Shown here in pieces: positions 1 through 64,000 of a stretch of DNA of 64,000 nt. Under the pieces are notes generated by a model, which was given only the letters and a program-made list of their open reading frames with translations, was not told the DNA's origin and did not search any database. The first letter of the stretch is position 1; each line of letters starts with the position of its first letter. The stretch spans positions 2,666,001 through 2,730,000 of the forward strand of contig NZ_CP144164.1 of assembly GCF_037478005.1 (NCBI RefSeq), in the 5' to 3' direction. Position numbers and translations under genes: made by a program. This stretch comes from Alteromonas sp. M12 (GTDB lineage Bacteria > Pseudomonadota > Gammaproteobacteria > Enterobacterales > Alteromonadaceae).

Positions 1-75
1 CAACCCTAGCTCCTCGTAGTGATGGATCGCTTTTTTTGACGCGCCGGTTAGCTTCGAAACTTCTCCTATATACAT
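1..75 (-). CDS. MerR-family transcriptional regulator, partial (N-terminus only)
   Basis: Only the first 25 codons are inside the window; the gene runs off the left edge. The visible translation begins MYIGEVSKLTGASKKAIHHY and continues EELGL, the classical first helix-turn-helix and wing of MerR regulators (helix 'IGEVSKLTG', then 'IHHYEELGL'). MerR proteins bind between the -35 and -10 elements of target promoters, usually as ligand-responsive activators. The effector cannot be inferred because the C-terminal domain is missing. It lies upstream in cassette order of other array material, so it is probably cassette cargo. Confidence 0.7.
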   Translation of the reverse strand, partial: MYIGEVSKLTGASKKAIHHYEELGL

Positions 76-99
76 GTTTTCACTCAATTCTAAGTCGGG

Positions 100-153
100 T
101 GTAACACCACAATAAGCGGCGGTGAAACCGTCCGTTTACTTTTCTTGTTGGGC
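100..153 (-). other. attC-like site of the PhzF cassette
   Basis: Starts TGTAACACC and ends TTGTTGGGCC with an internal GCGGCGGTgaaaCCGTCCG stem. It lies directly downstream of the PhzF stop codon on the minus strand, the expected place. The core bases deviate from the GTTRRRY consensus, so it may be degenerate. Confidence 0.5.
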
Positions 154-171
154 CATTTTGGGCAAGCTTTT

Positions 172-1068
172 TTAGCATAAAATATATACCCCATCTATCC
201 TTAAGACTGCTCCTCCACCAAACCAGACCTGACAATTTTCAATATCAGTTTCTGTTGAAAAAATCTGCACGTAATTCGGGGAGTCTCGGAAACTATTTTG
301 CTCTATTTTTATCATCTCGCCATCCCACTTTCCGTGCTTTAAGAGATAATAACCTAAAGCTGAATTGCCTGAACCTGTTGCTGGATCTTCAAGGTAACCA
401 AATGTTGGTGCGAAAACTCTCGTCCGATATTTACACTCTTGAGCAACAGTTTCTGACGAATACAAGATAATAATATCCACTCCAATTTGTATGCAAAATT
501 TGTTGAGAGTTTGAAGGTCTGGCGTCACAGAAAGTATGGACTCTAGTCCAGCTATAGGGACAATAAGAGTCTCAAGCCCTCCGTTCACAATTTGGATTGG
601 TTGTAATTGGTCAATGTCATTAATGTGACAATTAAATGCTGAGACAATATCAGTTATGCTAATATTTTTTGAGGAGAACCGAGCGGGTGGTGCCGATATA
701 TAAACGCTTTTCTCACTTTTGTAACGGTTTTCAACCATTAAACGATCAGTCATTGTCGAGATAGACAATATTGACTTTTCTTGCATTGCCTTACTATTGG
801 CGACTATGTCGTTTAGGATAGCTATTGTTGCATGTCCGCAGAAGGCGACCTCTCTTTCAGAAGAAAAATATCGAAGGTGGTAATCAGTATCAGTCCCTGG
901 ACTGACATAACCAACCTCACTGACAAACCCTTTCAGTTCTTTTGCTAGTTGTAACATTTCCGCACTGGAAAGCTTTTCTGCTGAGTCAAGATATACTACA
1001 GCTGCTGGATTCCCTGTTGAATATTGGGAGGCAAAAGCATCTATCTTTTTGAATCTTAATGTATGCAT
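172..1068 (-). CDS. PhzF-family isomerase-like protein
   Basis: 298 residues, the usual length of the PhzF/YddE family (diaminopimelate-epimerase fold, two similar lobes). Visible family signatures: N-terminal 'KKIDAF...GNPAAVV', the 'FVSEVGYV' segment whose Glu (about residue 51) corresponds to the proposed catalytic acid/base, 'FCGHATIA' at about 80, and the C-terminal 'EDPATGSGNSALGYYL'. The ATG at 1068 is preceded by AAGGGA at good spacing. Members range from phenazine biosynthesis enzymes to uncharacterised housekeeping isomerases; no phenazine genes are nearby, so the substrate is unknown. It is cassette cargo, with an attC-like site downstream and a cassette junction about 15 bases upstream of the start. 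Confidence 0.85.
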   Translation of the reverse strand: MHTLRFKKIDAFASQYSTGNPAAVVYLDSAEKLSSAEMLQLAKELKGFVSEVGYVSPGTDTDYHLRYFSSEREVAFCGHATIAILNDIVANSKAMQEKSILSISTMTDRLMVENRYKSEKSVYISAPPARFSSKNISITDIVSAFNCHINDIDQLQPIQIVNGGLETLIVPIAGLESILSVTPDLQTLNKFCIQIGVDIIILYSSETVAQECKYRTRVFAPTFGYLEDPATGSGNSALGYYLLKHGKWDGEMIKIEQNSFRDSPNYVQIFSTETDIENCQVWFGGGAVLRIDGVYILC

Positions 1069-1082
1069 GAATTTCCCTTGCG

Positions 1083-1113
1083 CCTAACGCCGTAATAACC
1101 TTACTTTGTTAAC
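1083..1113 (-). other. Short attC-like site
   Basis: CCTAACGCC...TTTGTTAAC with a small GTAA/TTAC stem. Much shorter than the other sites, so either a truncated attC or a remnant; it marks the junction between the PhzF unit and the next cassette. The stop codon of the following gene lies in its right core. Confidence 0.4.
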
Positions 1114-1501
1114 TACTGAGCTTGGATGCACTTTTAACCTCCAAGATAAATGAATTTGCAGTTATAAACCATTCGTACCATGGTTCTGTTTGTTTAAACC
1201 CTTCGAATAAAAACACTCCATCCATAAAATATGCATGCATGATTTCATCCAGGGGAAATTTTGGCTCGGGATGATCCTTTGCTGCCTTGTCATCATCCCA
1301 ATAGGTGGCTCTCTCTTCAGCTACACCGAGAATTTCTAATGTAGCTTCTTCGACCTTCCAGTCTTGGCCTCCTGACCCAGGGTGTTCTTTTGAAATAAAT
1401 GCACCTTTTATATCCAAAATAACAGATTCAGACTGACGCTTAATTTTTTCAATTGAAGCGTCATGAAATCCTAGTTTGTCAAAGTCGGTGGTCAATTTCA
1501 T
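1109..1501 (-). CDS. Hypothetical cassette protein (130 aa)
   Basis: A soluble, acidic protein of 130 residues that I do not recognise by family. It has no signal peptide or membrane segment. The N-terminus ('FDKLGFHDASIEKIK') followed by alternating hydrophobic strands resembles small immunity-like or DUF-type beta-rich proteins common in cassettes, but that is only an impression. Start ATG at 1501. It seems to share a cassette with the small membrane protein upstream because no attC separates them. Confidence 0.6.
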   Translation of the reverse strand: MKLTTDFDKLGFHDASIEKIKRQSESVILDIKGAFISKEHPGSGGQDWKVEEATLEILGVAEERATYWDDDKAAKDHPEPKFPLDEIMHAYFMDGVFLFEGFKQTEPWYEWFITANSFILEVKSASKLSS

Positions 1502-1529
1502 AGGCAGTTAACAATATTCTTATGTGACA

Positions 1530-1793
1530 TTACCTCACGCACTTTTTTATAAAATGACCACAAACCGCAGCCAGCCCAAAGAATAGGAGAGAAAAAGCGA
1601 TCATCCCGACTAAAGGACCAATGATTGCATCTTTACCCTCCTTGTCGCTAAAAACTACTTCTGATACGCCATAAAGAACGCCCCCCCCTGCGACTGAGAA
1701 AAAGAAAAAGCCAATAAGCATTGAGAAAAACACCAATGGTTTTTGCAATCGGTCAAATTGCAAACCAATCAATATAGATTCAATTAACCCCAC
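1530..1793 (-). CDS. Small membrane protein, two TM segments (87 aa)
   Basis: Unrecognised. Two hydrophobic stretches (about residues 20-48 and 57-82) predict an inner-membrane hairpin, with a short basic tail 'KKCVR'. The start is GTG at 1793, supported by AAGGA seven bases upstream. It lies 28 bases upstream of the 1109-1501 gene on the same strand without a clear attC between them, so the two may be one two-gene cassette. Confidence 0.55.
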   Translation of the reverse strand: MGLIESILIGLQFDRLQKPLVFFSMLIGFFFFSVAGGGVLYGVSEVVFSDKEGKDAIIGPLVGMIAFSLLFFGLAAVCGHFIKKCVR

Positions 1794-1805
1794 TTCAATT
1801 TCCTT

Positions 1806-1888
1806 GGCACATAACGCTTAACATATGGGATTTTAGGAGCGCTTTTTCAGCGAGTAAAATTCCCACAATGATTTTTTTGTTATGTGCC
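1806..1888 (-). other. attC site
   Basis: Perfect outer inverted repeat GGCACATAAC / GTTATGTGCC and an inner stem TGGGATTTTA / TAAAATTCCCA around a loop. It shares its inner sequence with the attC at 3668-3747, so the two belong to one attC subfamily. It lies downstream of the 1890-2249 gene. Confidence 0.85.
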
Positions 1889-1889
1889 A

Positions 1890-2249
1890 TTAGAGCCCCC
1901 ATAATTGATTGGTGATGGCTAAAAGGTAAAAACAAAAATATACCGATAAAACAGCCAGCAGCCCAGATAATGGAATTACCCAAAATCTTAACTTACTAGT
2001 TTTTATTGTAGTAACCATGGGGATACCATTTAACCAAATACTAGCACTTACCAATAAAGCACTGCCGAATTGGCTAATTTCATGTTCTGGTTCCCAAGTA
2101 TGCCAACCCAAGATAAATAGTAAACATAGAAACACCAACCAAAGAGCAGTAAAATAACGTGGCCTTTCCTTAGCACGAACCCAAAACAGGTAGGCGAACA
2201 CTAGACAAGAGGTTGGAATTAAAAGAACGGAAAATTCAAAAAATGTCAT
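1890..2249 (-). CDS. Hypothetical integral membrane protein (119 aa)
   Basis: Unrecognised cassette protein. Four hydrophobic stretches are visible (about residues 5-23, 33-50, 62-78 and 88-112), separated by short charged loops such as 'RAKERPR', so an inner-membrane protein with about four helices is likely. Start ATG at 2249. The stop abuts the attC at 1806-1888, which makes this a textbook single-gene cassette. No catalytic motif is visible. Confidence 0.6.
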   Translation of the reverse strand: MTFFEFSVLLIPTSCLVFAYLFWVRAKERPRYFTALWLVFLCLLFILGWHTWEPEHEISQFGSALLVSASIWLNGIPMVTTIKTSKLRFWVIPLSGLLAVLSVYFCFYLLAITNQLWGL

Positions 2250-2257
2250 AGTCTATT

Positions 2258-2329
2258 GGCTCATAACAATTACCATAAGCGGGGGGCCCGTGCTCTTCGG
2301 GAACGTCCGACTTCATGTTTTTGTTAGCC
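2258..2329 (-). other. attC site of the HigBA-like cassette
   Basis: Outer repeat GGCTCATAAC / GTTAGCC with an internal stem (CCCGTGCTCTTCGGGAACG). The stop codon of the antitoxin gene lies inside the right core (TTA of GTTAGCC). Confidence 0.75.
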
Positions 2330-2608
2330 AAGTGCTCGCAAAACCGCTTGAGGTTCTTTAGCAACCACGTTTAACAAAGCAAGTGCTGGGCCATGTGGAT
2401 TACGATCACCTCTTTCCCAGTGACGTAGAGTTGAAACGCTAATACAAAATTTCGAAGCAAACTCCATTTGAGTTAGTCCAAGATTTTGCCGTATTTCAGC
2501 CACATTAACGTCTGGAGCTCTATGAACTCTGGCTGCTACTTTTTTGCCATCGTTCAGATCTATTGCTTCTTTTAGACCTTGAGCAATACTTTCAAATGCA
2601 CTAGTCAT
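2324..2608 (-). CDS. higA: HigA/NadS-like XRE-family antitoxin
   Basis: 94 residues with a Cro/CI-type helix-turn-helix in the C-terminal half ('IRQNLGLTQMEFASKF' then 'SVSTLRHWERGDRNP', about residues 38-72). This is the arrangement of HigA/NadS-type antitoxins, which bind their own promoter and neutralise a RelE-fold mRNase. Start ATG at 2608 with GGAGAAACATA in front. It overlaps the end of the toxin frame by eight bases: toxin first, antitoxin second, the HigBA order. The antitoxin looks intact whereas the toxin is frameshifted. Confidence 0.8.
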   Translation of the reverse strand: MTSAFESIAQGLKEAIDLNDGKKVAARVHRAPDVNVAEIRQNLGLTQMEFASKFCISVSTLRHWERGDRNPHGPALALLNVVAKEPQAVLRALG

Positions 2609-2947
2609 TATGTTTCTCCAAAGCTTTTACTACCAATATTTTGACAAGTTTCGAAAGAGAGTTTCTATCGGTTTTCGTTAAATTAGCCCGTTCATTCTTC
2701 CCAAACATCGTTAATAAATAAAGCGGAATACGTTCATCATGATAGTAGTATATTACCCGAATGCCTCCGCTCTTACCCTTATTGCCTTTACTCCAACGCA
2801 ATTTCCGAATACCACCAGTACCTTCCATTAGAGTCCTCGCTTTGGGATGCTCAGATAAGTAGTCAATAACATCCTTGCGCTCTGATTCATTTAAAGAGAA
2901 TCAGTACGTTTGATGTACTCAGGTAGTTCGGCTATTGTATTTTGCAT
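2601..2947 (-). pseudogene. higB: HigB/RelE-like toxin, disrupted by a frameshift
   Basis: The uninterrupted frame covers only 75 codons from 2828 ('MEGTGGIRKLRW...'), too short for this family (about 105-115 residues). Extending upstream on the minus strand, a start at 2947 (ATG CAA AAT ACA) encodes 'MQNTIAELPEYIKRTDSL' and then hits TAA; moving one frame near 2890 restores 'NESERKDVIDYLSEHPKA', which runs on into the 75-codon frame. Loss of one base in a T/A run (plus-strand ATTTAAAG, about 2889-2896) explains it. The conserved 'GGIRKLRW', 'GGIRVIYYYHDERIPLYLL' and 'FGKNERANLT' segments of HigB-type RelE toxins are intact. A sequencing error would give the same picture. Confidence 0.75.
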
Positions 2948-2996
2948 TCACAGAGCGTAATCCAATGGATTACCAAAATCAAATAGAGAATTGAAT

Positions 2997-3042
2997 GGCT
3001 AACGTCCCAATGAGCGCAGCGAATGAGCATGATGTGTTAGTC
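2997..3042 (-). other. attC site (short)
   Basis: GGCTAACGTCC...GTTAGTC, 46 bases, with GAGCGCAGCGAATGAGC inside. It bounds the left side of the ccdAB cassette. Confidence 0.6.
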
Positions 3043-3063
3043 ATATGCCAACCATGCTTTTAA

Positions 3064-3086
3064 ATGCGCATTACTATGCGTATACT
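3064..3086 (+). promoter_or_regulatory. Putative ccdAB promoter/operator
   Basis: An inverted repeat (ATGCGCAT-tac-TATGCGTAT) overlaps a good -10 element TATACT at 3081-3086, about 28 bases before the ccdA start. The repeat is a plausible operator for CcdA autorepression. A private promoter fits a cassette gene pair facing against the rest of the array. Confidence 0.5.
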
Positions 3087-3113
3087 GATTAAAAATTAAG
3101 TTGGAGCATAGCA

Positions 3114-3359
3114 ATGGCAGACCTTTACGATTTAGCCGCACCTAAAAAGGCAACAAATTTAAGCCTCAATAGTGATTTGTTAGAAAAGGCCAGAAGCTTA
3201 AAAATTAACTTGTCTGCAACCCTAGAGCAAGCATTAAGCAATAAACTTAAATTTATAGAAGCTGAAAAATGGAAACAAGAAAACAAGGCTGCGGTAGAGG
3301 CCTACAATGAATTTGTCGCCGAGAACGGTAGTTTAAGCGATGAGTACAGGGATTTTTAA
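3114..3359 (+). CDS. ccdA: CcdA-family antitoxin
   Basis: 81 residues. The N-terminal part ('KKATNLSLNSDLLEKARSLKINLSA') is the ribbon-helix-helix DNA-binding domain, followed by a helical C-terminal tail ('EAYNEFVAENGSLSDEYRDF') typical of the toxin-wrapping region of CcdA. GGAG sits seven bases before the ATG. It is translationally coupled to ccdB (TAATG overlap). It faces plus while neighbouring cassettes face minus, which is common for toxin-antitoxin cassettes because they bring their own promoter. A ccd locus is known from the Aliivibrio fischeri superintegron. Confidence 0.9.
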   Translation: MADLYDLAAPKKATNLSLNSDLLEKARSLKINLSATLEQALSNKLKFIEAEKWKQENKAAVEAYNEFVAENGSLSDEYRDF

Positions 3360-3676
3360 TGCCGCAATTTGATGTATACAAAAATCCAAGTAAGAAAACG
3401 AGAGAGGCTTATCCTTATCTAGTCGACGTCCAAAATTCGGTAATCGATCAATTGGCCACTCGCTTAGTTGTGCCATTGACAAATGTAAACGCTAAACCCA
3501 GCATGTTAATGAAAAAATTAACGCCTGAAATAGAGTTTGATAGCAGCACTTACTTATTTATGACCCAGCAGCTTACCTCTATACCCGAAGATGTGCTTAA
3601 AAACCCTGTTGGTACATTAGAAGCGTCAAGAGCGTTGTTGATAGATGCGATAGACTTCGCCATCACTGGCATATAA
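3359..3676 (+). CDS. ccdB: CcdB-family gyrase-poison toxin
   Basis: 105 residues, close to plasmid-F CcdB (101). CcdB binds the GyrA dimer and traps the cleaved complex. Visible family features: 'FDVYKN', 'YPYLVDVQNSVID', 'LATRLVVPL', 'MTQQLTSIP', and a C-terminus ending 'AITGI'. The Gly-Ile end needed for gyrase poisoning in F CcdB is kept; the preceding Trp is Thr here, which I recall from chromosomal Vibrio-type CcdB as well. The stop codon TAA (3674-3676) falls in the left core of the next attC, so the frame closes exactly at a cassette junction. Confidence 0.9.
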   Translation: MPQFDVYKNPSKKTREAYPYLVDVQNSVIDQLATRLVVPLTNVNAKPSMLMKKLTPEIEFDSSTYLFMTQQLTSIPEDVLKNPVGTLEASRALLIDAIDFAITGI

Positions 3677-3747
3677 CGCTTTGCATATGGGGATTTTAGG
3701 AGCGCTTTACCAGCAGTAAAATTCCAACCATGAAGTTTTTGTTAGCC
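3668..3747 (-). other. attC site of the RelE/YefM cassette
   Basis: GGCATATAACGC...GTTAGCC with inner stem (GGGATTTTA / TAAAATTCC). Same subfamily as the site at 1806-1888. Confidence 0.8.
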
Positions 3748-3751
3748 GTAT

Positions 3752-4051
3752 TTAGCTGCGTAAAATAAACTTTCTCAGATCACGCTCTTGCCGCATAACA
3801 TGAAGTATATAAACTAGATCATTATCTATTTTATAAAAAATACGACATGGATTAACAACAACTTCTCTATAGTTTAAGTTTTTTAATTCACGCGGGATTT
3901 TCCCCGATTCAGGATGTCTCTCTAGTCTAGTAACTTTATCAAACACCTTTTGTGCTAAATTTTTGGCTGCAGGTAAATTACTTAACGCAATATATTCAAC
4001 TATTTCGTTTAAGTCATTTAAAGCAGGAGCAGTCCATTTTACTTCAGCCAT
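3752..4051 (-). CDS. RelE/ParE-family toxin
   Basis: 99 residues. Visible: 'MAEVKWTAPALNDLNEIVEYIA' (N-terminal strand plus helix), 'VFDKVTRLERHPESGKIPREL', 'YREVVVNPCRIFYKID' and 'VYILHVMRQERDLRKF', the standard order of the RelE/ParE plasmid-stabilisation toxin fold. Whether it acts on ribosome-bound mRNA (RelE) or gyrase (ParE) cannot be told from sequence; the conserved 'Y+EV.V.PYRI' style core slightly favours the ParE branch. It overlaps the antitoxin gene by 13 bases and lies downstream of it. Intact. Confidence 0.85.
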   Translation of the reverse strand: MAEVKWTAPALNDLNEIVEYIALSNLPAAKNLAQKVFDKVTRLERHPESGKIPRELKNLNYREVVVNPCRIFYKIDNDLVYILHVMRQERDLRKFILRS

Positions 4052-4296
4052 TTACTCATTTTTTCTTTTGCATCTTCATTAGAGAATGTATCGCCATTTC
4101 TAATAGCTTGCTCGCCTCGAGCAACACCTTCGAGTATCTGCATTCGTTGTTGCATGAACTCATAGTCATCTACATCAACTAAATATGCAGACGGTTGTCC
4201 ATGCTCTGTTATTAACACTGGTTCTTTTGACGAATGTAGCTCAGCCAATATCTTGGTTGCTTGTCGCTTTAATGTTGTTACTAGCTCTACTCTCAT
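4039..4296 (-). CDS. Phd/YefM-family antitoxin
   Basis: 85 residues. The N-terminal Phd/YefM domain is clear ('LKRQATKILAEL....PVLITEHGQPSAYLVDVDDYE', residues about 8-48), which dimerises and binds the operator. The C-terminal half is helical and acidic, as expected for the toxin-binding tail. It precedes its toxin and overlaps it by 13 bases. A short palindrome-containing AT-rich leader (4297-4360) precedes it and may carry its own promoter. Confidence 0.85.
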   Translation of the reverse strand: MRVELVTTLKRQATKILAELHSSKEPVLITEHGQPSAYLVDVDDYEFMQQRMQILEGVARGEQAIRNGDTFSNEDAKEKMSKWLK

Positions 4297-4366
4297 GATG
4301 AATCCAATTATAAAATGCGCAAATGTATCACTATAGTATCACACGCGTTTGCCGTTTCAAATTTAC

Positions 4367-4453
4367 GGCTAACGCTCGCATAACCCGCAAGCAAAAAAAT
4401 AGGGCAGTAAAGCCCCATTTTTTTGCTTGTCCGAGTTAATGCGCTTGTTAGGC
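4367..4453 (-). other. attC site of the PEP-CTERM cassette
   Basis: CGGCTAACGCTCGCATAA to GCGCTTGTTAGGC, with a strong inner stem (GCAAGCAAAAAAATAGGG / CCCCATTTTTTTGCTTG). The stop codon of the downstream gene lies in the right core. Confidence 0.85.
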
Positions 4454-5050
4454 TTTTGCTTTTTTACGAGAAAAACCCAAGCCAGCCAACCCAAGACCTA
4501 ACAAAGCAATGGAAGTAGGCTCTGGCACTGACGTAGCGCTCTCGGTTACATAGCTAAAGTCATCGATTTTAACCCAGTCGGCATACTGTCCGACAAACTC
4601 CACTCGAGAAATATTCGTTGTGTTTGCACCAATAAAACCAATGTAAGGCGATGTTTGAGCAGGAACAAATAGGCTTTCTAGAAGGGTGCTTGAATCATCA
4701 AAAATATTCATATTCCAATACCCATCAGCGGCACCCCATATCATGCCGAAAGCTGAAACCGATGTAGAGAAGTCAATATTGAATGATCCTACCGCTGCGC
4801 TGGTTGAAAGCTCCAACCCGGAAGTTCCATATACTCCACCGGTAGTATAATTCGCAATTCCTAAGGTGCCTGTTCCTGCATTTGAAAATGTAACATCACC
4901 AATAGTGTAGCTAGAAGACGAGCCAATAGTCTGCGACTCAAAGTCAATTACAGTAGCCCCTGATATTGAAGAGTCGGAGGAGCTTGTTATCAGCCCTGCG
5001 TTTGCTGTACTGGCAAAAATACACGCAAACAGAAGCATTGATATTTTCAT
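4448..5050 (-). CDS. PEP-CTERM sorting-domain exported protein
   Basis: 200 residues: a signal peptide (about 1-18, ending 'ASTANA'), a beta-rich secreted domain full of Ser/Thr/Gly with 'VIDFESQTIGSSSSY' near residues 34-48 and a mucin-like strand pattern, and a C-terminal PEP-CTERM tail: 'VPEPTSIALLGLGLAGLGF' then 'SRKKAKA'. That tail (motif, hydrophobic segment, basic end) is recognised by exosortase. No exosortase or EPS locus is in the window. Start ATG at 5050 with AAGGG upstream. Function unknown. Confidence 0.85.
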   Translation of the reverse strand: MKISMLLFACIFASTANAGLITSSSDSSISGATVIDFESQTIGSSSSYTIGDVTFSNAGTGTLGIANYTTGGVYGTSGLELSTSAAVGSFNIDFSTSVSAFGMIWGAADGYWNMNIFDDSSTLLESLFVPAQTSPYIGFIGANTTNISRVEFVGQYADWVKIDDFSYVTESATSVPEPTSIALLGLGLAGLGFSRKKAKA

Positions 5051-5189
5051 AAGAAAACCCTTTTAATAATTGTTAAATATAAACCCAATGACGAAGAGCA
5101 ATAAACGGGCCAGTTTTTAACCTATTGTTTTTGTTCTATCTTTCTGTTTTCCCAATGGCGAGTGTAAAATTAATCGACACCATCTTAAT

Positions 5190-5290
5190 GCCTAACGCTC
5201 CGCATAAATGGCGGATAACAGTTGGCTAAACTTAGCGAAGAATGAGCGCCAGCCAACTGTTAGGCGTCCATTTTTATGCGTTTGTTAGAT
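5190..5290 (-). other. attC site of the lipoprotein cassette
   Basis: TGCCTAACGCTCCGCATAAA to TTTATGCGTTTGTTAGAT, with a second nested stem (CAGTTGGCT / AGCCAACTG). One of the most complete attC folds in the array. Confidence 0.9.
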
Positions 5291-5713
5291 TGCCTGTTTG
5301 CAATACTGATCAACGTAAAAAGTAATTCTTTCGTTAAATACGGATTCAAGTCTACTTTTTAGCTTCTTCGAAAGTTCCTCAGCCAATGTATGATCATTTT
5401 TGTCGAAATCGTACGATGACGAAGAGTAGCAGAATTCATTTAGAAAATTTTGAACTGCAAATTGATAGTTACTTGAATTTTCGTATATCGCGTGAACGTG
5501 TTGTTTCATTTCCTGGGAAAGTATTCTCTCACCACCTTCTTGAATTTTAACTAGTGCATTGTCAGTTGCAAACGAGTCGAGAACAGTAATGAGTTCTGCC
5601 TTATCCATATCTGAAACTGAAAAATGCATTGTTCCATATGGCTCATGATGTATTCGATAACACGAGGACAGACTAATCAATGACAGTAAAACTAAAGATT
5701 TCAGAAACTTCAT
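5285..5713 (-). CDS. Small lipoprotein of unknown function
   Basis: 142 residues from the ATG at 5713. The N-terminus 'MKFLKSLVLLSLISLSSC' is a lipoprotein signal with lipobox LSSC, so the mature protein starts at Cys18 and is membrane-anchored on the periplasmic side. The rest is acidic and mostly helical ('LAEELSKKLKSRLESVF') with no family I recognise. A longer frame to 5761 would run into the neighbouring insertion sequence, so the Met just before the signal peptide is the right start. The IS110-family element ends only nine bases upstream of this ATG, so whatever leader the gene once had beyond the cassette edge is now IS sequence. Confidence 0.65.
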   Translation of the reverse strand: MKFLKSLVLLSLISLSSCYRIHHEPYGTMHFSVSDMDKAELITVLDSFATDNALVKIQEGGERILSQEMKQHVHAIYENSSNYQFAVQNFLNEFCYSSSSYDFDKNDHTLAEELSKKLKSRLESVFNERITFYVDQYCKQAI

Positions 5714-5844
5714 GGGCAATCTAGACACAATGACTCCCTTTGATAATGCTAGCCTCCGCATTTTCGTGGGTTAGCTAAAAGCCACCAGAGCGCTGGCCGG
5801 AACCATAATTAGTTTGCTAAAGACTAAATCATTTGGAGGCTAGC

Positions 5845-6999
5845 ATGAACAAACATAGCATAATTTTTTTAGCATTGGATACTCACAAAGAATTTAACGA
5901 AGTGGCTTATTGCGAAGAGCAACGAGGGGCACAGCCTGTGCATTATGGCAGAATACCGTCGTCTAAAGTCAGCATGAAAAAACTCATAAGGCAGTTCGAG
6001 TCTAAATATCCAGGTGCAACATTACATGTTGTCTATGAAGCAGGACCGTGTGGCTATTGGATTTATCGTTTGATCACCAGCCTAGGCCACTGTTGTTATG
6101 TGGTCGCACCGTCCCTCATTCCTAAAAAGCCGGGTGAACGGATTAAAACGGACAGACGTGATGCACTCAAACTAGTCAAATTACTCAAATCAGAAGATCT
6201 CACGCCTATCTATGTACCCGAGCCAGAAGATGAAGCGGTGCGGGATTTATCTCGCGCACGTGAAGCGGCGATGAAAGATTTAAAAGAAGCTAAGTACCAA
6301 CTCAAAGCGTTGTTGCTACGTAATAATATTCGTTATGCAGGCTCCGCCAATTGGTCAAAGAAACACTTGCGCTGGTTAACCGAATTGATACTGCCCCACC
6401 CAGCTCAGCACATCGTTTTGCAAGAACAACTGCAAACCATTGAAGAACGAATACGTCGCTTAGAACGACTCGACAATGAGTTAACCCACCATGTATTTCA
6501 ATGGCGATATTATCCTGTGGTAAAAGCAATTCAGGCAATGCGGGGAGTAAGATTACTAGTTGCAGTAGGCGTAGTCGCTGAACTCGGAGACTTACATCGT
6601 TTTGACCACCCCAGAAAACTAATGGCTTACCTCGGTCTGGTTCCCAGTGAACATTCGTCAGGCGGAAAACGGCATTTAGGGGCCATTACCAAATGCGGTA
6701 ATGGTCGAGCAAGACGGTTACTCATTGAGGGCGCTCACAGTTATCGATACCCAGCTAATATCTCGACGGATATTCAATTACGACAGGAAGGCTTACCCAA
6801 AGATATCGTCGATATTGCTTGGAAAGCACAACTTCGATTGTGTAAACGCTATCAACGCATGAATAAAAAAGGCAAACATTACAATTTAATCATTACTGCA
6901 ATTGCCCGAGAAATGGCAGCCTACATTTGGGCCATTGCCAAAGAGGTGGTACTCACACCAGTAAACCCCAAACTAAGATTAAGTCGAGTACCCGCATGA
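5845..6999 (+). CDS. IS110-family DEDD transposase, copy 1
   Basis: 384 residues from the ATG at 5845, which has GGAGG five bases upstream; an in-frame TTG four codons earlier is less likely. The N-terminal RuvC-like DEDD domain is visible with Asp12 ('LALDTHK'), Glu65 ('VYEAGPCGYWIYR'), Asp103 and Asp106 ('KTDRRDALKL'). A central coiled-coil-like region is followed by the C-terminal Transposase_20 domain ('IQAMRGVRLLVAVGVVAELG... FDHPRKLMAYLGLVPSEHSSGGKRHLG') that carries the catalytic serine. The protein is identical to that of copy 2; only two synonymous differences (6048 and 6819) separate the genes. IS110-family recombinases work with an element-encoded guide RNA. Confidence 0.93.
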   Translation: MNKHSIIFLALDTHKEFNEVAYCEEQRGAQPVHYGRIPSSKVSMKKLIRQFESKYPGATLHVVYEAGPCGYWIYRLITSLGHCCYVVAPSLIPKKPGERIKTDRRDALKLVKLLKSEDLTPIYVPEPEDEAVRDLSRAREAAMKDLKEAKYQLKALLLRNNIRYAGSANWSKKHLRWLTELILPHPAQHIVLQEQLQTIEERIRRLERLDNELTHHVFQWRYYPVVKAIQAMRGVRLLVAVGVVAELGDLHRFDHPRKLMAYLGLVPSEHSSGGKRHLGAITKCGNGRARRLLIEGAHSYRYPANISTDIQLRQEGLPKDIVDIAWKAQLRLCKRYQRMNKKGKHYNLIITAIAREMAAYIWAIAKEVVLTPVNPKLRLSRVPA

Positions 7000-7313
7000 T
7001 GACAAGTTTTGAGTTAACGCATTCGGATCAGGCCGCGGAATGTGGCACAACCTACGAGGGCGTTATGATGGCAGTAACTTAACCGTTATTGATCCACGAG
7101 CATAGACTGATGAGAAGGTGCAACCGGTGACCGGCGCGGGACAAAACGAGTAAGGTCAGCTCTGCTTAGTCACTGAATAAGTAACCTACGGATACCAGCA
7201 TGACAACCGACGACATTACTGCCTCATCCGGTGCATTAGCTCAATTTATTTGAGTGAATGAATAACTAATTATGGACCGAAAAAATGTCAGGGAGACACT
7301 CGGTTTTTATTGA
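7000..7313 (+). ncRNA. Putative guide RNA (seekRNA/bridge RNA) region, copy 1
   Basis: About 314 bases between the transposase stop and the right subterminal repeat carry no ORF. In the IS1111 group the guide RNA is encoded here. Candidate guide segments: ATACCAG (7192-7198) equals the junction formed when right end (…CATACC) and left end (AGAC…) are joined; AGACAC (7294-7299) equals the left tip; GCATTAG (7233-7239) is a one-mismatch complement of the target core CTAACGC. A hairpin CTCAA-tttat-TTGAG follows at 7241-7255. RNA ends and fold are not determined. Confidence 0.5.
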
Positions 7314-7329
7314 CAAAGGGAGTCATACC

Positions 7330-7425
7330 AACGCCGCATTAAGCGGAACAAAAATTGTTGGTTAAACTTGTTGAGGCACGAAACATAACCAACAATTTTT
7401 GTTCCGTTTAAATGCCTTGTTAGCT
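7330..7425 (-). other. attC site interrupted by IS copy 1
   Basis: AACGCCGCATTAAGCGG to GCCTTGTTAGCT with long complementary arms (GGAACAAAAATTGTTGGTTA / TAACCAACAATTTTTGTTCC). The first two bases of its left core (CT) are now at 5721-5722, 1.6 kb away. Recombination at this site should be abolished. Confidence 0.85.
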
Positions 7426-7429
7426 GCCC

Positions 7430-7819
7430 TTAACTCTCATCTGAATCTTTAATTTTACAAATAAGAAAATCAGTTGAGCTTTCCTTCCAGTTAAGCCACA
7501 TAGCAATGAGACTAACTAAAAGCCAAACTCCTGAGCCGATTGCAGACAAAACAAAAATAGCTTCCCATGTACTTGCTGGTATTCCAAATTTTGCAGAGAA
7601 TGTAGCTGATACATTAGCTAACACAACTGAAATAAATAAACCTAATGGGGCTAACCAACCTTTTCTAGTTCCCATTCGCTTAATGTGCTTTATAAGGATG
7701 TTTTCCAGTTTATCTTCTGTTATTTCGATTAGATCAGACTTAACATTTGATCTACGCTCGTTAACAAAACGACTTTCATCACCTGTGCTAAAACTCGCTA
7801 CTTGATCATTGTTTTCCAT
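7430..7819 (-). CDS. Membrane protein paired with a zinc-ribbon gene (129 aa)
   Basis: Start ATG at 7819, chosen because GAGGAGG lies seven bases upstream; the frame open to 7864 has no such signal. A soluble, charged N-terminal half (about residues 1-60) is followed by two hydrophobic helices ('PLGLFISVVLANVSATF' and 'AIFVLSAIGSGVWLLVSLIAMWL'), predicting an inner-membrane anchor with a cytoplasmic head. Family not recognised. It overlaps the upstream zinc-ribbon gene by 14 bases, so the two are translationally coupled in one cassette. Confidence 0.65.
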   Translation of the reverse strand: MENNDQVASFSTGDESRFVNERRSNVKSDLIEITEDKLENILIKHIKRMGTRKGWLAPLGLFISVVLANVSATFSAKFGIPASTWEAIFVLSAIGSGVWLLVSLIAMWLNWKESSTDFLICKIKDSDES

Positions 7820-8078
7820 TAGTAGCCTCCTCTTTAGGAAGCATATCCAATGCACCAAGGGCATGGGAAGTTAATGCACCGCAATTATTACAAGCGATAT
7901 GAGCTACAGGGACACTCGGACCGCCAAAAACAATACCACCTGTAAAGTCATCTTGTAGCTGGATATTTGTATACCCTTCTAATACTGTGAATGCATTTTG
8001 ACCACATCTATGGCAAGGTTTCGTTGCCCCTTTTTCACTAAGTTTTTGTGCAACTTTATCTCTATCCAGTGATTTCAA
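7806..8078 (-). CDS. Zinc-ribbon protein (90 aa)
   Basis: Two CxxC knuckles, 'CHRCGQ' near residue 22 and 'CNNCGA' near residue 63, frame a beta-rich middle, the pattern of a single zinc ribbon. The start is TTG at 8078, backed by AAGGAG six bases upstream. It is the first gene of a two-gene cassette; the partner is a two-helix membrane protein. The cassette is trapped between two direct copies of the same IS. Function unknown. Confidence 0.65.
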   Translation of the reverse strand: MKSLDRDKVAQKLSEKGATKPCHRCGQNAFTVLEGYTNIQLQDDFTGGIVFGGPSVPVAHIACNNCGALTSHALGALDMLPKEEATNGKQ

Positions 8079-8233
8079 ACTTTCTCCTTACTTTAATTCT
8101 GCATGGCAGCTAGACACAATGACTCCCTTTGATAATGCTAGCCTCCGCATTTTCGTGGGTTAGCTAAAAGCCACCAGAGCGCTGGCCGGAACCATAATTA
8201 GTTTGCTAAAGACTAAATCATTTGGAGGCTAGC

Positions 8234-9388
8234 ATGAACAAACATAGCATAATTTTTTTAGCATTGGATACTCACAAAGAATTTAACGAAGTGGCTTATT
8301 GCGAAGAGCAACGAGGGGCACAGCCTGTGCATTATGGCAGAATACCGTCGTCTAAAGTCAGCATGAAAAAACTCATAAGGCAGTTCGAGTCTAAATATCC
8401 AGGTGCAACATTACATGTTGTCTATGAAGCAGGACCTTGTGGCTATTGGATTTATCGTTTGATCACCAGCCTAGGCCACTGTTGTTATGTGGTCGCACCG
8501 TCCCTCATTCCTAAAAAGCCGGGTGAACGGATTAAAACGGACAGACGTGATGCACTCAAACTAGTCAAATTACTCAAATCAGAAGATCTCACGCCTATCT
8601 ATGTACCCGAGCCAGAAGATGAAGCGGTGCGGGATTTATCTCGCGCACGTGAAGCGGCGATGAAAGATTTAAAAGAAGCTAAGTACCAACTCAAAGCGTT
8701 GTTGCTACGTAATAATATTCGTTATGCAGGCTCCGCCAATTGGTCAAAGAAACACTTGCGCTGGTTAACCGAATTGATACTGCCCCACCCAGCTCAGCAC
8801 ATCGTTTTGCAAGAACAACTGCAAACCATTGAAGAACGAATACGTCGCTTAGAACGACTCGACAATGAGTTAACCCACCATGTATTTCAATGGCGATATT
8901 ATCCTGTGGTAAAAGCAATTCAGGCAATGCGGGGAGTAAGATTACTAGTTGCAGTAGGCGTAGTCGCTGAACTCGGAGACTTACATCGTTTTGACCACCC
9001 CAGAAAACTAATGGCTTACCTCGGTCTGGTTCCCAGTGAACATTCGTCAGGCGGAAAACGGCATTTAGGGGCCATTACCAAATGCGGTAATGGTCGAGCA
9101 AGACGGTTACTCATTGAGGGCGCTCACAGTTATCGATACCCAGCTAATATCTCGACGGATATTCAATTACGACAGGAAGGCTTACCCAAAGATATCGTCG
9201 ATATTGCGTGGAAAGCACAACTTCGATTGTGTAAACGCTATCAACGCATGAATAAAAAAGGCAAACATTACAATTTAATCATTACTGCAATTGCCCGAGA
9301 AATGGCAGCCTACATTTGGGCCATTGCCAAAGAGGTGGTACTCACACCAGTAAACCCCAAACTAAGATTAAGTCGAGTACCCGCATGA
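8234..9388 (+). CDS. IS110-family DEDD transposase, copy 2
   Basis: 384 residues, identical in protein sequence to copy 1 (Asp12, Glu65, Asp103, Asp106 and the C-terminal Ser-containing domain all present). The 5' non-coding region is also identical between the copies, while T8437 and G9208 are the only coding differences seen, both silent. The same GGAGG-ATG initiation is used. Near-identity indicates recent transposition or gene conversion within this array. Confidence 0.93.
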   Translation: MNKHSIIFLALDTHKEFNEVAYCEEQRGAQPVHYGRIPSSKVSMKKLIRQFESKYPGATLHVVYEAGPCGYWIYRLITSLGHCCYVVAPSLIPKKPGERIKTDRRDALKLVKLLKSEDLTPIYVPEPEDEAVRDLSRAREAAMKDLKEAKYQLKALLLRNNIRYAGSANWSKKHLRWLTELILPHPAQHIVLQEQLQTIEERIRRLERLDNELTHHVFQWRYYPVVKAIQAMRGVRLLVAVGVVAELGDLHRFDHPRKLMAYLGLVPSEHSSGGKRHLGAITKCGNGRARRLLIEGAHSYRYPANISTDIQLRQEGLPKDIVDIAWKAQLRLCKRYQRMNKKGKHYNLIITAIAREMAAYIWAIAKEVVLTPVNPKLRLSRVPA

Positions 9389-9687
9389 TGACAAGTTTTG
9401 AGTTAACGCATTCGGATCAGGCCGCGGAATGTGGCACAACCTACGAGGGCGTTATGATGGCAGTAACTTAACCGTTATTGATCCACGAGCATAGACTGAT
9501 GAGAAGGTGTCACGGCGGAACGAGTAAGGTCAGCTCTGCTTATTCACTGAATAAGTAACCTACGGATACCAGCATGACAACCGACGACATTACTGCCTCA
9601 TCCGGTGCGTTAGCTCAATTTATTTGAGTGAAAGAATAATTAATTATGGACCGAAAAAATGTCAGGGAGACACTCGGTTTTTATTGA
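9389..9687 (+). ncRNA. Putative guide RNA (seekRNA/bridge RNA) region, copy 2
   Basis: Counterpart of 7000-7313. It carries ATACCAG (9566-9572) and AGACAC (9668-9673) like copy 1, but here the candidate target-pairing segment is GCGTTAG (9607-9613), a perfect complement of the attC target core CTAACGC. The block between GAAGGTG and AACGAG is 9 bases (9510-9518) against 24 bases in copy 1 (7121-7144). Three further substitutions lie at 9543, 9633 and 9640. Confidence 0.5.
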
Positions 9688-9703
9688 CAAAGGGAGTCAT
9701 ACC

Positions 9704-9771
9704 AACGCCGTGCTCTGCGGCAATTTTGTAGTGTAGCGGAAAAATTGTCCGACAGCAGCACTTTGTTATGC
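9704..9771 (-). other. attC site interrupted by IS copy 2
   Basis: AACGCCGTGCTCTGCGG to CAGCAGCACTTTGTTATGC with inner stem (GCGGCAATTTT / AAAAATTGTCCG). The left core bases CT are displaced to 8110-8111. It belongs to the helicase cassette. Confidence 0.8.
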
Positions 9772-11724
9772 TCTTTCCATATCGTTTTCTATAGCGCCTG
9801 ATAATTGAATTACTTCAAGAGCGCTTTCAAAGAAGTTGGAATATTTAGAGTTTTTTATGACAAAAACAACCAGGTTGAACTTTGCCCTTGTGAGGCCAAC
9901 GTAAACCAACTCCGCGTTATCTAGCTCATTAACAATCAAAAAAACAGTTGGTGATTCATAACCTTTAAAACTATGTATTGTCGATATCTTTAAAACACCA
10001 CTATTCAGGTTAAATCCATATTTTTTATTACTTCTTATTTTTTCAATTTCACTACGGCCTATGCGTAAAGATTCATAAGCTTCTTTGGTTTCAAATGTTG
10101 TCAAAGTTTTTTCGTTAAAATTTGGATTTTTTCTTATTAAAAAATCGATTTCCCGCATTTGAGAAATGCTGGATGAAAGAATAACCATGTCATTTGGGTG
10201 AATAGATTCACGTTTTGCGACAGAAAAAACATAATTAACAATTGAATTGATATCGCTTGCGTCAATCAATACACATTGATTGACCCCAACTCCTAACAAC
10301 GCGGGTTGCATCGCCTCTGCAAAATCGAGTTCGTACCGACCACTAAAAAATACTTCCTGAAACCTTTTTGCAACATCTAATATGTGAGAATCTTCTTTAT
10401 AACGAAAAGATTTAGACAGCTTATTCCAGCGACCAAAACCTTGAACTACTTTTGTGGCATTTTCTTCATCAATTTCCCTTTCGTAAATATTCTGCTTCTC
10501 GTCCCCAAAAAGAACCATTTCACCTTGGTCAGTTAAAAAGTATTTACGTATTATTTTTATCCACTCAGGCTTATAGTCTTGAATTTCATCGATTAATATT
10601 GTGTCGAATTTCTCTTCAATTTCGCAACTTTCAAAAACATTTTCATTTGAGTAGTATTTCGAATCTAGGTAAGCACTGAGCTTATCTTTATCATTTTTCA
10701 TTTCTTCAGGAACACTTACGTCTATTCCATATTGACTGAGTGCTGCACTCATAAATCTATGGTAGTTAATGATGCCAAAAGCTCCCCAGGAAAAATCACT
10801 TCTCACTTCATTTATTTTGTCTTTAATGTACATCCTAAGAGTAAGATTAAACGTGAGTATAAGAACGTTACCTCCATGTCTCGCATGTGCGTTTACAGCT
10901 CTTTTTGCCAGTACAGTGGTTTTACCTGATCCTGCAACACCTTTAATTTTCTCTCGTTTTCCTTGCTCGCTGGTTACAAGCCTTTCTTGAACCTTTGTGT
11001 ACTCTATTTCTTTCCCATCATTAAGATAATGGAAAGGGGGCTGTAAATATCTTAAGAAAGTCTCATAGATTGATAATGGAAATATTTCACTTTTGCTAGA
11101 AAATGGAAACTTGAGCTTCATTAACTGGTCTTTGGTGACAGCATGTTTATATAAATCCCTTTCAAACCTTCTTATTTTTGAGTTCAGCCATTCTCTCTTT
11201 CTTTCATATTTATCATAGTCTATTGGGTTTTCAGCATATGTATTATTATGCTCTCTGAGCATATTCTTGAATTCGTCCATTCTGGGAGAAAAAAATCTTT
11301 GAATAGAGTCTTTGTTCTCGCTATGGAAATAAACGTAACAAGATATCGCCTTGTAAAAATTCTTATTGTTTAAGTTTTTTTCTAAAAGCCCATTAATATG
11401 AAGCTCAAACATATTCTTCTTGTAGCCAAAAACTTGGGCGAACGGTGAGCGTATTACCGCCCCATTTTTATTTACATGCCATTTGTTGTTTTCATCCAAA
11501 TTATAAAATGACAAGTCCCAGTCTTTTACTTCGATTATGATTACACCCAATATCTGGTGAATAATAATAATGTCAGGTCTTTCACCATTAAAAAATGGCT
11601 GAAAGTATATCTCCACTTCCGCATCAAAATTCTGCGACAACTCATTCAGAAGAAATAACTCACCTTCAGTCGGCTTCTGCTTGCTTTTCTTGATGACTTC
11701 AAGGTTTGGAAATATTTTGGCCAT
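9766..11724 (-). CDS. NERD-domain nuclease / UvrD-like SF1 helicase
   Basis: 652 residues. The N-terminal part (about 20-130) is a NERD (nuclease-related) domain: 'GERPDIIIIHQILGVIIIEVKDW' carries the D..ExK-type active site. The C-terminal part is a superfamily-1 helicase: Walker A 'GVAGSGKTT' (about 263), motif Ia 'LILTFNLTL', Walker B 'ILIDEIQD' (about 373), motif III 'LFGDEKQNIY', motif IV 'LSKSFRY', motif V 'ISTIHSFKGYE' and motif VI 'VYVGLTRAK'. NERD-helicase proteins are thought to process DNA and are frequent in mobile regions; a role in phage or plasmid restriction is plausible but not shown. It is the largest cassette here, noticeably AT-rich, with its attC cut by IS copy 2. Confidence 0.85.
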   Translation of the reverse strand: MAKIFPNLEVIKKSKQKPTEGELFLLNELSQNFDAEVEIYFQPFFNGERPDIIIIHQILGVIIIEVKDWDLSFYNLDENNKWHVNKNGAVIRSPFAQVFGYKKNMFELHINGLLEKNLNNKNFYKAISCYVYFHSENKDSIQRFFSPRMDEFKNMLREHNNTYAENPIDYDKYERKREWLNSKIRRFERDLYKHAVTKDQLMKLKFPFSSKSEIFPLSIYETFLRYLQPPFHYLNDGKEIEYTKVQERLVTSEQGKREKIKGVAGSGKTTVLAKRAVNAHARHGGNVLILTFNLTLRMYIKDKINEVRSDFSWGAFGIINYHRFMSAALSQYGIDVSVPEEMKNDKDKLSAYLDSKYYSNENVFESCEIEEKFDTILIDEIQDYKPEWIKIIRKYFLTDQGEMVLFGDEKQNIYEREIDEENATKVVQGFGRWNKLSKSFRYKEDSHILDVAKRFQEVFFSGRYELDFAEAMQPALLGVGVNQCVLIDASDINSIVNYVFSVAKRESIHPNDMVILSSSISQMREIDFLIRKNPNFNEKTLTTFETKEAYESLRIGRSEIEKIRSNKKYGFNLNSGVLKISTIHSFKGYESPTVFLIVNELDNAELVYVGLTRAKFNLVVFVIKNSKYSNFFESALEVIQLSGAIENDMERA

Positions 11725-11753
11725 ACATTCTCAGTTTGACTGAACTACTTTGA

Positions 11754-11854
11754 GCATAACGCCGCAATAAGCGGACTAAAATAGTGGGTTATAATGTGTA
11801 GCGAAGCAAAACTTAACCCACTGTTTTAGTTCCGTTTAATTGACCTTGTTAGGT
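11754..11854 (-). other. attC site of the HNH cassette
   Basis: GCATAACGCCGCAATAAGCGG to GACCTTGTTAGGT, with arms GGACTAAAATAGTGGGTT / AACCCACTGTTTTAGTTCC. Same subfamily as 7330-7425. Confidence 0.85.
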
Positions 11855-12754
11855 TTATTTTTTACGTTTGATAGCTTTTTTTAGGCTTTCTACAGAAAGC
11901 ATTGGTTTGGCTCTATGTAATATTCGATGACAATTTGAACAAACAACTGCTAAATCAGATAATTTAGTTTTAATTATGCCGTCGCTTTTATGTAACGGTA
12001 CCAAATGATGAATTTCACAAAACTCTTTCCCTGATTCTCCGTAAACCTCAAAAAAGTCGAAGTTACAAGCTTCACATTTTAAACCCCCTTTTTCTGCTAG
12101 AACTTTATTTCGCTTTTTCTTAATAATGCTTGAATTTCGCTCTCGGGCTATATGAGCTCTTAAACGAGGATTTCCTTCAGTTCCAAAAGCTTCTTCGTCT
12201 ACATCAGGAGTGTCATCACTCTCTGTAATGCCACCAATTAAATCATTTACTTTTGATACATGAACCAAGCTATCCGGAGAATCTGCATACCAAACATTAC
12301 TTTGTCCAATGCCTCCTTTTACTGCCCGAGGAATTAATAATGTACGCTTTTCTATAGGTAATAAAACAGCATTACTCCATAATGCTTTCACTCTATATGT
12401 TTCAACTCCATTAAGCCTTTGTTCGTCAGATGGTTGTAATAATCTCTGTTTTTCTCTGTAAACAGTAGCGTCTTTGTACCAACCAATCACTGCTGTCCCT
12501 CCAGATTCAGGTCCTGCTAGCCAAACAACGGTTACACCTTCAATGAATGAAGACTTTTTATCAGCTCCAAGCCTCTCTATTTTTATTTGCCCAGTTGGCT
12601 GTACATATCCGAATACAGATCCATTAACATTAGAAAAATTACATACTTCATGGCCAATTTCCGTGTCGTTATAGGCTCCACCACGTTCAATAGTGTCTCC
12701 ATCGATACCTTCATATCTTTCCATCCAGCCAATATTACAAAATAGAATTGTCAT
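11855..12754 (-). CDS. HNH endonuclease with an N-terminal unknown domain
   Basis: 299 residues. The C-terminal quarter is a Cys-rich HNH nuclease: 'CEACNF', then 'CEIHHLVPLHKSDG', then 'VVCSNCHRILH', giving two zinc-binding CxxC pairs around the His-His catalytic core, the McrA-like form. The N-terminal 170 residues ('ILFCNIGWMERYEG... GHEVCNFSNVNGSVFGYVQPTG... VVWLAGPESGGTAVIGWYKDATVYR') form a compact domain that looks like a binding module; a role in recognising modified DNA is an inference from architecture. Start ATG at 12754. Intact single-gene cassette. Modification-dependent restriction is the most attractive reading. Confidence 0.8.
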   Translation of the reverse strand: MTILFCNIGWMERYEGIDGDTIERGGAYNDTEIGHEVCNFSNVNGSVFGYVQPTGQIKIERLGADKKSSFIEGVTVVWLAGPESGGTAVIGWYKDATVYREKQRLLQPSDEQRLNGVETYRVKALWSNAVLLPIEKRTLLIPRAVKGGIGQSNVWYADSPDSLVHVSKVNDLIGGITESDDTPDVDEEAFGTEGNPRLRAHIARERNSSIIKKKRNKVLAEKGGLKCEACNFDFFEVYGESGKEFCEIHHLVPLHKSDGIIKTKLSDLAVVCSNCHRILHRAKPMLSVESLKKAIKRKK

Positions 12755-12767
12755 AGAAACCTATTAA

Positions 12768-12866
12768 ACCTAACGCCCGAATTTGCTGCACAAACTGGTG
12801 GCCTACACTTTGTGAGGCACGAACAATGGCCGCGAGTTTGGGTCAGCAACATTTGTTTGTTATTGC
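12768..12866 (-). other. attC site of a gene-less cassette
   Basis: ACCTAACGCCCGAATTTGCTG to CAGCAACATTTGTTTGTTATTG. Its own downstream unit (12867-13137) has no credible ORF. Confidence 0.75.
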
Positions 12867-13137
12867 GCCACCCCACTTTACTTTCGCGGCTTTGCCGCCA
12901 CAAGCCTGTAACACAACAACATTGATTAAAATTATTACCCTAGACTAAACCAAACTGCCAGAAAACTACAACTATTGATAAACGTTACTTTGGACTGAAT
13001 TTGATAAAACTGGTTGGGAAGGAATTATTTTTAGTTAATTAAAGCACTGGCCGATTACGGAAAAAGGCGGTAGTTAACTCAAAGAAATACGGAAAATATC
13101 AGCCTTTAGAGCAACTAATAATTTGACGAGACAAAGC
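12867..13137. other. Cassette body without an ORF
   Basis: 271 bases between two attC sites. I see no open frame of useful length with a start on either strand. It contains a GCGGCtttGCCGC hairpin near 12887-12900 and otherwise AT-rich sequence. Such units can carry promoters or small RNAs; nothing specific is recognised. Confidence 0.5.
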
Positions 13138-13246
13138 GCTATAACGCTTACAATAACGGGAAAAGCCGAATGCTTTGGCACGAAGTGCCAGCGAGGATTT
13201 TTCCCAATGAGCGAAGCGAATGATGTTGATTGTTTTGTTATGTTGC
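13138..13246 (-). other. attC site, rightmost in the array
   Basis: GCTATAACGCTTACAATAAC to TTTTGTTATGT with inner stem (CGGGAAAAGCC / GGATTTTTCCC and CTTTGGCACgaaGTGCCAG). The long VCR-like layout is clear. Confidence 0.85.
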
Positions 13247-13258
13247 CCACTACAAATA

Positions 13259-13696
13259 TTAGTATGAGTCATAAAACTCTTTAAACCTCTCTAGTGATTC
13301 TTCCTTATTTTGCCCAAGAAGAGGCTCGTTATAACTGATGCGTTCAGGTATGCCACCAGTTGAAAACTCTACTCTAATAAGTTCCATGTAATGACTTATA
13401 CCGTAGCTTAGATCCTGAACGCCAAGAGTTTTATTTTCAGAGATTGGTTTAAAAGAATTTGCATGAATAAACAAAGATTCAAGTGAAGGACCATTCTTGT
13501 GATATTGGGCATTTATTTGTACTAGCTTAATTTCAACGCCTTTTAGATCAGGCATTTGTTCTAATAAAAAAGAGATAGAACTCTTTTCAATTGCAATAGT
13601 ATCTAGGGACGCTAGCTCACCCCAAATTTGCTTTTCCGATCCCTGAGTTGAAGAAATAAAGAAAATAAATAAGCATGTAAGCATCTTCAATTTCAA
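13259..13696 (-). CDS. Small secreted protein of unknown function (145 aa)
   Basis: N-terminal signal peptide ('MLTCLFIFFISSTQGS', cleaved near residue 19) followed by a soluble domain of about 125 residues with mixed strands and helices. No family recognised. The start is taken as TTG at 13696, nine bases after GGAGG; an internal ATG at 13684 begins the signal peptide proper but lacks its own Shine-Dalgarno. It is the last recognisable cassette gene on the right side; beyond it there is no further attC. Confidence 0.6.
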   Translation of the reverse strand: MKLKMLTCLFIFFISSTQGSEKQIWGELASLDTIAIEKSSISFLLEQMPDLKGVEIKLVQINAQYHKNGPSLESLFIHANSFKPISENKTLGVQDLSYGISHYMELIRVEFSTGGIPERISYNEPLLGQNKEESLERFKEFYDSY

Positions 13697-14158
13697 TTTT
13701 TCAAACCTCCACTGTCAATTGCAACATAACAATATTCTTAGTTAGAAAAATTCCTTGAAATAACACCGAAATTTTCCTTAATTATCTATTGTATCTTTTT
13801 TAGCATAGTAGGTAACTCCCTGTACAGTATAAAAATATAGGCAAACTAAATAATGATATTTGATTGGAATCTGGAAATTTTCTTGAAATCCGCTGTTATC
13901 TGGAAAAAAGCACTATTTTGGGATAAATCATTTATTGAGATTGATTGTTTTCCAGTTGAGGATGATTTTTAACGTTGTTTTCACTTAATAAGTAAAATTG
14001 ATGCTTCGGCAAAGCAATACAATGATTTTTCTTCGCAGTGAAAAATAATTCCCTTTATACTTTCTCAAATTAAACGCTTATGTCATATTTAGATCAGGTG
14101 ATAGTGAGTCCCCTCTAAAAACGAGTCATATTAATTAATTGGGTGGTGAACGGCTTCA
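13697..14158. other. Array edge; non-coding
   Basis: 462 bases between the last cassette gene and the first chromosomal gene. A lone core-like ACATAAC near 13723 could be the cassette boundary or what is left of attI. No integrase gene or remnant frame is visible on either strand. The rest is AT-rich with no structure I can name. Confidence 0.5.
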
Positions 14159-14539
14159 ATGAAAACGCCTCTTGGATCTTATCAATTTCGTGTTGAAGGC
14201 AACGTTGTTTATCAAACGTTTACCGGTATGTTTAGTGGCAGTACAGCTCAGGCATATTTGAGTGAAACGAGAAAAATGATTAGCCAATTTGATGGTAAAC
14301 CCTTTTGTAATCTTATCGATATTCGCGCTATGGAGGGCCTTACTCCTGAGGGATATGAAATGATCGATAAATTTAATCAATGGGTGAATACCCAAAATTT
14401 GGCAGCCAAAGCGATCGTAGTTTCAAACGACGTTGTGGGAAAAATAGTGTCTGAAAGAGTACCTGAATTAAAAAAACAGAACTTAAGATATTTCCATGAT
14501 TTTAACGAAGCTGTGAAGTGGATTAAACAGATAAAATAG
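14159..14539 (+). CDS. Hypothetical protein, SpoIIAA/STAS-like fold candidate (paralogue 1)
   Basis: 126 residues, soluble. It begins 'MKTPLGSYQFRVEGNVVYQTFTGMFSG' with alternating strands, then a helix and a buried 'NLIDIRAMEGLTPEGYEMID' segment, ending with a helix ('HDFNEAVKWIKQI'). Length and strand-helix order resemble SpoIIAA-like/STAS proteins; that assignment is weak. A clear paralogue follows at 14810-15208, sharing 'MKTPxGSY', 'GMF', 'TPE.Y..ID.FNQW.NT.N' and the C-terminal 'W...'. Each has its own leader, so the pair is tandem duplication rather than a tight operon. Confidence 0.65.
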   Translation: MKTPLGSYQFRVEGNVVYQTFTGMFSGSTAQAYLSETRKMISQFDGKPFCNLIDIRAMEGLTPEGYEMIDKFNQWVNTQNLAAKAIVVSNDVVGKIVSERVPELKKQNLRYFHDFNEAVKWIKQIK

Positions 14540-14809
14540 ACATTCCAAATTAGATAATTGCAAACCTAAGCAACCTCTCTCTATCAAAAAACACGCTTAT
14601 AAACACTAAACCGATTTACTTCAGATTCAGCTTACTTTCAAGCGCACCAAACCAGCAAAAACAGCATTTTATGCGCCTTATACTTTAGGCTAAATTGGCA
14701 TTATTTATGTTTATTTTATCGTCAACTTGACTATTATTCACCTATTCAAGGAATAATTTAACCCGTTTGCAACCTGGGCTATGCAAACTTAATCAAGAGG
14801 AAAATGATT

Positions 14810-15208
14810 ATGAAAACGCCTTATGGTTCTTACAACCTGTATATCGACGGCAACATTGCATTTATGCGTTTCGTGGGAATGTTTAATGCTGCAACTACAA
14901 CCCATCTTGCACAGGAGGCGCGAGAGTTGCTTGAACAGTTTGGCAATAAAGATTTTCTAATCTTTGCAGATATGCTGCAGTTAGAAGGTGCAACTCCTGA
15001 GGCTTACACTATTATTGATGAGTTTAATCAGTGGTTAAATACCCGTAATATGATAGGCAAAGCCTTACTCATAGAAAACAAGATTATCGCACAAATCGCT
15101 AGGCACAGAGTCAAATCTTTCAAACATCAAAATATTCAATATTTCAGCAATAAAGATGAAGCGTTAATGTGGTTTGAGGAAATCCAAAAACAACAAATAG
15201 CGAGTTAG
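14810..15208 (+). CDS. Hypothetical protein, SpoIIAA/STAS-like fold candidate (paralogue 2)
   Basis: 132 residues from the ATG at 14810, chosen because it aligns with the MKTP start of paralogue 1 and lies nine bases after AGAGG; an ATG two codons earlier is also possible. Shared positions with paralogue 1 are spread along the whole length ('YGSYNLYIDGN', 'FVGMFNAATTTHL', 'ATPEAYTIIDEFNQWLNTRN'). No catalytic motif, no signal peptide. The 270-base gap from paralogue 1 is AT-rich with a probable separate promoter. Confidence 0.65.
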   Translation: MKTPYGSYNLYIDGNIAFMRFVGMFNAATTTHLAQEARELLEQFGNKDFLIFADMLQLEGATPEAYTIIDEFNQWLNTRNMIGKALLIENKIIAQIARHRVKSFKHQNIQYFSNKDEALMWFEEIQKQQIAS

Positions 15209-15225
15209 CATTTTATTCGAATGAG

Positions 15226-15840
15226 TTATTTAGGTCTTAACATTTCAAATTTTTGTGCTTCATCTACTGAAAAATAGTCTCCTACCCCACCGCCGCGCAT
15301 AATGGGTTGATTAAAGGCGGTTTGGTAAACACCATCGACAATTGCCGACTTTTCAATATGCACCGCAACGACTTCCCCTAAAACTAAAAAGGTCTCACAG
15401 AGGCTGTTATCTGCGGTTTTTAATTGAATAACCTGTGTCGTTTTACATTCCATAACCACTGGTGATTTGGCTACGTGTGGGGGGCTGATAATAGTTGATT
15501 TTCGCTTTTGTAAACCTGCCAATTCAAACTCATCGCCATCAACCATAGCACTCGTTTGGTTCATTTCTTCGGCTAACGTAGCGCTAACCAAATTCCAACA
15601 AAATTCACCGCTGCGTTGCGCATTTCTTGCACTGTCTTTATAACCGATGCTAGAAAAACCGATAATCGGTGGTGTGTAATTAAATGCGTTAAAAAAGCTA
15701 TATGGCGCTAGGTTAGCAGAACCATCTTGATTGACTGTAGATATCCAACCAATTGGTCTTGGAGCGATAATGGCATTGAATGGATCATGTTTTAACGGAT
15801 GACCATCTTTGGGCTGATAAAAATGATAGTTATTCGACAT
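15226..15840 (-). CDS. Flavin reductase family protein (FMN-binding split barrel)
   Basis: 204 residues, typical of the family. 'IIAPRPIGWISTVNQDGSANLAPYSFFN' (about residues 25-52) is the FMN-binding signature, followed by 'GFSSIGYKDSARNAQRSGEFCWNLVS'. Such proteins bind FMN and either reduce free flavin or act on small substrates. Start ATG at 15840 with GGGGGGAA just upstream. It lies 91 bases downstream of purC on the same strand, possibly read through from it. Substrate unknown. Confidence 0.85.
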   Translation of the reverse strand: MSNNYHFYQPKDGHPLKHDPFNAIIAPRPIGWISTVNQDGSANLAPYSFFNAFNYTPPIIGFSSIGYKDSARNAQRSGEFCWNLVSATLAEEMNQTSAMVDGDEFELAGLQKRKSTIISPPHVAKSPVVMECKTTQVIQLKTADNSLCETFLVLGEVVAVHIEKSAIVDGVYQTAFNQPIMRGGGVGDYFSVDEAQKFEMLRPK

Positions 15841-15931
15841 ATTCCCCCCTGCAAAAGCCTAAACTTGACTCACGTTAATGCTTGTTTTGCGCTACTAACT
15901 TTTTTTGAGTTGAGCTATCGGACTGGTTAAA

Positions 15932-17035
15932 TTAATCAACCAATCCGTAATTGTCTTTGAGCACGTCGATAATTTCTTGTTTAGGATTATCGCTAAGGTG
16001 TAATTGTTTACCGGTAATTTTTTCAGCTATATTCACGTAGGTTTGAGATAAATCCATAAGTGCTTGTTGCGGAAGTAAATTATTTTGCGCTAACGCGAAC
16101 CGCTCGGTCATTCTGTCTTTGTTAAGCAAAATGTCAGGCTCAGGAAAATACTGCAATAGCATTTGTCTAAAGCCCTCTTTAGAATTCTCAATTACCTGTG
16201 AATTGCGATATGCAGGACCATCCCAAATACGTGACGAATCGGGAGTCCCCACTTCATCCATGTATATTAGCTTGTCGTTACCTTGTCTGTCTTTGACATA
16301 ACCAAACTCGAATTTTGTATCAACAAATATTTGATCAATTTCAGCCAACGCCGAAGAGATAACATCAAAACCTTGCTTTAACAGCTTTTCGTACAAATCC
16401 ACATCGCTTAATTGTTTAAAATTAAAACGGGTAAAATGCTCAACAATAGACTGCCTTGTTATGTTGGCATCATCTGCTTCTTGGACACCTGGTATCCCTT
16501 TCAGAACACCTTTCGTTGACGGCGTGATAAGCAATTCAGGTAATTTACTATCTTTTTCAAGACCTTCAGGTAATTTGATACCACAAAAGTCACGGTCACC
16601 TTTACTATATGCTCGCCACATAGAGCCGGTGATGTACTGTCGTCCAATAGCTTCAATTAGAACTGGTTTGGCTTTCTGTACTATCCAAACCAGTGGATGA
16701 GGAACATCAAGAATGTGGCTGTCTGCTAAACCCTGTTGTTTAAATAAATCAAACCAATGATTAGATATCGCATTTAACGCTGCACCTTTGCCAGGTACCC
16801 CGTCTAAACCACCTTCAGCGCGCCAGACACAATCAAACGCAGAAATACGGTCACTGATAACCATCACTGCTAAAGGCGTGTCTTCTGCCACATCATAATT
16901 GTGTTGCTGAATCAGCCGGCGACTGTCTTGTTCAGTTAACCAATATACCGAGCGAACCTTTCCGCTATGAACGGGAGCATGGGTTCGAATCGGTAAGTCA
17001 TCATTTACCGCTAAAACCGTGTTGGCTAAACTCAT
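15932..17035 (-). CDS. purC: Phosphoribosylaminoimidazole-succinocarboxamide synthase
   Basis: Catalyses CAIR + aspartate + ATP to SAICAR, step 7 of de novo purine synthesis. 367 residues from the ATG at 17035; this is the long form found in Vibrio/Shewanella relatives, against about 237 residues in E. coli. Visible motifs: '[10 protein letters not shown]' (ATP-binding strand-turn), '[15 protein letters not shown]', '[16 protein letters not shown]', 'DTKFEFGY' and '[14 protein letters not shown]'. Cytosolic. It follows bamC by about 36 bases, preserving the dapA-bamC-purC order of E. coli. Confidence 0.95.
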
Positions 17036-17071
17036 TTGTTGCAAATTCCAATTAAATGCTAGTTGTTTCGA

Positions 17072-18178
17072 TTAAATATCTAAGTTCTCTGTGCCCATCG
17101 CTTCTTTAAACGCAGGGAACAAATCAGTCACTTTTTTGACTTCAAAGGGTTCGCTTTCTTCACTCAATAAGGTAAATGACGTTTTCGGACCTTGTTTCTT
17201 AACTTGGATACGGTAGTCGGTTTTTTCTAAATCAAGCTGACCATCACTCTTAGAGAATAAGTTATCCCACCAAGAACTCTCAGCTCCACCGTAATTTACA
17301 AACAGCAACCCAGTCGATTTATCTAAATCTTTCACGTTAAAGCCCAGTTTACGGAGCACTAACAATAGACGGGGCCAAACCAAATCATATTGACCATCAA
17401 CTACATAAGCAGGATTGCCATCTGGGTTGAATCCCATTTCCAGACCAAACCCACTACGAATTTGACGAATTCTCTTTACATCTTCCAAGCGCACTTGCTT
17501 TTCGTAATGACTAATAACTTGGTTTAATATTTCTACTTCGTTACGGCGAGATTGTTCGAAATTGATATCGGCAATAACATCATCACCAATGGTTTCTAGG
17601 TAATCACGTAATTGTACTTTCAGTTTTGCCGTTCGACCATGAGGTTTAATATCAAGGTTGAATTCAAAGCGTCGACCAATACTCCGCTCTGTCGTCGTCC
17701 AATTAAACCAGCCATTATCTTTATCAGGCTCAATAATCATCCAATCGGTTACTAATATTTGTGCTTCTTTGTCAAAATTCACGACACCGATATCCCGATC
17801 ATCTAAAAAGCTGATAACCGAATTCCAAATCGTAGTATCTAAGGCTTCTGAATCATCAATTTGATCAAACCAAACCGTCGCTTCTTTTAAACCTTCTTCT
17901 ACATGTGAGCCAGACACTAAAGGCAGGACTAAAGAAGGTGATGTCACCGTAACTTTATCTCCAACCAACTCTTTAGGGGCATTTTCTCCTATTGGAGGTA
18001 TGTCATAATCACTCTTTAAATAGGGTGTATCTACGTCACTGGGTACTTTATACGGTACTTTTTCTTCAGCTTCTACGTAATCATAATTACCATTGGCACG
18101 TTGCCTTTCTTCAAGGCTAGTGCAACCGCTTAACGCGCCTACACCTAGACATACTGCTAACATTGTCAATCGAGCCAT
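17072..18178 (-). CDS. bamC: Outer-membrane assembly lipoprotein BamC
   Basis: 368 residues from the ATG at 18178, which carries AAGGA at good spacing and begins a lipoprotein signal 'MARLTMLAVCLGVGALSGC' with lipobox LSGC; the longer frame to 18229 would overlap dapA and bury the signal. A short unstructured stretch ('EVEKVPYKVPSDVDTPYLKSDYDIPP', abbreviated) that contacts BamD is followed by two helix-grip domains ('...YDLVWPRLLLVLRKLGF' starts the second). BamC is an accessory part of the BAM complex that inserts beta-barrel proteins. It sits 22 bases after dapA. Confidence 0.92.
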   Translation of the reverse strand: MARLTMLAVCLGVGALSGCTSLEERQRANGNYDYVEAEEKVPYKVPSDVDTPYLKSDYDIPPIGENAPKELVGDKVTVTSPSLVLPLVSGSHVEEGLKEATVWFDQIDDSEALDTTIWNSVISFLDDRDIGVVNFDKEAQILVTDWMIIEPDKDNGWFNWTTTERSIGRRFEFNLDIKPHGRTAKLKVQLRDYLETIGDDVIADINFEQSRRNEVEILNQVISHYEKQVRLEDVKRIRQIRSGFGLEMGFNPDGNPAYVVDGQYDLVWPRLLLVLRKLGFNVKDLDKSTGLLFVNYGGAESSWWDNLFSKSDGQLDLEKTDYRIQVKKQGPKTSFTLLSEESEPFEVKKVTDLFPAFKEAMGTENLDI

Positions 18179-18200
18179 GCTTTTTTCCTTAGTGTATTTT

Positions 18201-19088
18201 CTAACCATTAATGTGAATGCCTGTTGCACGCATGACTTCTTCGATATCTTTTTTGGATTGGAGTTCCGGAAGAATTAATGGTAATCGTAAAAAAGCACTG
18301 TCTATCAAGCCCATTTTGTATAAAGCCCACTTAGGCAACACTGGGTTGGGCTCTATGAATAACGCCTCGTGTAAGGCTGCAATCGATTGATTAATTCTTT
18401 TTGCTTGTTCAAAATCTTGAGCTGCCGCAGATTCACACATTTTAGCCATTTCCGCCGGCACTATATTGGCCGTTACTGAAATCACACCGTGACCACCGTT
18501 GCATAAAAATTCACAACTACTTAAGTCGTCACCGCTAAGTAACAAAAAGTCTTCGGGTACTACAGCTTGGGTTTCTTTTAAACGTTGCATATCGCCAGTC
18601 GCATCTTTTAAACCTACGATATTTTTGTGTTTTGCTAATATCGCAACCGTTTCAGGAAGCATATCCGCGACCGTCCTGCCCGGCACATTATATAGCAGAA
18701 CCGGTAAATCGGTGGCATCCGCTATAGCTTCGAAATGCGCAACCATGCCTTTTTGTTGTGGTTTATTGTAATAAGGCACCACACTCAAAAAACCGGCGAT
18801 ACCGGTATTGGCCAACTGTTTACTTAAGAAAATAGCCTCAGAGGTAGAATTCGCACCACTGCCCGCAATTACTGGGATAGCATTATTTGCATATTCAACC
18901 GTCTTTTTCACCACTTCGATGTGTTCTTCAAAGGGTAAAGTTGCTGATTCGCCAGTTGTGCCTACAGACACTAAACCATGAGTACCATTTTCAATATGAA
19001 ACTCAACTAGCTTTTTAAGGCCAACATAATCTACGTCCCCGTTTTGGTCCATCGGGGTCACAAGCGCTACAAAACTACCTTTAAACAT
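18201..19088 (-). CDS. dapA: 4-hydroxy-tetrahydrodipicolinate synthase
   Basis: Condenses pyruvate and aspartate semialdehyde, the first committed step of lysine/diaminopimelate synthesis. 295 residues, standard. Visible: 'GTTGESATL' (pyruvate-binding loop), 'PYYNKPQQKGMVAHF', catalytic Tyr in 'LLYNVPGRT', Schiff-base Lys in 'IVGLKDATGD' (about residue 161), and 'LLSGDD'. Start ATG at 19088 preceded by GGAGAAAAC. First gene of a dapA-bamC-purC run; divergent from gcvR as in E. coli. Confidence 0.96.
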   Translation of the reverse strand: MFKGSFVALVTPMDQNGDVDYVGLKKLVEFHIENGTHGLVSVGTTGESATLPFEEHIEVVKKTVEYANNAIPVIAGSGANSTSEAIFLSKQLANTGIAGFLSVVPYYNKPQQKGMVAHFEAIADATDLPVLLYNVPGRTVADMLPETVAILAKHKNIVGLKDATGDMQRLKETQAVVPEDFLLLSGDDLSSCEFLCNGGHGVISVTANIVPAEMAKMCESAAAQDFEQAKRINQSIAALHEALFIEPNPVLPKWALYKMGLIDSAFLRLPLILPELQSKKDIEEVMRATGIHING

Positions 19089-19318
19089 GTTTTCTCCACA
19101 AAAATGAGCGCCTAATGGTAATGATCAAGCCCGCTAAAAACAAGCACATAATCAATAAAATAGTAATGCCCTATTTTGTTTACCGACAAGATTCGCAGGG
19201 TTGGATTTTCTGCTGCTAAATTAGTTCCTTATCAATAAACTTAAATAGTTGTTTTTTAATAGCTTAAAAATTCCTTTATAATGCGCCCATCGTTTTTACT
19301 TTGAATTAATTTTAATTA

Positions 19319-19846
19319 ATGAAACAACAACTCATCGTTACCATTATGGGCGGCAATAATGTGGGAATTTTAAGTGAAATTTCCAATACCGTTAGCGCCA
19401 CAGGTTGCAATATATTGGATAGTCGGCAAGCTATTTATGGCGAAGACTTTTCCCTAACTATGATTCTGGAAGGTTCGCAATTAGAAATCACCAAGGCTGA
19501 GCTGAAAATACCACAAACCTGCCAGAGCCATGATCTCCTGTCTATGATGAAACGTACAAAGCGCCACAGTAAGCAAAACTTGGAGCATCTCATCGACGTG
19601 CAAATCAGCGGCGACGATATACCTGGCGTGATTCATAAGGTTTCAACCCTGTTAACCAGTTTCGATGCTGCTATTAGTGCATTGCGTCAACACACTTTTA
19701 CCGACCAAGATAGCCAAAAAGAAAAGATGAAAGTTAAATTTGTAGCTAGTATGCCTCTTGAAGGTGATATGGTCGGGCTCACTAAACAATTCAATGAGCT
19801 ACTGGATAGCTTAAATTTGCAAGGCAAAATCAGCGAAAACCATTAA
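19319..19846 (+). CDS. gcvR: GcvR-like ACT-domain regulator
   Basis: 175 residues with two ACT domains: 'QLIVTIMGGNNVGILSEISNTVSATGCNILDSRQAIYG' (residues about 3-40) and 'LIDVQISGDDIPGVIHKVSTLLTSFDAAISALRQH' (about 92-126). In E. coli GcvR binds GcvA and glycine to control the glycine-cleavage operon. Its place between dapA and bcp is the E. coli arrangement, which supports the name. No obvious Shine-Dalgarno precedes the ATG at 19319. Confidence 0.85.
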   Translation: MKQQLIVTIMGGNNVGILSEISNTVSATGCNILDSRQAIYGEDFSLTMILEGSQLEITKAELKIPQTCQSHDLLSMMKRTKRHSKQNLEHLIDVQISGDDIPGVIHKVSTLLTSFDAAISALRQHTFTDQDSQKEKMKVKFVASMPLEGDMVGLTKQFNELLDSLNLQGKISENH

Positions 19847-19917
19847 TTTGGACAAATTGATAAATTCGTAGATGCCAATAGATTGTTAAACATAACTCAA
19901 CTGATTAGGATTTTTCC

Positions 19918-20385
19918 ATGAATCGACTTAAAGCTGGCGACAAAGCCCCGCTATTTACCTTACAAGACCAAAATGATAATCCCGTCTCATTAGCCGATTT
20001 TAAAGGTAAAAATGTTTTAGTGTATTTTTACCCGAAAGCAATGACCCCAGGCTGCACTGTGCAAGCACAAGGTTTACGAGATTCAAAAGCACAATTAGAC
20101 AAACTTAATGTGGTTACCTTAGGCATTAGCCCAGATGCACAAAAACGTTTGCCGAAATTTGCCGACAAAGAACAACTAAACTTCACATTATTGTCAGACG
20201 AAGATCATGCTGTGGCAGATCAGTTTGGCGTGTGGGGACCAAAAAAGTTTATGGGTAAAGAATACGACGGTATCCACCGCATCTCGTTTTTGATCGACCC
20301 CCAAGGTGTTGTCTCCCATGTATTTGATAAATTCAAAACCAAAGACCACCACCAAGTCGTTTTAGACTATTTAAGCAACAACTAA
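19918..20385 (+). CDS. bcp: Thiol peroxidase Bcp (AhpC/TSA family), lacks the usual resolving Cys
   Basis: 155 residues. Reduces peroxides with thioredoxin. The peroxidatic Cys is in 'MTPGCTVQAQGLRDS' (about residue 46). In E. coli Bcp a second Cys lies five residues later; here that position is Gln, and no other Cys is present in the protein, so this is a 1-Cys form that must be recycled by an external thiol. AGGA lies eight bases before the ATG. A strong terminator follows. Confidence 0.93.
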   Translation: MNRLKAGDKAPLFTLQDQNDNPVSLADFKGKNVLVYFYPKAMTPGCTVQAQGLRDSKAQLDKLNVVTLGISPDAQKRLPKFADKEQLNFTLLSDEDHAVADQFGVWGPKKFMGKEYDGIHRISFLIDPQGVVSHVFDKFKTKDHHQVVLDYLSNN

Positions 20386-20406
20386 TACGCACAAACACTA
20401 AACACG

Positions 20407-20434
20407 AAAAAGGGAGCATATTAGCTCCCTTTTG
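20407..20434. terminator. Bidirectional rho-independent terminator (bcp / perM-like)
   Basis: AAAAGGGAGC - atatta - GCTCCCTTTT, a 10-bp stem with A-tract and T-tract on both sides, between two convergent genes. Confidence 0.9.
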
Positions 20435-20451
20435 TGTGTTTAAAGCCTACC

Positions 20452-21525
20452 TTAAGTTCCGCTTTCAGGGGTATAAGTTACACTGGGTGACCACGCATTT
20501 ATCACCGCTTTAACCAGTGTTGCCAAGGGAATCGCAAAAAACACGCCCCAAAAGCCCCACAGACCACCGAAAAACAGTACGGCAACGATAATATATATAG
20601 GATGTAAACTGACCGCTTCTGAAAATAAGATCGGCACTAACACATTGCCATCTAACGCTTGAATGATGCCATAGGCAATCATTAGATACCAAAAGTCGGG
20701 AGTAATACCCCATTGAAATAACGCCACTATGGCGATGGGCAAAGTAACCACTGCCGCACCTATGTATGGGATTAACACAGAAAATCCAACTAACACCCCT
20801 AACAGCACAGCATAGCGTAAATCCATAAACGCAAATGTCACCGATGAAACCGCACCAACAATGATAATTTCAATTACTTTTCCACGAATATAATTGGCAA
20901 TTTGCAAGTTCATTTCTGAGCTCACTTGTTTGATCAAACGTCGCTCGTTTGGCAATATCCGCAGCAGATTCGCAATCAATACGTCCTTATCTTTGAGCAT
21001 AAAGAACAACATCAACGGCACCAAAATCAAATAGATTAAAATTGCGCCTAAATCTGCCAACGAGCTAAATGAAGCTGAAATAAGTGTTTCACCAACTTGT
21101 ACAATCTTTTGATTGATCTCCTGCAACACATTTTGAATATGATAAATTTGGATGAAATTGGGGTACAGATCCGGCAAAGTTAACAGCCACTCTTGACCTT
21201 TATTCCAGATTTGCGGGGTTTCCTTAATCAAATTCACACTTTGTTGAGTAATAACGGGCACTAAACCAATAAAGGTTAAAATACAAACCGCAATAAACAC
21301 CAACACAATAATCACGGTGGCATAGACCCGGCTTAATCCCAACTTCATTAACTGCATCAAAGGCCAATCAAGTAAATATGCAATAACAGCTGCAACAATG
21401 ACTGGCATCAAAATATCGCCCCAAATTGCGAACAATACCGATACAAAGATCAATAGCATTAACAGCATAAGAGAATCCGGATCCGAAAACTTACGCTTAT
21501 ACCAGCGATCTAACATCTCAAACAT
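20452..21525 (-). CDS. AI-2E family transporter / PerM-like permease
   Basis: 357 residues with about eight membrane helices; the pattern (two N-terminal helices, a long central amphipathic region with 'LPNERRLIKQVSSEMNLQIANYIRGKVIEIIIV', then 'GFSVLIPYIGAAVVTLPIAI' and 'ALDGNVLVPILFSEAVSLHPIYIIVAVLFFGGLWGFWG') is diagnostic for the family. E. coli PerM sits next to bepA, as here, so PerM is the closest named relative. Substrate is unproven: members export autoinducer-2 or act as Na+(Li+)/H+ antiporters. Confidence 0.88.
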   Translation of the reverse strand: MFEMLDRWYKRKFSDPDSLMLLMLLIFVSVLFAIWGDILMPVIVAAVIAYLLDWPLMQLMKLGLSRVYATVIIVLVFIAVCILTFIGLVPVITQQSVNLIKETPQIWNKGQEWLLTLPDLYPNFIQIYHIQNVLQEINQKIVQVGETLISASFSSLADLGAILIYLILVPLMLFFMLKDKDVLIANLLRILPNERRLIKQVSSEMNLQIANYIRGKVIEIIIVGAVSSVTFAFMDLRYAVLLGVLVGFSVLIPYIGAAVVTLPIAIVALFQWGITPDFWYLMIAYGIIQALDGNVLVPILFSEAVSLHPIYIIVAVLFFGGLWGFWGVFFAIPLATLVKAVINAWSPSVTYTPESGT

Positions 21526-21835
21526 GTGATTTCCTGCCTATTTTTACTTCTGTGGGGTTGTTTCCTGAACACTACAATGACTGTAATGCAACTTGCTGTG
21601 AGGTTCGTTTTATAACTGCATAATAATTTACACTATATTTGCACGATTAATAATTAAATTTAAGTGAAATTAGAATTTAAGATATCTGCTCCTATATACA
21701 TAGTGTAATGATATATTACCGATAGATTTACACAATATTGACGTATAAAACTGAACTTATTTGCCTATAGCTGTTTCAAACAGACGCATTAACCCATACA
21801 TTTAGAGTGGATAGAAAAATTTGAGAGAAGTTAGT
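21526..21835. other. Intergenic region, divergent promoters expected
   Basis: 310 AT-rich bases between the divergent perM-like and bepA genes. No ORF, no RNA gene and no specific regulatory motif recognised. Confidence 0.4.
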
Positions 21836-23305
21836 TTGAAAAATATGACCAAGAGTCTTTTTATAGCAGTAGCTTCTGCAGTCTTCGCTTTTTCATCAAC
21901 TTCAGCGATAGCGCAGGTAAGCGACCAGCACCAACGTAACGCCTTACCTGAAATAGGTGTGGTGGCGTCGGATGCCATCAGCATTGACAAAGAAATCCAA
22001 ATTGGTGACATATTAATGCGCCAACTTCGAGGTCAAGCTCCGCTGTTGAGCGATCCCTTATTAGACGAATACCTGCAAGATTTGGGAAACCGTTTGGTTG
22101 TGCAAGCTGATAACGTAAAATTTCCGTTCAAATTTTTTCTAATTAATAGTGCCGATATCAATGCATTTGCATTTTTTGGTGGTCACATAGGTGTACACAC
22201 TGGGTTAATTTTCAATTCAGACAACGAAAGTGAATTGGCATCAGTACTAGCCCACGAAATTGCCCACGTTACCCAACGTCATATTGCTCGTAAGATGCAG
22301 TCTCAACAAAAATCCTCGCCCCTTCAGTTAGCCTCAATATTTGGTAGTGTATTGTTGGCCTTAGCAAACCCTGAAGCGGGCATGGCAGCATTAAGTGCAA
22401 CCAACGCCGCAGCCCAACAAGCGTCGATTAACTATACACGTTCTAACGAGCGCGAAGCTGACCGAATTGGCATTCAAGTGCTCGCACAAAGTGGTTACGA
22501 TCCCAATGCGGCAGCCACATTCTTTGGAAAGTTAGCGGAAAAGTACCGCCTTCAATCCACTCCATTCGCTTATTTGATGACTCACCCATTGCCTCAATCT
22601 CGTATTGCAGATGCCCGCAGTAGAGCCAGTTCATATAACGTTAGACAGGTTCCCGAAAGACTCAGTTTTCATTTAGCCAAAGCCAGAATCGTGGCTCGCT
22701 ATTATGGAAATCCGAAAGACAATATTACTGGTTTCAAAGACATCATTGATAAGCAAAAGTATGTGTTCAAACAATCCGCCTTGTATGGATTAGCATTGTC
22801 GTATTTTGAAAATGAACAATATGCCGAAGCGCAGAATATCGTGCAGCAACTGATTCAGAGCGATCCAGATAATCTTTTCTACTTGGATATTGCCGCCGAC
22901 TTATCTATCGCGCAAAAGGATTATGAACCTGCTATTGCGATGCTATCAGAACAGGCAAAACACACCCCTCATAACAGTGTGATTGCATTGAATTTAGCCA
23001 ATATACTGGTTAAAAAAGGTGATATAAAACGAGCTACTAGCTTATTAAAAGACTTCTTATTGGTTAATCCGAATAATCTGTTGGCCCTGCAGTTACTCAC
23101 AGATGCTTACCTTGAAAATCGTCAGATGCTAGAGATGCATCAAAGTAAAGCGGAAGTATTTGCATTAGTTGGAGCTTATCCTAGAGCCATAGATGAGCTG
23201 CACAGTGCATATAATTTTGCCGGTGACCGACAATTAGAGAAACAACGAATTAGAGCCAGAATCGATCAAATTAGAGAGCAAATAGACAAGATTAAAGCCC
23301 TTTAA
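21836..23305 (+). CDS. bepA: Beta-barrel assembly-enhancing protease BepA (M48 family)
   Basis: About 489 residues. Signal peptide ('FIAVASAVFAFSSTSAIAQ'), then an M48 metallopeptidase domain with zinc motif 'LAHEIAHVTQRH' (HExxH) and the downstream 'SNEREADRIGIQ' glutamate ligand, then C-terminal TPR repeats (about residues 310-490). In E. coli BepA works in the periplasm on LptD and BamA quality control. I place the start at the TTG at 21836, which has AGAAG at proper spacing; the ATG at 21845 lacks one. It neighbours a perM-like and an arsC/yfgD-like gene as in E. coli. Its stop overlaps the stop of the convergent thioredoxin gene. Confidence 0.92.
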   Translation: MKNMTKSLFIAVASAVFAFSSTSAIAQVSDQHQRNALPEIGVVASDAISIDKEIQIGDILMRQLRGQAPLLSDPLLDEYLQDLGNRLVVQADNVKFPFKFFLINSADINAFAFFGGHIGVHTGLIFNSDNESELASVLAHEIAHVTQRHIARKMQSQQKSSPLQLASIFGSVLLALANPEAGMAALSATNAAAQQASINYTRSNEREADRIGIQVLAQSGYDPNAAATFFGKLAEKYRLQSTPFAYLMTHPLPQSRIADARSRASSYNVRQVPERLSFHLAKARIVARYYGNPKDNITGFKDIIDKQKYVFKQSALYGLALSYFENEQYAEAQNIVQQLIQSDPDNLFYLDIAADLSIAQKDYEPAIAMLSEQAKHTPHNSVIALNLANILVKKGDIKRATSLLKDFLLVNPNNLLALQLLTDAYLENRQMLEMHQSKAEVFALVGAYPRAIDELHSAYNFAGDRQLEKQRIRARIDQIREQIDKIKAL

Positions 23306-23796
23306 CTTGACGCTAAGCTGTGTCGCTGACGCAGTTGAGTGATAATATTCTGTAAACTAGCATTATTTTGTTCACCTTGTAGCTGCTTAATTAGTGCACC
23401 GTCAGGGCCAATAATAAAGGTAGTAGGTAGGGAATTCGGCTTGTGAAAAACGGCATTTTCTGGCAATCCGGATATAACCCTAAAATCAATTTGATACTTC
23501 TGTTTTAACTCTTGTAACTCAGGATCACCTAAATTATCAAAGTTAACCGCCAGCAACGACACATCGGGTTGCTCCTTCGCAAAAGATTCAAACTGATTTA
23601 ATTCAGGGAGCTCTTTCAGGCAAGGGGCGCACCATTCTGCAAAATAATTCACGACTAAATACTGTCCTTCAAAATCTTGCCATTGGTAACTTTGCCCTTC
23701 CACAGTAGTAAAATCAGATTTGAGGCTCAACGACAAGTAAAAACCAGCTATAGCCGCAGCTAAACCGCAACTCACGAAGATTAACTTTTTAAACAT
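23302..23796 (-). CDS. TlpA-like membrane-anchored thioredoxin
   Basis: 164 residues. A single N-terminal hydrophobic segment ('LIFVSCGLAAAIAGFYLSLSL') anchors or exports it; the redox motif is WCAPC in 'NYFAEWCAPCLKELPEL' (about residue 49-53), and the cis-Pro region is 'SLPTTFIIGPDG'. Periplasmic thiol-disulfide reductase of the TlpA/ResA branch; client unknown. It is convergent with bepA with a four-base overlap of the two ends, a sign of tight packing. Confidence 0.85.
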   Translation of the reverse strand: MFKKLIFVSCGLAAAIAGFYLSLSLKSDFTTVEGQSYQWQDFEGQYLVVNYFAEWCAPCLKELPELNQFESFAKEQPDVSLLAVNFDNLGDPELQELKQKYQIDFRVISGLPENAVFHKPNSLPTTFIIGPDGALIKQLQGEQNNASLQNIITQLRQRHSLASS

Positions 23797-23931
23797 AAAC
23801 TTTGCGCTACCCTATACTTCTAATTCGTCTCAACATGAAATTATTCGAACAAATCCAAATAACATTTGTTGCCGTTGTGCATTAACCTTTAGAATACTGC
23901 AATTTAATTGGCAATGAAAAGTAATCATATT

Positions 23932-24285
23932 ATGCAAAACTTACGAATTTATCATAATCCTCGCTGTAGCAAGAGTCGTCAAACATTAGAGTTGTTAACC
24001 GAAAAGGGTTATCAGCCGGAAATAATTGAATATTTAAAGACGCCATTAACGGTTTCGCAAATCGAACAACTCATGGAGCAATTGAATATCGATGATCCAC
24101 GAAAAATGATGCGCGTGAAAGAAAAAGACTACACGGATAATAATCTCGGTGAAGACAGTGTTACCAAAGCCCAGTTAATCGCGGCAATGGCCACCTACCC
24201 TAAGCTTATTGAGCGTCCTATTGTGGTGAATAACACACAAGCTAAAATCGGACGCCCACCAGAAGCTGTGCTGGAAATTCTCTAG
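23932..24285 (+). CDS. yfgD: ArsC-family reductase (YfgD-like)
   Basis: 117 residues from the ATG at 23932, chosen because family members start just before 'LRIYHNPRCSKSRQTL'; upstream starts at 23908 (TTG) and 23914 add residues with no family counterpart. The active-site Cys is in 'HNPRCSKS', and the 'ERPIVVNNTQAKIGRPPEAVLEIL' C-terminus is typical of the YfgD/ArsC group. Arsenate reductase activity is only inferred; the chromosomal position beside bepA and hda matches E. coli yfgD rather than an ars operon. It overlaps the next gene by one base (TAGTG). Confidence 0.87.
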   Translation: MQNLRIYHNPRCSKSRQTLELLTEKGYQPEIIEYLKTPLTVSQIEQLMEQLNIDDPRKMMRVKEKDYTDNNLGEDSVTKAQLIAAMATYPKLIERPIVVNNTQAKIGRPPEAVLEIL

Positions 24286-24875
24286 TGGGTCCCATTTTAG
24301 TTTTGTATTATAGCCTGCATGGCGCTACCCGAAATTTAGCCAATAAAATAGCCTTAGGTGCTCAGATGCAAGGCGCTGATGTGATAGTGCGCACTGTGCC
24401 TAAGGTAGCCACAGGCATAGATTTTAGCCAGCAGGCCGTCCCTGAATCAGGTGATCCTTATGTGAGCTTGGACGAACTTGCGAACTGCAGTGGTTTAGCT
24501 CTCGGCAGCCCGACTCGTTTTGGCAATATGAGTAGTGCGATGAAACACTTTTGGGACTCAACCTCTTCATTGTGGTTGTCAGCCAATCTAAATGGTAAGC
24601 CAGGATGTGTGTTCACCTCCTCTAGCAGTATGCACGGTGGGCAAGAGTCTACATTATTAACCATGATGATCCCGTTATTGCATCACGGCATGCTAATAAG
24701 TGGTCTGCCCTATTCTGAACCCGAGTTACATTCCACCGTAACCGGCGGAACCCCCTATGGCGTGACCCACGTTAGTTTGCAAAACAAATCGATATTAAGT
24801 CAAGACGAACAATCACTGTGCATTGCACAGGGAAAACGACTTGCCATGTTAGCGCAAAAACTAGGACAAAAATGA
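24285..24875 (+). CDS. WrbA-like NAD(P)H:quinone oxidoreductase
   Basis: 196 residues, GTG start at 24285 overlapping the previous stop. Flavodoxin-like fold: 'ILVLYYSLHGATRNLA' binds FMN phosphate, 'ALGSPTRFGNMSSAMKHFWDST' and 'FTSSSSMHGGQESTLL' form the other FMN loops, the latter being the WrbA hallmark. Two-electron quinone reduction protects against redox cycling. It forms a tightly overlapping trio with the ArsC-like gene before and the DUF2069 gene after (ATGA overlap). Confidence 0.88.
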   Translation: MGPILVLYYSLHGATRNLANKIALGAQMQGADVIVRTVPKVATGIDFSQQAVPESGDPYVSLDELANCSGLALGSPTRFGNMSSAMKHFWDSTSSLWLSANLNGKPGCVFTSSSSMHGGQESTLLTMMIPLLHHGMLISGLPYSEPELHSTVTGGTPYGVTHVSLQNKSILSQDEQSLCIAQGKRLAMLAQKLGQK

Positions 24876-25294
24876 AAATTCCAACCAGTATTTATCGAAA
24901 ATTAGCCTTAGTAAGTTACCTATTGTTGTTAATATGGGTTCCAATCTGGCATCTCCTGTTGGCGAACCCCACAGGCAGAAGTGAACAATTTGAAATTTTT
25001 CTAACCTTTGTTTGGACCATCCCATTGTTGTTACCAATGTCGGGGATTTTAAGGGGCAAACCTTATACCCATGCGTGGGCCAATTTTATTGTCATGTTTT
25101 ATATCATGCATGGCCTCACCAGCTTTTACGCGGTAGAAAATGAACGTTATTATGCGTTAATCGAGATTGTTTTAAGTGTTGGAATGTTTATTGGTTGCAG
25201 CTTTTATGCACGTCTTAGAGGTAAAGAATTAGGATTAAGCATTCCAAAATTGAAAGATGAAATGGCTAAAGAAAAAGCCACATTCGGAAAATAA
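24872..25294 (+). CDS. DUF2069 membrane protein
   Basis: 140 residues starting at the ATG overlapping the WrbA stop (ATGA). Four hydrophobic segments ('LALVSYLLLLIWVPIWHLLL', 'FEIFLTFVWTIPLLLPMSGIL', 'ANFIVMFYIMHGLTSFY', 'YALIEIVLSVGMFIGCSFYA') and a charged cytoplasmic C-terminus. It matches the DUF2069 family of small gammaproteobacterial inner-membrane proteins; function unknown. Confidence 0.8.
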   Translation: MKIPTSIYRKLALVSYLLLLIWVPIWHLLLANPTGRSEQFEIFLTFVWTIPLLLPMSGILRGKPYTHAWANFIVMFYIMHGLTSFYAVENERYYALIEIVLSVGMFIGCSFYARLRGKELGLSIPKLKDEMAKEKATFGK

Positions 25295-25386
25295 ACCGCT
25301 TAGCATTTGATGTTTACAGAGAAGTGGCTAGTGGTTTAAAAGTGATTAATGATTTAGTTGCTAATTGGCCAAGATAAACTGAACAA

Positions 25387-26109
25387 TTAAAGTTCAAGCA
25401 CTTGTTTAATGAAGGGAATACTAATTTTACGTTTTTCTTGAATGCCTTGAAACTGCAATTCATCTAGGGCAGCGACAAGGCTATGCATATCTCGTTTAGC
25501 ATGACTGATCAGAAATTGCAGTGATTCACGGGAGATACTGATCCCGCGCTGCTTGGCCTTAATATTTAAGGCTTCGCACGCATCTTGATCGTCTAGTGGC
25601 GCTAAGCTAAAGCTAATCCCCCAGGCCAAACGTGAGACCAAATCAGCTAACTCAAATTGCAGTTGTTTAGGTCCACGATCACAGCTCACCACAAGTTTAC
25701 AGTGTTGGGTTTCACGAATACGATTAATTAAATCGAACAACGCTCTTTGCCAATCTTCACTGTGCTGAATATGTTGAATGTTATCTATGCACAACAACTG
25801 AATGTTTTCCATTCCATCTAAAATAGTATGGGGATAGCGAAGAGAGGCATCTAATGCCAAATAAAAGTGGGATTTTTGTTGTTGTGCTGCATTGTGTGAC
25901 ATCGCCACTAACAAATGACTTTTCCCCGTACCCGCAGCCCCTGAAATATAGGTCAGAAAAGGCAATTCAGTGGAGTCGTTTTGTTCAACAAGCAAACCGC
26001 AATGTTGATAAATTAACGAATTACTGCCAACGACCAAAGAGTCGAATGTCTGTTCGTCAGGCAAATCAACATCTAAAGAAATTTGTTTTGGTAACTGATC
26101 GCCAACCAA
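25387..26109 (-). CDS. hda: DnaA regulatory inactivator Hda
   Basis: 240 residues, AAA+ protein related to DnaA domain III. It binds the DNA-loaded sliding clamp and stimulates hydrolysis of DnaA-ATP to prevent over-initiation. Visible: N-terminal clamp-binding-type motif 'QISLDVD', Walker A 'GAAGTGKSHLL', Walker B-like 'IQLLCIDNIQHI', sensor region 'SCDRGPKQL' and arginine-finger box 'LVSRLAWG'. The start is TTG at 26109 with GGAGACC eight bases upstream, one base after the DUF2066 stop; E. coli hda also uses a weak start. Confidence 0.92.
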   Translation of the reverse strand: MVGDQLPKQISLDVDLPDEQTFDSLVVGSNSLIYQHCGLLVEQNDSTELPFLTYISGAAGTGKSHLLVAMSHNAAQQQKSHFYLALDASLRYPHTILDGMENIQLLCIDNIQHIQHSEDWQRALFDLINRIRETQHCKLVVSCDRGPKQLQFELADLVSRLAWGISFSLAPLDDQDACEALNIKAKQRGISISRESLQFLISHAKRDMHSLVAALDELQFQGIQEKRKISIPFIKQVLEL

Positions 26110-26110
26110 A

Positions 26111-27220
26111 TTAAGGTCTCCAAAAATAGGGTTTATTGACTACAGGTTGGCTAAAATCATCCATTGGACTTTGCATTCTGTTGTCTAACCTAAACGCTTC
26201 GTCAAGATTTTCTTTGGCACCAAATAACTCTAACTCAAAAGTAGAGAAACTACCTTGCTGTTCAATCAATCTAACGTCGATAACCACTGATAAGTTGTTT
26301 AAAAAGTTGAGAACTTCCATATAAGTAGTTAGAGATGAAATATTGCCGATTACAATTTCCGTTTTGTTTTCAACCGAGTTCCCAGCCACAGCTTCAATAG
26401 CATATTTAGCAGCTAGCTCATCGGCCACCATATCAATCGCTTTTTGCATTGCAAGTTCAGGGGAACTAGCTTCCACTTCACCAGAATCAAATGCTCCTCG
26501 TCGAGTTATTATCCATTCGAGAACCCAAACGTCGAGTTTTTTAGGTTCTGGTTGTATTTCAGGATCACCTTCAAACTGATTAACAACGGGCTGCTCATCG
26601 CGATAGAATAAACGCCCTGACATCACATATTCGGTGTCATAACGCTCACTGGCTTGGACTAAATTTTGGGTATAGCTCGACCAAACATCGTAAACACTTA
26701 CCTGTTGGATATCCGTTAAATCCATCACCGGAAAAGCAACTTCTATTCCCCGACGTTGAGCTGTTTCTTTTGCCATCTCTATCAAGTTTTGATGAATGCT
26801 GTCTGTCAATAATTTACGGGAATTCGTGCCTTTTTCTTCAATCGCTATCCATGCAAGTGTTTGCGGTCGATGCTTACCCCAAATGGAAAATCCTGTTGAA
26901 CGTAGAACACTTTCCACTTTATTGACATCAAATTCAGCTTTATAAAGTAAACCTTCAGGTGTTGATTCATAAGCGTACGACAACAAAATATTTTGTGCAT
27001 TGTTTAAATACGATTTAATTTCTTGATCATTTAATAACGCGCGATTGCCGCTAACTTTAACCAATACTTCTGCTAGGGCCTGCTTAACCGCCTTTTTCTG
27101 CGCATTCGTAGATTGGTCTGAAACCACAACAGACGCATTGTACAAACCCTCGACAACAGCGGCGTTTACCCAATTAAGTTGGGCGACCATTAACAATGTT
27201 AAAAACAGCAGACAACGCAT
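26111..27220 (-). CDS. DUF2066 exported protein
   Basis: 369 residues from the ATG at 27220, which begins a signal peptide ('[20 protein letters not shown]'). The mature N-terminus '[38 protein letters not shown]' is the DUF2066 signature (abbreviated here). Periplasmic, function unknown. It lies directly upstream of hda, a conserved arrangement in Alteromonadales and Shewanella relatives, and is divergent from purM. Confidence 0.82.
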
Positions 27221-27465
27221 TAGTATTAAACACTCTTGAAAATTCAAAGCGGTATTGTCATAGATCTAAATTAAAATTTCACCATTTGTTTAAAGCTTGT
27301 TTGCCTTTACCGTACGTTTTTCAAGCGATTTGGCAATATTTATCAGATAAAAATAACCTCTTGATTGACGATGTTTACTGTCTAGATAGAAAATACCTCG
27401 ATTTACAGTACCTTTTCTTTTGTCATACTGATAAAATCCGCAAAAATTTTTTACTGAGGAATATT

Positions 27466-28506
27466 GTGAGCGATTCTAACCCATCTCTGAGCTATAAAGA
27501 CGCAGGCGTCGATATTGATGCAGGAAATCAACTGGTAGAACGAATCAAGTCCGTGACCAAAAAAACTCACCGCCCAGAAGTGAAAGGCGGCTTGGGAGGT
27601 TTCGGTGCATTGTGCTCAATTCCTCAAAAGTATCGTTCTCCTTTACTCGTATCAGGCACCGATGGTGTAGGTACCAAATTAAGACTAGCGATGGATCTTA
27701 AACGTCATTTTGGTATCGGCATCGATTTGGTTGCTATGTGCGTTAACGATTTGATTGTTCAAGGTGCAGAGCCATTATTCTTTTTAGACTATTACGCAAC
27801 CGGTAAGCTTGATGTAGATACGGCTACCGAAGTGGTCAGCGGCATAGGTGCAGGTTGCGAATTATCTGGCTGTGCACTGATTGGTGGCGAAACCGCTGAA
27901 ATGCCTGGCATGTACCACGGTAACGATTACGATGTGGCTGGTTTTTGTGTAGGTGTTGTTGAAGCCGATGAAGTAATCGACGGTAGTAAAGTTGCTCCTG
28001 GCGATGCAATCATTGCCCTTGCCTCTTCAGGTCCTCATTCAAATGGCTATTCTTTAGTCAGAAAAGTACTGGAAGTCAGTGGTACAGATCCAGAAACCCC
28101 CTTTGCAGACAGTACTATTGCTGATCACTTGCTCGAACCAACACGGATTTACGTTAAATCTGTCTTAGCTTTGTTAGAAAAGCACAGTGTTCATGCTATT
28201 TCTCATATCACCGGTGGTGGTTTCTGGGAAAACATTCCTCGGGTATTACCTGACAATGCAAAAGCAGTAGTTCAGCGCAACAGTTGGACAAGACCTGCCA
28301 TTTTTGATTGGCTTCAAGAAAATGGAAATATCACCGACCACGAAATGTTCCGAACTTTTAACTGTGGTGTTGGTCTGATGATTGTATTACCACAAGCAGA
28401 AGCGCAAGCAGCGGTAAATTACCTAAATGAACTGGGCGAAAATGCTTGGGTACTAGGTGAAATCGCTGAATGCGGTGAGCAACAAGAACAAGTTGAGATT
28501 GTTTAA
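27466..28506 (+). CDS. purM: Phosphoribosylformylglycinamidine cyclo-ligase
   Basis: AIR synthetase, step 5 of purine synthesis. 346 residues from the GTG at 27466, which has GAGGAAT at good spacing and gives the family start '[21 protein letters not shown]'; the frame open further upstream is not family sequence. Visible: '[14 protein letters not shown]', '[16 protein letters not shown]', '[13 protein letters not shown]', '[16 protein letters not shown]', '[16 protein letters not shown]'. Cytosolic dimer. purN follows with no gap. Confidence 0.95.
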
Positions 28507-29157
28507 TTGAGTCGTTCAGCAAAATCAATCGTTGTATTAGTCTCCGGTAATGGTTCTAATTTACAGGCCATTATCGACTATTTCAGTGACAAAACTGATT
28601 TAGCAAAAGTCACAGCGGTTATTTCCAATGAACCCTCTGCGTTTGGCTTACAACGAGCAGAAAATGCCGGAATCGATGCACTTTGTGTTAATCACCGAGA
28701 GTTTGACAGCCGTGTTGAATATGACCAAGCTTTAAAAGCAGCAATAGATAAATACTCACCTGACTTAGTGGTACTCGCTGGCTTTATGCGTATTTTAACC
28801 GAACAATTTGTAACTAGCTTCAGTGGCAGGATGATCAATATCCACCCTTCTTTGTTACCTAAATACAAAGGTTTAAATACCCATCAAAAAGCCATTGATG
28901 CAAAAGACTTGGAACATGGTGCATCCGTGCACTTCGTGACACCAGAACTTGATGGTGGTCCTGTGATTATTCAATCCAAAGTACCAGTTTTTGAGCATGA
29001 TACAGCTGCTGAATTAGCCGAAAGGGTCCAGCAACAAGAGCGAAATATATATCCACTTGTTGTAGACTGGTTTTGTAAGCAGCGATTACTGATGATCAAC
29101 AATAAGGCAGTATTAGATGGACAGGAACTTCCACAAAACGGATATGCGACTGATTAA
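28507..29157 (+). CDS. purN: Phosphoribosylglycinamide formyltransferase
   Basis: GAR transformylase (10-formyl-THF dependent), step 3 of purine synthesis. 216 residues. Visible: 'VLVSGNGSNLQAII', catalytic Asn/His/Asp region 'INIHPSLLPKYKGLNTHQKAIDA' (written in part) and 'HGASVHFVTPELDGGPVI'. Start is a TTG immediately after the purM stop (TAATTG), so translation is likely coupled to purM. The C-terminus overlaps the start region of the DUF3108 gene. Confidence 0.93.
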   Translation: MSRSAKSIVVLVSGNGSNLQAIIDYFSDKTDLAKVTAVISNEPSAFGLQRAENAGIDALCVNHREFDSRVEYDQALKAAIDKYSPDLVVLAGFMRILTEQFVTSFSGRMINIHPSLLPKYKGLNTHQKAIDAKDLEHGASVHFVTPELDGGPVIIQSKVPVFEHDTAAELAERVQQQERNIYPLVVDWFCKQRLLMINNKAVLDGQELPQNGYATD

Positions 29158-29857
29158 ATGCTTGTTATGGGGAATAGTATTATTCTGCCTCAACTTGGGT
29201 GCTAGCGTACACGCTGCCGAATTAACCGAATTTGATGCCCATTACAAAGCATTTCGTTTTGGTAAAGAACTAGGTACCGCAAACTTAAAACTTGAGTCTC
29301 TTGGTCGTCAACGTTTTCGTTTATCTTATCAGTCTAAGGTTTCAATGTTCTTTTTATCCGATAAACGCACAGAAGTGAGTTTATTTAGCTTTAATGACGA
29401 TAACATTATTCCCTTCAAATACAGTTACGAACGCACCGGTTTCGGTTCTGACAAAAGTTTAGTCGCTCAATTTGATCGGCAAAAAAACTCCATCAAAATC
29501 AATAATGAATCCAGCGTACAGTGGCATGATGAATTCGATAACCAACTTTACCGGTTAGACATACAACTGCAGCTTGCTGCCGGTAAAAAAGAATTACAGT
29601 ACAATCTGCTGAACTATCGCGGCGAATTAAAACAATACAATTTAGTTGTGATGTCAACTGAGCAGCTTTCTCTTCCTTATGGTTTACTAGAAGGTGTTAA
29701 AGTTAAAATAGTCCGTCCTAATTCCACTCGCGAAACCTACGCATGGTTTGCGCCATCACTCGGCTATCAATTAGTAAGATTGAAGCAATTTAAGGATGGC
29801 GAAGAACAAGGCGACATCCAGCTTTCTGCTTTTACAACAGCTGCGGCAAGTAACTAA
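29144..29857 (+). CDS. DUF3108 exported protein
   Basis: 237 residues from the ATG at 29144 ('MRLIKCLLWGIVLFCLNLGA'), chosen because it starts the signal peptide; an ATG at 29117 lies further inside purN. After cleavage near 'VHAAEL' a beta-rich domain follows ('YKAFRFGKELGTANLKLESLG... FRLSYQSKVSMFF'), the DUF3108 pattern, ending 'ETYAWFAPSLGYQLVRLKQFKDGEEQGDIQL'. Periplasmic, function unknown. It follows purMN in the same direction, overlapping purN by 14 bases. Confidence 0.8.
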   Translation: MRLIKCLLWGIVLFCLNLGASVHAAELTEFDAHYKAFRFGKELGTANLKLESLGRQRFRLSYQSKVSMFFLSDKRTEVSLFSFNDDNIIPFKYSYERTGFGSDKSLVAQFDRQKNSIKINNESSVQWHDEFDNQLYRLDIQLQLAAGKKELQYNLLNYRGELKQYNLVVMSTEQLSLPYGLLEGVKVKIVRPNSTRETYAWFAPSLGYQLVRLKQFKDGEEQGDIQLSAFTTAAASN

Positions 29858-29899
29858 CATCCATTTCCTTAGCAATAACGTACAAGAAACGTGATAAAT

Positions 29900-29930
29900 A
29901 GCATTCAATTACTTTTGAATGCTTATTTTT
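29900..29930 (+). terminator. Rho-independent terminator after the purMN-DUF3108 run
   Basis: AGCATTCAA - loop - TTGAATGCT (9-bp perfect stem) followed by TATTTTTC. Confidence 0.8.
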
Positions 29931-30076
29931 CACTCAAGGAACCCCTCTAAATAGCAAATTAGCCTTGAAAACATCAGTAATATAGCCATGCTTATAATTA
30001 GCTATAAGATGAATGCATTTGATCTCCATCAAAAACAGGCATATTTTTACTTCTTGGTCAGAAAAAGGTCTTTAGA

Positions 30077-32539
30077 ATGAATATTATATTGTGGTTAGTC
30101 ACCGTTATCGGTGCTGTAGGCGTAGTCAGTTTTCTCCGATTGAGGTTACTTAACGCCTGTGTAATTGTTGGCTTAGTGTTGCTACTTGCAACTACCTTTG
30201 GATATGTTGGCTTTTTCACTTGGTTAGTGTTTTTAGGCATTGCGATTCCGTTGAATATGGAATCTGTTAGAAAGCAATACATGACACAGCCAATGCTCGA
30301 TATGTATCGTAAAATCATGCCGGAAATGTCCACTACTGAAAAAGAAGCAATTGATGCCGGTACTGTTTGGTGGGACGGTGAAATCTTCAGCGGTAATCCT
30401 GATTGGAGAAAATTGCATGCCATTCCAAAAGCAGTTTTAAGTGCGGAAGAGCAAGCATTTTTAGATGGGCCTGTTGAAGAAGCCTGTCGTATGGTTGATG
30501 ACTGGGAAGTGCACCACACTCGTGCCGATTTATCGCCTGAAACTTGGCAGTTTCTTAAAGACAACAAATTCTTCGCCATGATCATCAAAAAGAAATACGG
30601 TGGTTTGGAATTTTCCGCCTATGCGCAATCCAGAGTATTACAAAAGTTATCAGGTTGTAATGCGGTTTTGGCTACTACCGTTGGTGTACCCAACTCTTTA
30701 GGTCCTGGCGAACTGTTACAACACTATGGTACCACTGAACAACAAGATCACTACTTACCGCGTCTCGCTACTGGGGAAGAAATACCTTGTTTTGCGTTAA
30801 CCGGTAGAGAAGCAGGCTCAGATGCAGGCGCTATTCCAGATACTGGTGTAGTGTGCAAAGGCACTTGGCAAGGCGAAGAAATCATTGGTATGAAGCTTAC
30901 CTTTGATAAACGCTATATTACCTTAGCTCCCGTCGCCACTGTAATTGGCTTAGCTTTCAAGATGACAGATCCAGAAGGTCTGTTGGGTGGTGAGTCAGAT
31001 TTAGGAATTACCTGCGCTTTAATCCCGCGCGATACAAAGGGGTTAGAAATTGGTAATCGACACTTTCCTTTAAATATCCCATTCCAAAATGGGCCTTTGA
31101 AAGGCACCGACATCTTCGTTCCACTAGACTACATAATTGGTGGTGCAGAAATGGCTGGCCAAGGCTGGCGTATGTTGGTTGAGTGTTTATCGGTGGGACG
31201 TTGTATCACCCTGCCCTCAACAGCTGCCGGTGCTACAAAATCAATTGCCCTAGCAACGGGCGCTTACGCGCGAATTCGTCGCCAATTCAAAATTCCTGTG
31301 GGTAAAATGGAGGGCATCGAAGAAATGCTTGGTCGTATCGGCTCAAACGCATATATGATGGATGCTGTAACAAGTCTATCCACAAAAGGTGTCGATTTAG
31401 GCGAAAAACCCTCTGTCATTTCAGCGATTTGTAAGTATCACTTAACCGAAAATATCCGTTCAGTAGTAAACGATTCCATGGATGTTCACGGCGGCAAAGG
31501 CATAATGCTTGGTCCAAATAATTATTTGGGTAGAGCTTATCAAGGAACACCTATTTCAATTACCGTTGAAGGTGCAAACATCTTGACCCGTAACATGATG
31601 ATTTATGGCCAAGGCGCAATACGCTGTCATCCATTTGTGTTAAAAGAAATGTATGCCGCAGGTAAAGAAGATGAAAGTGAAGCCTTAGCAGAATTTGATC
31701 ATGCAGTGTTTGGTCATATTGGTTTTGCAATGAGTAACTTCTTCAGAAGTTGGTGGTATTCGTTAACAGGAGCAATCACAGCCGATGCGCCTTTTGATGA
31801 TGAAACCAGTAAATACTACAAAGCAATGAAGCGCTACAGTGCCAATATGGCATTATTATCAGATGTTGCAATGGCTGTTCTTGGCGGCGAGTTAAAACGC
31901 AAAGAAAGGCTTTCAGCGCGCTTAGGGGATATTTTAAGCTATCTTTACTTAGCATCAGCTACCCTTAAAAAGTTTGATGACCAAGGTCGTCAAAAAGAAG
32001 ACTTAGTGCTGTTACACCGCGCAATGCAAGACAGCCTTTATTCATTGGAAACGGCTATTGATGAGTTATTGCATAACTTCCCCAATAAAGTTTTAGGTTA
32101 TTTCTTGCGGGCGATTATTATGCCGTTTGGTAAGAGTTTCACCAAACCTGGTGATGAATTGGATCATAAAATTGCCACCCTTTTACAAACCCCAGGTGAG
32201 GCCCGTAATCGTCTAGCTGAAGGTCAATACCTAGGTCGTGACGAAGGCAATCCTATGGGTAAATTGGAGCAAATTTTAGATGACATTTTAGCCGCTGAAC
32301 CACTGTATGACAAAGTGTGTAAAGCTGCAGATGAGCGCTATCCATTTACGCAGCTAAATGAAGTAGGCAAAAAAGGATTGGAATTGGGCGTGCTAACCGA
32401 AGAAGAGTCTGAATTAATGGCACGGGCTGAACAAGGCAGATTAGATACTATCAACGTTGACGATTTTGCACCTGAAGAGCTAATGGCTGATAAAACCCTA
32501 CTCAAACCTAAAAGAAAGCCCCGCAGCAAGGCAAGCTAA
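30077..32539 (+). CDS. fadE: Acyl-CoA dehydrogenase FadE
   Basis: 820 residues, the long FadE form (E. coli 814), first step of fatty-acid beta-oxidation. Two N-terminal membrane helices ('[18 protein letters not shown]', '[17 protein letters not shown]') precede an acyl-CoA dehydrogenase core: '[18 protein letters not shown]' (FAD loop), '[17 protein letters not shown]', '[13 protein letters not shown]', '[19 protein letters not shown]' with the catalytic Glu, and the FadE-specific C-terminal DUF1974 domain to about residue 760, then a basic tail. AAGGT lies eight bases before the ATG. FadR-type control is expected but no site was identified. Confidence 0.95.
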
Positions 32540-32563
32540 AGCACTTTTTAGCAACTAGAAAAA

Positions 32564-32644
32564 CTGTCTAGAACTGAAAAGGAATAGACTGTCTAGAACT
32601 GAATAGGGATAGACCGTCTAGAACTAGAAAATATGCCTAGAACT
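32564..32644. repeat. 25-bp tandem repeat downstream of fadE
   Basis: TCTAGAACT recurs at 32567, 32592 and 32617 (period exactly 25) with a degenerate fourth copy CCTAGAACT at 32636. The unit reads roughly ACTGTCTAGAACTGA plus AAAGGAATAG. It lies between the fadE stop and its terminator, so it is transcribed in the 3' UTR. Confidence 0.85.
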
Positions 32645-32647
32645 AAA

Positions 32648-32677
32648 AATCCTACTTACTAAGTGGGATTTTTTTTG
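32648..32677 (+). terminator. Rho-independent terminator of fadE
   Basis: AATCCtACTT - act - AAGTgGGATT followed by a run of T. Confidence 0.85.
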
Positions 32678-32755
32678 TCAGCTTAAAACCTACAAACCTG
32701 CGTTCATCCTCGCGCTAACAAATTAACCAGATTAAAACTCCCCCATTGCTAATGG

Positions 32756-33469
32756 TTAATAGCGGAGGCCGAATTCTAGCGTGCAACCAGCAGGAACAAC
32801 TTTAGACTCAATAGCCGTTAAACGGATAAAATCAATTTTACTGATCTGATCCTGCTCTGAGATTTTAGAAATCTGAAAATACCCTGAACTATAAGGTTCC
32901 TTATCAGGACGAAGTTCTAAATATGGATATTGCCGATAAAGCCAATCGCCCTGTAAATATTTGTTAAGCTGTGTAGCGGGATTATCGATAATAAAACGGT
33001 ATTTGCCATTGGGCTTCAATTCTAAATCAGCCTTCAATTGGCAATCTTCGTTTACTTCAAGCTGATAAGTTTGTGCAAGATCTTGCTTAAATACACCGCT
33101 ATGAAGACTTGTTTCAGCTGGAAATACAAATAAAGCTAGCGAGTTTTTCGTGTACCAATGGTTCCCATTCGTCAAACCTTGCACATTATCGACAGCTATA
33201 TCTAATTGTTCAAATATGTTTTGTGCAACCGTTAACGTTTCGGCATCCTCTAATAATAATGAATACAAGATGGTATTTTGGGTAATCGAGGTGGGAAAAT
33301 CGAAATCATTAAACTCAACTAAAAAATTGCGTGCCGTTAACGCTTCATTGAGTTCATTAGTTTGTTGTTTATCGAGGTATTTGCCGTAAATATAAACCTT
33401 TGGTTGCGACGCGCACCCGCTGATTAACCCAATAAAAACGAGGATGTTTAACAATAGAATTGATTTCAT
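32756..33469 (-). CDS. Hypothetical lipoprotein (237 aa)
   Basis: Start at the ATG at 33469, which begins 'MKSILLLNILVFIGLISGC', a lipoprotein signal with lipobox ISGC; the frame upstream to 33502 adds no signal-like sequence. The mature part is soluble with mixed strands; 'VYIYGKYLDKQQTNELNEAL' near the start resembles a SPOR/LytR-C-like repeat unit but I do not assign a family. No Shine-Dalgarno is evident. Convergent with fadE. Confidence 0.65.
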   Translation of the reverse strand: MKSILLLNILVFIGLISGCASQPKVYIYGKYLDKQQTNELNEALTARNFLVEFNDFDFPTSITQNTILYSLLLEDAETLTVAQNIFEQLDIAVDNVQGLTNGNHWYTKNSLALFVFPAETSLHSGVFKQDLAQTYQLEVNEDCQLKADLELKPNGKYRFIIDNPATQLNKYLQGDWLYRQYPYLELRPDKEPYSSGYFQISKISEQDQISKIDFIRLTAIESKVVPAGCTLEFGLRY

Positions 33470-33644
33470 AGAAGGCTTGGACCTGTCATATTTTACATGC
33501 AAATTTTCATGGGCAACCTATCATTAGTTGCCATAAAACTAGGATTGTTTTAGCAGATGCCAAACCTTAGGGATTTTACTACTGTTGAATTGTGTTATTC
33601 GCAACCTTGGGTTTAAGCTAACGCTAAGCGGAATGCTCTGCCCC

Positions 33645-34640
33645 TTATACGCCTTTATTTAACAATGCTTTTTTCTCATCGTCACTTAAAAAAGCAGCTT
33701 TAACCCCATTCAGTTGGATGGTTTTTAATTGCTGCTCTGATATCCCTAAAACTTCATGCGCAATCTGGTATTCATGGGCAATATCAATATTTGAAACGGC
33801 AGGATCATCAGTGTTTAAAGTGACTAAAACATTGTGCTTTAAAAATGTCGCCATCGGATGTTTTTTTAAATTTTTTACAGTAGCGGTTTGATAGTTCGAT
33901 GTTGGGCAAGACTCAATCGCAATTTTATTATCTGCCATATACGCCAACAGCTTTTCATCTTGCACAGCAGTAACACCATGACCAATCCGAGAAGCGCCTA
34001 GCTTGTATATCGCATTCCAAATACTTTGTGGACCATCTGCTTCTCCGGCGTGGACGGTAATGTGCCAGTCTGCATCTCTGGCCTTTACAAAATGATCCAT
34101 AAATAATTCAGCAGGATAACCCAATTCATCGCCAGCTAAATCTAGTGCAACTAGGTCGTCTTGGTAAGCCAATAAAGCATCAAGTTCTTGCATACAAGTT
34201 TGTGCACCAAAGGTGCGACTCAATATGCCAATTAAATTGGCTTTCACAGCAAAGTCTTTTTCGCCGGCTCTGACCCCATCAATAACAGCGGCAATCAGCT
34301 CAACCATATTCAAATCGTGAGATTTAGCCATGTAGTAAGGAGAAAAGCGCAATTCAACGTAATCTAAGCGACTATTCTTAGCATCTCGCATATTCTCATA
34401 TGCCACTTTATAACAAGCATCATAGTCAGCCAAAACTGACACACCCACATCAAGTTTTGCCAGAAAAGCCAACAGATCACTGGTTTTATCATTAATCTGG
34501 GTTAACTGTTCCACTTCTTGCAACGTGTTAGCAGGTAATTGAATATGATGTTTTTGGGCAAGTTCCCATATTGTATGGGGTTGAATATTACCATCTAAAT
34601 GCCGATGCAAATCAACTAATGGCAAAGCATAATCTATCAT
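33645..34640 (-). CDS. add: Adenosine deaminase
   Basis: Converts (deoxy)adenosine to (deoxy)inosine in purine salvage. 331 residues from the ATG at 34640, seven bases after AAGGT. Zinc ligands are visible: 'LVDLHRHLDGN' (HxH), 'ITVHAGEADG' (His plus the neighbouring Glu region), 'RIGHGVTA', and 'LNTDDPAVSN' with the catalytic Asp pair. 'ELRFSPYYMA' is typical of bacterial Add. Cytosolic. Downstream of a LuxR-type regulator on the same strand, but separated by 45 bases and not obviously related. Confidence 0.95.
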   Translation of the reverse strand: MIDYALPLVDLHRHLDGNIQPHTIWELAQKHHIQLPANTLQEVEQLTQINDKTSDLLAFLAKLDVGVSVLADYDACYKVAYENMRDAKNSRLDYVELRFSPYYMAKSHDLNMVELIAAVIDGVRAGEKDFAVKANLIGILSRTFGAQTCMQELDALLAYQDDLVALDLAGDELGYPAELFMDHFVKARDADWHITVHAGEADGPQSIWNAIYKLGASRIGHGVTAVQDEKLLAYMADNKIAIESCPTSNYQTATVKNLKKHPMATFLKHNVLVTLNTDDPAVSNIDIAHEYQIAHEVLGISEQQLKTIQLNGVKAAFLSDDEKKALLNKGV

Positions 34641-34685
34641 CAAAAAGACCTTGAAAAATTAGTTAAATTTGAGTTTTCGGAATAT

Positions 34686-35324
34686 CTAAATATTAGACTG
34701 CAACTTTTCAACTAACAATACAGCTTGCGTTCTGGTGTTAACTTTCAACTTCTTAAATATGGCACTAGTGTGCGCTTTAACAGTTGCTTCAGTCACATCC
34801 ATATCATAAGCGATTTGTTTGTTAAGCAAGCCTTCTTGCAAATAATTCAGCACCTGAAACTGCTTTGGGGTTAACTCGGCAACCATCAATGCAATCTCTT
34901 GCTGCTCACCAGATATGCTATCGATACTACTTTTCAAATCTTCAGGTACCCAAGTACCACCTTCAAGAACGGTATCTATTGCCTCTGCAATGGATGCAAC
35001 AGCAGCTGATTTTGAAACAAAGCCCTTTGCGCCGTAACCAAGGGCCTGAGAGATTATCTTGGGATGATCGCTAGCAGAAATAACAATCACAGGGATGTCA
35101 GGGAAATCTCCACAAACACGAATTACCCCATAAAATTTTTCACAGCCTGGCATGCTTAAATCAAGCAGTATGATATCAATATCCGAACAAGCTTGGATTG
35201 ACTCTAACGTTGTTTCAAGCCCATCTGATTCAACGAATTGCACTTCCTCATATAAAGGAGTCAAAGCACCTTTTAATGCTTCTCTGAATAACGGATGGTC
35301 ATCCGCTATTAGAAATTTTGGCAT
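34686..35324 (-). CDS. NarL/FixJ-type response regulator (LuxR HTH)
   Basis: 212 residues. Receiver domain 1-120 with acidic pocket 'IADDHPLF', phosphorylation Asp in 'IDIILLDLSMPG' (about residue 56), Ser in 'VISASDHP' and Lys in 'GFVSKSA'. C-terminal LuxR HTH 'LTPKQFQVLNYLQEGLLNKQIAYD' then 'TEATVKAHTSAIFKKL'. A DNA-binding two-component regulator; no histidine kinase is in the window, so the signal is unknown. It is divergent from cmoA. Confidence 0.88.
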   Translation of the reverse strand: MPKFLIADDHPLFREALKGALTPLYEEVQFVESDGLETTLESIQACSDIDIILLDLSMPGCEKFYGVIRVCGDFPDIPVIVISASDHPKIISQALGYGAKGFVSKSAAVASIAEAIDTVLEGGTWVPEDLKSSIDSISGEQQEIALMVAELTPKQFQVLNYLQEGLLNKQIAYDMDVTEATVKAHTSAIFKKLKVNTRTQAVLLVEKLQSNI

Positions 35325-35517
35325 GAAACTTCCCTTGTATTTTTAATTATTAATATATCGTCAAAATTACGCTTAGACTTTAGTCTATATTTTGATAAGT
35401 TTAAACTAAGTTTTTACAGTTGTATTCAAATATTCAAAGTTTTAGCTCGATTTGCTTACACCGATCGCCACAGGTAGAATTGCCGAAAATTTTTTTAATC
35501 GTGTTTGTGAGTTATAA

Positions 35518-36249
<732 letters not shown>

Positions 36250-36251
36250 GT

Positions 36252-37223
36252 ATGGCTCATGACTGGTTTAAACAATTTTATGCGCTTATTGCACAGACTC
36301 AATTAAGTGATTGGCTAGAAGTATTGCCCGCGCAAATTTCGGCTTGGGAAAAGCAGCAGTTACATGGTGATTATGCCAAATGGCAAAAATTGCTAAGCAA
36401 ACTTCCGCAAACTAATGTGTCACAGACCGATTTGAAAGAAGCGGTTAGAATGGGTACTGCAGACGATATTGATGAATACACCAAACGCCAAATAACCGGT
36501 TTGTTAAAACAGTTTAAACCTTGGCGCAAAGGTCCATTTTATATTCATGATATTTTTATTGATACAGAATGGCGTTCAGACTGGAAGTGGGACCGTGTGC
36601 TGCCCCATATTGAACCCCTCGCAGGCAGGACAGTATTAGATATTGGTTGCGGCAGTGGATACCATATGTGGCGGATGCTTGGGGAAGATGCAAACTTTGT
36701 TGTAGGCATAGACCCAACGCAATTGTTTTTAATGCAATTTCAGGTCATTAAACATTTTAATCCTAACCCTAACATTCATTTGTTACCCATTGGCGTAGAA
36801 CAACTCCCTGATTTAAAAGCCTTCGATACGGTTTTCTCTATGGGTGTTTTATATCATAGACGTAGCCCCATTGATTTTTTACAACAACTGAAACAGCAAC
36901 TGCGACCTGGTGGACAATTGGTCCTAGAAACGCTGGTAGTTGAGGGGGATGAGCACAGCGTATTAATGGCCGGAGAACGTTATGCACAAATGCGTAATGT
37001 GTGGTTTTTGCCCAGTACAAAGGCGCTAACTGTGTGGTTGCAACGAGTTGGCTTTAAACATGTAAAAGTGGTTGATGTAGGACCTACAAGTTTAGATGAA
37101 CAACGCAAAACAGAGTGGATGGACAGTCAATCATTAGCTGATTTTCTCGACCCCAACGATCATACAAAAACGATTGAGGGCTACCCTGCACCCATTCGAG
37201 CAGTGCTCACGGCAACGGTTTAA
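36252..37223 (+). CDS. cmoB: tRNA U34 carboxymethyltransferase
   Basis: Transfers the carboxymethyl group of carboxy-SAM to 5-hydroxyuridine-34 of tRNA. 323 residues, as in E. coli. Visible: '[33 protein letters not shown]' split around the SAM motif '[11 protein letters not shown]' (about residue 128), '[16 protein letters not shown]', '[12 protein letters not shown]'. Second gene of cmoAB. A GCAATCAC/GTGATTGC hairpin at about 37318-37339 follows but lacks a T-run. Confidence 0.95.
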
Positions 37224-37346
37224 GCATGTAATTAGGGATAACTGCAGATACAAACGCTAGGCTTAACGCCACTGCAACACATGTTCTGCGCAAACATAGC
37301 GAGTGAATTCATTAAGCGCAATCACCTATTTGTGATTGCCAGCTTA

Positions 37347-37745
37347 TTAACCGTTTGCAGGGCGACTATCTTGCATCAGAACATCAAGTTTCTTTTGCGC
37401 CTGCTTTTGATTTGTTAAATCTTTAACTTCAATCATTTCACATTCATCCCTTATCATTTCTGAAATAAGACTGGGATAATGGCGACAATCTTCTGGTCTA
37501 TTTTGGTAAATGCTACAGCTATACTTTTTGCTGGAAAGCGGGTTTTGTTGAGGCTCGATTTCCAAGAATGGGCAGGTTTTCAATCTGTTTCCCGACTCAG
37601 GATCGAACCATATTTGATTATTCTTAACGTATTCAAATATCTCGGGGTTAAATATTTCCCACAAATCAATTTCTTCTTTACTCGCGCTAAGATCGCCACC
37701 GCCGTATTTAATACAGCACTTTCCGCATTGATTACAATCTTTCAT
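37347..37745 (-). CDS. YkgJ-family cysteine-cluster protein
   Basis: 132 residues. The N-terminal 'CNQCGKCC' plus later 'CPFLE' and 'CSIYQNRPEDCRHYP' form the CxxCxxCC...C...C...C pattern of YkgJ-type putative Fe-S or zinc cluster proteins. Soluble, cytosolic. Biochemical role unknown. Confidence 0.82.
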   Translation of the reverse strand: MKDCNQCGKCCIKYGGGDLSASKEEIDLWEIFNPEIFEYVKNNQIWFDPESGNRLKTCPFLEIEPQQNPLSSKKYSCSIYQNRPEDCRHYPSLISEMIRDECEMIEVKDLTNQKQAQKKLDVLMQDSRPANG

Positions 37746-37820
37746 TATTTACTAATTTATAATCGATATAGCGCGCTAGTCTAACAAAAATATAGATTAC
37801 GCGCGGCGTAAAACTTGTGC

Positions 37821-38171
37821 TTAACTTTTTTCTGCTGCAACCACTGATATTTCGACCAACAGCGCTTCTCTTGCCATTTTTGCAGCAACACAGGCACGAG
37901 CCGGTGCGTGGCCTTCTGGAACCCATGCATCCCATACGGCATTCATCGCAGAAAAGTAACTCATATCTTTGACATAAATGGTTGCTGACAATATGTGATT
38001 TTTATCGCTTCCTGCTTTATGTAAAAGCTCGTCGACTTTTTCCAACATAGTAGTTGTTTGTTCAGTAATATCTTTTTCAGCGTCTTTGCAGACTTGCCCA
38101 CATAAGTAAATGGTGCCGTTATGTTTAACAATGCGGCTCATCCGCGGGGTGCTTTCGATTCTTTCTATCAT
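37821..38171 (-). CDS. RidA/YjgF-family protein, cytosolic
   Basis: 116 residues from the ATG at 38171 ('[20 protein letters not shown]'); the longer frame to 38216 adds residues without family match. RidA-type trimeric proteins hydrolyse reactive enamine/imine intermediates released by PLP enzymes. The key Arg is present in 'APARACV' (about residue 91); 'IYLCGQV' marks the first core strand. It belongs to the YoaB/YjgH-like branch rather than canonical RidA. Second of two RidA-family genes downstream of a hydrolase and TonB receptor. Confidence 0.85.
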
Positions 38172-38266
38172 AGTGTATGTTTGTTTGGCAGGTTTGAATG
38201 CGGGCGAGAATAACACAACGACTGGCTAAACTTAAATTTCAAATAACCAGCCGCCGGCTCCGATTT

Positions 38267-38743
38267 TTATGCGTCTGCGGCCAAAGCCATACATTCAATT
38301 TCAACCCTACCGCCTAAACCAAGACCGCTACCAGCAACGGCACTGCGAGCAGGTAGAGACTCTTTGAAATACTCAATATAGACTTTGTTGACATCCCCCC
38401 ATTCGTTAATATCAGCTAAGAACAAGGTGCATTTGATCACTTTGTCCATGCCTGAACCAAATCTCTCTAAGGTTGCCTTAATATTTTGCAGAGCTTGATG
38501 TGTTTCGGCTACCACGCCCCCTTCCACTAGTTTAAGTTGGCCGGGGATCACACCTAACTCGCCTGATAAATATAAGATCCCATTCGCTTCTACTGCTTGG
38601 GAAAAGGGCAAATTTAACTGTTTAAATTGCTCAGAACTAAGACGTTTTATGCTGTTGCTAGATTGTGGATTGGCGTGACTGCTAATTGGAAACAACAATA
38701 GCAAACTACATAAAACAAAGATTACAGTCGAAAACGATTTCAT
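38267..38743 (-). CDS. RidA-family protein with signal peptide
   Basis: 158 residues. Unlike canonical RidA it has an N-terminal signal peptide ('TVIFVLCSLLLLFPISSHA'), so it should act in the periplasm. The domain (residues 30-158) has 'LPFSQAVEANGILYLSGELG', and the substrate Arg and Glu of active RidA are present in 'LPARSAV' and 'VEIECMALA'. GGAG precedes the ATG. It lies 21 bases after an exported hydrolase gene and probably shares its transcript. Confidence 0.87.
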   Translation of the reverse strand: MKSFSTVIFVLCSLLLLFPISSHANPQSSNSIKRLSSEQFKQLNLPFSQAVEANGILYLSGELGVIPGQLKLVEGGVVAETHQALQNIKATLERFGSGMDKVIKCTLFLADINEWGDVNKVYIEYFKESLPARSAVAGSGLGLGGRVEIECMALAADA

Positions 38744-38764
38744 AGCAACTCCATTGTGCTGAGA

Positions 38765-39838
38765 TTAATTTAATAAATAGGCTGAGGTATATTGGGAAAG
38801 TAGCAAATTAGATAATCCATGGGTTTGTTTATCTTGTCCCATGATATATCCCTCAGACATACAAGACTGTTTCATTTGTCCTAATAAGCCGAGTCGGAAA
38901 AGATACTTTTCTTGGCGACTTAGTTCATCAGGCACAGTAATTGTTTTACCGTCTATTTGCCAATCACCGTTTTCCAACAAAACTTGATTACAGGGTGCTG
39001 GATTTAAGGTGGCGATGAATTGTCTTGGTGTAGCCATTTCCCAGCCATGTCCAGCACTTGGAAAGATAGTACTGCCAATTGCGGAACCTGCGTCTCTTAA
39101 ACGATTCTCAAGACGTGCACAGGCCTCCAAGTCATTTGATTTGTCTTCTGCCCCACGTAAGCTAAATAATGGCGCCCCCGTAGTTTTAGCGGTTTGTAAA
39201 TCAAAATGACATGGGCCGTAATAATCTAGATGTAAGGCGAAAGGCAAAACCTTCGCGGCCATATTTTGATGAATTCGACTGTCCAAAGCGGCACGGGTCG
39301 CCATTCCGCCATAGGAAAAGCCCATTAAGCCAATTTTTTCGGGATTAATTGCCGGATGTTGGTTTAGAAATTTTAGCGCACCGTATGCGTCAGCAGTTTC
39401 ATCTGCATCGCTGACAATGGCCACTCGCAGCCCATAGGGCGTTTCGTCAGTTACGCCCCGAGCTCCATAGGAATTAACCACTAAACCAGCAATACCGTGA
39501 TCAGCCATCCATTGACCATAGGCAATTTCACGGCTAGGCAGAATTCCCCCACTGCCGTGAATAATTACCATTGCAGGAACTGGATTGCTGGCACTTGCCC
39601 CTTCGGGCAAGAACAATTGCGCTTTTACGGTAGTTTCAGCGAGATTTTGTTCCGCTAAGACAAGCCATTTGTAATCTCCAGGGGTAACTGAAGAAAAGTA
39701 AACATCGCCATTGGTCTGCGCCGTTACTTCACTTACTGGCGGATAATCTGGAAAATCAGGCAACGCTGGTGGCTGCCTCTTTTCCTGAGATAAACTAGCA
39801 AATGTGACAAATGCTAAACACAACAAAAATACTCGCAT
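38765..39838 (-). CDS. Exported dienelactone-hydrolase-like alpha/beta hydrolase
   Basis: 357 residues with a signal peptide ('VFLLCLAFVTFASLSQ'). Alpha/beta hydrolase signatures: oxyanion 'VIIHGSGGI', nucleophile elbow 'MGFSYGGMA' (Gly-x-Ser-x-Gly, about residue 177), acid Asp in 'FSLRGAEDKSNDLE' and His in 'PSAGHGWEM'. The dienelactone-hydrolase/DLH subfamily is the best match. AAGGAG lies before the ATG. It follows the TonB receptor by ten bases. Its substrate is presumably what the receptor imports, but is unknown. Confidence 0.87.
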   Translation of the reverse strand: MRVFLLCLAFVTFASLSQEKRQPPALPDFPDYPPVSEVTAQTNGDVYFSSVTPGDYKWLVLAEQNLAETTVKAQLFLPEGASASNPVPAMVIIHGSGGILPSREIAYGQWMADHGIAGLVVNSYGARGVTDETPYGLRVAIVSDADETADAYGALKFLNQHPAINPEKIGLMGFSYGGMATRAALDSRIHQNMAAKVLPFALHLDYYGPCHFDLQTAKTTGAPLFSLRGAEDKSNDLEACARLENRLRDAGSAIGSTIFPSAGHGWEMATPRQFIATLNPAPCNQVLLENGDWQIDGKTITVPDELSRQEKYLFRLGLLGQMKQSCMSEGYIMGQDKQTHGLSNLLLSQYTSAYLLN

Positions 39839-39848
39839 TGTTTTCTCC

Positions 39849-42104
39849 TTAGAAGCTATAAACCACTTCTACACCGTAAGTGCGAGGCTCTTGATAATTT
39901 GAAGTAACCGTACCGAAAAAGTCTTTACGATTATCAGTCGGATCACGAACGTCAGCTAAGTTACGGCCCCAAAGGTACGCTTCCCAACCATTGTTAGTGC
40001 CGAGTAGACCTATGCGCGCGTTAACTAGAGTGATGCTGTTCACATGGCCAAAATCGACAACAGTGCCATCGGCCAACGTTGCAGTTTTGACATTATCAAC
40101 TGTGGTAAAAAATCCACTACTGTGAGTAACATCAAAGCGCAACGTTAAATCAGCGTTAAGTGAACTAATTTCAGTTATATACTGAGCACCAATCGAAAAA
40201 TTACTGTCTGGTGCATTGATTAGATCTTTTCCTTCGGCATTACCGCCACCAGTTAGGCCACCGGGAAAGCTATCAAATTCAGTGTCCAGTAATCCCATAC
40301 TTGCTTGAATTTCTAGGTTGCTAATAGGTCTATAAGTCATTTCAAGCTCTATACCTTGGGTATTCGCCTTGGCAGCATTACGGATTGAAATTGAGGATGC
40401 ACCATTACCCAAGTCTATAAATTGATTAACTTGATAGTTTTTAAATTCAGAACTAAATGCTGCGAAGTTTAAAATTAAGCTGTTACGGTAAAAGTTACCT
40501 TTTAAACCCAACTCTGCACTACCAACGGTTTCTTTATCAAATTGAATACCCGCTGCGAGGTCGGCATTGGTGATGAAGTCGAGATTATAACCGCCGCTTT
40601 TAAAACCAGTTGAATATTTAGCATAACCGTTTAGGTTTTTATTAAAAGCATGGTTAAAGCTCAGTGCATAAGATACATAGTTGTCGCTACGTGAGTCGAC
40701 CAGTTGACCGTCAGTACTACCAATACCAAAAATCCCTGAAGCAGAACCGTCTAGCAACCAATCAAGATCTTTTGTCTCATCCGTATAGCGCAATCCCAAA
40801 GCAAGCGAGCTGTCTTCGCTCAGGTCATAACCACCGTTAAAATAAGCTGCATAACTGTCAGTTGTCACAAAGCCGGTATTGGTTACGACTGAACCTGGTA
40901 CATTCCCAAACAAGAATGAATGGACACCATTGATTGCATCTCGTCGAGTATCTGCGTCTTGACGGTATAAATACAATCCAGCGACGTAATCAAGGCCGGA
41001 ATCATTTTGTGGAGAGATGAATTGAAATTCTTGAGACCACTGCTCATATTGATCAGAATATTCAATCACCAATAAATCAGCCGCTGCATAATCCGAATCA
41101 TTACGATAAAAAATATCGGTATCACGATATGCTGTAATTGATTTTATGTCGTAGCCATTGTCCATAGAATAAGACAAGTCTAATGATCCGCCGACTATAT
41201 CGCGCTTCTCAAAGGTATCTATAGTGGTGGCGACTTCATCTTTCTCAGGAGCAGCCAAATCCAGCATAGTGCTTAGGGTATCGGAAATCGCTTCCCCTAA
41301 AAATGATAGGCGTTCGGTGTTCAGTCCATCTACGCTAAAGTTAAGCTCTAACTTGTCAGATAGTTGTGAGCGAAACTGACCGCGATAAGCTAAGGCATCA
41401 CGCTCGTTTAAATCGTTGCCTGTCGTAAGGTTTTTGATATACCCATCACGATCCAACTTAGTAACCGAAAATTTAGCCGCACTGGTATCCGAAATGGGTA
41501 CGTTAATCTGGCCCTGAATTTCCCGAGCGCCCATGTTACCTATAGAAGCACTCAATTTTCCTTCGAGCTCGTCAGACGGCTTTTTGGATATTAAATTAAT
41601 TGCACCAGCTACCGTGTTTTTACCAAACAGGGTACCTTGTGGTCCGCGTAATACTTCTACTCGTTCTAAATCAAGTAACTCTTGGTTTAGAGCTGGAGAC
41701 TGACCAAGATATACGCCGTCCAAATAAACCCCTACTCGCGTGTCAAAACCGATATTTCGGCTGTTCGCCCCTACCCCACGAATCGTAATGGCCGAGGTAA
41801 AGTCAGTGGTGCGAGTAATGGATAAATTAGGAATGAAATCAGCAAGTTCAGTTAATTGGGTAATCCCAGTTTGCTCAATACTGGACGCACTGAAAGACGA
41901 AATTGCGATGGGGACTTCAGATAATTGTTGGGTTCTTTTTTGGGCGGTAACAACAACGACTTCATATTCTTCTTCATTGTCAGTATCCGCTTGCGGTGTT
42001 TGTTGAGCGATACTGTTGGAAGACAAAGCTAATGCGATACTGGTAATCAGGCCTTTTTGACAAATGGAAAATTTGCTGGGTAAATCAGTAACTAGACTTT
42101 TCAT
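39849..42104 (-). CDS. TonB-dependent outer-membrane receptor
   Basis: 751 residues. Signal peptide to about residue 34 ('SIAQQ'), TonB box 'YEVVVVTAQKR', plug domain ('VPIAISSFSASSIEQTG... ITIRGVGANSRN... GVYLDGVYLGQ... VEVLRGPQGTLFGKNTVAGAINLISKKP', abbreviated) and a 22-strand barrel ending '...YGVEVVYSF' with terminal aromatic Phe. This FecA/sphingomonad-type group imports siderophores, carbohydrates or aromatic compounds. AAGGAACC precedes the ATG. First gene of an apparent four-gene run with a hydrolase and two RidA-family proteins. Confidence 0.92.
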   Translation of the reverse strand: MKSLVTDLPSKFSICQKGLITSIALALSSNSIAQQTPQADTDNEEEYEVVVVTAQKRTQQLSEVPIAISSFSASSIEQTGITQLTELADFIPNLSITRTTDFTSAITIRGVGANSRNIGFDTRVGVYLDGVYLGQSPALNQELLDLERVEVLRGPQGTLFGKNTVAGAINLISKKPSDELEGKLSASIGNMGAREIQGQINVPISDTSAAKFSVTKLDRDGYIKNLTTGNDLNERDALAYRGQFRSQLSDKLELNFSVDGLNTERLSFLGEAISDTLSTMLDLAAPEKDEVATTIDTFEKRDIVGGSLDLSYSMDNGYDIKSITAYRDTDIFYRNDSDYAAADLLVIEYSDQYEQWSQEFQFISPQNDSGLDYVAGLYLYRQDADTRRDAINGVHSFLFGNVPGSVVTNTGFVTTDSYAAYFNGGYDLSEDSSLALGLRYTDETKDLDWLLDGSASGIFGIGSTDGQLVDSRSDNYVSYALSFNHAFNKNLNGYAKYSTGFKSGGYNLDFITNADLAAGIQFDKETVGSAELGLKGNFYRNSLILNFAAFSSEFKNYQVNQFIDLGNGASSISIRNAAKANTQGIELEMTYRPISNLEIQASMGLLDTEFDSFPGGLTGGGNAEGKDLINAPDSNFSIGAQYITEISSLNADLTLRFDVTHSSGFFTTVDNVKTATLADGTVVDFGHVNSITLVNARIGLLGTNNGWEAYLWGRNLADVRDPTDNRKDFFGTVTSNYQEPRTYGVEVVYSF

Positions 42105-42373
42105 TAGAGGTTCCTTTTACTCTTTTTTATAAAACAAATCATTTAATTAGATTAACTATTTTGTTCAGTTGTACCATGTTGATAGTATTTTCTTAACTTG
42201 GCAAGCTAAGTTGTTAATGAAATTAGAAAATTTGTTAATTTACACATGATTTGTTGCGGATAAAACGCGCCTATAAACGGCAATATAAATAGCCAATGAG
42301 GCTACAATTAACTCCAAATTAGCGGTTATTTAGGTCTAGGAAGAGTTTATGGGATAGTGAAAGTCGAAGCCTA

Positions 42374-42850
42374 TCACTTGCTCCATTTTTGTACAGCAAG
42401 ATCATCAGATTGTCTTTTTTCAATCCAATACTCAGCATCGTCCCTAAGTTCCTTTTTCCAAAAGGGCGCTTGGGTTTTTAAAAAATCCATTAAAAACTGG
42501 CAAGCCTCAAACGCCTCTTTTCTATGTTTAGCACTCACTCCGACAAACACAATCTGTTGATTGACATCTAACTGCCCAATTCGATGAATGATAGTGATTG
42601 CGCCTAATGACCACTTTTGGGTCGCTTGTAGAGCCAAATCTTCGAGTACTTTCTCCGTCATTCCGGGATAATGTTCGAGGAATAATCCCTTAACATTTGC
42701 ACCTAAATTCATATCCCGAACTAAACCAGTGAAGGTAGCAATGGCACCATATTGAGTACCATGATTTTTCAGTCGTTGATATTCTTCAGCATGCTCAAAA
42801 TCTTGCGGCTGTACGAGAATGTTAATTAACTGGCTTGCTTTAAACATCAT
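42374..42850 (-). CDS. moaE: Molybdopterin synthase catalytic subunit
   Basis: With MoaD converts cPMP to molybdopterin. 158 residues. Visible: 'GAIATFTGLVRDMNLG', 'LEHYPGMTEKVLEDLA', 'ITIIHRIGQLDVNQQIVFVGVSAKHRKEAFEAC' (abbreviated) and catalytic Lys region 'APFWKKEL'. The ATG at 42850 overlaps the moaD stop (TAATG). Last gene of the moa operon. Confidence 0.95.
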   Translation of the reverse strand: MMFKASQLINILVQPQDFEHAEEYQRLKNHGTQYGAIATFTGLVRDMNLGANVKGLFLEHYPGMTEKVLEDLALQATQKWSLGAITIIHRIGQLDVNQQIVFVGVSAKHRKEAFEACQFLMDFLKTQAPFWKKELRDDAEYWIEKRQSDDLAVQKWSK

Positions 42851-43092
42851 TAGCCTCCAGTGACCGGAGGGAAAAACGCCACTTCGTCATCTGCTTGTAA
42901 AACAGTATCAAAGTCACTTATGGTCTGGTTAACCGCAACCAAAATATTACCGCTTGATAGATACTGTTGCCAAAGTTCGCCCTTAGAAGCCAAAACATCA
43001 CGCAAAGCATGCACAGTATCGGGGGTTTCGCTTAACAATAATTCTGCAACACCCAGTTGTTCTCTCAGTTGACCAAAAAACAGTATTTTCAT
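42850..43092 (-). CDS. moaD: Molybdopterin synthase sulfur carrier subunit
   Basis: 80 residues from the ATG at 43092 (AGAGGGT in front), beginning 'MKILFFGQLREQLG'. Ubiquitin-like fold ending with the essential Gly-Gly ('FFPPVTGG'), which is thiocarboxylated. The frame open to 43179 overlaps moaC and is not family sequence. Confidence 0.95.
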   Translation of the reverse strand: MKILFFGQLREQLGVAELLLSETPDTVHALRDVLASKGELWQQYLSSGNILVAVNQTISDFDTVLQADDEVAFFPPVTGG

Positions 43093-43102
43093 CAAACCCT
43101 CT

Positions 43103-43618
43103 TTAACACGATTGAGATTCGCTGCGGTGCCAATTGCCTGTCTTTCCACCACTTTTTTGCTCAACTTTAATATCGCCAATCAACATATGCGGATCAACCG
43201 CTTTGCACATATCAAAAAGCGTCAATGCAGCGACAGAAACAGCCGTCAGCGCTTCCATTTCAACGCCAGTTTGCCCCGCCAGTTTGCAGGTAGCCAAAAT
43301 ATTTACGCGATTTGTTGTTGTATCAACATTAAAATCCACTTGTACTTTAGATAGCATTAATGGGTGGCACAGCGGAATTAGATCAGCGCATTTTTTCGCG
43401 GCTTGTATACCTGCAATGCGAGCCACCGCAAAAACATCACCTTTAGCGTGTTGTCCATTTGCGATCATAGTTAATGTATCAGCCTGCATTTGCACAAATC
43501 CAGACGCTCTGGCCGTTCTTTGAGTGACGGCCTTGTCGGTTACATCCACCATATTTGCCCGACCTTTGTGATCGATATGGCTTAGGCTTTTTCCACTTTC
43601 TGTTGACTGATTACTCAC
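43103..43618 (-). CDS. moaC: Cyclic pyranopterin monophosphate synthase
   Basis: Forms cPMP from the MoaA product. About 171 residues from the GTG at 43618, preceded by AGGGGAT and lying one base after the moaB stop; a longer frame to 43645 overlaps moaB. Visible: '[17 protein letters not shown]', '[19 protein letters not shown]', '[17 protein letters not shown]', '[25 protein letters not shown]' and a C-terminal 'KSGGKTGNW' (active-site Lys region). Confidence 0.95.
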
Positions 43619-43619
43619 C

Positions 43620-44159
43620 TTATCCCCTACTTTCGCATTGCTCAATATTGAGGTTTTTTAGGTGAACCACAAAATTACAAGGTTTATGACGACTATCTAA
43701 TTGTTCCAGTAATATATCTTGCCAGCCGGTTTTACATGCACCAGTTGAACCTGGTAAACAAAATATAGCAGTGCCGTTTGCCATTCCTGCCAGCGCTCTG
43801 GATTGCACAGTAGAAGTACTAATTTGTTGATAAGAAATATGTCGAAATAGCTCGCCGAACCCTTCGATTTGCTTATCAAATAGTACTTCTAATGCTTCTG
43901 GAGTCATATCCCTTGGTGTAAAGCCTGTGCCGCCAGTGGTGATCACTACCTGAACATTTTCCGCTAAGATCCAATTAGAAACGATACTACGCAGTTGATA
44001 TTTATCATCTTTACAAATTCGCTTCTCCACCACTTGATGCCCAGCACTGCTTGCCGCCTCAACTAGGTAACGTCCCGATGTGTCAGTTTCCTCATCTCGG
44101 GTATCCGACACAGTTAACACAGCGATATTCAGTGCTATAAACTTATTGGTAGCAGGCAT
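43620..44159 (-). CDS. moaB: Molybdenum cofactor biosynthesis protein MoaB
   Basis: 179 residues, MogA/MoaB fold. Visible: '[19 protein letters not shown]', '[19 protein letters not shown]', '[25 protein letters not shown]'. In E. coli MoaB is dispensable while MogA adenylates molybdopterin; no mogA is in this window, so MoaB may do that job here (inference). GGAGG precedes the ATG. Confidence 0.93.
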
Positions 44160-44190
44160 TTGTCCTCCATAAAACTGTTCTAAACCCCAT

Positions 44191-44787
44191 CTAGCATGGA
44201 AACATTTGTTTCACTTGTTGCATTTGTTCGGGCGTATTTACATTATAAAAAGCATGTTGTGAAATTTGGTCTTCAGACAATTCAATTTCAGTTGCGGCGA
44301 GTTTTTTCAGCAACGAAAATATAGATCGATCATTGGATTGAATTTGCCCATTGAGTGTTTGCTTAAAATTATCATCTAAGATGATAAAAAACGGCATAGG
44401 ATGAGATTGGAAATAACAAGCTGAATGCTGTTCTCGCCCCTGTAAAGCAAGTTGCTTTAGACTATCTGCTGGGAATACCGGCATATCAATGGGAACAACT
44501 AATAAGCTGTCGACATTGGCTAATCGATGTTCAGGAAGATTTAACACCGCATCCAGTGCAGCTAAAGGCCCCTTATCAATCAATCTGTCGGTAAGCGCAC
44601 CTTTTAAGGTGTTAGAACTAATCACCTGATTTTTGATCCCGATGGATTCAAAACGATTGATGGCAAGTTGTAAAAAAGACACGCCAGCCAGATTCAATGT
44701 GGACTTATCAACCCCCATTCGACTAGACCGCCCTCCGGCTAAAATCAGTCCCAAGGTTTTGCTTAAGCAGTCTGGTTCAGCCAACAT
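44191..44787 (-). CDS. mobA: Molybdenum cofactor guanylyltransferase
   Basis: Attaches GMP to Moco to give the MGD form. 198 residues. Nucleotidyltransferase signature 'LGLILAGGRSSRMGVDKS' (residues about 12-29), 'DKGPLAALDAVL', 'VVPIDMPVFPADSL'. Its ATG lies two bases after the moaA stop. Its presence within the moa operon suggests that MGD-type (DMSO-reductase family) enzymes are used by this organism. Confidence 0.92.
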   Translation of the reverse strand: MLAEPDCLSKTLGLILAGGRSSRMGVDKSTLNLAGVSFLQLAINRFESIGIKNQVISSNTLKGALTDRLIDKGPLAALDAVLNLPEHRLANVDSLLVVPIDMPVFPADSLKQLALQGREQHSACYFQSHPMPFFIILDDNFKQTLNGQIQSNDRSIFSLLKKLAATEIELSEDQISQHAFYNVNTPEQMQQVKQMFPC

Positions 44788-44789
44788 CT

Positions 44790-45758
44790 TTAACCGCCTA
44801 ACATTGCCAAGTGTTTAGTGGCACCCGTGAAACCTTGATCTAACCAATGCGTTGCATCTTTATCACCTAACAATTTTTGCAATTGTCGCTGTAATTGCTG
44901 TGTATCTTGTTGTTGTAAATATTCTCGAATATCCAAACCTTTATCAGCAAAAAGACATAGGTGTAACTTACCAGTTGCACTTATTCTAAGTCGATTACAG
45001 GTCGCGCAAAAGTCTTTACTGTAAGGCATGATAAGGCCAATTTTACCCTGATAATCAGGGTGCCAAAATTCTTGAGCGGGCCCGGCGGTGTTATTTTGGA
45101 TCACTGGGCTCCAACCGTTTTCAGTTAGATACTGCTGAATTGGCTCACCAGACAAATGATTTAATTTGAAAAAATCTTTGTTTTCACCCGTCTCCATCAA
45201 TTCAATAAGTCTAAAGGTAATAGGTGTATGTTTTAACCAGTTTAAAAATACACTGAGTTCGTTACCGTTATATTGGCGCATTAGCACGCCATTTACTTTG
45301 ACTTTTAAGCCACGTTCAATACCACGACTGATACCTGCCAAAATCGTTTCGAGTTTATCGTGTCCGGTGATACTTTCGAACATGCGAGGATCAAGGCTAT
45401 CTATGCTGACATTCAGCGAATTCAGACCCGCATCTACCCAAGAGTCGATTTGCTGTTCTAAACGATAACCATTGGTGGTAATTGCAACCTGTTCAATACC
45501 AGGTGTTGAGGCGGCAATTTGTATAATCTCAGGGAGATCTTTGCGTAATGAGGGCTCACCTCCGGTTATCCTAATTTTCTTAGTTCCTAGCTCTGCAAAA
45601 CCAGCACATATTTGGCGAATTTCAGACAAACTTAAAAAATTACGATCGGAGTCGCATTGGTAACCATCAGGAAGGCAATAGTCGCAACTGAAGTTACAAA
45701 CATCTGTGACGGACAGCCGCAAGTAATGGAAGCGACGTCCATATTTATCTTTTAACAC
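44790..45758 (-). CDS. moaA: GTP 3',8-cyclase (radical SAM)
   Basis: First step of Moco synthesis. Radical SAM cluster 'CNFSCDYC', 'RITGGEPSLRKDL', second Fe-S cluster 'FCATCNRLRISATGKLHLCLF', terminal Gly-Gly ('LAMLGG'). I place the start at the GTG at 45758, giving 'MLKDKYGRRFHYLRLSVTD', which fits the family N-terminus and has GGAAAGGTG six bases upstream; the ATG at 45803 adds 15 residues and lies against the 3' edge of the Moco riboswitch with no Shine-Dalgarno. 322 residues with this start (E. coli 329). Confidence 0.93.
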   Translation of the reverse strand: MLKDKYGRRFHYLRLSVTDVCNFSCDYCLPDGYQCDSDRNFLSLSEIRQICAGFAELGTKKIRITGGEPSLRKDLPEIIQIAASTPGIEQVAITTNGYRLEQQIDSWVDAGLNSLNVSIDSLDPRMFESITGHDKLETILAGISRGIERGLKVKVNGVLMRQYNGNELSVFLNWLKHTPITFRLIELMETGENKDFFKLNHLSGEPIQQYLTENGWSPVIQNNTAGPAQEFWHPDYQGKIGLIMPYSKDFCATCNRLRISATGKLHLCLFADKGLDIREYLQQQDTQQLQRQLQKLLGDKDATHWLDQGFTGATKHLAMLGG

Positions 45759-45773
45759 GTTAAACACCTTTCC

Positions 45774-45911
45774 AAAGTCACGAACAACCAAATTGTTGAA
45801 CATGTAGCGGGAGGCAAACTAGTTTCCCAATTTACCCTGGCAACCCATTATAGTTGCGGCCAAAACTACCTATATTGTATTTCAATACTTAGTAATAGAG
45901 GCTCGGAGTTT
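45774..45911 (-). promoter_or_regulatory. Moco (molybdenum cofactor) riboswitch upstream of moaA
   Basis: Read on the minus strand, the leader shows the conserved pieces of the Moco RNA in order: CTCCGAGCCTCT (about 45910-45898), TTTTGGCCGCAAC (about 45866-45854), GTTGCCAGGG (about 45844-45835), and TTTGCCTCCCG (about 45817-45807), followed by GGAAAGGTG at the ribosome-binding site. This is the layout I recall for E. coli moaA, where Moco binding shuts the operon down. GCAAC/GTTGC and AAACTAGTTT hairpins are visible. Confidence 0.82.
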
Positions 45912-46170
45912 CATTTTTACTATCACTTACTATATTAAGATCTTACTGAGCGTTAGTATAGCATTGTTGATAATGGCATTTAACCTCACTATTGAGGTGC
46001 AACGCAAATTGTTTATTGTTGATGAAGATAATCGAGCTTATTTGAAATCAATGAATCTTATTTTGCACAATTGTATAAATAAAATTAGCACCATATTGGC
46101 ACGTTTGTTGTAAGTTCTATTTGATGATAATGAAAATTCCAATTAATTATTTACTCTATAAAGGCTAATT

Positions 46171-47085
46171 TTGAAGGTAACCCCAGAATCTAAAAGGCTA
46201 CTTGAAGCCTTTATCGAAAAACACCAACTCGATGCGAACTTTGGCGACGTTGCGCTAACATGGTTCATCCCTTTAGCTGAAAAACTAAAAATGCACCATG
46301 ACGGTGCAGAAGGGCCGATTTTTGTTGGTATTAATGGTTGCCAAGGTTCTGGTAAATCCACCCTAACAGAACTGGTACTCACCTATTTAGTAGAAATAAA
46401 ACAACTGCGCGTGATAAACCTTTCACTCGATGACTTTTATTTTTCAAAAGATTATCGACAACAGTTAGCGCAAAATATACATCCTTTATTAGCGACCCGT
46501 GGCGTACCAGGGACCCACGATACAGCGTTATTAAAACAAGTATTGCTCAGTTTAAAGGAACGCAAAACTGGGTTTGCCATTCCACGGTTTAATAAAGCAA
46601 CAGACGACCCTTTCCCAACGGAAGATTGGCCTATCATCGAAGAGCCTGTGGATATTATATTGATGGAAGGTTGGTGCTGGGGAGTCACTGCGCAAACCAA
46701 CGAGCAGCTGTCAGTTCCGGTAAACACCTTAGAGTCTGAAGAAGACAGCAATAGCGTTTGGCGCACTTTTGTTAATCAACAACTGCAAACTGAATATCAA
46801 AACTTATATCAATTAATGGATTTTTGGGTAATGTTAAAAGCACCTTCTTTTGAATGTGTATTTGATTGGCGCTTGCAGCAAGAACAAAAACTTATCCAAA
46901 AATTGGCAACTGCTTCGAATTCTGAAGCTAACAGTGGGATTATGTCAGCAAACGAAATTAAACGATTTATTCAGCACTATCAAAGACTAACGGATCAGAG
47001 TTTGGCTACTCTTAGTGAAACCTGTGATGTCGTATTTGAATTAGATAAACATCGAAAAATTATCAACGTAAAGGGGATAAAATGA
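46171..47085 (+). CDS. Glycerate kinase-like P-loop kinase (D-glycerate 3-kinase type)
   Basis: 304 residues. P-loop 'GINGCQGSGKSTLTEL' (about residues 51-66), 'VINLSLDDFYFSKDYR', 'HPLLATRGVPGTHD' and 'PRFNKATDDPFPTEDWP', 'ILMEGWCWGV' match the plant-type D-glycerate 3-kinase/YggC group. It would phosphorylate glycerate to 3-phosphoglycerate. Start TTG at 46171 with AAAGG upstream. First of four genes whose other products synthesise and phosphorolyse glucosylglycerate, which supports glycerate as substrate. Overlaps the next gene by four bases (ATGA). Confidence 0.82.
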   Translation: MKVTPESKRLLEAFIEKHQLDANFGDVALTWFIPLAEKLKMHHDGAEGPIFVGINGCQGSGKSTLTELVLTYLVEIKQLRVINLSLDDFYFSKDYRQQLAQNIHPLLATRGVPGTHDTALLKQVLLSLKERKTGFAIPRFNKATDDPFPTEDWPIIEEPVDIILMEGWCWGVTAQTNEQLSVPVNTLESEEDSNSVWRTFVNQQLQTEYQNLYQLMDFWVMLKAPSFECVFDWRLQQEQKLIQKLATASNSEANSGIMSANEIKRFIQHYQRLTDQSLATLSETCDVVFELDKHRKIINVKGIK

Positions 47086-47924
47086 GCGACCAGTTTGTCA
47101 TTTTTACCGATATGGATGGCACATTACTGGATCATCATTCTTACAGCCACGAAGCCGCAAAAAAGATGCTCGCTTTTTTGAAAAAAAATAATATTCCAGT
47201 TATTCCGAATACCAGTAAAACCTATGATGAAATGCAGGAATTGACCGAGCAATTAGACTTACAAGGTCCGTTCATTGTGGAAAATGGCGCGGCAATCCAT
47301 ATCCCACATGGTTTCTTCAAGAAAAAACCCGCACATACCCAATGGGTTGGTAAAAATTGGGTTCGCAATTTCACCTCCAAGAAAAGTTATTGGTTAAGTT
47401 TACTAAAGAAAATTGAAAGTGATTTTGCCGGTCAATTTACCCACTTTTCAAAAATGACACTTTCCGAGATATGTGATGCTACTGGATTAGAACCGGAACA
47501 AGCAAAACGGGCTGCAAATAGGTTATACGGTGAACCAGTATTATGGCTTGGAAGCGAACAACAAAAGAAAGAATTTATCAAGTGCGTCACACAATTGGGG
47601 GCTAAAACCCTGATAGGCGGACGCTTTATTCATATTTCAGGAGAAACAGATAAAGGTGCAGCGTTAAATTGGTTTGTCGGTGAATTACAACGCCAATATC
47701 CAGAGATAAACTGGGTTTCAATTGCATTAGGAGACGGTCAAAATGATGCTGCTATGCTTGATGCTGCAGACATTGCAGTGCGCATCAAGTCTCCCGTTAA
47801 CGACTACCCGCAATTACAACGTACAGAAAATGTGTTTGATAGCCAACTCGAAGGACCTGAGGGTTGGACTGAATGTCTTCAAAAAATATTAAATTTAACG
47901 TTAAAGGAGCCAGAAAATGGCTGA
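47082..47924 (+). CDS. Mannosyl/glucosyl-3-phosphoglycerate phosphatase (HAD-IIB)
   Basis: 280 residues, MPGP-type HAD hydrolase. Motif I 'FTDMDGTLLD' (nucleophile Asp), motif II 'PNTSKT', Lys in 'HISGETDKGAALNW', motif III/IV 'IALGDGQNDAAMLDAADIAV'. Dephosphorylates hexosyl-3-phosphoglycerate; the neighbouring synthase and phosphorylase suggest glucosyl rather than mannosyl substrate. ATGA overlap upstream and eight-base overlap downstream show a tight operon. Confidence 0.87.
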   Translation: MSDQFVIFTDMDGTLLDHHSYSHEAAKKMLAFLKKNNIPVIPNTSKTYDEMQELTEQLDLQGPFIVENGAAIHIPHGFFKKKPAHTQWVGKNWVRNFTSKKSYWLSLLKKIESDFAGQFTHFSKMTLSEICDATGLEPEQAKRAANRLYGEPVLWLGSEQQKKEFIKCVTQLGAKTLIGGRFIHISGETDKGAALNWFVGELQRQYPEINWVSIALGDGQNDAAMLDAADIAVRIKSPVNDYPQLQRTENVFDSQLEGPEGWTECLQKILNLTLKEPENG

Positions 47925-49140
47925 TTTTTACCAAAACGGAATAACCACAACATTACACCAACTTTCAAAACGTCCCATTGATGAAATGGAATCTGAATTG
48001 TTGGCCTTTTCTAAAAAACGTCCTTTAGGGCTGCTATTGCCAAGTTTGTTTTCTGAACTTGAGGGCGAAGCAATGCCTGAAATCATCAATCATATTTGCA
48101 AAGTTCCTTATTTAAATGAAATTGTAATTGGTTTGGACAGAGCTTCAAAAGAACAATATCAGCACGCTATTAAGTTTTTTGACAAACTTCCGCAACACCA
48201 TCGTATTTTGTGGAATGATGGCCCGCGTTTAAAAGCCATTGATAAAGAATTAGCCGACATGGGCTTAGCGCCAAAAGAAATGGGTAAAGGCCGCAATGTT
48301 TGGTATTGCATGGGCTATATTCTTGCCACAGGACGGGCAGAATCCATCGCGCTGCACGATTGTGACATTTTAACCTATGATCGAAGCTTACTTGCCAAAT
48401 TGATTTATCCGGTTGCTCATCCACAGTTCAATTATGAATTTTGTAAAGGTTATTATGCCCGTGTAGCAGATGGGAAAATTAACGGTCGTGTTTCCCGCTT
48501 ATTAGTGACTCCGTTGTTACGAGCGTTAAAACGCACCGTAGGTAATAACGAATACTTAGAATTCATGGACAGTTTTAGATATCCATTGGCGGGCGAATTT
48601 TCATTCAGACGTGATGTGTTAAATGATATTCGTATTCCTAGCGATTGGGGATTAGAAATAGGCGTGTTGTCCGAAATGCACCGAAACTACTCCCATAATC
48701 GTTTGTGTCAGGTAGACATTGCTGAAACTTATGACCACAAACACCAAGATCTATCCTTACATAACGATCAAGGTGGCTTGTCTAAAATGTCCATAGACAT
48801 TACCAAAGCACTATTTCGTAAGTTGGCAACGCAAGGGTTTACATTCACCAATGAGTCCTTCCGTACACTCAAAGCGACCTATTTTCGTATTGCATTAGAT
48901 TTTGTTGAAACATACCACAACGATGCGGTAATGAATGGTTTAGAACTAGACATCCATAGAGAAGAAAAAGCGGTAGAAATGTTTGCTGAAAACATTATGA
49001 AAGCAGGTCAAAGTTTCCTTGAAAACCCAATGGAAACCCCCTTCATACCGAGTTGGAACCGAGTTATTAGTGCTGTTCCAGATATACTTGAGCGCATCAA
49101 AGATGCAGTTGAAATGGACTACGAAGAGTTTCGATATTAA
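47917..49140 (+). CDS. gpgS: Glucosyl-3-phosphoglycerate synthase-like glycosyltransferase
   Basis: 407 residues, GT-A fold of the GpgS/GT81 type. Visible: 'LPSLFSELEGEAMPEIINHI', 'IVIGLDRASKEQY', 'GKGRNVWYCMGYILATG', metal-binding DxD in 'IALHDCDILTYDRSLL' (about residue 146-148), and 'LAGEFSFRRDVLNDIRIPSDWGLEIGVL' (written in part). It would transfer glucose from an NDP-glucose to 3-phosphoglycerate. Followed after 18 bases by the phosphorylase gene. Confidence 0.85.
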   Translation: MADFYQNGITTTLHQLSKRPIDEMESELLAFSKKRPLGLLLPSLFSELEGEAMPEIINHICKVPYLNEIVIGLDRASKEQYQHAIKFFDKLPQHHRILWNDGPRLKAIDKELADMGLAPKEMGKGRNVWYCMGYILATGRAESIALHDCDILTYDRSLLAKLIYPVAHPQFNYEFCKGYYARVADGKINGRVSRLLVTPLLRALKRTVGNNEYLEFMDSFRYPLAGEFSFRRDVLNDIRIPSDWGLEIGVLSEMHRNYSHNRLCQVDIAETYDHKHQDLSLHNDQGGLSKMSIDITKALFRKLATQGFTFTNESFRTLKATYFRIALDFVETYHNDAVMNGLELDIHREEKAVEMFAENIMKAGQSFLENPMETPFIPSWNRVISAVPDILERIKDAVEMDYEEFRY

Positions 49141-49158
49141 CAGTAAGGGGATACATAA

Positions 49159-50919
49159 ATGTCTGAAGCTTATACCTGGCTGTGTGAAAAAGTACAACAT
49201 CACTTAGATGTCATTTATCAAGGGGTTGATATTCCTCAAAGTAGTGAGGAAATCGCAAAGTCTCTTATCACTACAATGAGATTAGATGAGGTAAGCGATA
49301 GACAGGTTCCAGTGCCTCATCAAAATCATTGGAACGAACAGGACATTATATTAATTACCTATGGGGATAGCATAGAGTCAGAAACGCAGAATCCATTGGT
49401 AACGTTACACCAGTTTTTGAACAAATATGTGAAAGATACAATTAATGCGGTGCATATATTGCCATTTTTTCCTTATAGTTCAGATGATGGCTTCGCGGTG
49501 ATTGACTACTCGAGTGTGAATGAATCTCTGGGTAATTGGTTAGACGTTAAGTCAATTTCCAGCAATTATCGCTTAATGTCCGACTTGGTCATTAATCACT
49601 GCTCTTCGCGCAGCGTATGGTTTGATAATTTTATTAAATGTGAAGGCACTGGCAGTGATTTTTTCTTCACTGTTGATGACGATTACGATATCTCTAACGT
49701 GGTAAGACCGCGCACATCGGAATTGTTACGGGAAACCAAAACCGAGAACGGAATTAAAAAAGTGTGGTGCACTTTTAGTCATGATCAGGTGGACTTTGAC
49801 TTTCAAAATCCTAAGGTTTTGGCGGCCTTTGTTTCAATAATCCGTCAATACTTGGATCATGGTGTCAGAATTTTCAGGTTAGATGCGGTTGCTTTTCTTT
49901 GGAAGAAATCAGGCACTACCTGCATCAATTTGGAAAAAACCCATGAAGTTATTCGCTTACTTCGAACATTAATCGAATATGCGCAAAACGACAGTATTAT
50001 TATTACAGAAACTAACATTCCTAATCGTGAAAACCTCACATATTTTGGTAATGCTAACGAAGCCCATGCGGTGTACAACTTTTCATTGCCACCGCTGTTG
50101 GTCAACACATTGGTTACCGGAGACTGTACTTATTTAAAGAACTGGCAAATGAGCATGCCCCCTGCACAAAACGGGACGACCTATTTTAACTTTATTGCCT
50201 CCCATGACGGCATAGGTCTGCGCCCAGCAGAGGGTTTACTCGATGAAAAAGAAATCAATACCTTGGTTAACACTATGCAGAGTTTTGGCGGGATGGTGTC
50301 TTGGCGTACCCTACCCGGTGGCAAGCAAAAACCCTACGAAATTAATATCGCTTTATTCGATGCGTTAAAAGGAACCACTAAAGGACCTGATAATTTAGGT
50401 ATGGAAAGATTCATTTGTGCTCACGAAATTATGTTTGCACTTGAAGGCATACCTGGGTTGTATGTGCATAGTTTACTGGCCACCGGGAATGATTATGAAA
50501 GGGTCACTAATACCAGCCAGAATCGCTCCATTAACCGTAGGCGCTGGGATATGTCGGAACTTGAAGATCAACTGAGTAATAAAGACAGCCAGCATGCCAT
50601 AGCACTTCAACGGATGAATCATTTACTGTCAATTCGAATTAATCAAAAGGCATTTCATCCCAACGCCACACAATTTACCTTGCAGTTAGGGAATAAATTA
50701 TTTGGCTTTTGGCGACAAAGTATCGATAGAAGACAAAGCATATTCTGTATAAGCAATATCACTGATACACAGCAAACTGTTGTTATGTCGGATATTAACT
50801 TAATTGGAACAGACTGTTGGTGGGATCTCATCACTGGAAATGAAATCATTTTAGATCATTCTGATTTTATTTTATCGCCGTATCAAACGGTTTGGATAAG
50901 TAACACTCGCAGTATGTAA
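49159..50919 (+). CDS. Glucosylglycerate phosphorylase-like GH13_18 enzyme
   Basis: 586 residues, sucrose-phosphorylase-type GH13. Visible: '[20 protein letters not shown]', '[16 protein letters not shown]', nucleophile Asp in '[14 protein letters not shown]' (about residue 241), acid/base Glu in '[10 protein letters not shown]', and '[15 protein letters not shown]'. Length and the long N-terminal extension fit glucosylglycerate phosphorylase rather than sucrose phosphorylase (about 490-500). It would split glucosylglycerate with phosphate to glucose-1-phosphate and glycerate. AAGGGG precedes the ATG. Confidence 0.83.
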
Positions 50920-51253
50920 AGTCTATGTTATAAGTCATGGGGATAGTTTGCTGTCACTTTTTTGCACCACCCTATCTCCATGATTTATTTGATAAATATT
51001 TTACCCCTTCGATTAGTGTGACCGAACATACACACATTAACATGTTATTTACATGCTTTTCTCGCAGCATTTCAACCCTCCCCACACAAATTAATCATAA
51101 CCATATGATATTAAAAGACATCTCCATTCTGGCACGGTAAGTGTAATACCCCACTTATACAACAAACGTTATTGTTGTTTTGTTAAGAGGCAATTTGAGT
51201 AGTGCCTGTATTAATCCGAAACACGAAAATCTAAATCAAGTGGAGATATGAAG
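50920..51253. other. Intergenic region, no gene recognised
   Basis: 334 bases between the phosphorylase operon and the EF-hand gene. One open frame (50937-51140, plus) has no ribosome-binding site and an unconvincing composition. A promoter for the EF-hand gene is expected near 51160-51230. Confidence 0.4.
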
Positions 51254-51463
51254 ATGAAAAAAGCTATCCTTATCAGCGCGTTCGTTTTAGCCAGTAGTTC
51301 TGTTTATGCACAAGAAGACAAAATATCAATTTTAGATACAGATGCAGATGGTCGTATAAGTGTAGAAGAAGCGGCAAGCGATCCAGCGTTGTCAGCCGTT
51401 TTTGCAGAATTAGATATGAACAAAGATGGTTACCTAACCCCTAGTGAGTTAGCCGAACACTAA
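51254..51463 (+). CDS. Small exported EF-hand protein
   Basis: 69 residues from the ATG at 51254, eight bases after GGAG (an ATG two codons earlier is also possible). Signal peptide 'MKKAILISAFVLASSSVYA', then two EF-hand loops: 'DTDADGRISVEE' and 'DMNKDGYLTPSE', both with the canonical Asp/Asn, Gly and terminal Glu ligands. A periplasmic calcium-binding protein of the calerythrin/CREC-like small type; partner unknown. Followed by a strong terminator, so monocistronic. Confidence 0.82.
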   Translation: MKKAILISAFVLASSSVYAQEDKISILDTDADGRISVEEAASDPALSAVFAELDMNKDGYLTPSELAEH

Positions 51464-51488
51464 GGTTTCGAATAGTCATTCAACATTC

Positions 51489-51527
51489 AAACAACACCTA
51501 CATTGAGTTGGTGTTGTTTTTTGTTTT
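51489..51527 (+). terminator. Rho-independent terminator of the EF-hand gene
   Basis: AAACAACACC - loop - GGTGTTGTTT followed by TTTTGTTTTT. Confidence 0.88.
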
Positions 51528-51758
51528 TCCCGCTAACGCAATTGCCTATATTATTTCCCCAGCCATAACCTAATTAGGCATATTTTTAATAATTAAAATA
51601 TGTTATCAATAGGTTCAGACATCATATAAAAGTATTATCGACGTTTAATTGAACGAAATGGTCAAGTAAACAACATCACTTGTTCTGTCACGATTAACCT
51701 AAAGTACTCCCTCTTTTATTTGGATAATTAGTAAGCAATACGTCAAGGAATTTACAGC

Positions 51759-52616
51759 ATGTACAAAATTTTATTCATTTCATTATTTATGGTTTTGCAA
51801 TCTTTTTATGCGCAAGCCGCACCCTTATGGAAAATAAGTAAAGGAGATGACTTTGTAATTATCGGTGGCACAATCCATGTATTAAGTGCAACAGATTATC
51901 CTTTGCCTGAAGAGTTTGAAAAAGCTTATCAAGCTTCAGATACGCTAGTATTTGAATCCGATATCGTCAGAATGAATAGTCCCGAATTCCAACAGCAATC
52001 ATTACAGTATATTTTATTGCAAGATGGTAAGACCATTAAAGACTTTTTGTCAGAGCAAACCTACCAAGATCTTGAAACTCATTTACAACAACGTAATCTC
52101 TCTTTGCAACAATTTTCTATGCTAAAACCGAGCTTTTTATCCGTCACCTTGTCGATGATTGAACTGCAAATGATGGGGGTAAGCAGTGCTGGCGTAGATG
52201 TATATTACTCTACCAAGGGTATGGGCGATCAAAAGCAAGCAAAATGGTTTGAAGAGCCTGAAGAACAAATGGCTATGCTGGCAGACATGGGTAAAGGGGA
52301 AGAAGACGCCATGATTGCCTATAGCCTTAAAGATGTAGCAAAAATAAAAGAAATGATGCCAAAACTGATTAATGCTTGGCGTGCCGGTGATTTAGACAAA
52401 TTAGCAGAAATAGGTATTGATGAAATGCAGCGTGATTATCCAGAGATTTATGATCAATTATTAGTTCAGCGTAATAAAAACTGGCTACCTAAGATTGAAC
52501 AACTTTTTGACAACCAACAAAACGAATTAATTTTAGTCGGGGCATTACATTTAGCGGGTGAGCAAAGCGTACTTAAATTAATGCAAGAAAAAGGCTACAG
52601 CATCGAAAAATACTAA
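51759..52616 (+). CDS. TraB/GumN-family protein
   Basis: 285 residues with a signal peptide ('ILFISLFMVLQSFYAQA'). Family marks: 'PLWKISKGDDFVIIGGTIHVLS' near the start (GTIH), 'VFESDIV', 'GVDVYYSTKGMGDQK', and 'LILVGALHLAGEQSVLKLMQEKGY' (GALH) near the C-terminus; these two His-containing motifs resemble the EreA/ChaN-like fold and are proposed to be catalytic. AAGGA precedes the ATG. Periplasmic; function unproven. Confidence 0.85.
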   Translation: MYKILFISLFMVLQSFYAQAAPLWKISKGDDFVIIGGTIHVLSATDYPLPEEFEKAYQASDTLVFESDIVRMNSPEFQQQSLQYILLQDGKTIKDFLSEQTYQDLETHLQQRNLSLQQFSMLKPSFLSVTLSMIELQMMGVSSAGVDVYYSTKGMGDQKQAKWFEEPEEQMAMLADMGKGEEDAMIAYSLKDVAKIKEMMPKLINAWRAGDLDKLAEIGIDEMQRDYPEIYDQLLVQRNKNWLPKIEQLFDNQQNELILVGALHLAGEQSVLKLMQEKGYSIEKY

Positions 52617-52771
52617 TTTCGTTTCTAGGTAGTTAGTATAATCACAATGCGCTAACTACCTCTTTTCTATATACAATCATAGTCAAAGTTTTGATTATTT
52701 TGATTTGGTAACCCATTAAAATCACGTTATATTAGCGCCCTCCTTTACTTCCAGCTTTAGTGTTAATTTGA

Positions 52772-53998
52772 ATGAAAAATAGTGACTCCACCATGCCGAA
52801 CTTAATGCCAATTGAAAATGCACTAGATAAAATGTTGCAGCAATGCGATACCTTAGTAGAGCAGGAAACTATTTCAATCATAGATGCATTGAACCGAATC
52901 ACCGCAGAGGCTATTTTTGCAAAACTGCAAGTGCCGCCAAAAAATAACTCAGCAATGGATGGGTTTGCGTTTCAGGTTGACCACGAATTACCCCAAGGCA
53001 CCACATTAACCATTCAAGGACAAGCTTTAGCTGGGCAGCCCTTTGATGATGAGGTAAAAGCGGGACACTGCATCAGAATAACCACAGGCGCAATCCTGCC
53101 CGCCGGTACGAATACCGTCATGATGCAAGAAAACGTAGCGATACACGAAAATAACATCGTTTTGAATCAAGCTACAAAGGCAGGTAACAGTGTTCGCCTT
53201 GCCGGTGAAGACATCCAATTAGGACAGCAAGTTATCGCAGCGGGAGAAAAACTCACGCCTGCACATATGGCATTATTAGCCTCGATTGGAGAACCTTCAG
53301 TAACTGTATTGCGCAAACCTAGAGTGGCAATTATCGCAACGGGGGATGAATTAGTGGTGCCTGGCGATAAGTTGAAAAATGGTCAAATATACGAAAGTAA
53401 TAGATTCGCATTACAGGGTTTATTGCAGCAAATGAATGTAGATATCATTCATTATGGCATCATAGAAGATGATCCCGATAAAATTGCAGACGTTTTATTA
53501 GATGCCAGTCGTAAGGCGGATCTAATTTTATCCTGTGGCGGGGTTTCCGTAGGCGATGCTGATTATGTTAAGCAAGTATTAGAAAAAGTAGGACGCATCG
53601 ATTTTTGGAAAGTCGCGATTAAACCAGGAAAACCTTTTGCGTTTGGTATGGTTAATGATGCCATATTTTGTGGTTTACCTGGAAATCCCGTTTCCTCTTA
53701 TGTCACCTTTGAAAAACTAGTAACGCCCCTATTACATAAACTTATGGGACGCAAAAGCGTTAACCAGTTTACGATTAACGCTACCTGCGCTGCTCCTATT
53801 TTTAAGCGAGCTGGGCGTGCTGATTTTCAAAGAGGCATAGCATACCAAGACGAACACGGAGAATATTGGGTAAAACCTAATGGTAGTCAAGGCTCTGGCA
53901 TCATGTCATCCATAGCATCCGCAAATTGTTATATTCTCCTGGAAAAAGAACAGACTAACTTGCCGACAGGCGCAAAAATTAAGATTGAATTATTTTGA
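52772..53998 (+). CDS. moeA: Molybdopterin molybdenumtransferase
   Basis: Inserts molybdate into adenylated molybdopterin. 408 residues. Visible: 'PPKNNSAMDGFAF', 'IRITTGAILPAGTNTVMMQENV', 'VAIIATGDELVVPG', 'ILSCGGVSVGDADYVKQVL', 'IKPGKPFAFGMV', 'FCGLPGNPVSSYVTF', and the C-terminal 'RRADFQRG'-like domain. Together with the moa operon about 7 kb away it completes most of the Moco pathway. It overlaps the MATE gene (TTGA). Confidence 0.93.
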   Translation: MKNSDSTMPNLMPIENALDKMLQQCDTLVEQETISIIDALNRITAEAIFAKLQVPPKNNSAMDGFAFQVDHELPQGTTLTIQGQALAGQPFDDEVKAGHCIRITTGAILPAGTNTVMMQENVAIHENNIVLNQATKAGNSVRLAGEDIQLGQQVIAAGEKLTPAHMALLASIGEPSVTVLRKPRVAIIATGDELVVPGDKLKNGQIYESNRFALQGLLQQMNVDIIHYGIIEDDPDKIADVLLDASRKADLILSCGGVSVGDADYVKQVLEKVGRIDFWKVAIKPGKPFAFGMVNDAIFCGLPGNPVSSYVTFEKLVTPLLHKLMGRKSVNQFTINATCAAPIFKRAGRADFQRGIAYQDEHGEYWVKPNGSQGSGIMSSIASANCYILLEKEQTNLPTGAKIKIELF

Positions 53999-55362
53999 CT
54001 AATTTAAAAACCGAATTAAAGCAGCTAGTAAACCTTGCTTGGCCGCTGCTTATTGCTCAAATTACCCAAACCTTAATGGGTGTGTCCGATACCATCATGG
54101 CAGGCCGCTATTCAGCAACCGATATGGCAGCAGTGGCAATTGGGTTCAGCATTACCATTCCCATCTTGTGCTTTGTACAAGGTCTAGCGATGGCCATTCC
54201 GCCAATCGTCTCGAAACTGCACGGAGCTGGCGAATCGGAAAAAGCAGCGCAAAAGGTTCACCAAGCGTTTTATTTGATTATTCCAGTATCGATCTGTATT
54301 GCTCTTTCAGTATTCTTTATAGAGTACTGGTTTTCGTTGATGGACATCGAAGACAAATTACGCGATATCACTACTGATTACATGAAGTACATTGTTGTAT
54401 CAGCCCCAGCGTTCGCTGGATATCAAATTTTGCGTAATTATTGCGAAGGTTTGTCATTTACTAAACCGACTATGTTAATCATGGGATTAGGGTTAATCAT
54501 CAATATTCCAGCAAACTATATATTGATATACGGTAAATTTGGTTTGCCGGCTATGGGTGGTGTTGGATGTGGTTTGGCAACAAGCTTAGTATTTTTTGCG
54601 ATGTTTATTGGCACCGCACTCTATATCCATTTGTCTAAGCGTATTAACAGCAATTTATTTCAGAACTGGTCAAAACCCGATATTAGACAAATTTACATTA
54701 CTTTAAAGTTGGGACTTCCGATTGCGTTGACCTTACTTTTTGAAGTGACCTTATTTGGTGTGGTTGCACTGCTATTGTCACCACTTGGACCATTAACCGT
54801 TGCATCGCACCAGATCGCCCTCAACTTTTCAGCGACCATGTTTATGTTTCCACTGAGTTTAGGTATGGCAACAACTATACGTGTAGGTCATTTTTGGGGT
54901 AAACAAGATCAGGTTGGCGCAGCATTGGCAACCAAAACGGCAATCCTTTTAGGCCTTTTTATTGCGTGTTTTACAGCAATCATAACCATAGTCGCTAAAC
55001 AACAAATTTCCATGCTTTACACTGAAAATCGGCAAGTGATTGAGCTGGCCATGAGCCTAATGACCCTAGCTGCAATGTTTCAGCTTTCCGATTCTGTTCA
55101 AGCAATATCCGCAGGTGCATTACGGGGATACAAAGATACAACTGCGATGTTCATTATTTGCTTTTTTGCATATTGGGGCGTGGGTTTGCCAACCGGAATA
55201 ATTCTAGCGCTAACCGATTTTATTGTACCTGCTTTAGGTGCATCTGGATTCTGGATCGGTTTTATTTGCGGGTTAACAAGTGCCGCTATTATGTTGGGGT
55301 TCAGATTGAGTGTTATTCAAAAACGATTGAGATTACACCCTGAAATGTTTGACAATGCTTAA
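53995..55362 (+). CDS. MATE-family multidrug efflux transporter
   Basis: 455 residues, twelve membrane helices. N-terminal 'LVNLAWPLLIAQITQTLMGVSDTIMAG' is the NorM/DinF-type MATE signature, 'LGPLTVASHQIALNFSA' and 'ISAGALRGYKDTT' recur in the second half. Exports cationic drugs in exchange for Na+ or H+; substrate unknown. The start is TTG at 53995 within the moeA stop (TTGA), so it is translationally coupled to moeA. Confidence 0.9.
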   Translation: MTNLKTELKQLVNLAWPLLIAQITQTLMGVSDTIMAGRYSATDMAAVAIGFSITIPILCFVQGLAMAIPPIVSKLHGAGESEKAAQKVHQAFYLIIPVSICIALSVFFIEYWFSLMDIEDKLRDITTDYMKYIVVSAPAFAGYQILRNYCEGLSFTKPTMLIMGLGLIINIPANYILIYGKFGLPAMGGVGCGLATSLVFFAMFIGTALYIHLSKRINSNLFQNWSKPDIRQIYITLKLGLPIALTLLFEVTLFGVVALLLSPLGPLTVASHQIALNFSATMFMFPLSLGMATTIRVGHFWGKQDQVGAALATKTAILLGLFIACFTAIITIVAKQQISMLYTENRQVIELAMSLMTLAAMFQLSDSVQAISAGALRGYKDTTAMFIICFFAYWGVGLPTGIILALTDFIVPALGASGFWIGFICGLTSAAIMLGFRLSVIQKRLRLHPEMFDNA

Positions 55363-55432
55363 GGTTTTTTAGACTAAACCGGTGACAATAGAGCTTTCAA
55401 AAAAAGGTTTAAACACATCTGTCTCACCAACA

Positions 55433-55463
55433 AAAAAAGCTTGTAATAAATACAAGCTTTTTT
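55433..55463. terminator. Bidirectional rho-independent terminator (MATE / eda)
   Basis: AAAAAAGCTTGTA - ataaa - TACAAGCTTTTTT, symmetric, between convergent genes. Confidence 0.9.
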
Positions 55464-55484
55464 CATTTCAGTGGCTAAAAAACA

Positions 55485-56138
55485 CTACTTAGAAAGTGTT
55501 TTAGCACCTTCAACCGCCGCTTTAGCAAGCTCAGTGATACGATCCCAATCACCCGCTTCAACCGCATCGTCTGGCACCAACCAAGAACCGCCAGCACACT
55601 GAACGTTTGGCAAAGCCAAGTAATCTAAATAATTATTCGGACCGATTCCACCTGTTGGACAAAACGTGATATCAGGGAAAGGACCGCCAATAGATTTCAG
55701 CGCTTTTATACCACCTGAAGCTTCTGCAGGGAAAAACTTAAAGTGTGTGTAACCGATATCCAATCCAGTCATCAGCTCAGATATTGAAGCTATACCTGGG
55801 ATTAGAGATATTGAACAACGTTTGCCTGCTTCCAATAAGCTGGTAGTCATCCCTGGGCTAATTGCAAAAATAGCGCCTGCTTCTTCAACTTGCTTTAACT
55901 GCGCTTCGTTAGTCACTGTACCAGCACCAATAATGGCTTCAGGAACTTCAGTGGCGATTTTTTTGATCACATCAAGAGCGATTTCAGTGCGTAATGTCAC
56001 TTCAAGTACTTTAATGCCGCCTTTTATTAAAGCTTTTGCAACAGGTACTGCATGTTCAATATTTTTGATAACTAATACAGGTACGACTGGCCCCTGACTA
56101 AAAACTTCTTGCGAACTCATTTTCCAATTAAATGACAT
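55485..56138 (-). CDS. eda: KDPG/KHG aldolase
   Basis: Splits 2-keto-3-deoxy-6-phosphogluconate to pyruvate and glyceraldehyde-3-phosphate, last step of the Entner-Doudoroff path. 217 residues. Visible: catalytic Glu in 'KVLEVTLRT', '[12 protein letters not shown]', Schiff-base Lys in '[14 protein letters not shown]' (about residue 136), 'FCPTGGI'. AGGAG precedes the ATG. Last gene of zwf-pgl-edd-glk-eda, five bases after glk. Confidence 0.96.
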
Positions 56139-56143
56139 ATTGC

Positions 56144-57097
56144 TTACTCCTTATGATTCTGTTGTAAATAGGCAGCTGCGCCCAGTAAACCATGATCAGG
56201 TTCTGTAATGATGTAGGTTGGGATGTTAGAGACATAATGTCTAAATCGTCCCTTGTCTTCAAAACGAGCACGAAACTTACTACTTTTAATAAAGTCAACA
56301 AAACGTGAAGCAATACCACCACCGATATATACGCCGCCATAGGTTGCTAAATTAAGCGCTAAGTTACCTGCAAAACTACCCATAATTTTGCAAAACTGCT
56401 GCAATGTTTCTACGCAGATTTCACATTCTTCAGATAGCGCTTTTTCAGTAATTTGGGCTGGATCAGCAAAAATAGCTGCTTGCTGATGTTTCTCTGCCAA
56501 CCCTTCATAGATATGTACGATGCCACGGCCTGATAAAACCTCTTCAGCAGACACATGCCCTAATTTCTTTTTAAGGTAGCGCCAAATAGCGAATTCATTC
56601 TCGTCATTTGCGGCAAAATCAACATGTCCGCCTTCGCCATCTAGAGCTTTCCAACCTTTATCCGTAAAAGTGAGGTGTTCTACACCTAAACCCGTACCTG
56701 GTCCAAAAACAGCAATATTGGCATTCAATTTTGGCGCACCAGCGCCAATTTGAACTTTTTGATCATCCTTTAACACTGGCAATGAATGCGCCACAGAAGT
56801 GAAGTCATTAATAACCCCCAGCCAATCCAAAGATAAACCTTTGGTTAGCTGGTCAATGGAAAACTCCCATGTGTGATTGGTCATTTTTACCCAATCACCG
56901 ATTACCGGGCACGCTATTGCGATACACCCAAAACTAAACTTAACCTCTGGAAATTCGCTAAAGTAATGTTTAATCGCATCTTCAATCGTAGGAAAATCAA
57001 CACATAAATATTTTTTGATATTGATTAAGTTATGTCCTTCAACTTGGCAAATACGAATATTTGTCCCACCGACATCGGCTACGAATTTAGAGGTCAT
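56144..57097 (-). CDS. glk: Glucokinase
   Basis: Phosphorylates glucose with ATP. 317 residues from the ATG at 57097 ('[16 protein letters not shown]'); the longer frame to 57145 lies inside edd. Visible: phosphate 1 'ADVGGTNIR', '[14 protein letters not shown]' (catalytic Asp), '[12 protein letters not shown]', 'GEGGHVDFA', '[13 protein letters not shown]'. Overlaps the end of edd by 11 bases. Proteobacterial-type Glk (not ROK). Confidence 0.95.
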
Positions 57098-58922
57098 GTT
57101 GATTACCTGATCCAGCAAATAGAGAACATGCGCCCTGCTCTGCACCCGTTAGAGAGTTGCGCATAGAAGCAAACATTTCACGGCCCATACCAATTTGGTG
57201 TTTGTCAGTTTGTGCCACTTTAGTTTTTCGTTTCGCCAATTCTTCAGTGCTAACCAATAAACACATCTCACCGGTTTCAGTGTTGAGCTCGATTAAATCG
57301 CCACTTTCGACTTTGGCTAACAAACCACCGTGATAGGCTTCAGGGGTCACATGGATAGCAGCTGGTACTTTTCCAGATGCACCAGACATACGACCATCGG
57401 TGACTAAAGCAACTTTAAAGCCTTTGTCCTGCAACACACCAAGAGGCGGCGTTAAACTATGCAGTTCAGGCATACCAATCGCTGCCGGACCTTGGAAACG
57501 AACGACAACAATACAATCTTTATCTAAATCACCGGCCTTGAAGGCATCGGCCAATTCGAACTGATCTTCAAATACCACTGCCGGAGCTTTAATTTTGCAA
57601 TGAGGTTCACGTAATGCCGAAGTTTTCATCACCGCACGGCCCAAATTGCCATGCAAAACAGATAAACCGCCATCGGGTTTAAATGGTTTAGCAACAGATG
57701 AGATCACTTCAGGATCAAATGACTCAGCCGGACCATCTTGCCAAGTCAACTCGCCATCTTTCAATGTAGGTTCTTTGGTATATTGTTCTAACCCTTCGCC
57801 ACAAATGGTTTTCACATCGTTATGCAATAAACCGGCGCTTAGCAATTCTTTAAACAAAACTGCCATACCGCCAGCGGCAGTAAAGTGGTTAATATCAGCA
57901 GAACCGTTCGGATAAATCCGTGTTAACAAAGGTACTGCATTGGAAATGTCAGAAAAGTCATCCCAATTTATCTCATAACCCGCAGAGCGTGCGACTGCAA
58001 CTAAATGCATGGTGTGGTTAGTTGAGCCACCTGTTGCAAGTAATGCGACTAAGCCATTGACTAATGCTTTGGCATCCACAATATGACCAATAGGCGTATA
58101 ATTATCACCTAAATCGGTTAATCGAGTCACTTGACGGGCAGCGGCTTTAGTTAATTCATCCCGTAAATCCGTACCTGGATTAACAAAAGAAGAGCCTGGC
58201 AAATGCAGTCCCATCACCTCAACCACTAATTGGTTACTGTTAGCGGTACCATAAAAGGTACACGTACCCGCTGAGTGATAACTTTTCGATTCTGATTCAA
58301 GTAACTCTTTGCGCCCTACTTTACCTTGAGCGAACATTTGGCGTACGCGCGCTTTTTCTTTATTAGGTAAACCAGAAGGCATTGGACCCGCAGGTACAAA
58401 AACTGTTGGTAAATGTCCAAAACTCAAAGCGCCCATTAATAATCCTGGGACGATTTTGTCACAAATGCCCAGCATCAATGCGCCATCGAACATATTATGC
58501 GACAGCCCTACTGCGGTAGAAAGAGCAATGACATCACGACTCATCAAGCTCAGATCCATGCCAGGATTACCTTGAGTAACCCCATCACACATAGCCGGAA
58601 CACCACCGGCAAACTGGGCAACACTACCGATATCACGAATAGCATCTTTTAGTATTTGCGGATAAGCTTCATAAGGTTGGTGTGCAGAAAGCATGTCATT
58701 GTATGACGATACAATGGCAATATTTGATTTAGTTAAGCTAGTTAAATCAGCTTTATCTTCTGTATTACAGGCAGCAAAACCATGGGCTAAGTTGCCACAA
58801 GATAAAACACCACGATGTGGCCCTTGCAAGCGTGCGCTTTCAATTTTGTCTAGATAATTTTGTCTGGATTGTCGACTTCGTTCGATAATCCGCTCGGTTA
58901 CTTCTTGAATCACAGAATTCAT
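57087..58922 (-). CDS. edd: Phosphogluconate dehydratase
   Basis: Dehydrates 6-phosphogluconate to KDPG. 611 residues from the ATG at 58922, which has AGGAG six bases upstream; a frame to 58943 overlaps pgl. IlvD/Edd family: '[13 protein letters not shown]'-type segment ('[15 protein letters not shown]'), '[22 protein letters not shown]' (4Fe-4S Cys, in part), '[13 protein letters not shown]', '[17 protein letters not shown]', '[18 protein letters not shown]'. Oxygen-labile iron-sulfur enzyme. Operon member. Confidence 0.96.
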
Positions 58923-58930
58923 ATGTTCTC

Positions 58931-59623
58931 CTAAGCAGCCCAAATAAGTTTTACATCGGTATTATTAAAGACGGCTCGAATAGGCATTTCCAAGGCGTCA
59001 TCACTTTGCTGAGCAATGTCGATAATACGTTTTTTAGATTCACCCACTAAATGTAAAAAGATATTTTCACTGTTGAGTATACTTTTTAATGTTAGTGACA
59101 TTCTTTGATTTGGCGCAGTGGTAGGAGTAACCGCAATATAATCGCTATCTAAATTGGTATTTAAGCCTTGTTCCAATTGTTCAGAACAGGGAAACAGCGA
59201 AGCGGTGTGACCATCTTCACCCATGCCAAGAATTAACGCATCAAAAGGCGTTTTTATCTTGCTTAAATTCGTATTTAAAAAAGACACGGCATCACAGGCA
59301 TCGGCCTCTGATGTTTTTAATCCAAAAAAATTCGCCACTGCGGCTTTATTGATCAATAGTTCACGCTTCACCATTGCAGCATTGCTCGCCGGATCGCTTT
59401 CGTCCACCCAGCGTTCATCAACTAAGGTTACGTCTACCTTTTCCCATTCTAAGTCTTGCTTAGAAAGCTGATTAAACATCGCAGCCGGAGTACGTCCACC
59501 TGAAACGGCTAAACTAGCTCGACCGTTTTTGGCTATTCCTTGTTTCAAGATATCTGCGATTTGACTTGAAAAATCTTGATTCAAAAGCTCAACTGAAGAA
59601 TATTTAGTTTCAATTAGCGCCAT
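58931..59623 (-). CDS. pgl: 6-phosphogluconolactonase
   Basis: Hydrolyses 6-phosphogluconolactone. 230 residues from the ATG at 59623 ('[19 protein letters not shown]'), directly after the zwf stop; GGAAG upstream. SOL/DevB-type signatures: '[16 protein letters not shown]', '[21 protein letters not shown]' (in part), '[15 protein letters not shown]'. Operon member between zwf and edd. Confidence 0.95.
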
Positions 59624-59624
59624 A

Positions 59625-61118
59625 TTACTTTTTCTTCCCAATTCGCGATTCATACCATGCACGATTATCTCGAGCTAGCAGCGCTATTGATGCTACTGGA
59701 CCCCAAGTACCAGCCTGATAAGGTTCAGGTAAATCATTGTTGGCACCCCAAGCGCGGAATATTCCGTCAACCCAAGTCCAAGCTTGTTCAACTTCATCAC
59801 GACGCACGAACAATGCCTGATTACCGATCATCACTTCTAACAGTAATTTTTCGTAAGCATCGGCAATACGGTCATCTTTGAACTCTTCAGAAAAACTTAG
59901 GTTCAAGCGCGATTTTTGCAAGTCCATGGAACCACTACTAGTTAGCCCAGGTACTTTGTTCATTACGGTAATTTCAACACCTTCATCAGGTTGCAGACGA
60001 ATGGTTAATTTATTAGGTGGTAATTGCGCAAAACTTTCCCCAAATAAATTGTGAGGTTGGCGTTTAAAGTAAATAACGACTTCACTGGTTTTGCTTGGCA
60101 AACGTTTACCAGTACGCAGGTAAAACGGAACCCCTGCCCAACGCCAGTTATCTAGATGAACTTTGAGTGATACAAAGGTTTCTGTTTCAGACTTGGTATT
60201 AGCGCCTTCTTCATCCAAATAGCCAGGTACTTCTTTGCCTTTTACAAAACCACCTACATACTGACCACGTACAGTATCTGTTTGTACATTGGCAGCGGTA
60301 ATAGGTCTAAGCGCTTTCAACACTTTTAACTTTTCGTCACGAATACTGTCTGCATCTAAAACTGCGGGCGGTTCCATGGCAATCAACGTTAGGATTTGCA
60401 ACAAGTGGTTTTGCACCATATCGCGCATTTGACCAGCTTCATCAAAATATCCCCAACGGCCTTCAATCCCAACTGATTCAGCCACAGAAATTTGCACATG
60501 GTCGATACAGTTATGATCCCAATTGGTTGCAAAAATTGAATTGGCAAAGCGTAATGAAACAAGGTTTAAAACAGTTTCTTTACCTAAATAGTGATCAATT
60601 CGATAAATTTGTTTTTCGTCGAAGAACTCAGCAACTTGATCGTTGATGACTTTTGACGACTTCAAATCATGACCAAGTGGTTTTTCAAGCACAACACGTA
60701 CACTCGAATCGATAACACCTGCATTGTGCAAGCCTTTACAAATGTCACCAAAGATAGAAGGTGGCGTTGCTAAGTAGCAAACCATAGTCCGCGATCTATC
60801 TACATGCTGTTTAAACGATGGGTAACTATTTATGTCTTTCATGTCGACACAAACATAATCTAATTTTTCTGAAAAACGATTCCAAGTATCTTCACATAGG
60901 GCTTCGCCACTAAATTCAACGATACTATCTTTAACATCCTCAACATATTCTTCGTTGCTGATATCTTGACGAGCCGCACCGATGATACGTGAATCGGCGT
61001 GGACTAAATTTGCTTTTTCTAACTGATATAAAGCCGGCAATAATTTACGGCGGGCCAGATCCCCTTTAGTACCAAAAAGGACAAAGTCGCACGGTTCAAT
61101 AGAATTTTCCAACACCAT
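59625..61118 (-). CDS. zwf: Glucose-6-phosphate dehydrogenase
   Basis: NADP-dependent entry to the Entner-Doudoroff and pentose-phosphate paths. 497 residues. Rossmann 'LFGTKGDLARRKLLPALYQL' (residues about 14-33), active site 'YRIDHYLGKETVLNL' with catalytic His further on in 'FANSIFATNWDHNCIDHVQI', and 'DNWRWAGVPFYLRTGKRLP'. First gene of the operon; its leader holds palindromes suited to HexR. Confidence 0.96.
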   Translation of the reverse strand: MVLENSIEPCDFVLFGTKGDLARRKLLPALYQLEKANLVHADSRIIGAARQDISNEEYVEDVKDSIVEFSGEALCEDTWNRFSEKLDYVCVDMKDINSYPSFKQHVDRSRTMVCYLATPPSIFGDICKGLHNAGVIDSSVRVVLEKPLGHDLKSSKVINDQVAEFFDEKQIYRIDHYLGKETVLNLVSLRFANSIFATNWDHNCIDHVQISVAESVGIEGRWGYFDEAGQMRDMVQNHLLQILTLIAMEPPAVLDADSIRDEKLKVLKALRPITAANVQTDTVRGQYVGGFVKGKEVPGYLDEEGANTKSETETFVSLKVHLDNWRWAGVPFYLRTGKRLPSKTSEVVIYFKRQPHNLFGESFAQLPPNKLTIRLQPDEGVEITVMNKVPGLTSSGSMDLQKSRLNLSFSEEFKDDRIADAYEKLLLEVMIGNQALFVRRDEVEQAWTWVDGIFRAWGANNDLPEPYQAGTWGPVASIALLARDNRAWYESRIGKKK

Positions 61119-61158
61119 TTTAATGACCTATATATAGAAGAATGAACACTAATAAAAT

Positions 61159-61168
61159 GTAATTACAA
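61159..61168. promoter_or_regulatory. Possible HexR half/weak site near zwf
   Basis: TGTAATTACA, a 10-bp palindrome built of the HexR half-sites TGTAAT/ATTACA overlapped, 41 bases upstream of the zwf start. Weak on its own. Confidence 0.35.
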
Positions 61169-61215
61169 CAAATGAATTACGTTTTATTATGACAATTGAG
61201 CTAAAATTTAACATT

Positions 61216-61239
61216 ATATGTTGTAATATTACAACATAT
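61216..61239. promoter_or_regulatory. 24-bp perfect palindrome between zwf and hexR, likely HexR operator
   Basis: The sequence ATATGTTGTAAT followed by its exact reverse complement. It contains TGTAAT-ATTACA, the HexR half-sites with a spacing three bases shorter than the pyk site. It lies about 98 bases from zwf and 167 from hexR, so it could serve both. Confidence 0.6.
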
Positions 61240-61405
61240 TACGTCTCTTGTTTAATTACAAATAATATGGTTATTTTAACAAAACTTATAAAAAATGCTG
61301 GCTAATTTGGTAAAAACTTACAACAATTACTGTAACAAACCGACAAAAGTAGTGTTAAATGTCGTTTAAACTAAGTCGCAACAAAACAATAAGATTTATG
61401 CACCG

Positions 61406-62257
61406 ATGAATATTCTTGAAAAAATAACACAAAATAAATCCGTTTTTAGTAAATCTGAAAGAAAAGTAGCGGATATAATTTTAGATAATCCTCAAACAGC
61501 AATACATTCAAGTATAGCTACACTTGCTAAAATGTCAGATGTCAGCGAACCAACCGTTAATCGGTTTTGTCGTCGCCTAGACACTAAGGGATTTCCAGAT
61601 TTCAAACTGCATCTTGCCCAAAGTCTTGCCAACGGAACGCCCTATGTCAATCGACATGTCGAGGAAAATGACGGGCCTGAGGAATATACTAAAAAAATAT
61701 TCGAATCAACCATGGCGTCATTAGAAGTTGCAAGGCAATCAGTCGATATCAATACAATCAATCGTGCCGTTGATTTGCTTACCCAAGCTCAAAAAATATC
61801 GTTTTTTGGTTTAGGGGCAAGTGCTTCTGTTGCCCACGATGCCCTTAATAAATTTTTTAGATTCAACGTTCCCGTTGTCTATTTTGAAGATATTTTGATG
61901 CAACGTATGAGTTGCATGAACAGCACTGAAGATGACGTCGTCGTATTGATCTCACACACTGGCAGAACAAAAAGCCTAGTGGAGATCGCACATATTGCCA
62001 GAGCAAACGATGCAACTGTAGTTGGGATAACATCTAAAAATAGCCCATTAGCCAAAGAGTGTAATTTAGTTTTATCACTCGAGGTGCCTGAAGATACTGA
62101 CATGTACATGCCAATGGCATCCAGAATCGCGCAATTAATTCTAATTGATATTCTCGCTACCGGCTTTACTTTAAGACGCGGTGGTAAGTTTAGAGAAAAC
62201 CTAAAACGTGTAAAAGATACACTCAGAGGGTCTAGATTTGAAAAGCGAGACGAGTAG
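61406..62257 (+). CDS. hexR: HexR, RpiR-family regulator of central carbon metabolism
   Basis: 283 residues. N-terminal RpiR HTH ('ITQNKSVFSKSERKVADIILDNPQ' in part, then 'MSDVSEPTVNRFCRRLDTKGFPDFKLHLAQSL', in part) and C-terminal SIS domain ('KISFFGLGASASVAHDALNKFF', 'VVLISHTGRTKSLVEIAHIAR', in part) that binds KDPG. In Shewanella and other gammaproteobacteria HexR controls zwf-edd-eda and pyk; KDPG releases it from DNA. Its position divergent from zwf and upstream of pyk fits. Confidence 0.92.
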   Translation: MNILEKITQNKSVFSKSERKVADIILDNPQTAIHSSIATLAKMSDVSEPTVNRFCRRLDTKGFPDFKLHLAQSLANGTPYVNRHVEENDGPEEYTKKIFESTMASLEVARQSVDINTINRAVDLLTQAQKISFFGLGASASVAHDALNKFFRFNVPVVYFEDILMQRMSCMNSTEDDVVVLISHTGRTKSLVEIAHIARANDATVVGITSKNSPLAKECNLVLSLEVPEDTDMYMPMASRIAQLILIDILATGFTLRRGGKFRENLKRVKDTLRGSRFEKRDE

Positions 62258-62337
62258 CTTACAGTGACTGTCATTTAATATTCATCAAAGTATTTACTTA
62301 AATTAATTCACATTTACGCAACTTTGCACTACTATTT

Positions 62338-62352
62338 TGTAATAAAATTACA
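62338..62352. promoter_or_regulatory. HexR binding site upstream of pyk
   Basis: TGTAATAAAATTACA, a full match to the HexR consensus TGTAATWWWATTACA that I recall from Shewanella, 106 bases before the pyk start. Confidence 0.8.
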
Positions 62353-62380
62353 AAAACCTGAGTTTGCTGTCAGATTATTT

Positions 62381-62406
62381 GCCGAAAAAGCACAAATCGG
62401 CTTTTT
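62381..62406 (+). terminator. Weak terminator or leader hairpin between hexR and pyk
   Basis: GCCGA - aaaagcacaaa - TCGGC followed by TTTTT. A short stem with a large loop, located after the HexR site and 50 bases before pyk, so either the hexR terminator or a pyk leader attenuator. Confidence 0.4.
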
Positions 62407-62457
62407 ATTCGCCAATTCAGGTTATTTTTTAACAAACCAAGTCGGACACTAAACTCT

Positions 62458-63894
62458 ATGTTAAGACGTACTAAAATTCTCGCTACTCTTGGACCCGCAA
62501 CAGACACCCCTGAAATGATAGAAGGTATTATCAAGGCAGGCGCAAATGTCGTGCGTATGAATTTCTCTCACGGAACTGCAGAAGACCATATTAATAGAGC
62601 CAAAATTGTAAGAGATGTGGCCAAAAAATTGGGGAAATACATTGCTATCCTTGGTGATCTTCAAGGTCCAAAAATTCGAGTGTCTCGGTTCAAAGATGGT
62701 CCAATTAAATTAAACATCGGTGATGAATTCATTCTTGACGCTGAAATGGGCAAAGAAGATGGCGACCAAAAATCTGTAGGAATTGACTACAAAGCCCTAC
62801 CAGATGATGTGCACCCTGATGATTTGTTGTTATTAGACGATGGCAGAATTCAACTGCTAGTTGAAAAAGTAGTAGGTAGAAAAGTATTCACCAAAGTAAC
62901 TGTAGGTGGAAAGCTGTCTAACAATAAAGGCATCAACCGTCTCGGCGGCGGGTTATCTGCAGAAGCGTTAACAGAGAAAGACAAACAAGACATTAAAACG
63001 GCCGCACAAATGGACGTTGATTATCTTGCCGTGTCGTTTCCTAGATGTGGAGCTGATTTAGATTATGCTCGTAAACTTGCGGTAGAAGCAGGTTGTAGAG
63101 CGCTTATTTGCGCCAAAGTCGAAAGAGCTGAGACAGTCGCCAGTGATGAAGCAATAGATGACATTATCCAAGCATCAGATGCGGTAATGGTTGCCCGTGG
63201 TGATTTAGGTGTTGAAATTGGTGATGCAGAGTTAGTTGGTGTACAGAAAAAATTGATTTCCCGCTCCAGACAAATGAACAAGGTAGTGATCACTGCTACG
63301 CAAATGATGGAGTCGATGATCAGCAGCCCTATGCCAACTCGAGCCGAAGTAATGGACGTGGCAAATGCGGTATTAGATGGCACAGATGCAGTGATGCTTT
63401 CTGCCGAAACCGCAGCCGGTGAATTCCCCATCGAAACCGTTGCCGCGATGGCGCGAGTATGTGAAGGTGCAGAAACTCACCCAAGCGTTAAAATATCTAA
63501 ACACCGCGTCGATGAAAAATTCACATCAGTGAGTGAGACTGTTGCGCTTTCAGCAGTGTATGCGGCCAACCACTTGGCTAGCATCAAAGCTTTGATAGCG
63601 TTAACCGAAAGTGGTAACACATCTAAAATCATGTCTCGCATTACTACTTCGTTGCCTATCTATGCCTTATCAAGACACGAATCAACGTTAAATACTATGG
63701 CCCTTTTCAGAGGCGTCAAACAGGTTTATTTCGATTCTCGAGGCAGTGAGCCGGGTAAATTGAAACAAGACGTTATTGATGTTTTAAAAAGCAAAGGTAT
63801 CGTTGAAAGTGGTGATTGTTTTGTTATGACTTATGGTGATGAAATGGAAACCATAGGCTCTACTAACGCATTTAAGATTGTTACTGTTCCCTAA
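62458..63894 (+). CDS. pyk: Pyruvate kinase
   Basis: Phosphoenolpyruvate + ADP to pyruvate + ATP. 478 residues, PykA-like length. Visible: '[18 protein letters not shown]', '[13 protein letters not shown]', '[12 protein letters not shown]', catalytic Lys in '[12 protein letters not shown]', '[13 protein letters not shown]', '[21 protein letters not shown]' (in part), '[15 protein letters not shown]'. C-terminal allosteric domain from about residue 350. Expected target of HexR through the site at 62338-62352. Confidence 0.96.
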
Positions 63895-63925
63895 ATAAAG
63901 TTTCAATTTCAGTTTTAATTTAATG

Positions 63926-63962
63926 AGCACCATTGCTAGCCTTAGCAATGGTGCTTTTTTAA
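63926..63962 (+). terminator. Rho-independent terminator of pyk
   Basis: AGCACCATTGCTA - gcct - TAGCAATGGTGCT followed by TTTTTT; 13-bp perfect stem. Confidence 0.92.
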
Positions 63963-64000
63963 TTCCTAAATCTGCCCTTCCCCAATCTTTTGTTTCTGCT

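Follow-up and report, generated by a model that had tools for sequence, protein, structure and literature searches.

An apparently recombinant seekRNA region on an unchanged transposase among IS1111-attC elements of Alteromonas sp. M12

When one RNA-guided insertion sequence (IS) is found twice in a cassette array, with the same transposase and with 3' non-coding ends that differ, the question arises whether the guide RNA has been re-tuned to another target or whether the difference is ordinary variation. In seekRNA-guided transposition the transposase binds an essential RNA of 70-100 nt, which co-purifies with it. The IS1111-attC group of such elements was reportedly described by Tetu and Holmes in 2008 and by Post and Hall in 2009. 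A pair of this type lies in the window, meaning the whole 64,000-nucleotide stretch of Alteromonas sp. M12 that was analysed. We consider it probable (about 0.85) that the two copies are one IS1111-attC element with ordinary variation, and that the seekRNA region is reshaped by recombination between elements of the same species, as in a third copy elsewhere in the genome.

The twin elements and their host genome

The host genome is a single contig of 5,012,782 bases with three full copies of the IS (copies 1 and 2 in the window, copy 3 at 4.97 Mb). Two fragments are also present, L010 at 2.18 Mb (2,176,650) and L011 at 2.64 Mb (2,640,923), and L010 retains a form of the long block of copy 1 described below. 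The only integron integrase above the cut-off was located at 4,979,659-4,980,606 (L183); copy 3 lies about 7.5 kb away from it, and the cassette array of the window 2.3 Mb away. The window also contains a molybdenum/tungsten cofactor riboswitch at 45749-45920 on the reverse strand (81.5 bits). Copies 1 and 2 have the same orientation, and each interrupts the R'' arm of an attC in the cassette array. The main features, all on the forward strand, are as follows.

5723-7329, forward: IS copy 1, IS1111-attC type, 1607 bp, ends placed from the subterminal inverted repeats, the 7/3-nt extensions and the split attC flanks
5730-5742, forward: left subterminal inverted repeat of copy 1, ATGACTCCCTTTG, 13 nt complementary to the right end
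5845-6999, forward: transposase gene of copy 1, 1155 nt, 384 aa, protein identical to that of copy 2
7000-7329, forward: 3' non-coding region (NCR) of copy 1, 330 nt, containing the putative seekRNA region (homology and covarying structure)
7314-7326, forward: right subterminal inverted repeat of copy 1, CAAAGGGAGTCAT, complementary to the left repeat
7330-7425, forward: remainder of the attC cut by copy 1 (R'' AAC ... R' GTTAGCT), read directly, with a 26-nt inverted repeat at 7339-7364/7386-7411
8112-9703, forward: IS copy 2, IS1111-attC type, 1592 bp, ends placed as for copy 1
8234-9388, forward: transposase gene of copy 2, 1155 nt, 384 aa, with DEDD_Tnp_IS110 (PF01548) and Transposase_20 (PF02371)
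9389-9703, forward: 3' NCR of copy 2, 315 nt (homology and covarying structure)
9704-9771, forward: remainder of the attC cut by copy 2 (AAC ... GTTATGC), read directly

Both copies split the R'' end of an attC at CT/AACGCC, the rejoined flanks being free of target duplication, and they are attC-targeting IS1111-group elements as the first-pass annotation had proposed. The transposase carries the domains of the IS1111 family (PF01548 at 1.6e-13 and PF02371 at 1.7e-19), the tips read AGACACA-ATGACTCCCTTTG on the left and CAAAGGGAGTCAT-ACC on the right, giving the 7-nt left and 3-nt right extensions of the family, and the NCR downstream of the transposase gene (315-330 nt) is longer than the 122-nt leader. 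Within each twin the subterminal inverted repeats match over 13 uninterrupted nt, as against about 9 nt in copy 3, which is mosaic.

The available part of PMC11187229 describes repeats of about 11-13 bp and a conserved S(T)G motif in the C-terminal domain for the IS1111 family. The IS1111-attC elements ISKpn4, ISPst6 and ISPa25, as they appear in that part, share with the present copies an IS110/IS1111 DEDD transposase with a downstream NCR, subterminal inverted repeats with 7/3-nt extensions, and insertion in one orientation at one attC end. Family transposases are given there as 330-350 aa, whereas those of M12 have 384 aa; ISKpn4 and ISPst6 were compared by description. Copies 1 and 2 are probably the same element inserted twice, in the same orientation, in R'' arms of one array. 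By homology with experimental systems, transcription would start from a promoter formed on joining of the IS ends, the transcript would be processed to a short seekRNA bound by the transposase, and the attC would be chosen by RNA guidance.

Differences between copies 1 and 2

Alignment and direct reading confirmed the differences first recorded for the twins. The transposases are identical, with two silent changes in 1155 nt (6048 G/8437 T and 6819 T/9208 G), and the 122-nt leaders are the same throughout. The 3' ends are distinguished by a 24-nt block against a 9-nt block, by four substitutions (7169 G/9543 T, 7235 A/9609 G, 7259 T/9633 A and 7266 C/9640 T), one of which changes the guide heptamer, and these differences fall in the 3' NCR, which is seekRNA-coding in this group by homology (the available text of PMC11187229) and in which covarying RNA structure was found. 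The variable features are the following.

7121-7144, forward: long block allele of copy 1, near-identical in L010 and in the conspecific element D2R05 C33, predicted to fold as a small hairpin
7169, forward: G in copy 1, which breaks a helix pair between alignment columns 128 and 137 (G x A)
7233-7239, forward: guide GCATTAG of copy 1, with A at 7235
9510-9518, forward: short block allele of copy 2, family-typical by alignment and recurring in other species (e.g. L135)
9607-9613, forward: guide GCGTTAG of copy 2, the complement of CTAACGC

The annotation had further read these differences as change concentrated in the guide RNA. Outside the block, 4 of 306 aligned NCR sites are substituted against 2 of 1155 coding sites (Fisher p=0.020); the NCR substitutions are, however, no denser than synonymous ones (2 of 264 sites, p=0.69), so that the twins differ no more than the silent sites lead one to expect.

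The structural setting of the differences was assessed with an alignment of 57 distinct NCRs from relatives in genomes and contigs (58 were selected and L080 was omitted). RNAalifold placed 25 consensus pairs, 11 of which, in two helices, have changed on both sides and kept their pairing, and the NCR is therefore regarded as a structured RNA. No Rfam family matches the NCR at gathering thresholds, and the hairpin after the guide has stems barely longer than those in shuffled sequence (mean 4.8 against 4.0, 56 of the 57 sequences). Two side observations were made in the NCRs of relatives. In four Pseudoalteromonas elements (L058, L059, L067, L114) about 70 extra nt, which include a strong hairpin, lie upstream of the conserved core, and L152 and L176 have a second hairpin-like insertion site directly before a conserved CATGA.

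The alignment and fold check that had been proposed for the block places it outside a guide loop: its columns contain no consensus pair, and an insertion at the site occurs in 7 of the 57 NCRs across different transposase groups (L007, which is copy 1, L122, which is copy 3, L123 and L136, and slightly upstream in L152, L156 and L161). The block was accordingly rejected as a piece of a guide loop and is treated as a recurrent indel allele.

The substitution in the guide heptamer bears on the suggestion that a change from GCGTTAG to GCATTAG re-tunes the target choice of copy 1. Base 7235 adjoins the TTAG segment, which is the part that matches the target by complementarity; an A there would pair with T at target position +3. 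A guide-target table was compiled from 87 element entries, from which 14 without flank and three without a guide by the pattern used (L167, L101, L103) were removed, and the 70 element-site rows kept are not independent, because some are copies within one genome. The right flank was scored in all 70 rows, though the complete attC was read for copies 1-3 only. AAC stands at the right flank in 68 rows (the exceptions being L165 and L107), and the top-strand match is clear at target positions -1, +1 and +2 (67, 69 and 69 of the 70 rows), while the bottom-strand match (CTAA before TTATGG), read by eye, does not hold family-wide. Guide A, as at 7235, occurs in 20 of the 70 rows; one of these relatives (L165) sits at AAT, in favour of re-tuning, but the other 19 sit at the usual AAC, as does copy 1 itself. 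In the predicted folds of copies 1 and 2, base 7235 pairs with a U of TTATGG, and A or G there would be neutral because both pair with the same U (A-U or G.U); this is a single-sequence prediction, and copy 3 folds otherwise. Re-tuning by guide-target covariation was rejected, as A or G at 7235 does not track the target base in the 70 rows. Both twins stand at CT/AACGCC and the guide base varies across the family with no change of target, and re-tuning of copy 1 is accordingly judged very improbable.

Comparison with conspecific elements indicates on which side the changes lie. The D2R05 C33 element has the long block of copy 1 with one base changed, C at the site of 7266 and the bases of copy 2 at the other three sites, and the T at 9640 of copy 2 recurs in D2R05 C14, which has the 3' arm of copy 2 exactly. 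The copy 1 bases at 7169, 7235 and 7259 are absent from the comparable conspecific elements; since D2R05 C33 carries the bases of copy 2 at all three sites and D2R05 C14 the 3' arm of copy 2, these are three changes on the side of copy 1 that its conspecific relatives do not share. Such private bases might be taken for assembly or sequencing errors in near-identical repeats, but the genome is a single complete contig, the long block recurs in L010 and, with one base changed, in the independent conspecific assembly of D2R05 C33, and the 3' arm of copy 2 is identical to that of D2R05 C14 at 93 of 93 positions; errors are therefore a most unlikely source of the twin differences.

Slow decay of copy 1 after insertion, with private NCR changes accumulating free of selection, is a more serious if still lesser possibility. 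At 7235 and 7259 copy 1 stands apart from copy 2, D2R05 C14 and D2R05 C33. At 7169 it has a base found in none of copy 2, D2R05 C33 and L010, and this base disrupts a pair that is intact in 55 of the 57 NCRs. The changes are, however, only three, the transposase frame of copy 1 is intact, and 7235 is a family-wide polymorphism. Three private changes, of which that at 7169 disrupts a helix pair, leave room for mild decay or relaxed tolerance in copy 1. No difference between the copies accompanies a change of target class, and the twins therefore appear to differ by ordinary variation, that is, by a peripheral hairpin indel allele and point changes at the silent-site rate, perhaps with mild decay of copy 1.

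Copy 3 and exchange across the family

Copy 3 (4.97 Mb) is a complete third copy with the same transposase as copies 1 and 2. Against copy 1 it differs at 2 of 1155 positions in the coding sequence (CDS), 0 of 71 in NCR segment I, 36 of 118 in segment II, 1 of 45 in the core between segments II and IV, and 25 of 84 in segment IV plus the right end, the single core difference being the A at 7235 of copy 1 itself. The excess of changes in NCR segments II to IV (62 of 247) over synonymous sites (2 of 264) is strong (p=2e-19). The proposal of a guide region that varies beside an invariant transposase is upheld for copy 3, outside the window; copies 1 and 2 differ at the silent-site rate.

A match to part of this divergent region was found in D2R05 C14, an element of a conspecific strain that has a different transposase type, an internal deletion in its transposase gene and the segment IV of copy 2. 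Copy 3 differs from it at 21 of 69 positions in segment I, 0 of 120 in segment II, 0 of 45 in the core and 25 of 84 in segment IV, whereas copy 2 differs from it at 118 of 501 positions in the C-terminal part of the CDS, 28 of 104 in segment II, 0 of 45 in the core and 0 of 93 in segment IV. The 45-nt core is identical in copy 2, copy 3 and D2R05 C14. Because segment II of copy 3 matches D2R05 C14 at 120 of 120 positions, and segment IV of the latter matches copy 2 at 93 of 93, segments of the seekRNA region were very probably exchanged by recombination. The two ends of copy 3 belong to different types, the right one reading ..CATGGGGAGTCAT, and the two repeats match over only about 9 nt. RNA regions can in general change rapidly, but very fast mutation is a barely credible origin of an NCR whose segment II is identical to that of an element with a different transposase and whose right end has switched type.

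The NCR of copy 3 thus appears to have been remodelled by segment exchange with another element, the transposase and the target class being unchanged. The data fit a two-parent model, in which copy 3 would be element A (the type of copies 1 and 2) through segment I and element P thereafter, and D2R05 C14 would be P through the core and A thereafter, the segment IV of P itself being a prediction. The donor of segment IV of copy 3 was not found, the best matches reaching 80-81 %, one of them a fragment from the same genus (L030). Homologous recombination between elements within one host species would accordingly reshape the seekRNA region, having placed segment II and segment IV with the right end of another lineage on the transposase of copies 1 and 2, with the converse combination in D2R05 C14, the exchanged segments flanking the shared core.

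Among 71 elements, nine pairs have a CDS identity of at least 95 %, and in the two pairs that include copy 3 the NCR identity falls furthest below that of the CDS. A milder case is L154/L155, with 97.3 % coding and 88.7 % NCR identity, which are sisters on the CDS tree with different segment II types. On a CDS tree of 33 rows the segment II type changes seven times, at least five of these changes being forced by well-supported branches, and the type is weakly clustered (7 changes against a shuffled mean of 9.4, with 24 of 500 shuffles as low). In 22 close rows, copy 3 excluded, the segment II type changes six times and the arm type three times. The type labels were text patterns with one mismatch allowed, so that some type switches could be convergence; Pseudoalteromonas rows fall under 'alpha' for this reason, which was avoided in the 22-row count. 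A broader claim, of more shuffling in the NCR than in the transposase gene, was rejected after a four-gamete control on 22 rows (L123, with an internal deletion in the coding stretch, was left out): incompatible site pairs amounted to 12854/22366 (57 %) within the coding sequence, 586/1485 (39 %) within the NCR and 6282/11660 (54 %) between them. Incompatibility within the transposase gene is at least that within the NCR, and exchange or homoplasy is therefore not special to the NCR.

As a separate observation, a 77 %-identical relative (L187, NZ_CP095763.1, 28876-30030) was found on one Klebsiella pneumoniae IncC plasmid, with arr-3 on one side and qacEdelta1 on the other, and the IS group is therefore also present in a clinical-type integron region.

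Leader complementarity and known systems

One of the twin substitutions, 7266/9640, falls where the NCR is complementary to the transposase leader, pairing as G-C in copy 1 and as G.U in copy 2.

5803-5814, forward (copy 2: 8192-8203): leader segment CCATAATTAGTT of copy 1, read directly
7264-7275, forward: AACTAATTATGG of copy 1, 12 nt, complementary to leader 5803-5814
9638-9649, forward: AATTAATTATGG of copy 2, same site, with one G.U to leader 8192-8203

Complementarity between the leader and the NCR 3' arm also occurs in the relatives L096, L102 and L151, and extends to 24 nt with one mismatch in L096. Leaders scored against their own NCRs (63 rows, seven entries without the leader motif having been dropped) gave a mean of 24.2, above the maximum of 23.0 among 2000 permuted partners, and, when the alignments were anchored independently (62 rows), the fraction paired came to 0.58, compared with 0.35-0.41 in slid versions. 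Compensatory changes between leader and NCR showed no excess over shuffles in the same 62 rows (25 cells, 232 of 500 shuffles as high). The complementarity is conserved in sequence, and it is lost in copy 3 (score 15.5 against a shuffled mean of 15.3). It is an unlikely reading that the seekRNA region is a cassette exchangeable between transposases within the species, whose 3' arm pairs with the transposase mRNA leader (CCATAATTAG with CTAATTATGG) and so ties transposase expression to the guide RNA, and that this pairing was lost in the arm-swapped copy 3.

Two further observations concern the leader. It differs between copies 1/2 and copy 3 by a 15-nt hairpin-like indel (CCAGAGCGCTGG..), with a similar insertion in L054 and L156. 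Its arm TGCTAGCCTCC can pair with GGAGGCTAGCA (5747-5757 with 5835-5845; copy 2: 8136-8146 with 8224-8234), and as GGAGGCTAGCA contains a likely ribosome-binding site and touches the start codon, translation control by leader pairing is possible.

Natural re-direction has been described for ISEc11/ISXne4 and ISEc21/ISMch6, where, according to the available part of PMC11187229, the seekRNA region is replaced or altered and related transposases are still used, as here; those transposases are 72 % identical and the target changes, whereas in M12 the transposase is identical and the target class constant. IS621 with its bridge RNA belongs to the same family of RNA-guided DEDD recombinases; as the available part of PMC11208160 describes it, however, it is an IS110-group element whose RNA lies in the left end and has two programmable loops. 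Exchange of the NCR between IS1111 copies was not reported among the matches listed in the literature search, as judged from titles and the starts of abstracts.

Elements of this kind are already known, and what is worth keeping, as far as sequence comparison can tell, is that copy 3 combines a recombinant NCR with the transposase and the target class of the twins. Natural guide change in RNA-guided insertion sequences is little documented in the literature searched. The twins carry a caution, that a guide-region difference between near-identical copies need not mean re-targeting, and whole guide-region segments swapped around a conserved core on a constant transposase would provide a natural experiment on how far guide RNAs and transposases can be combined at will.
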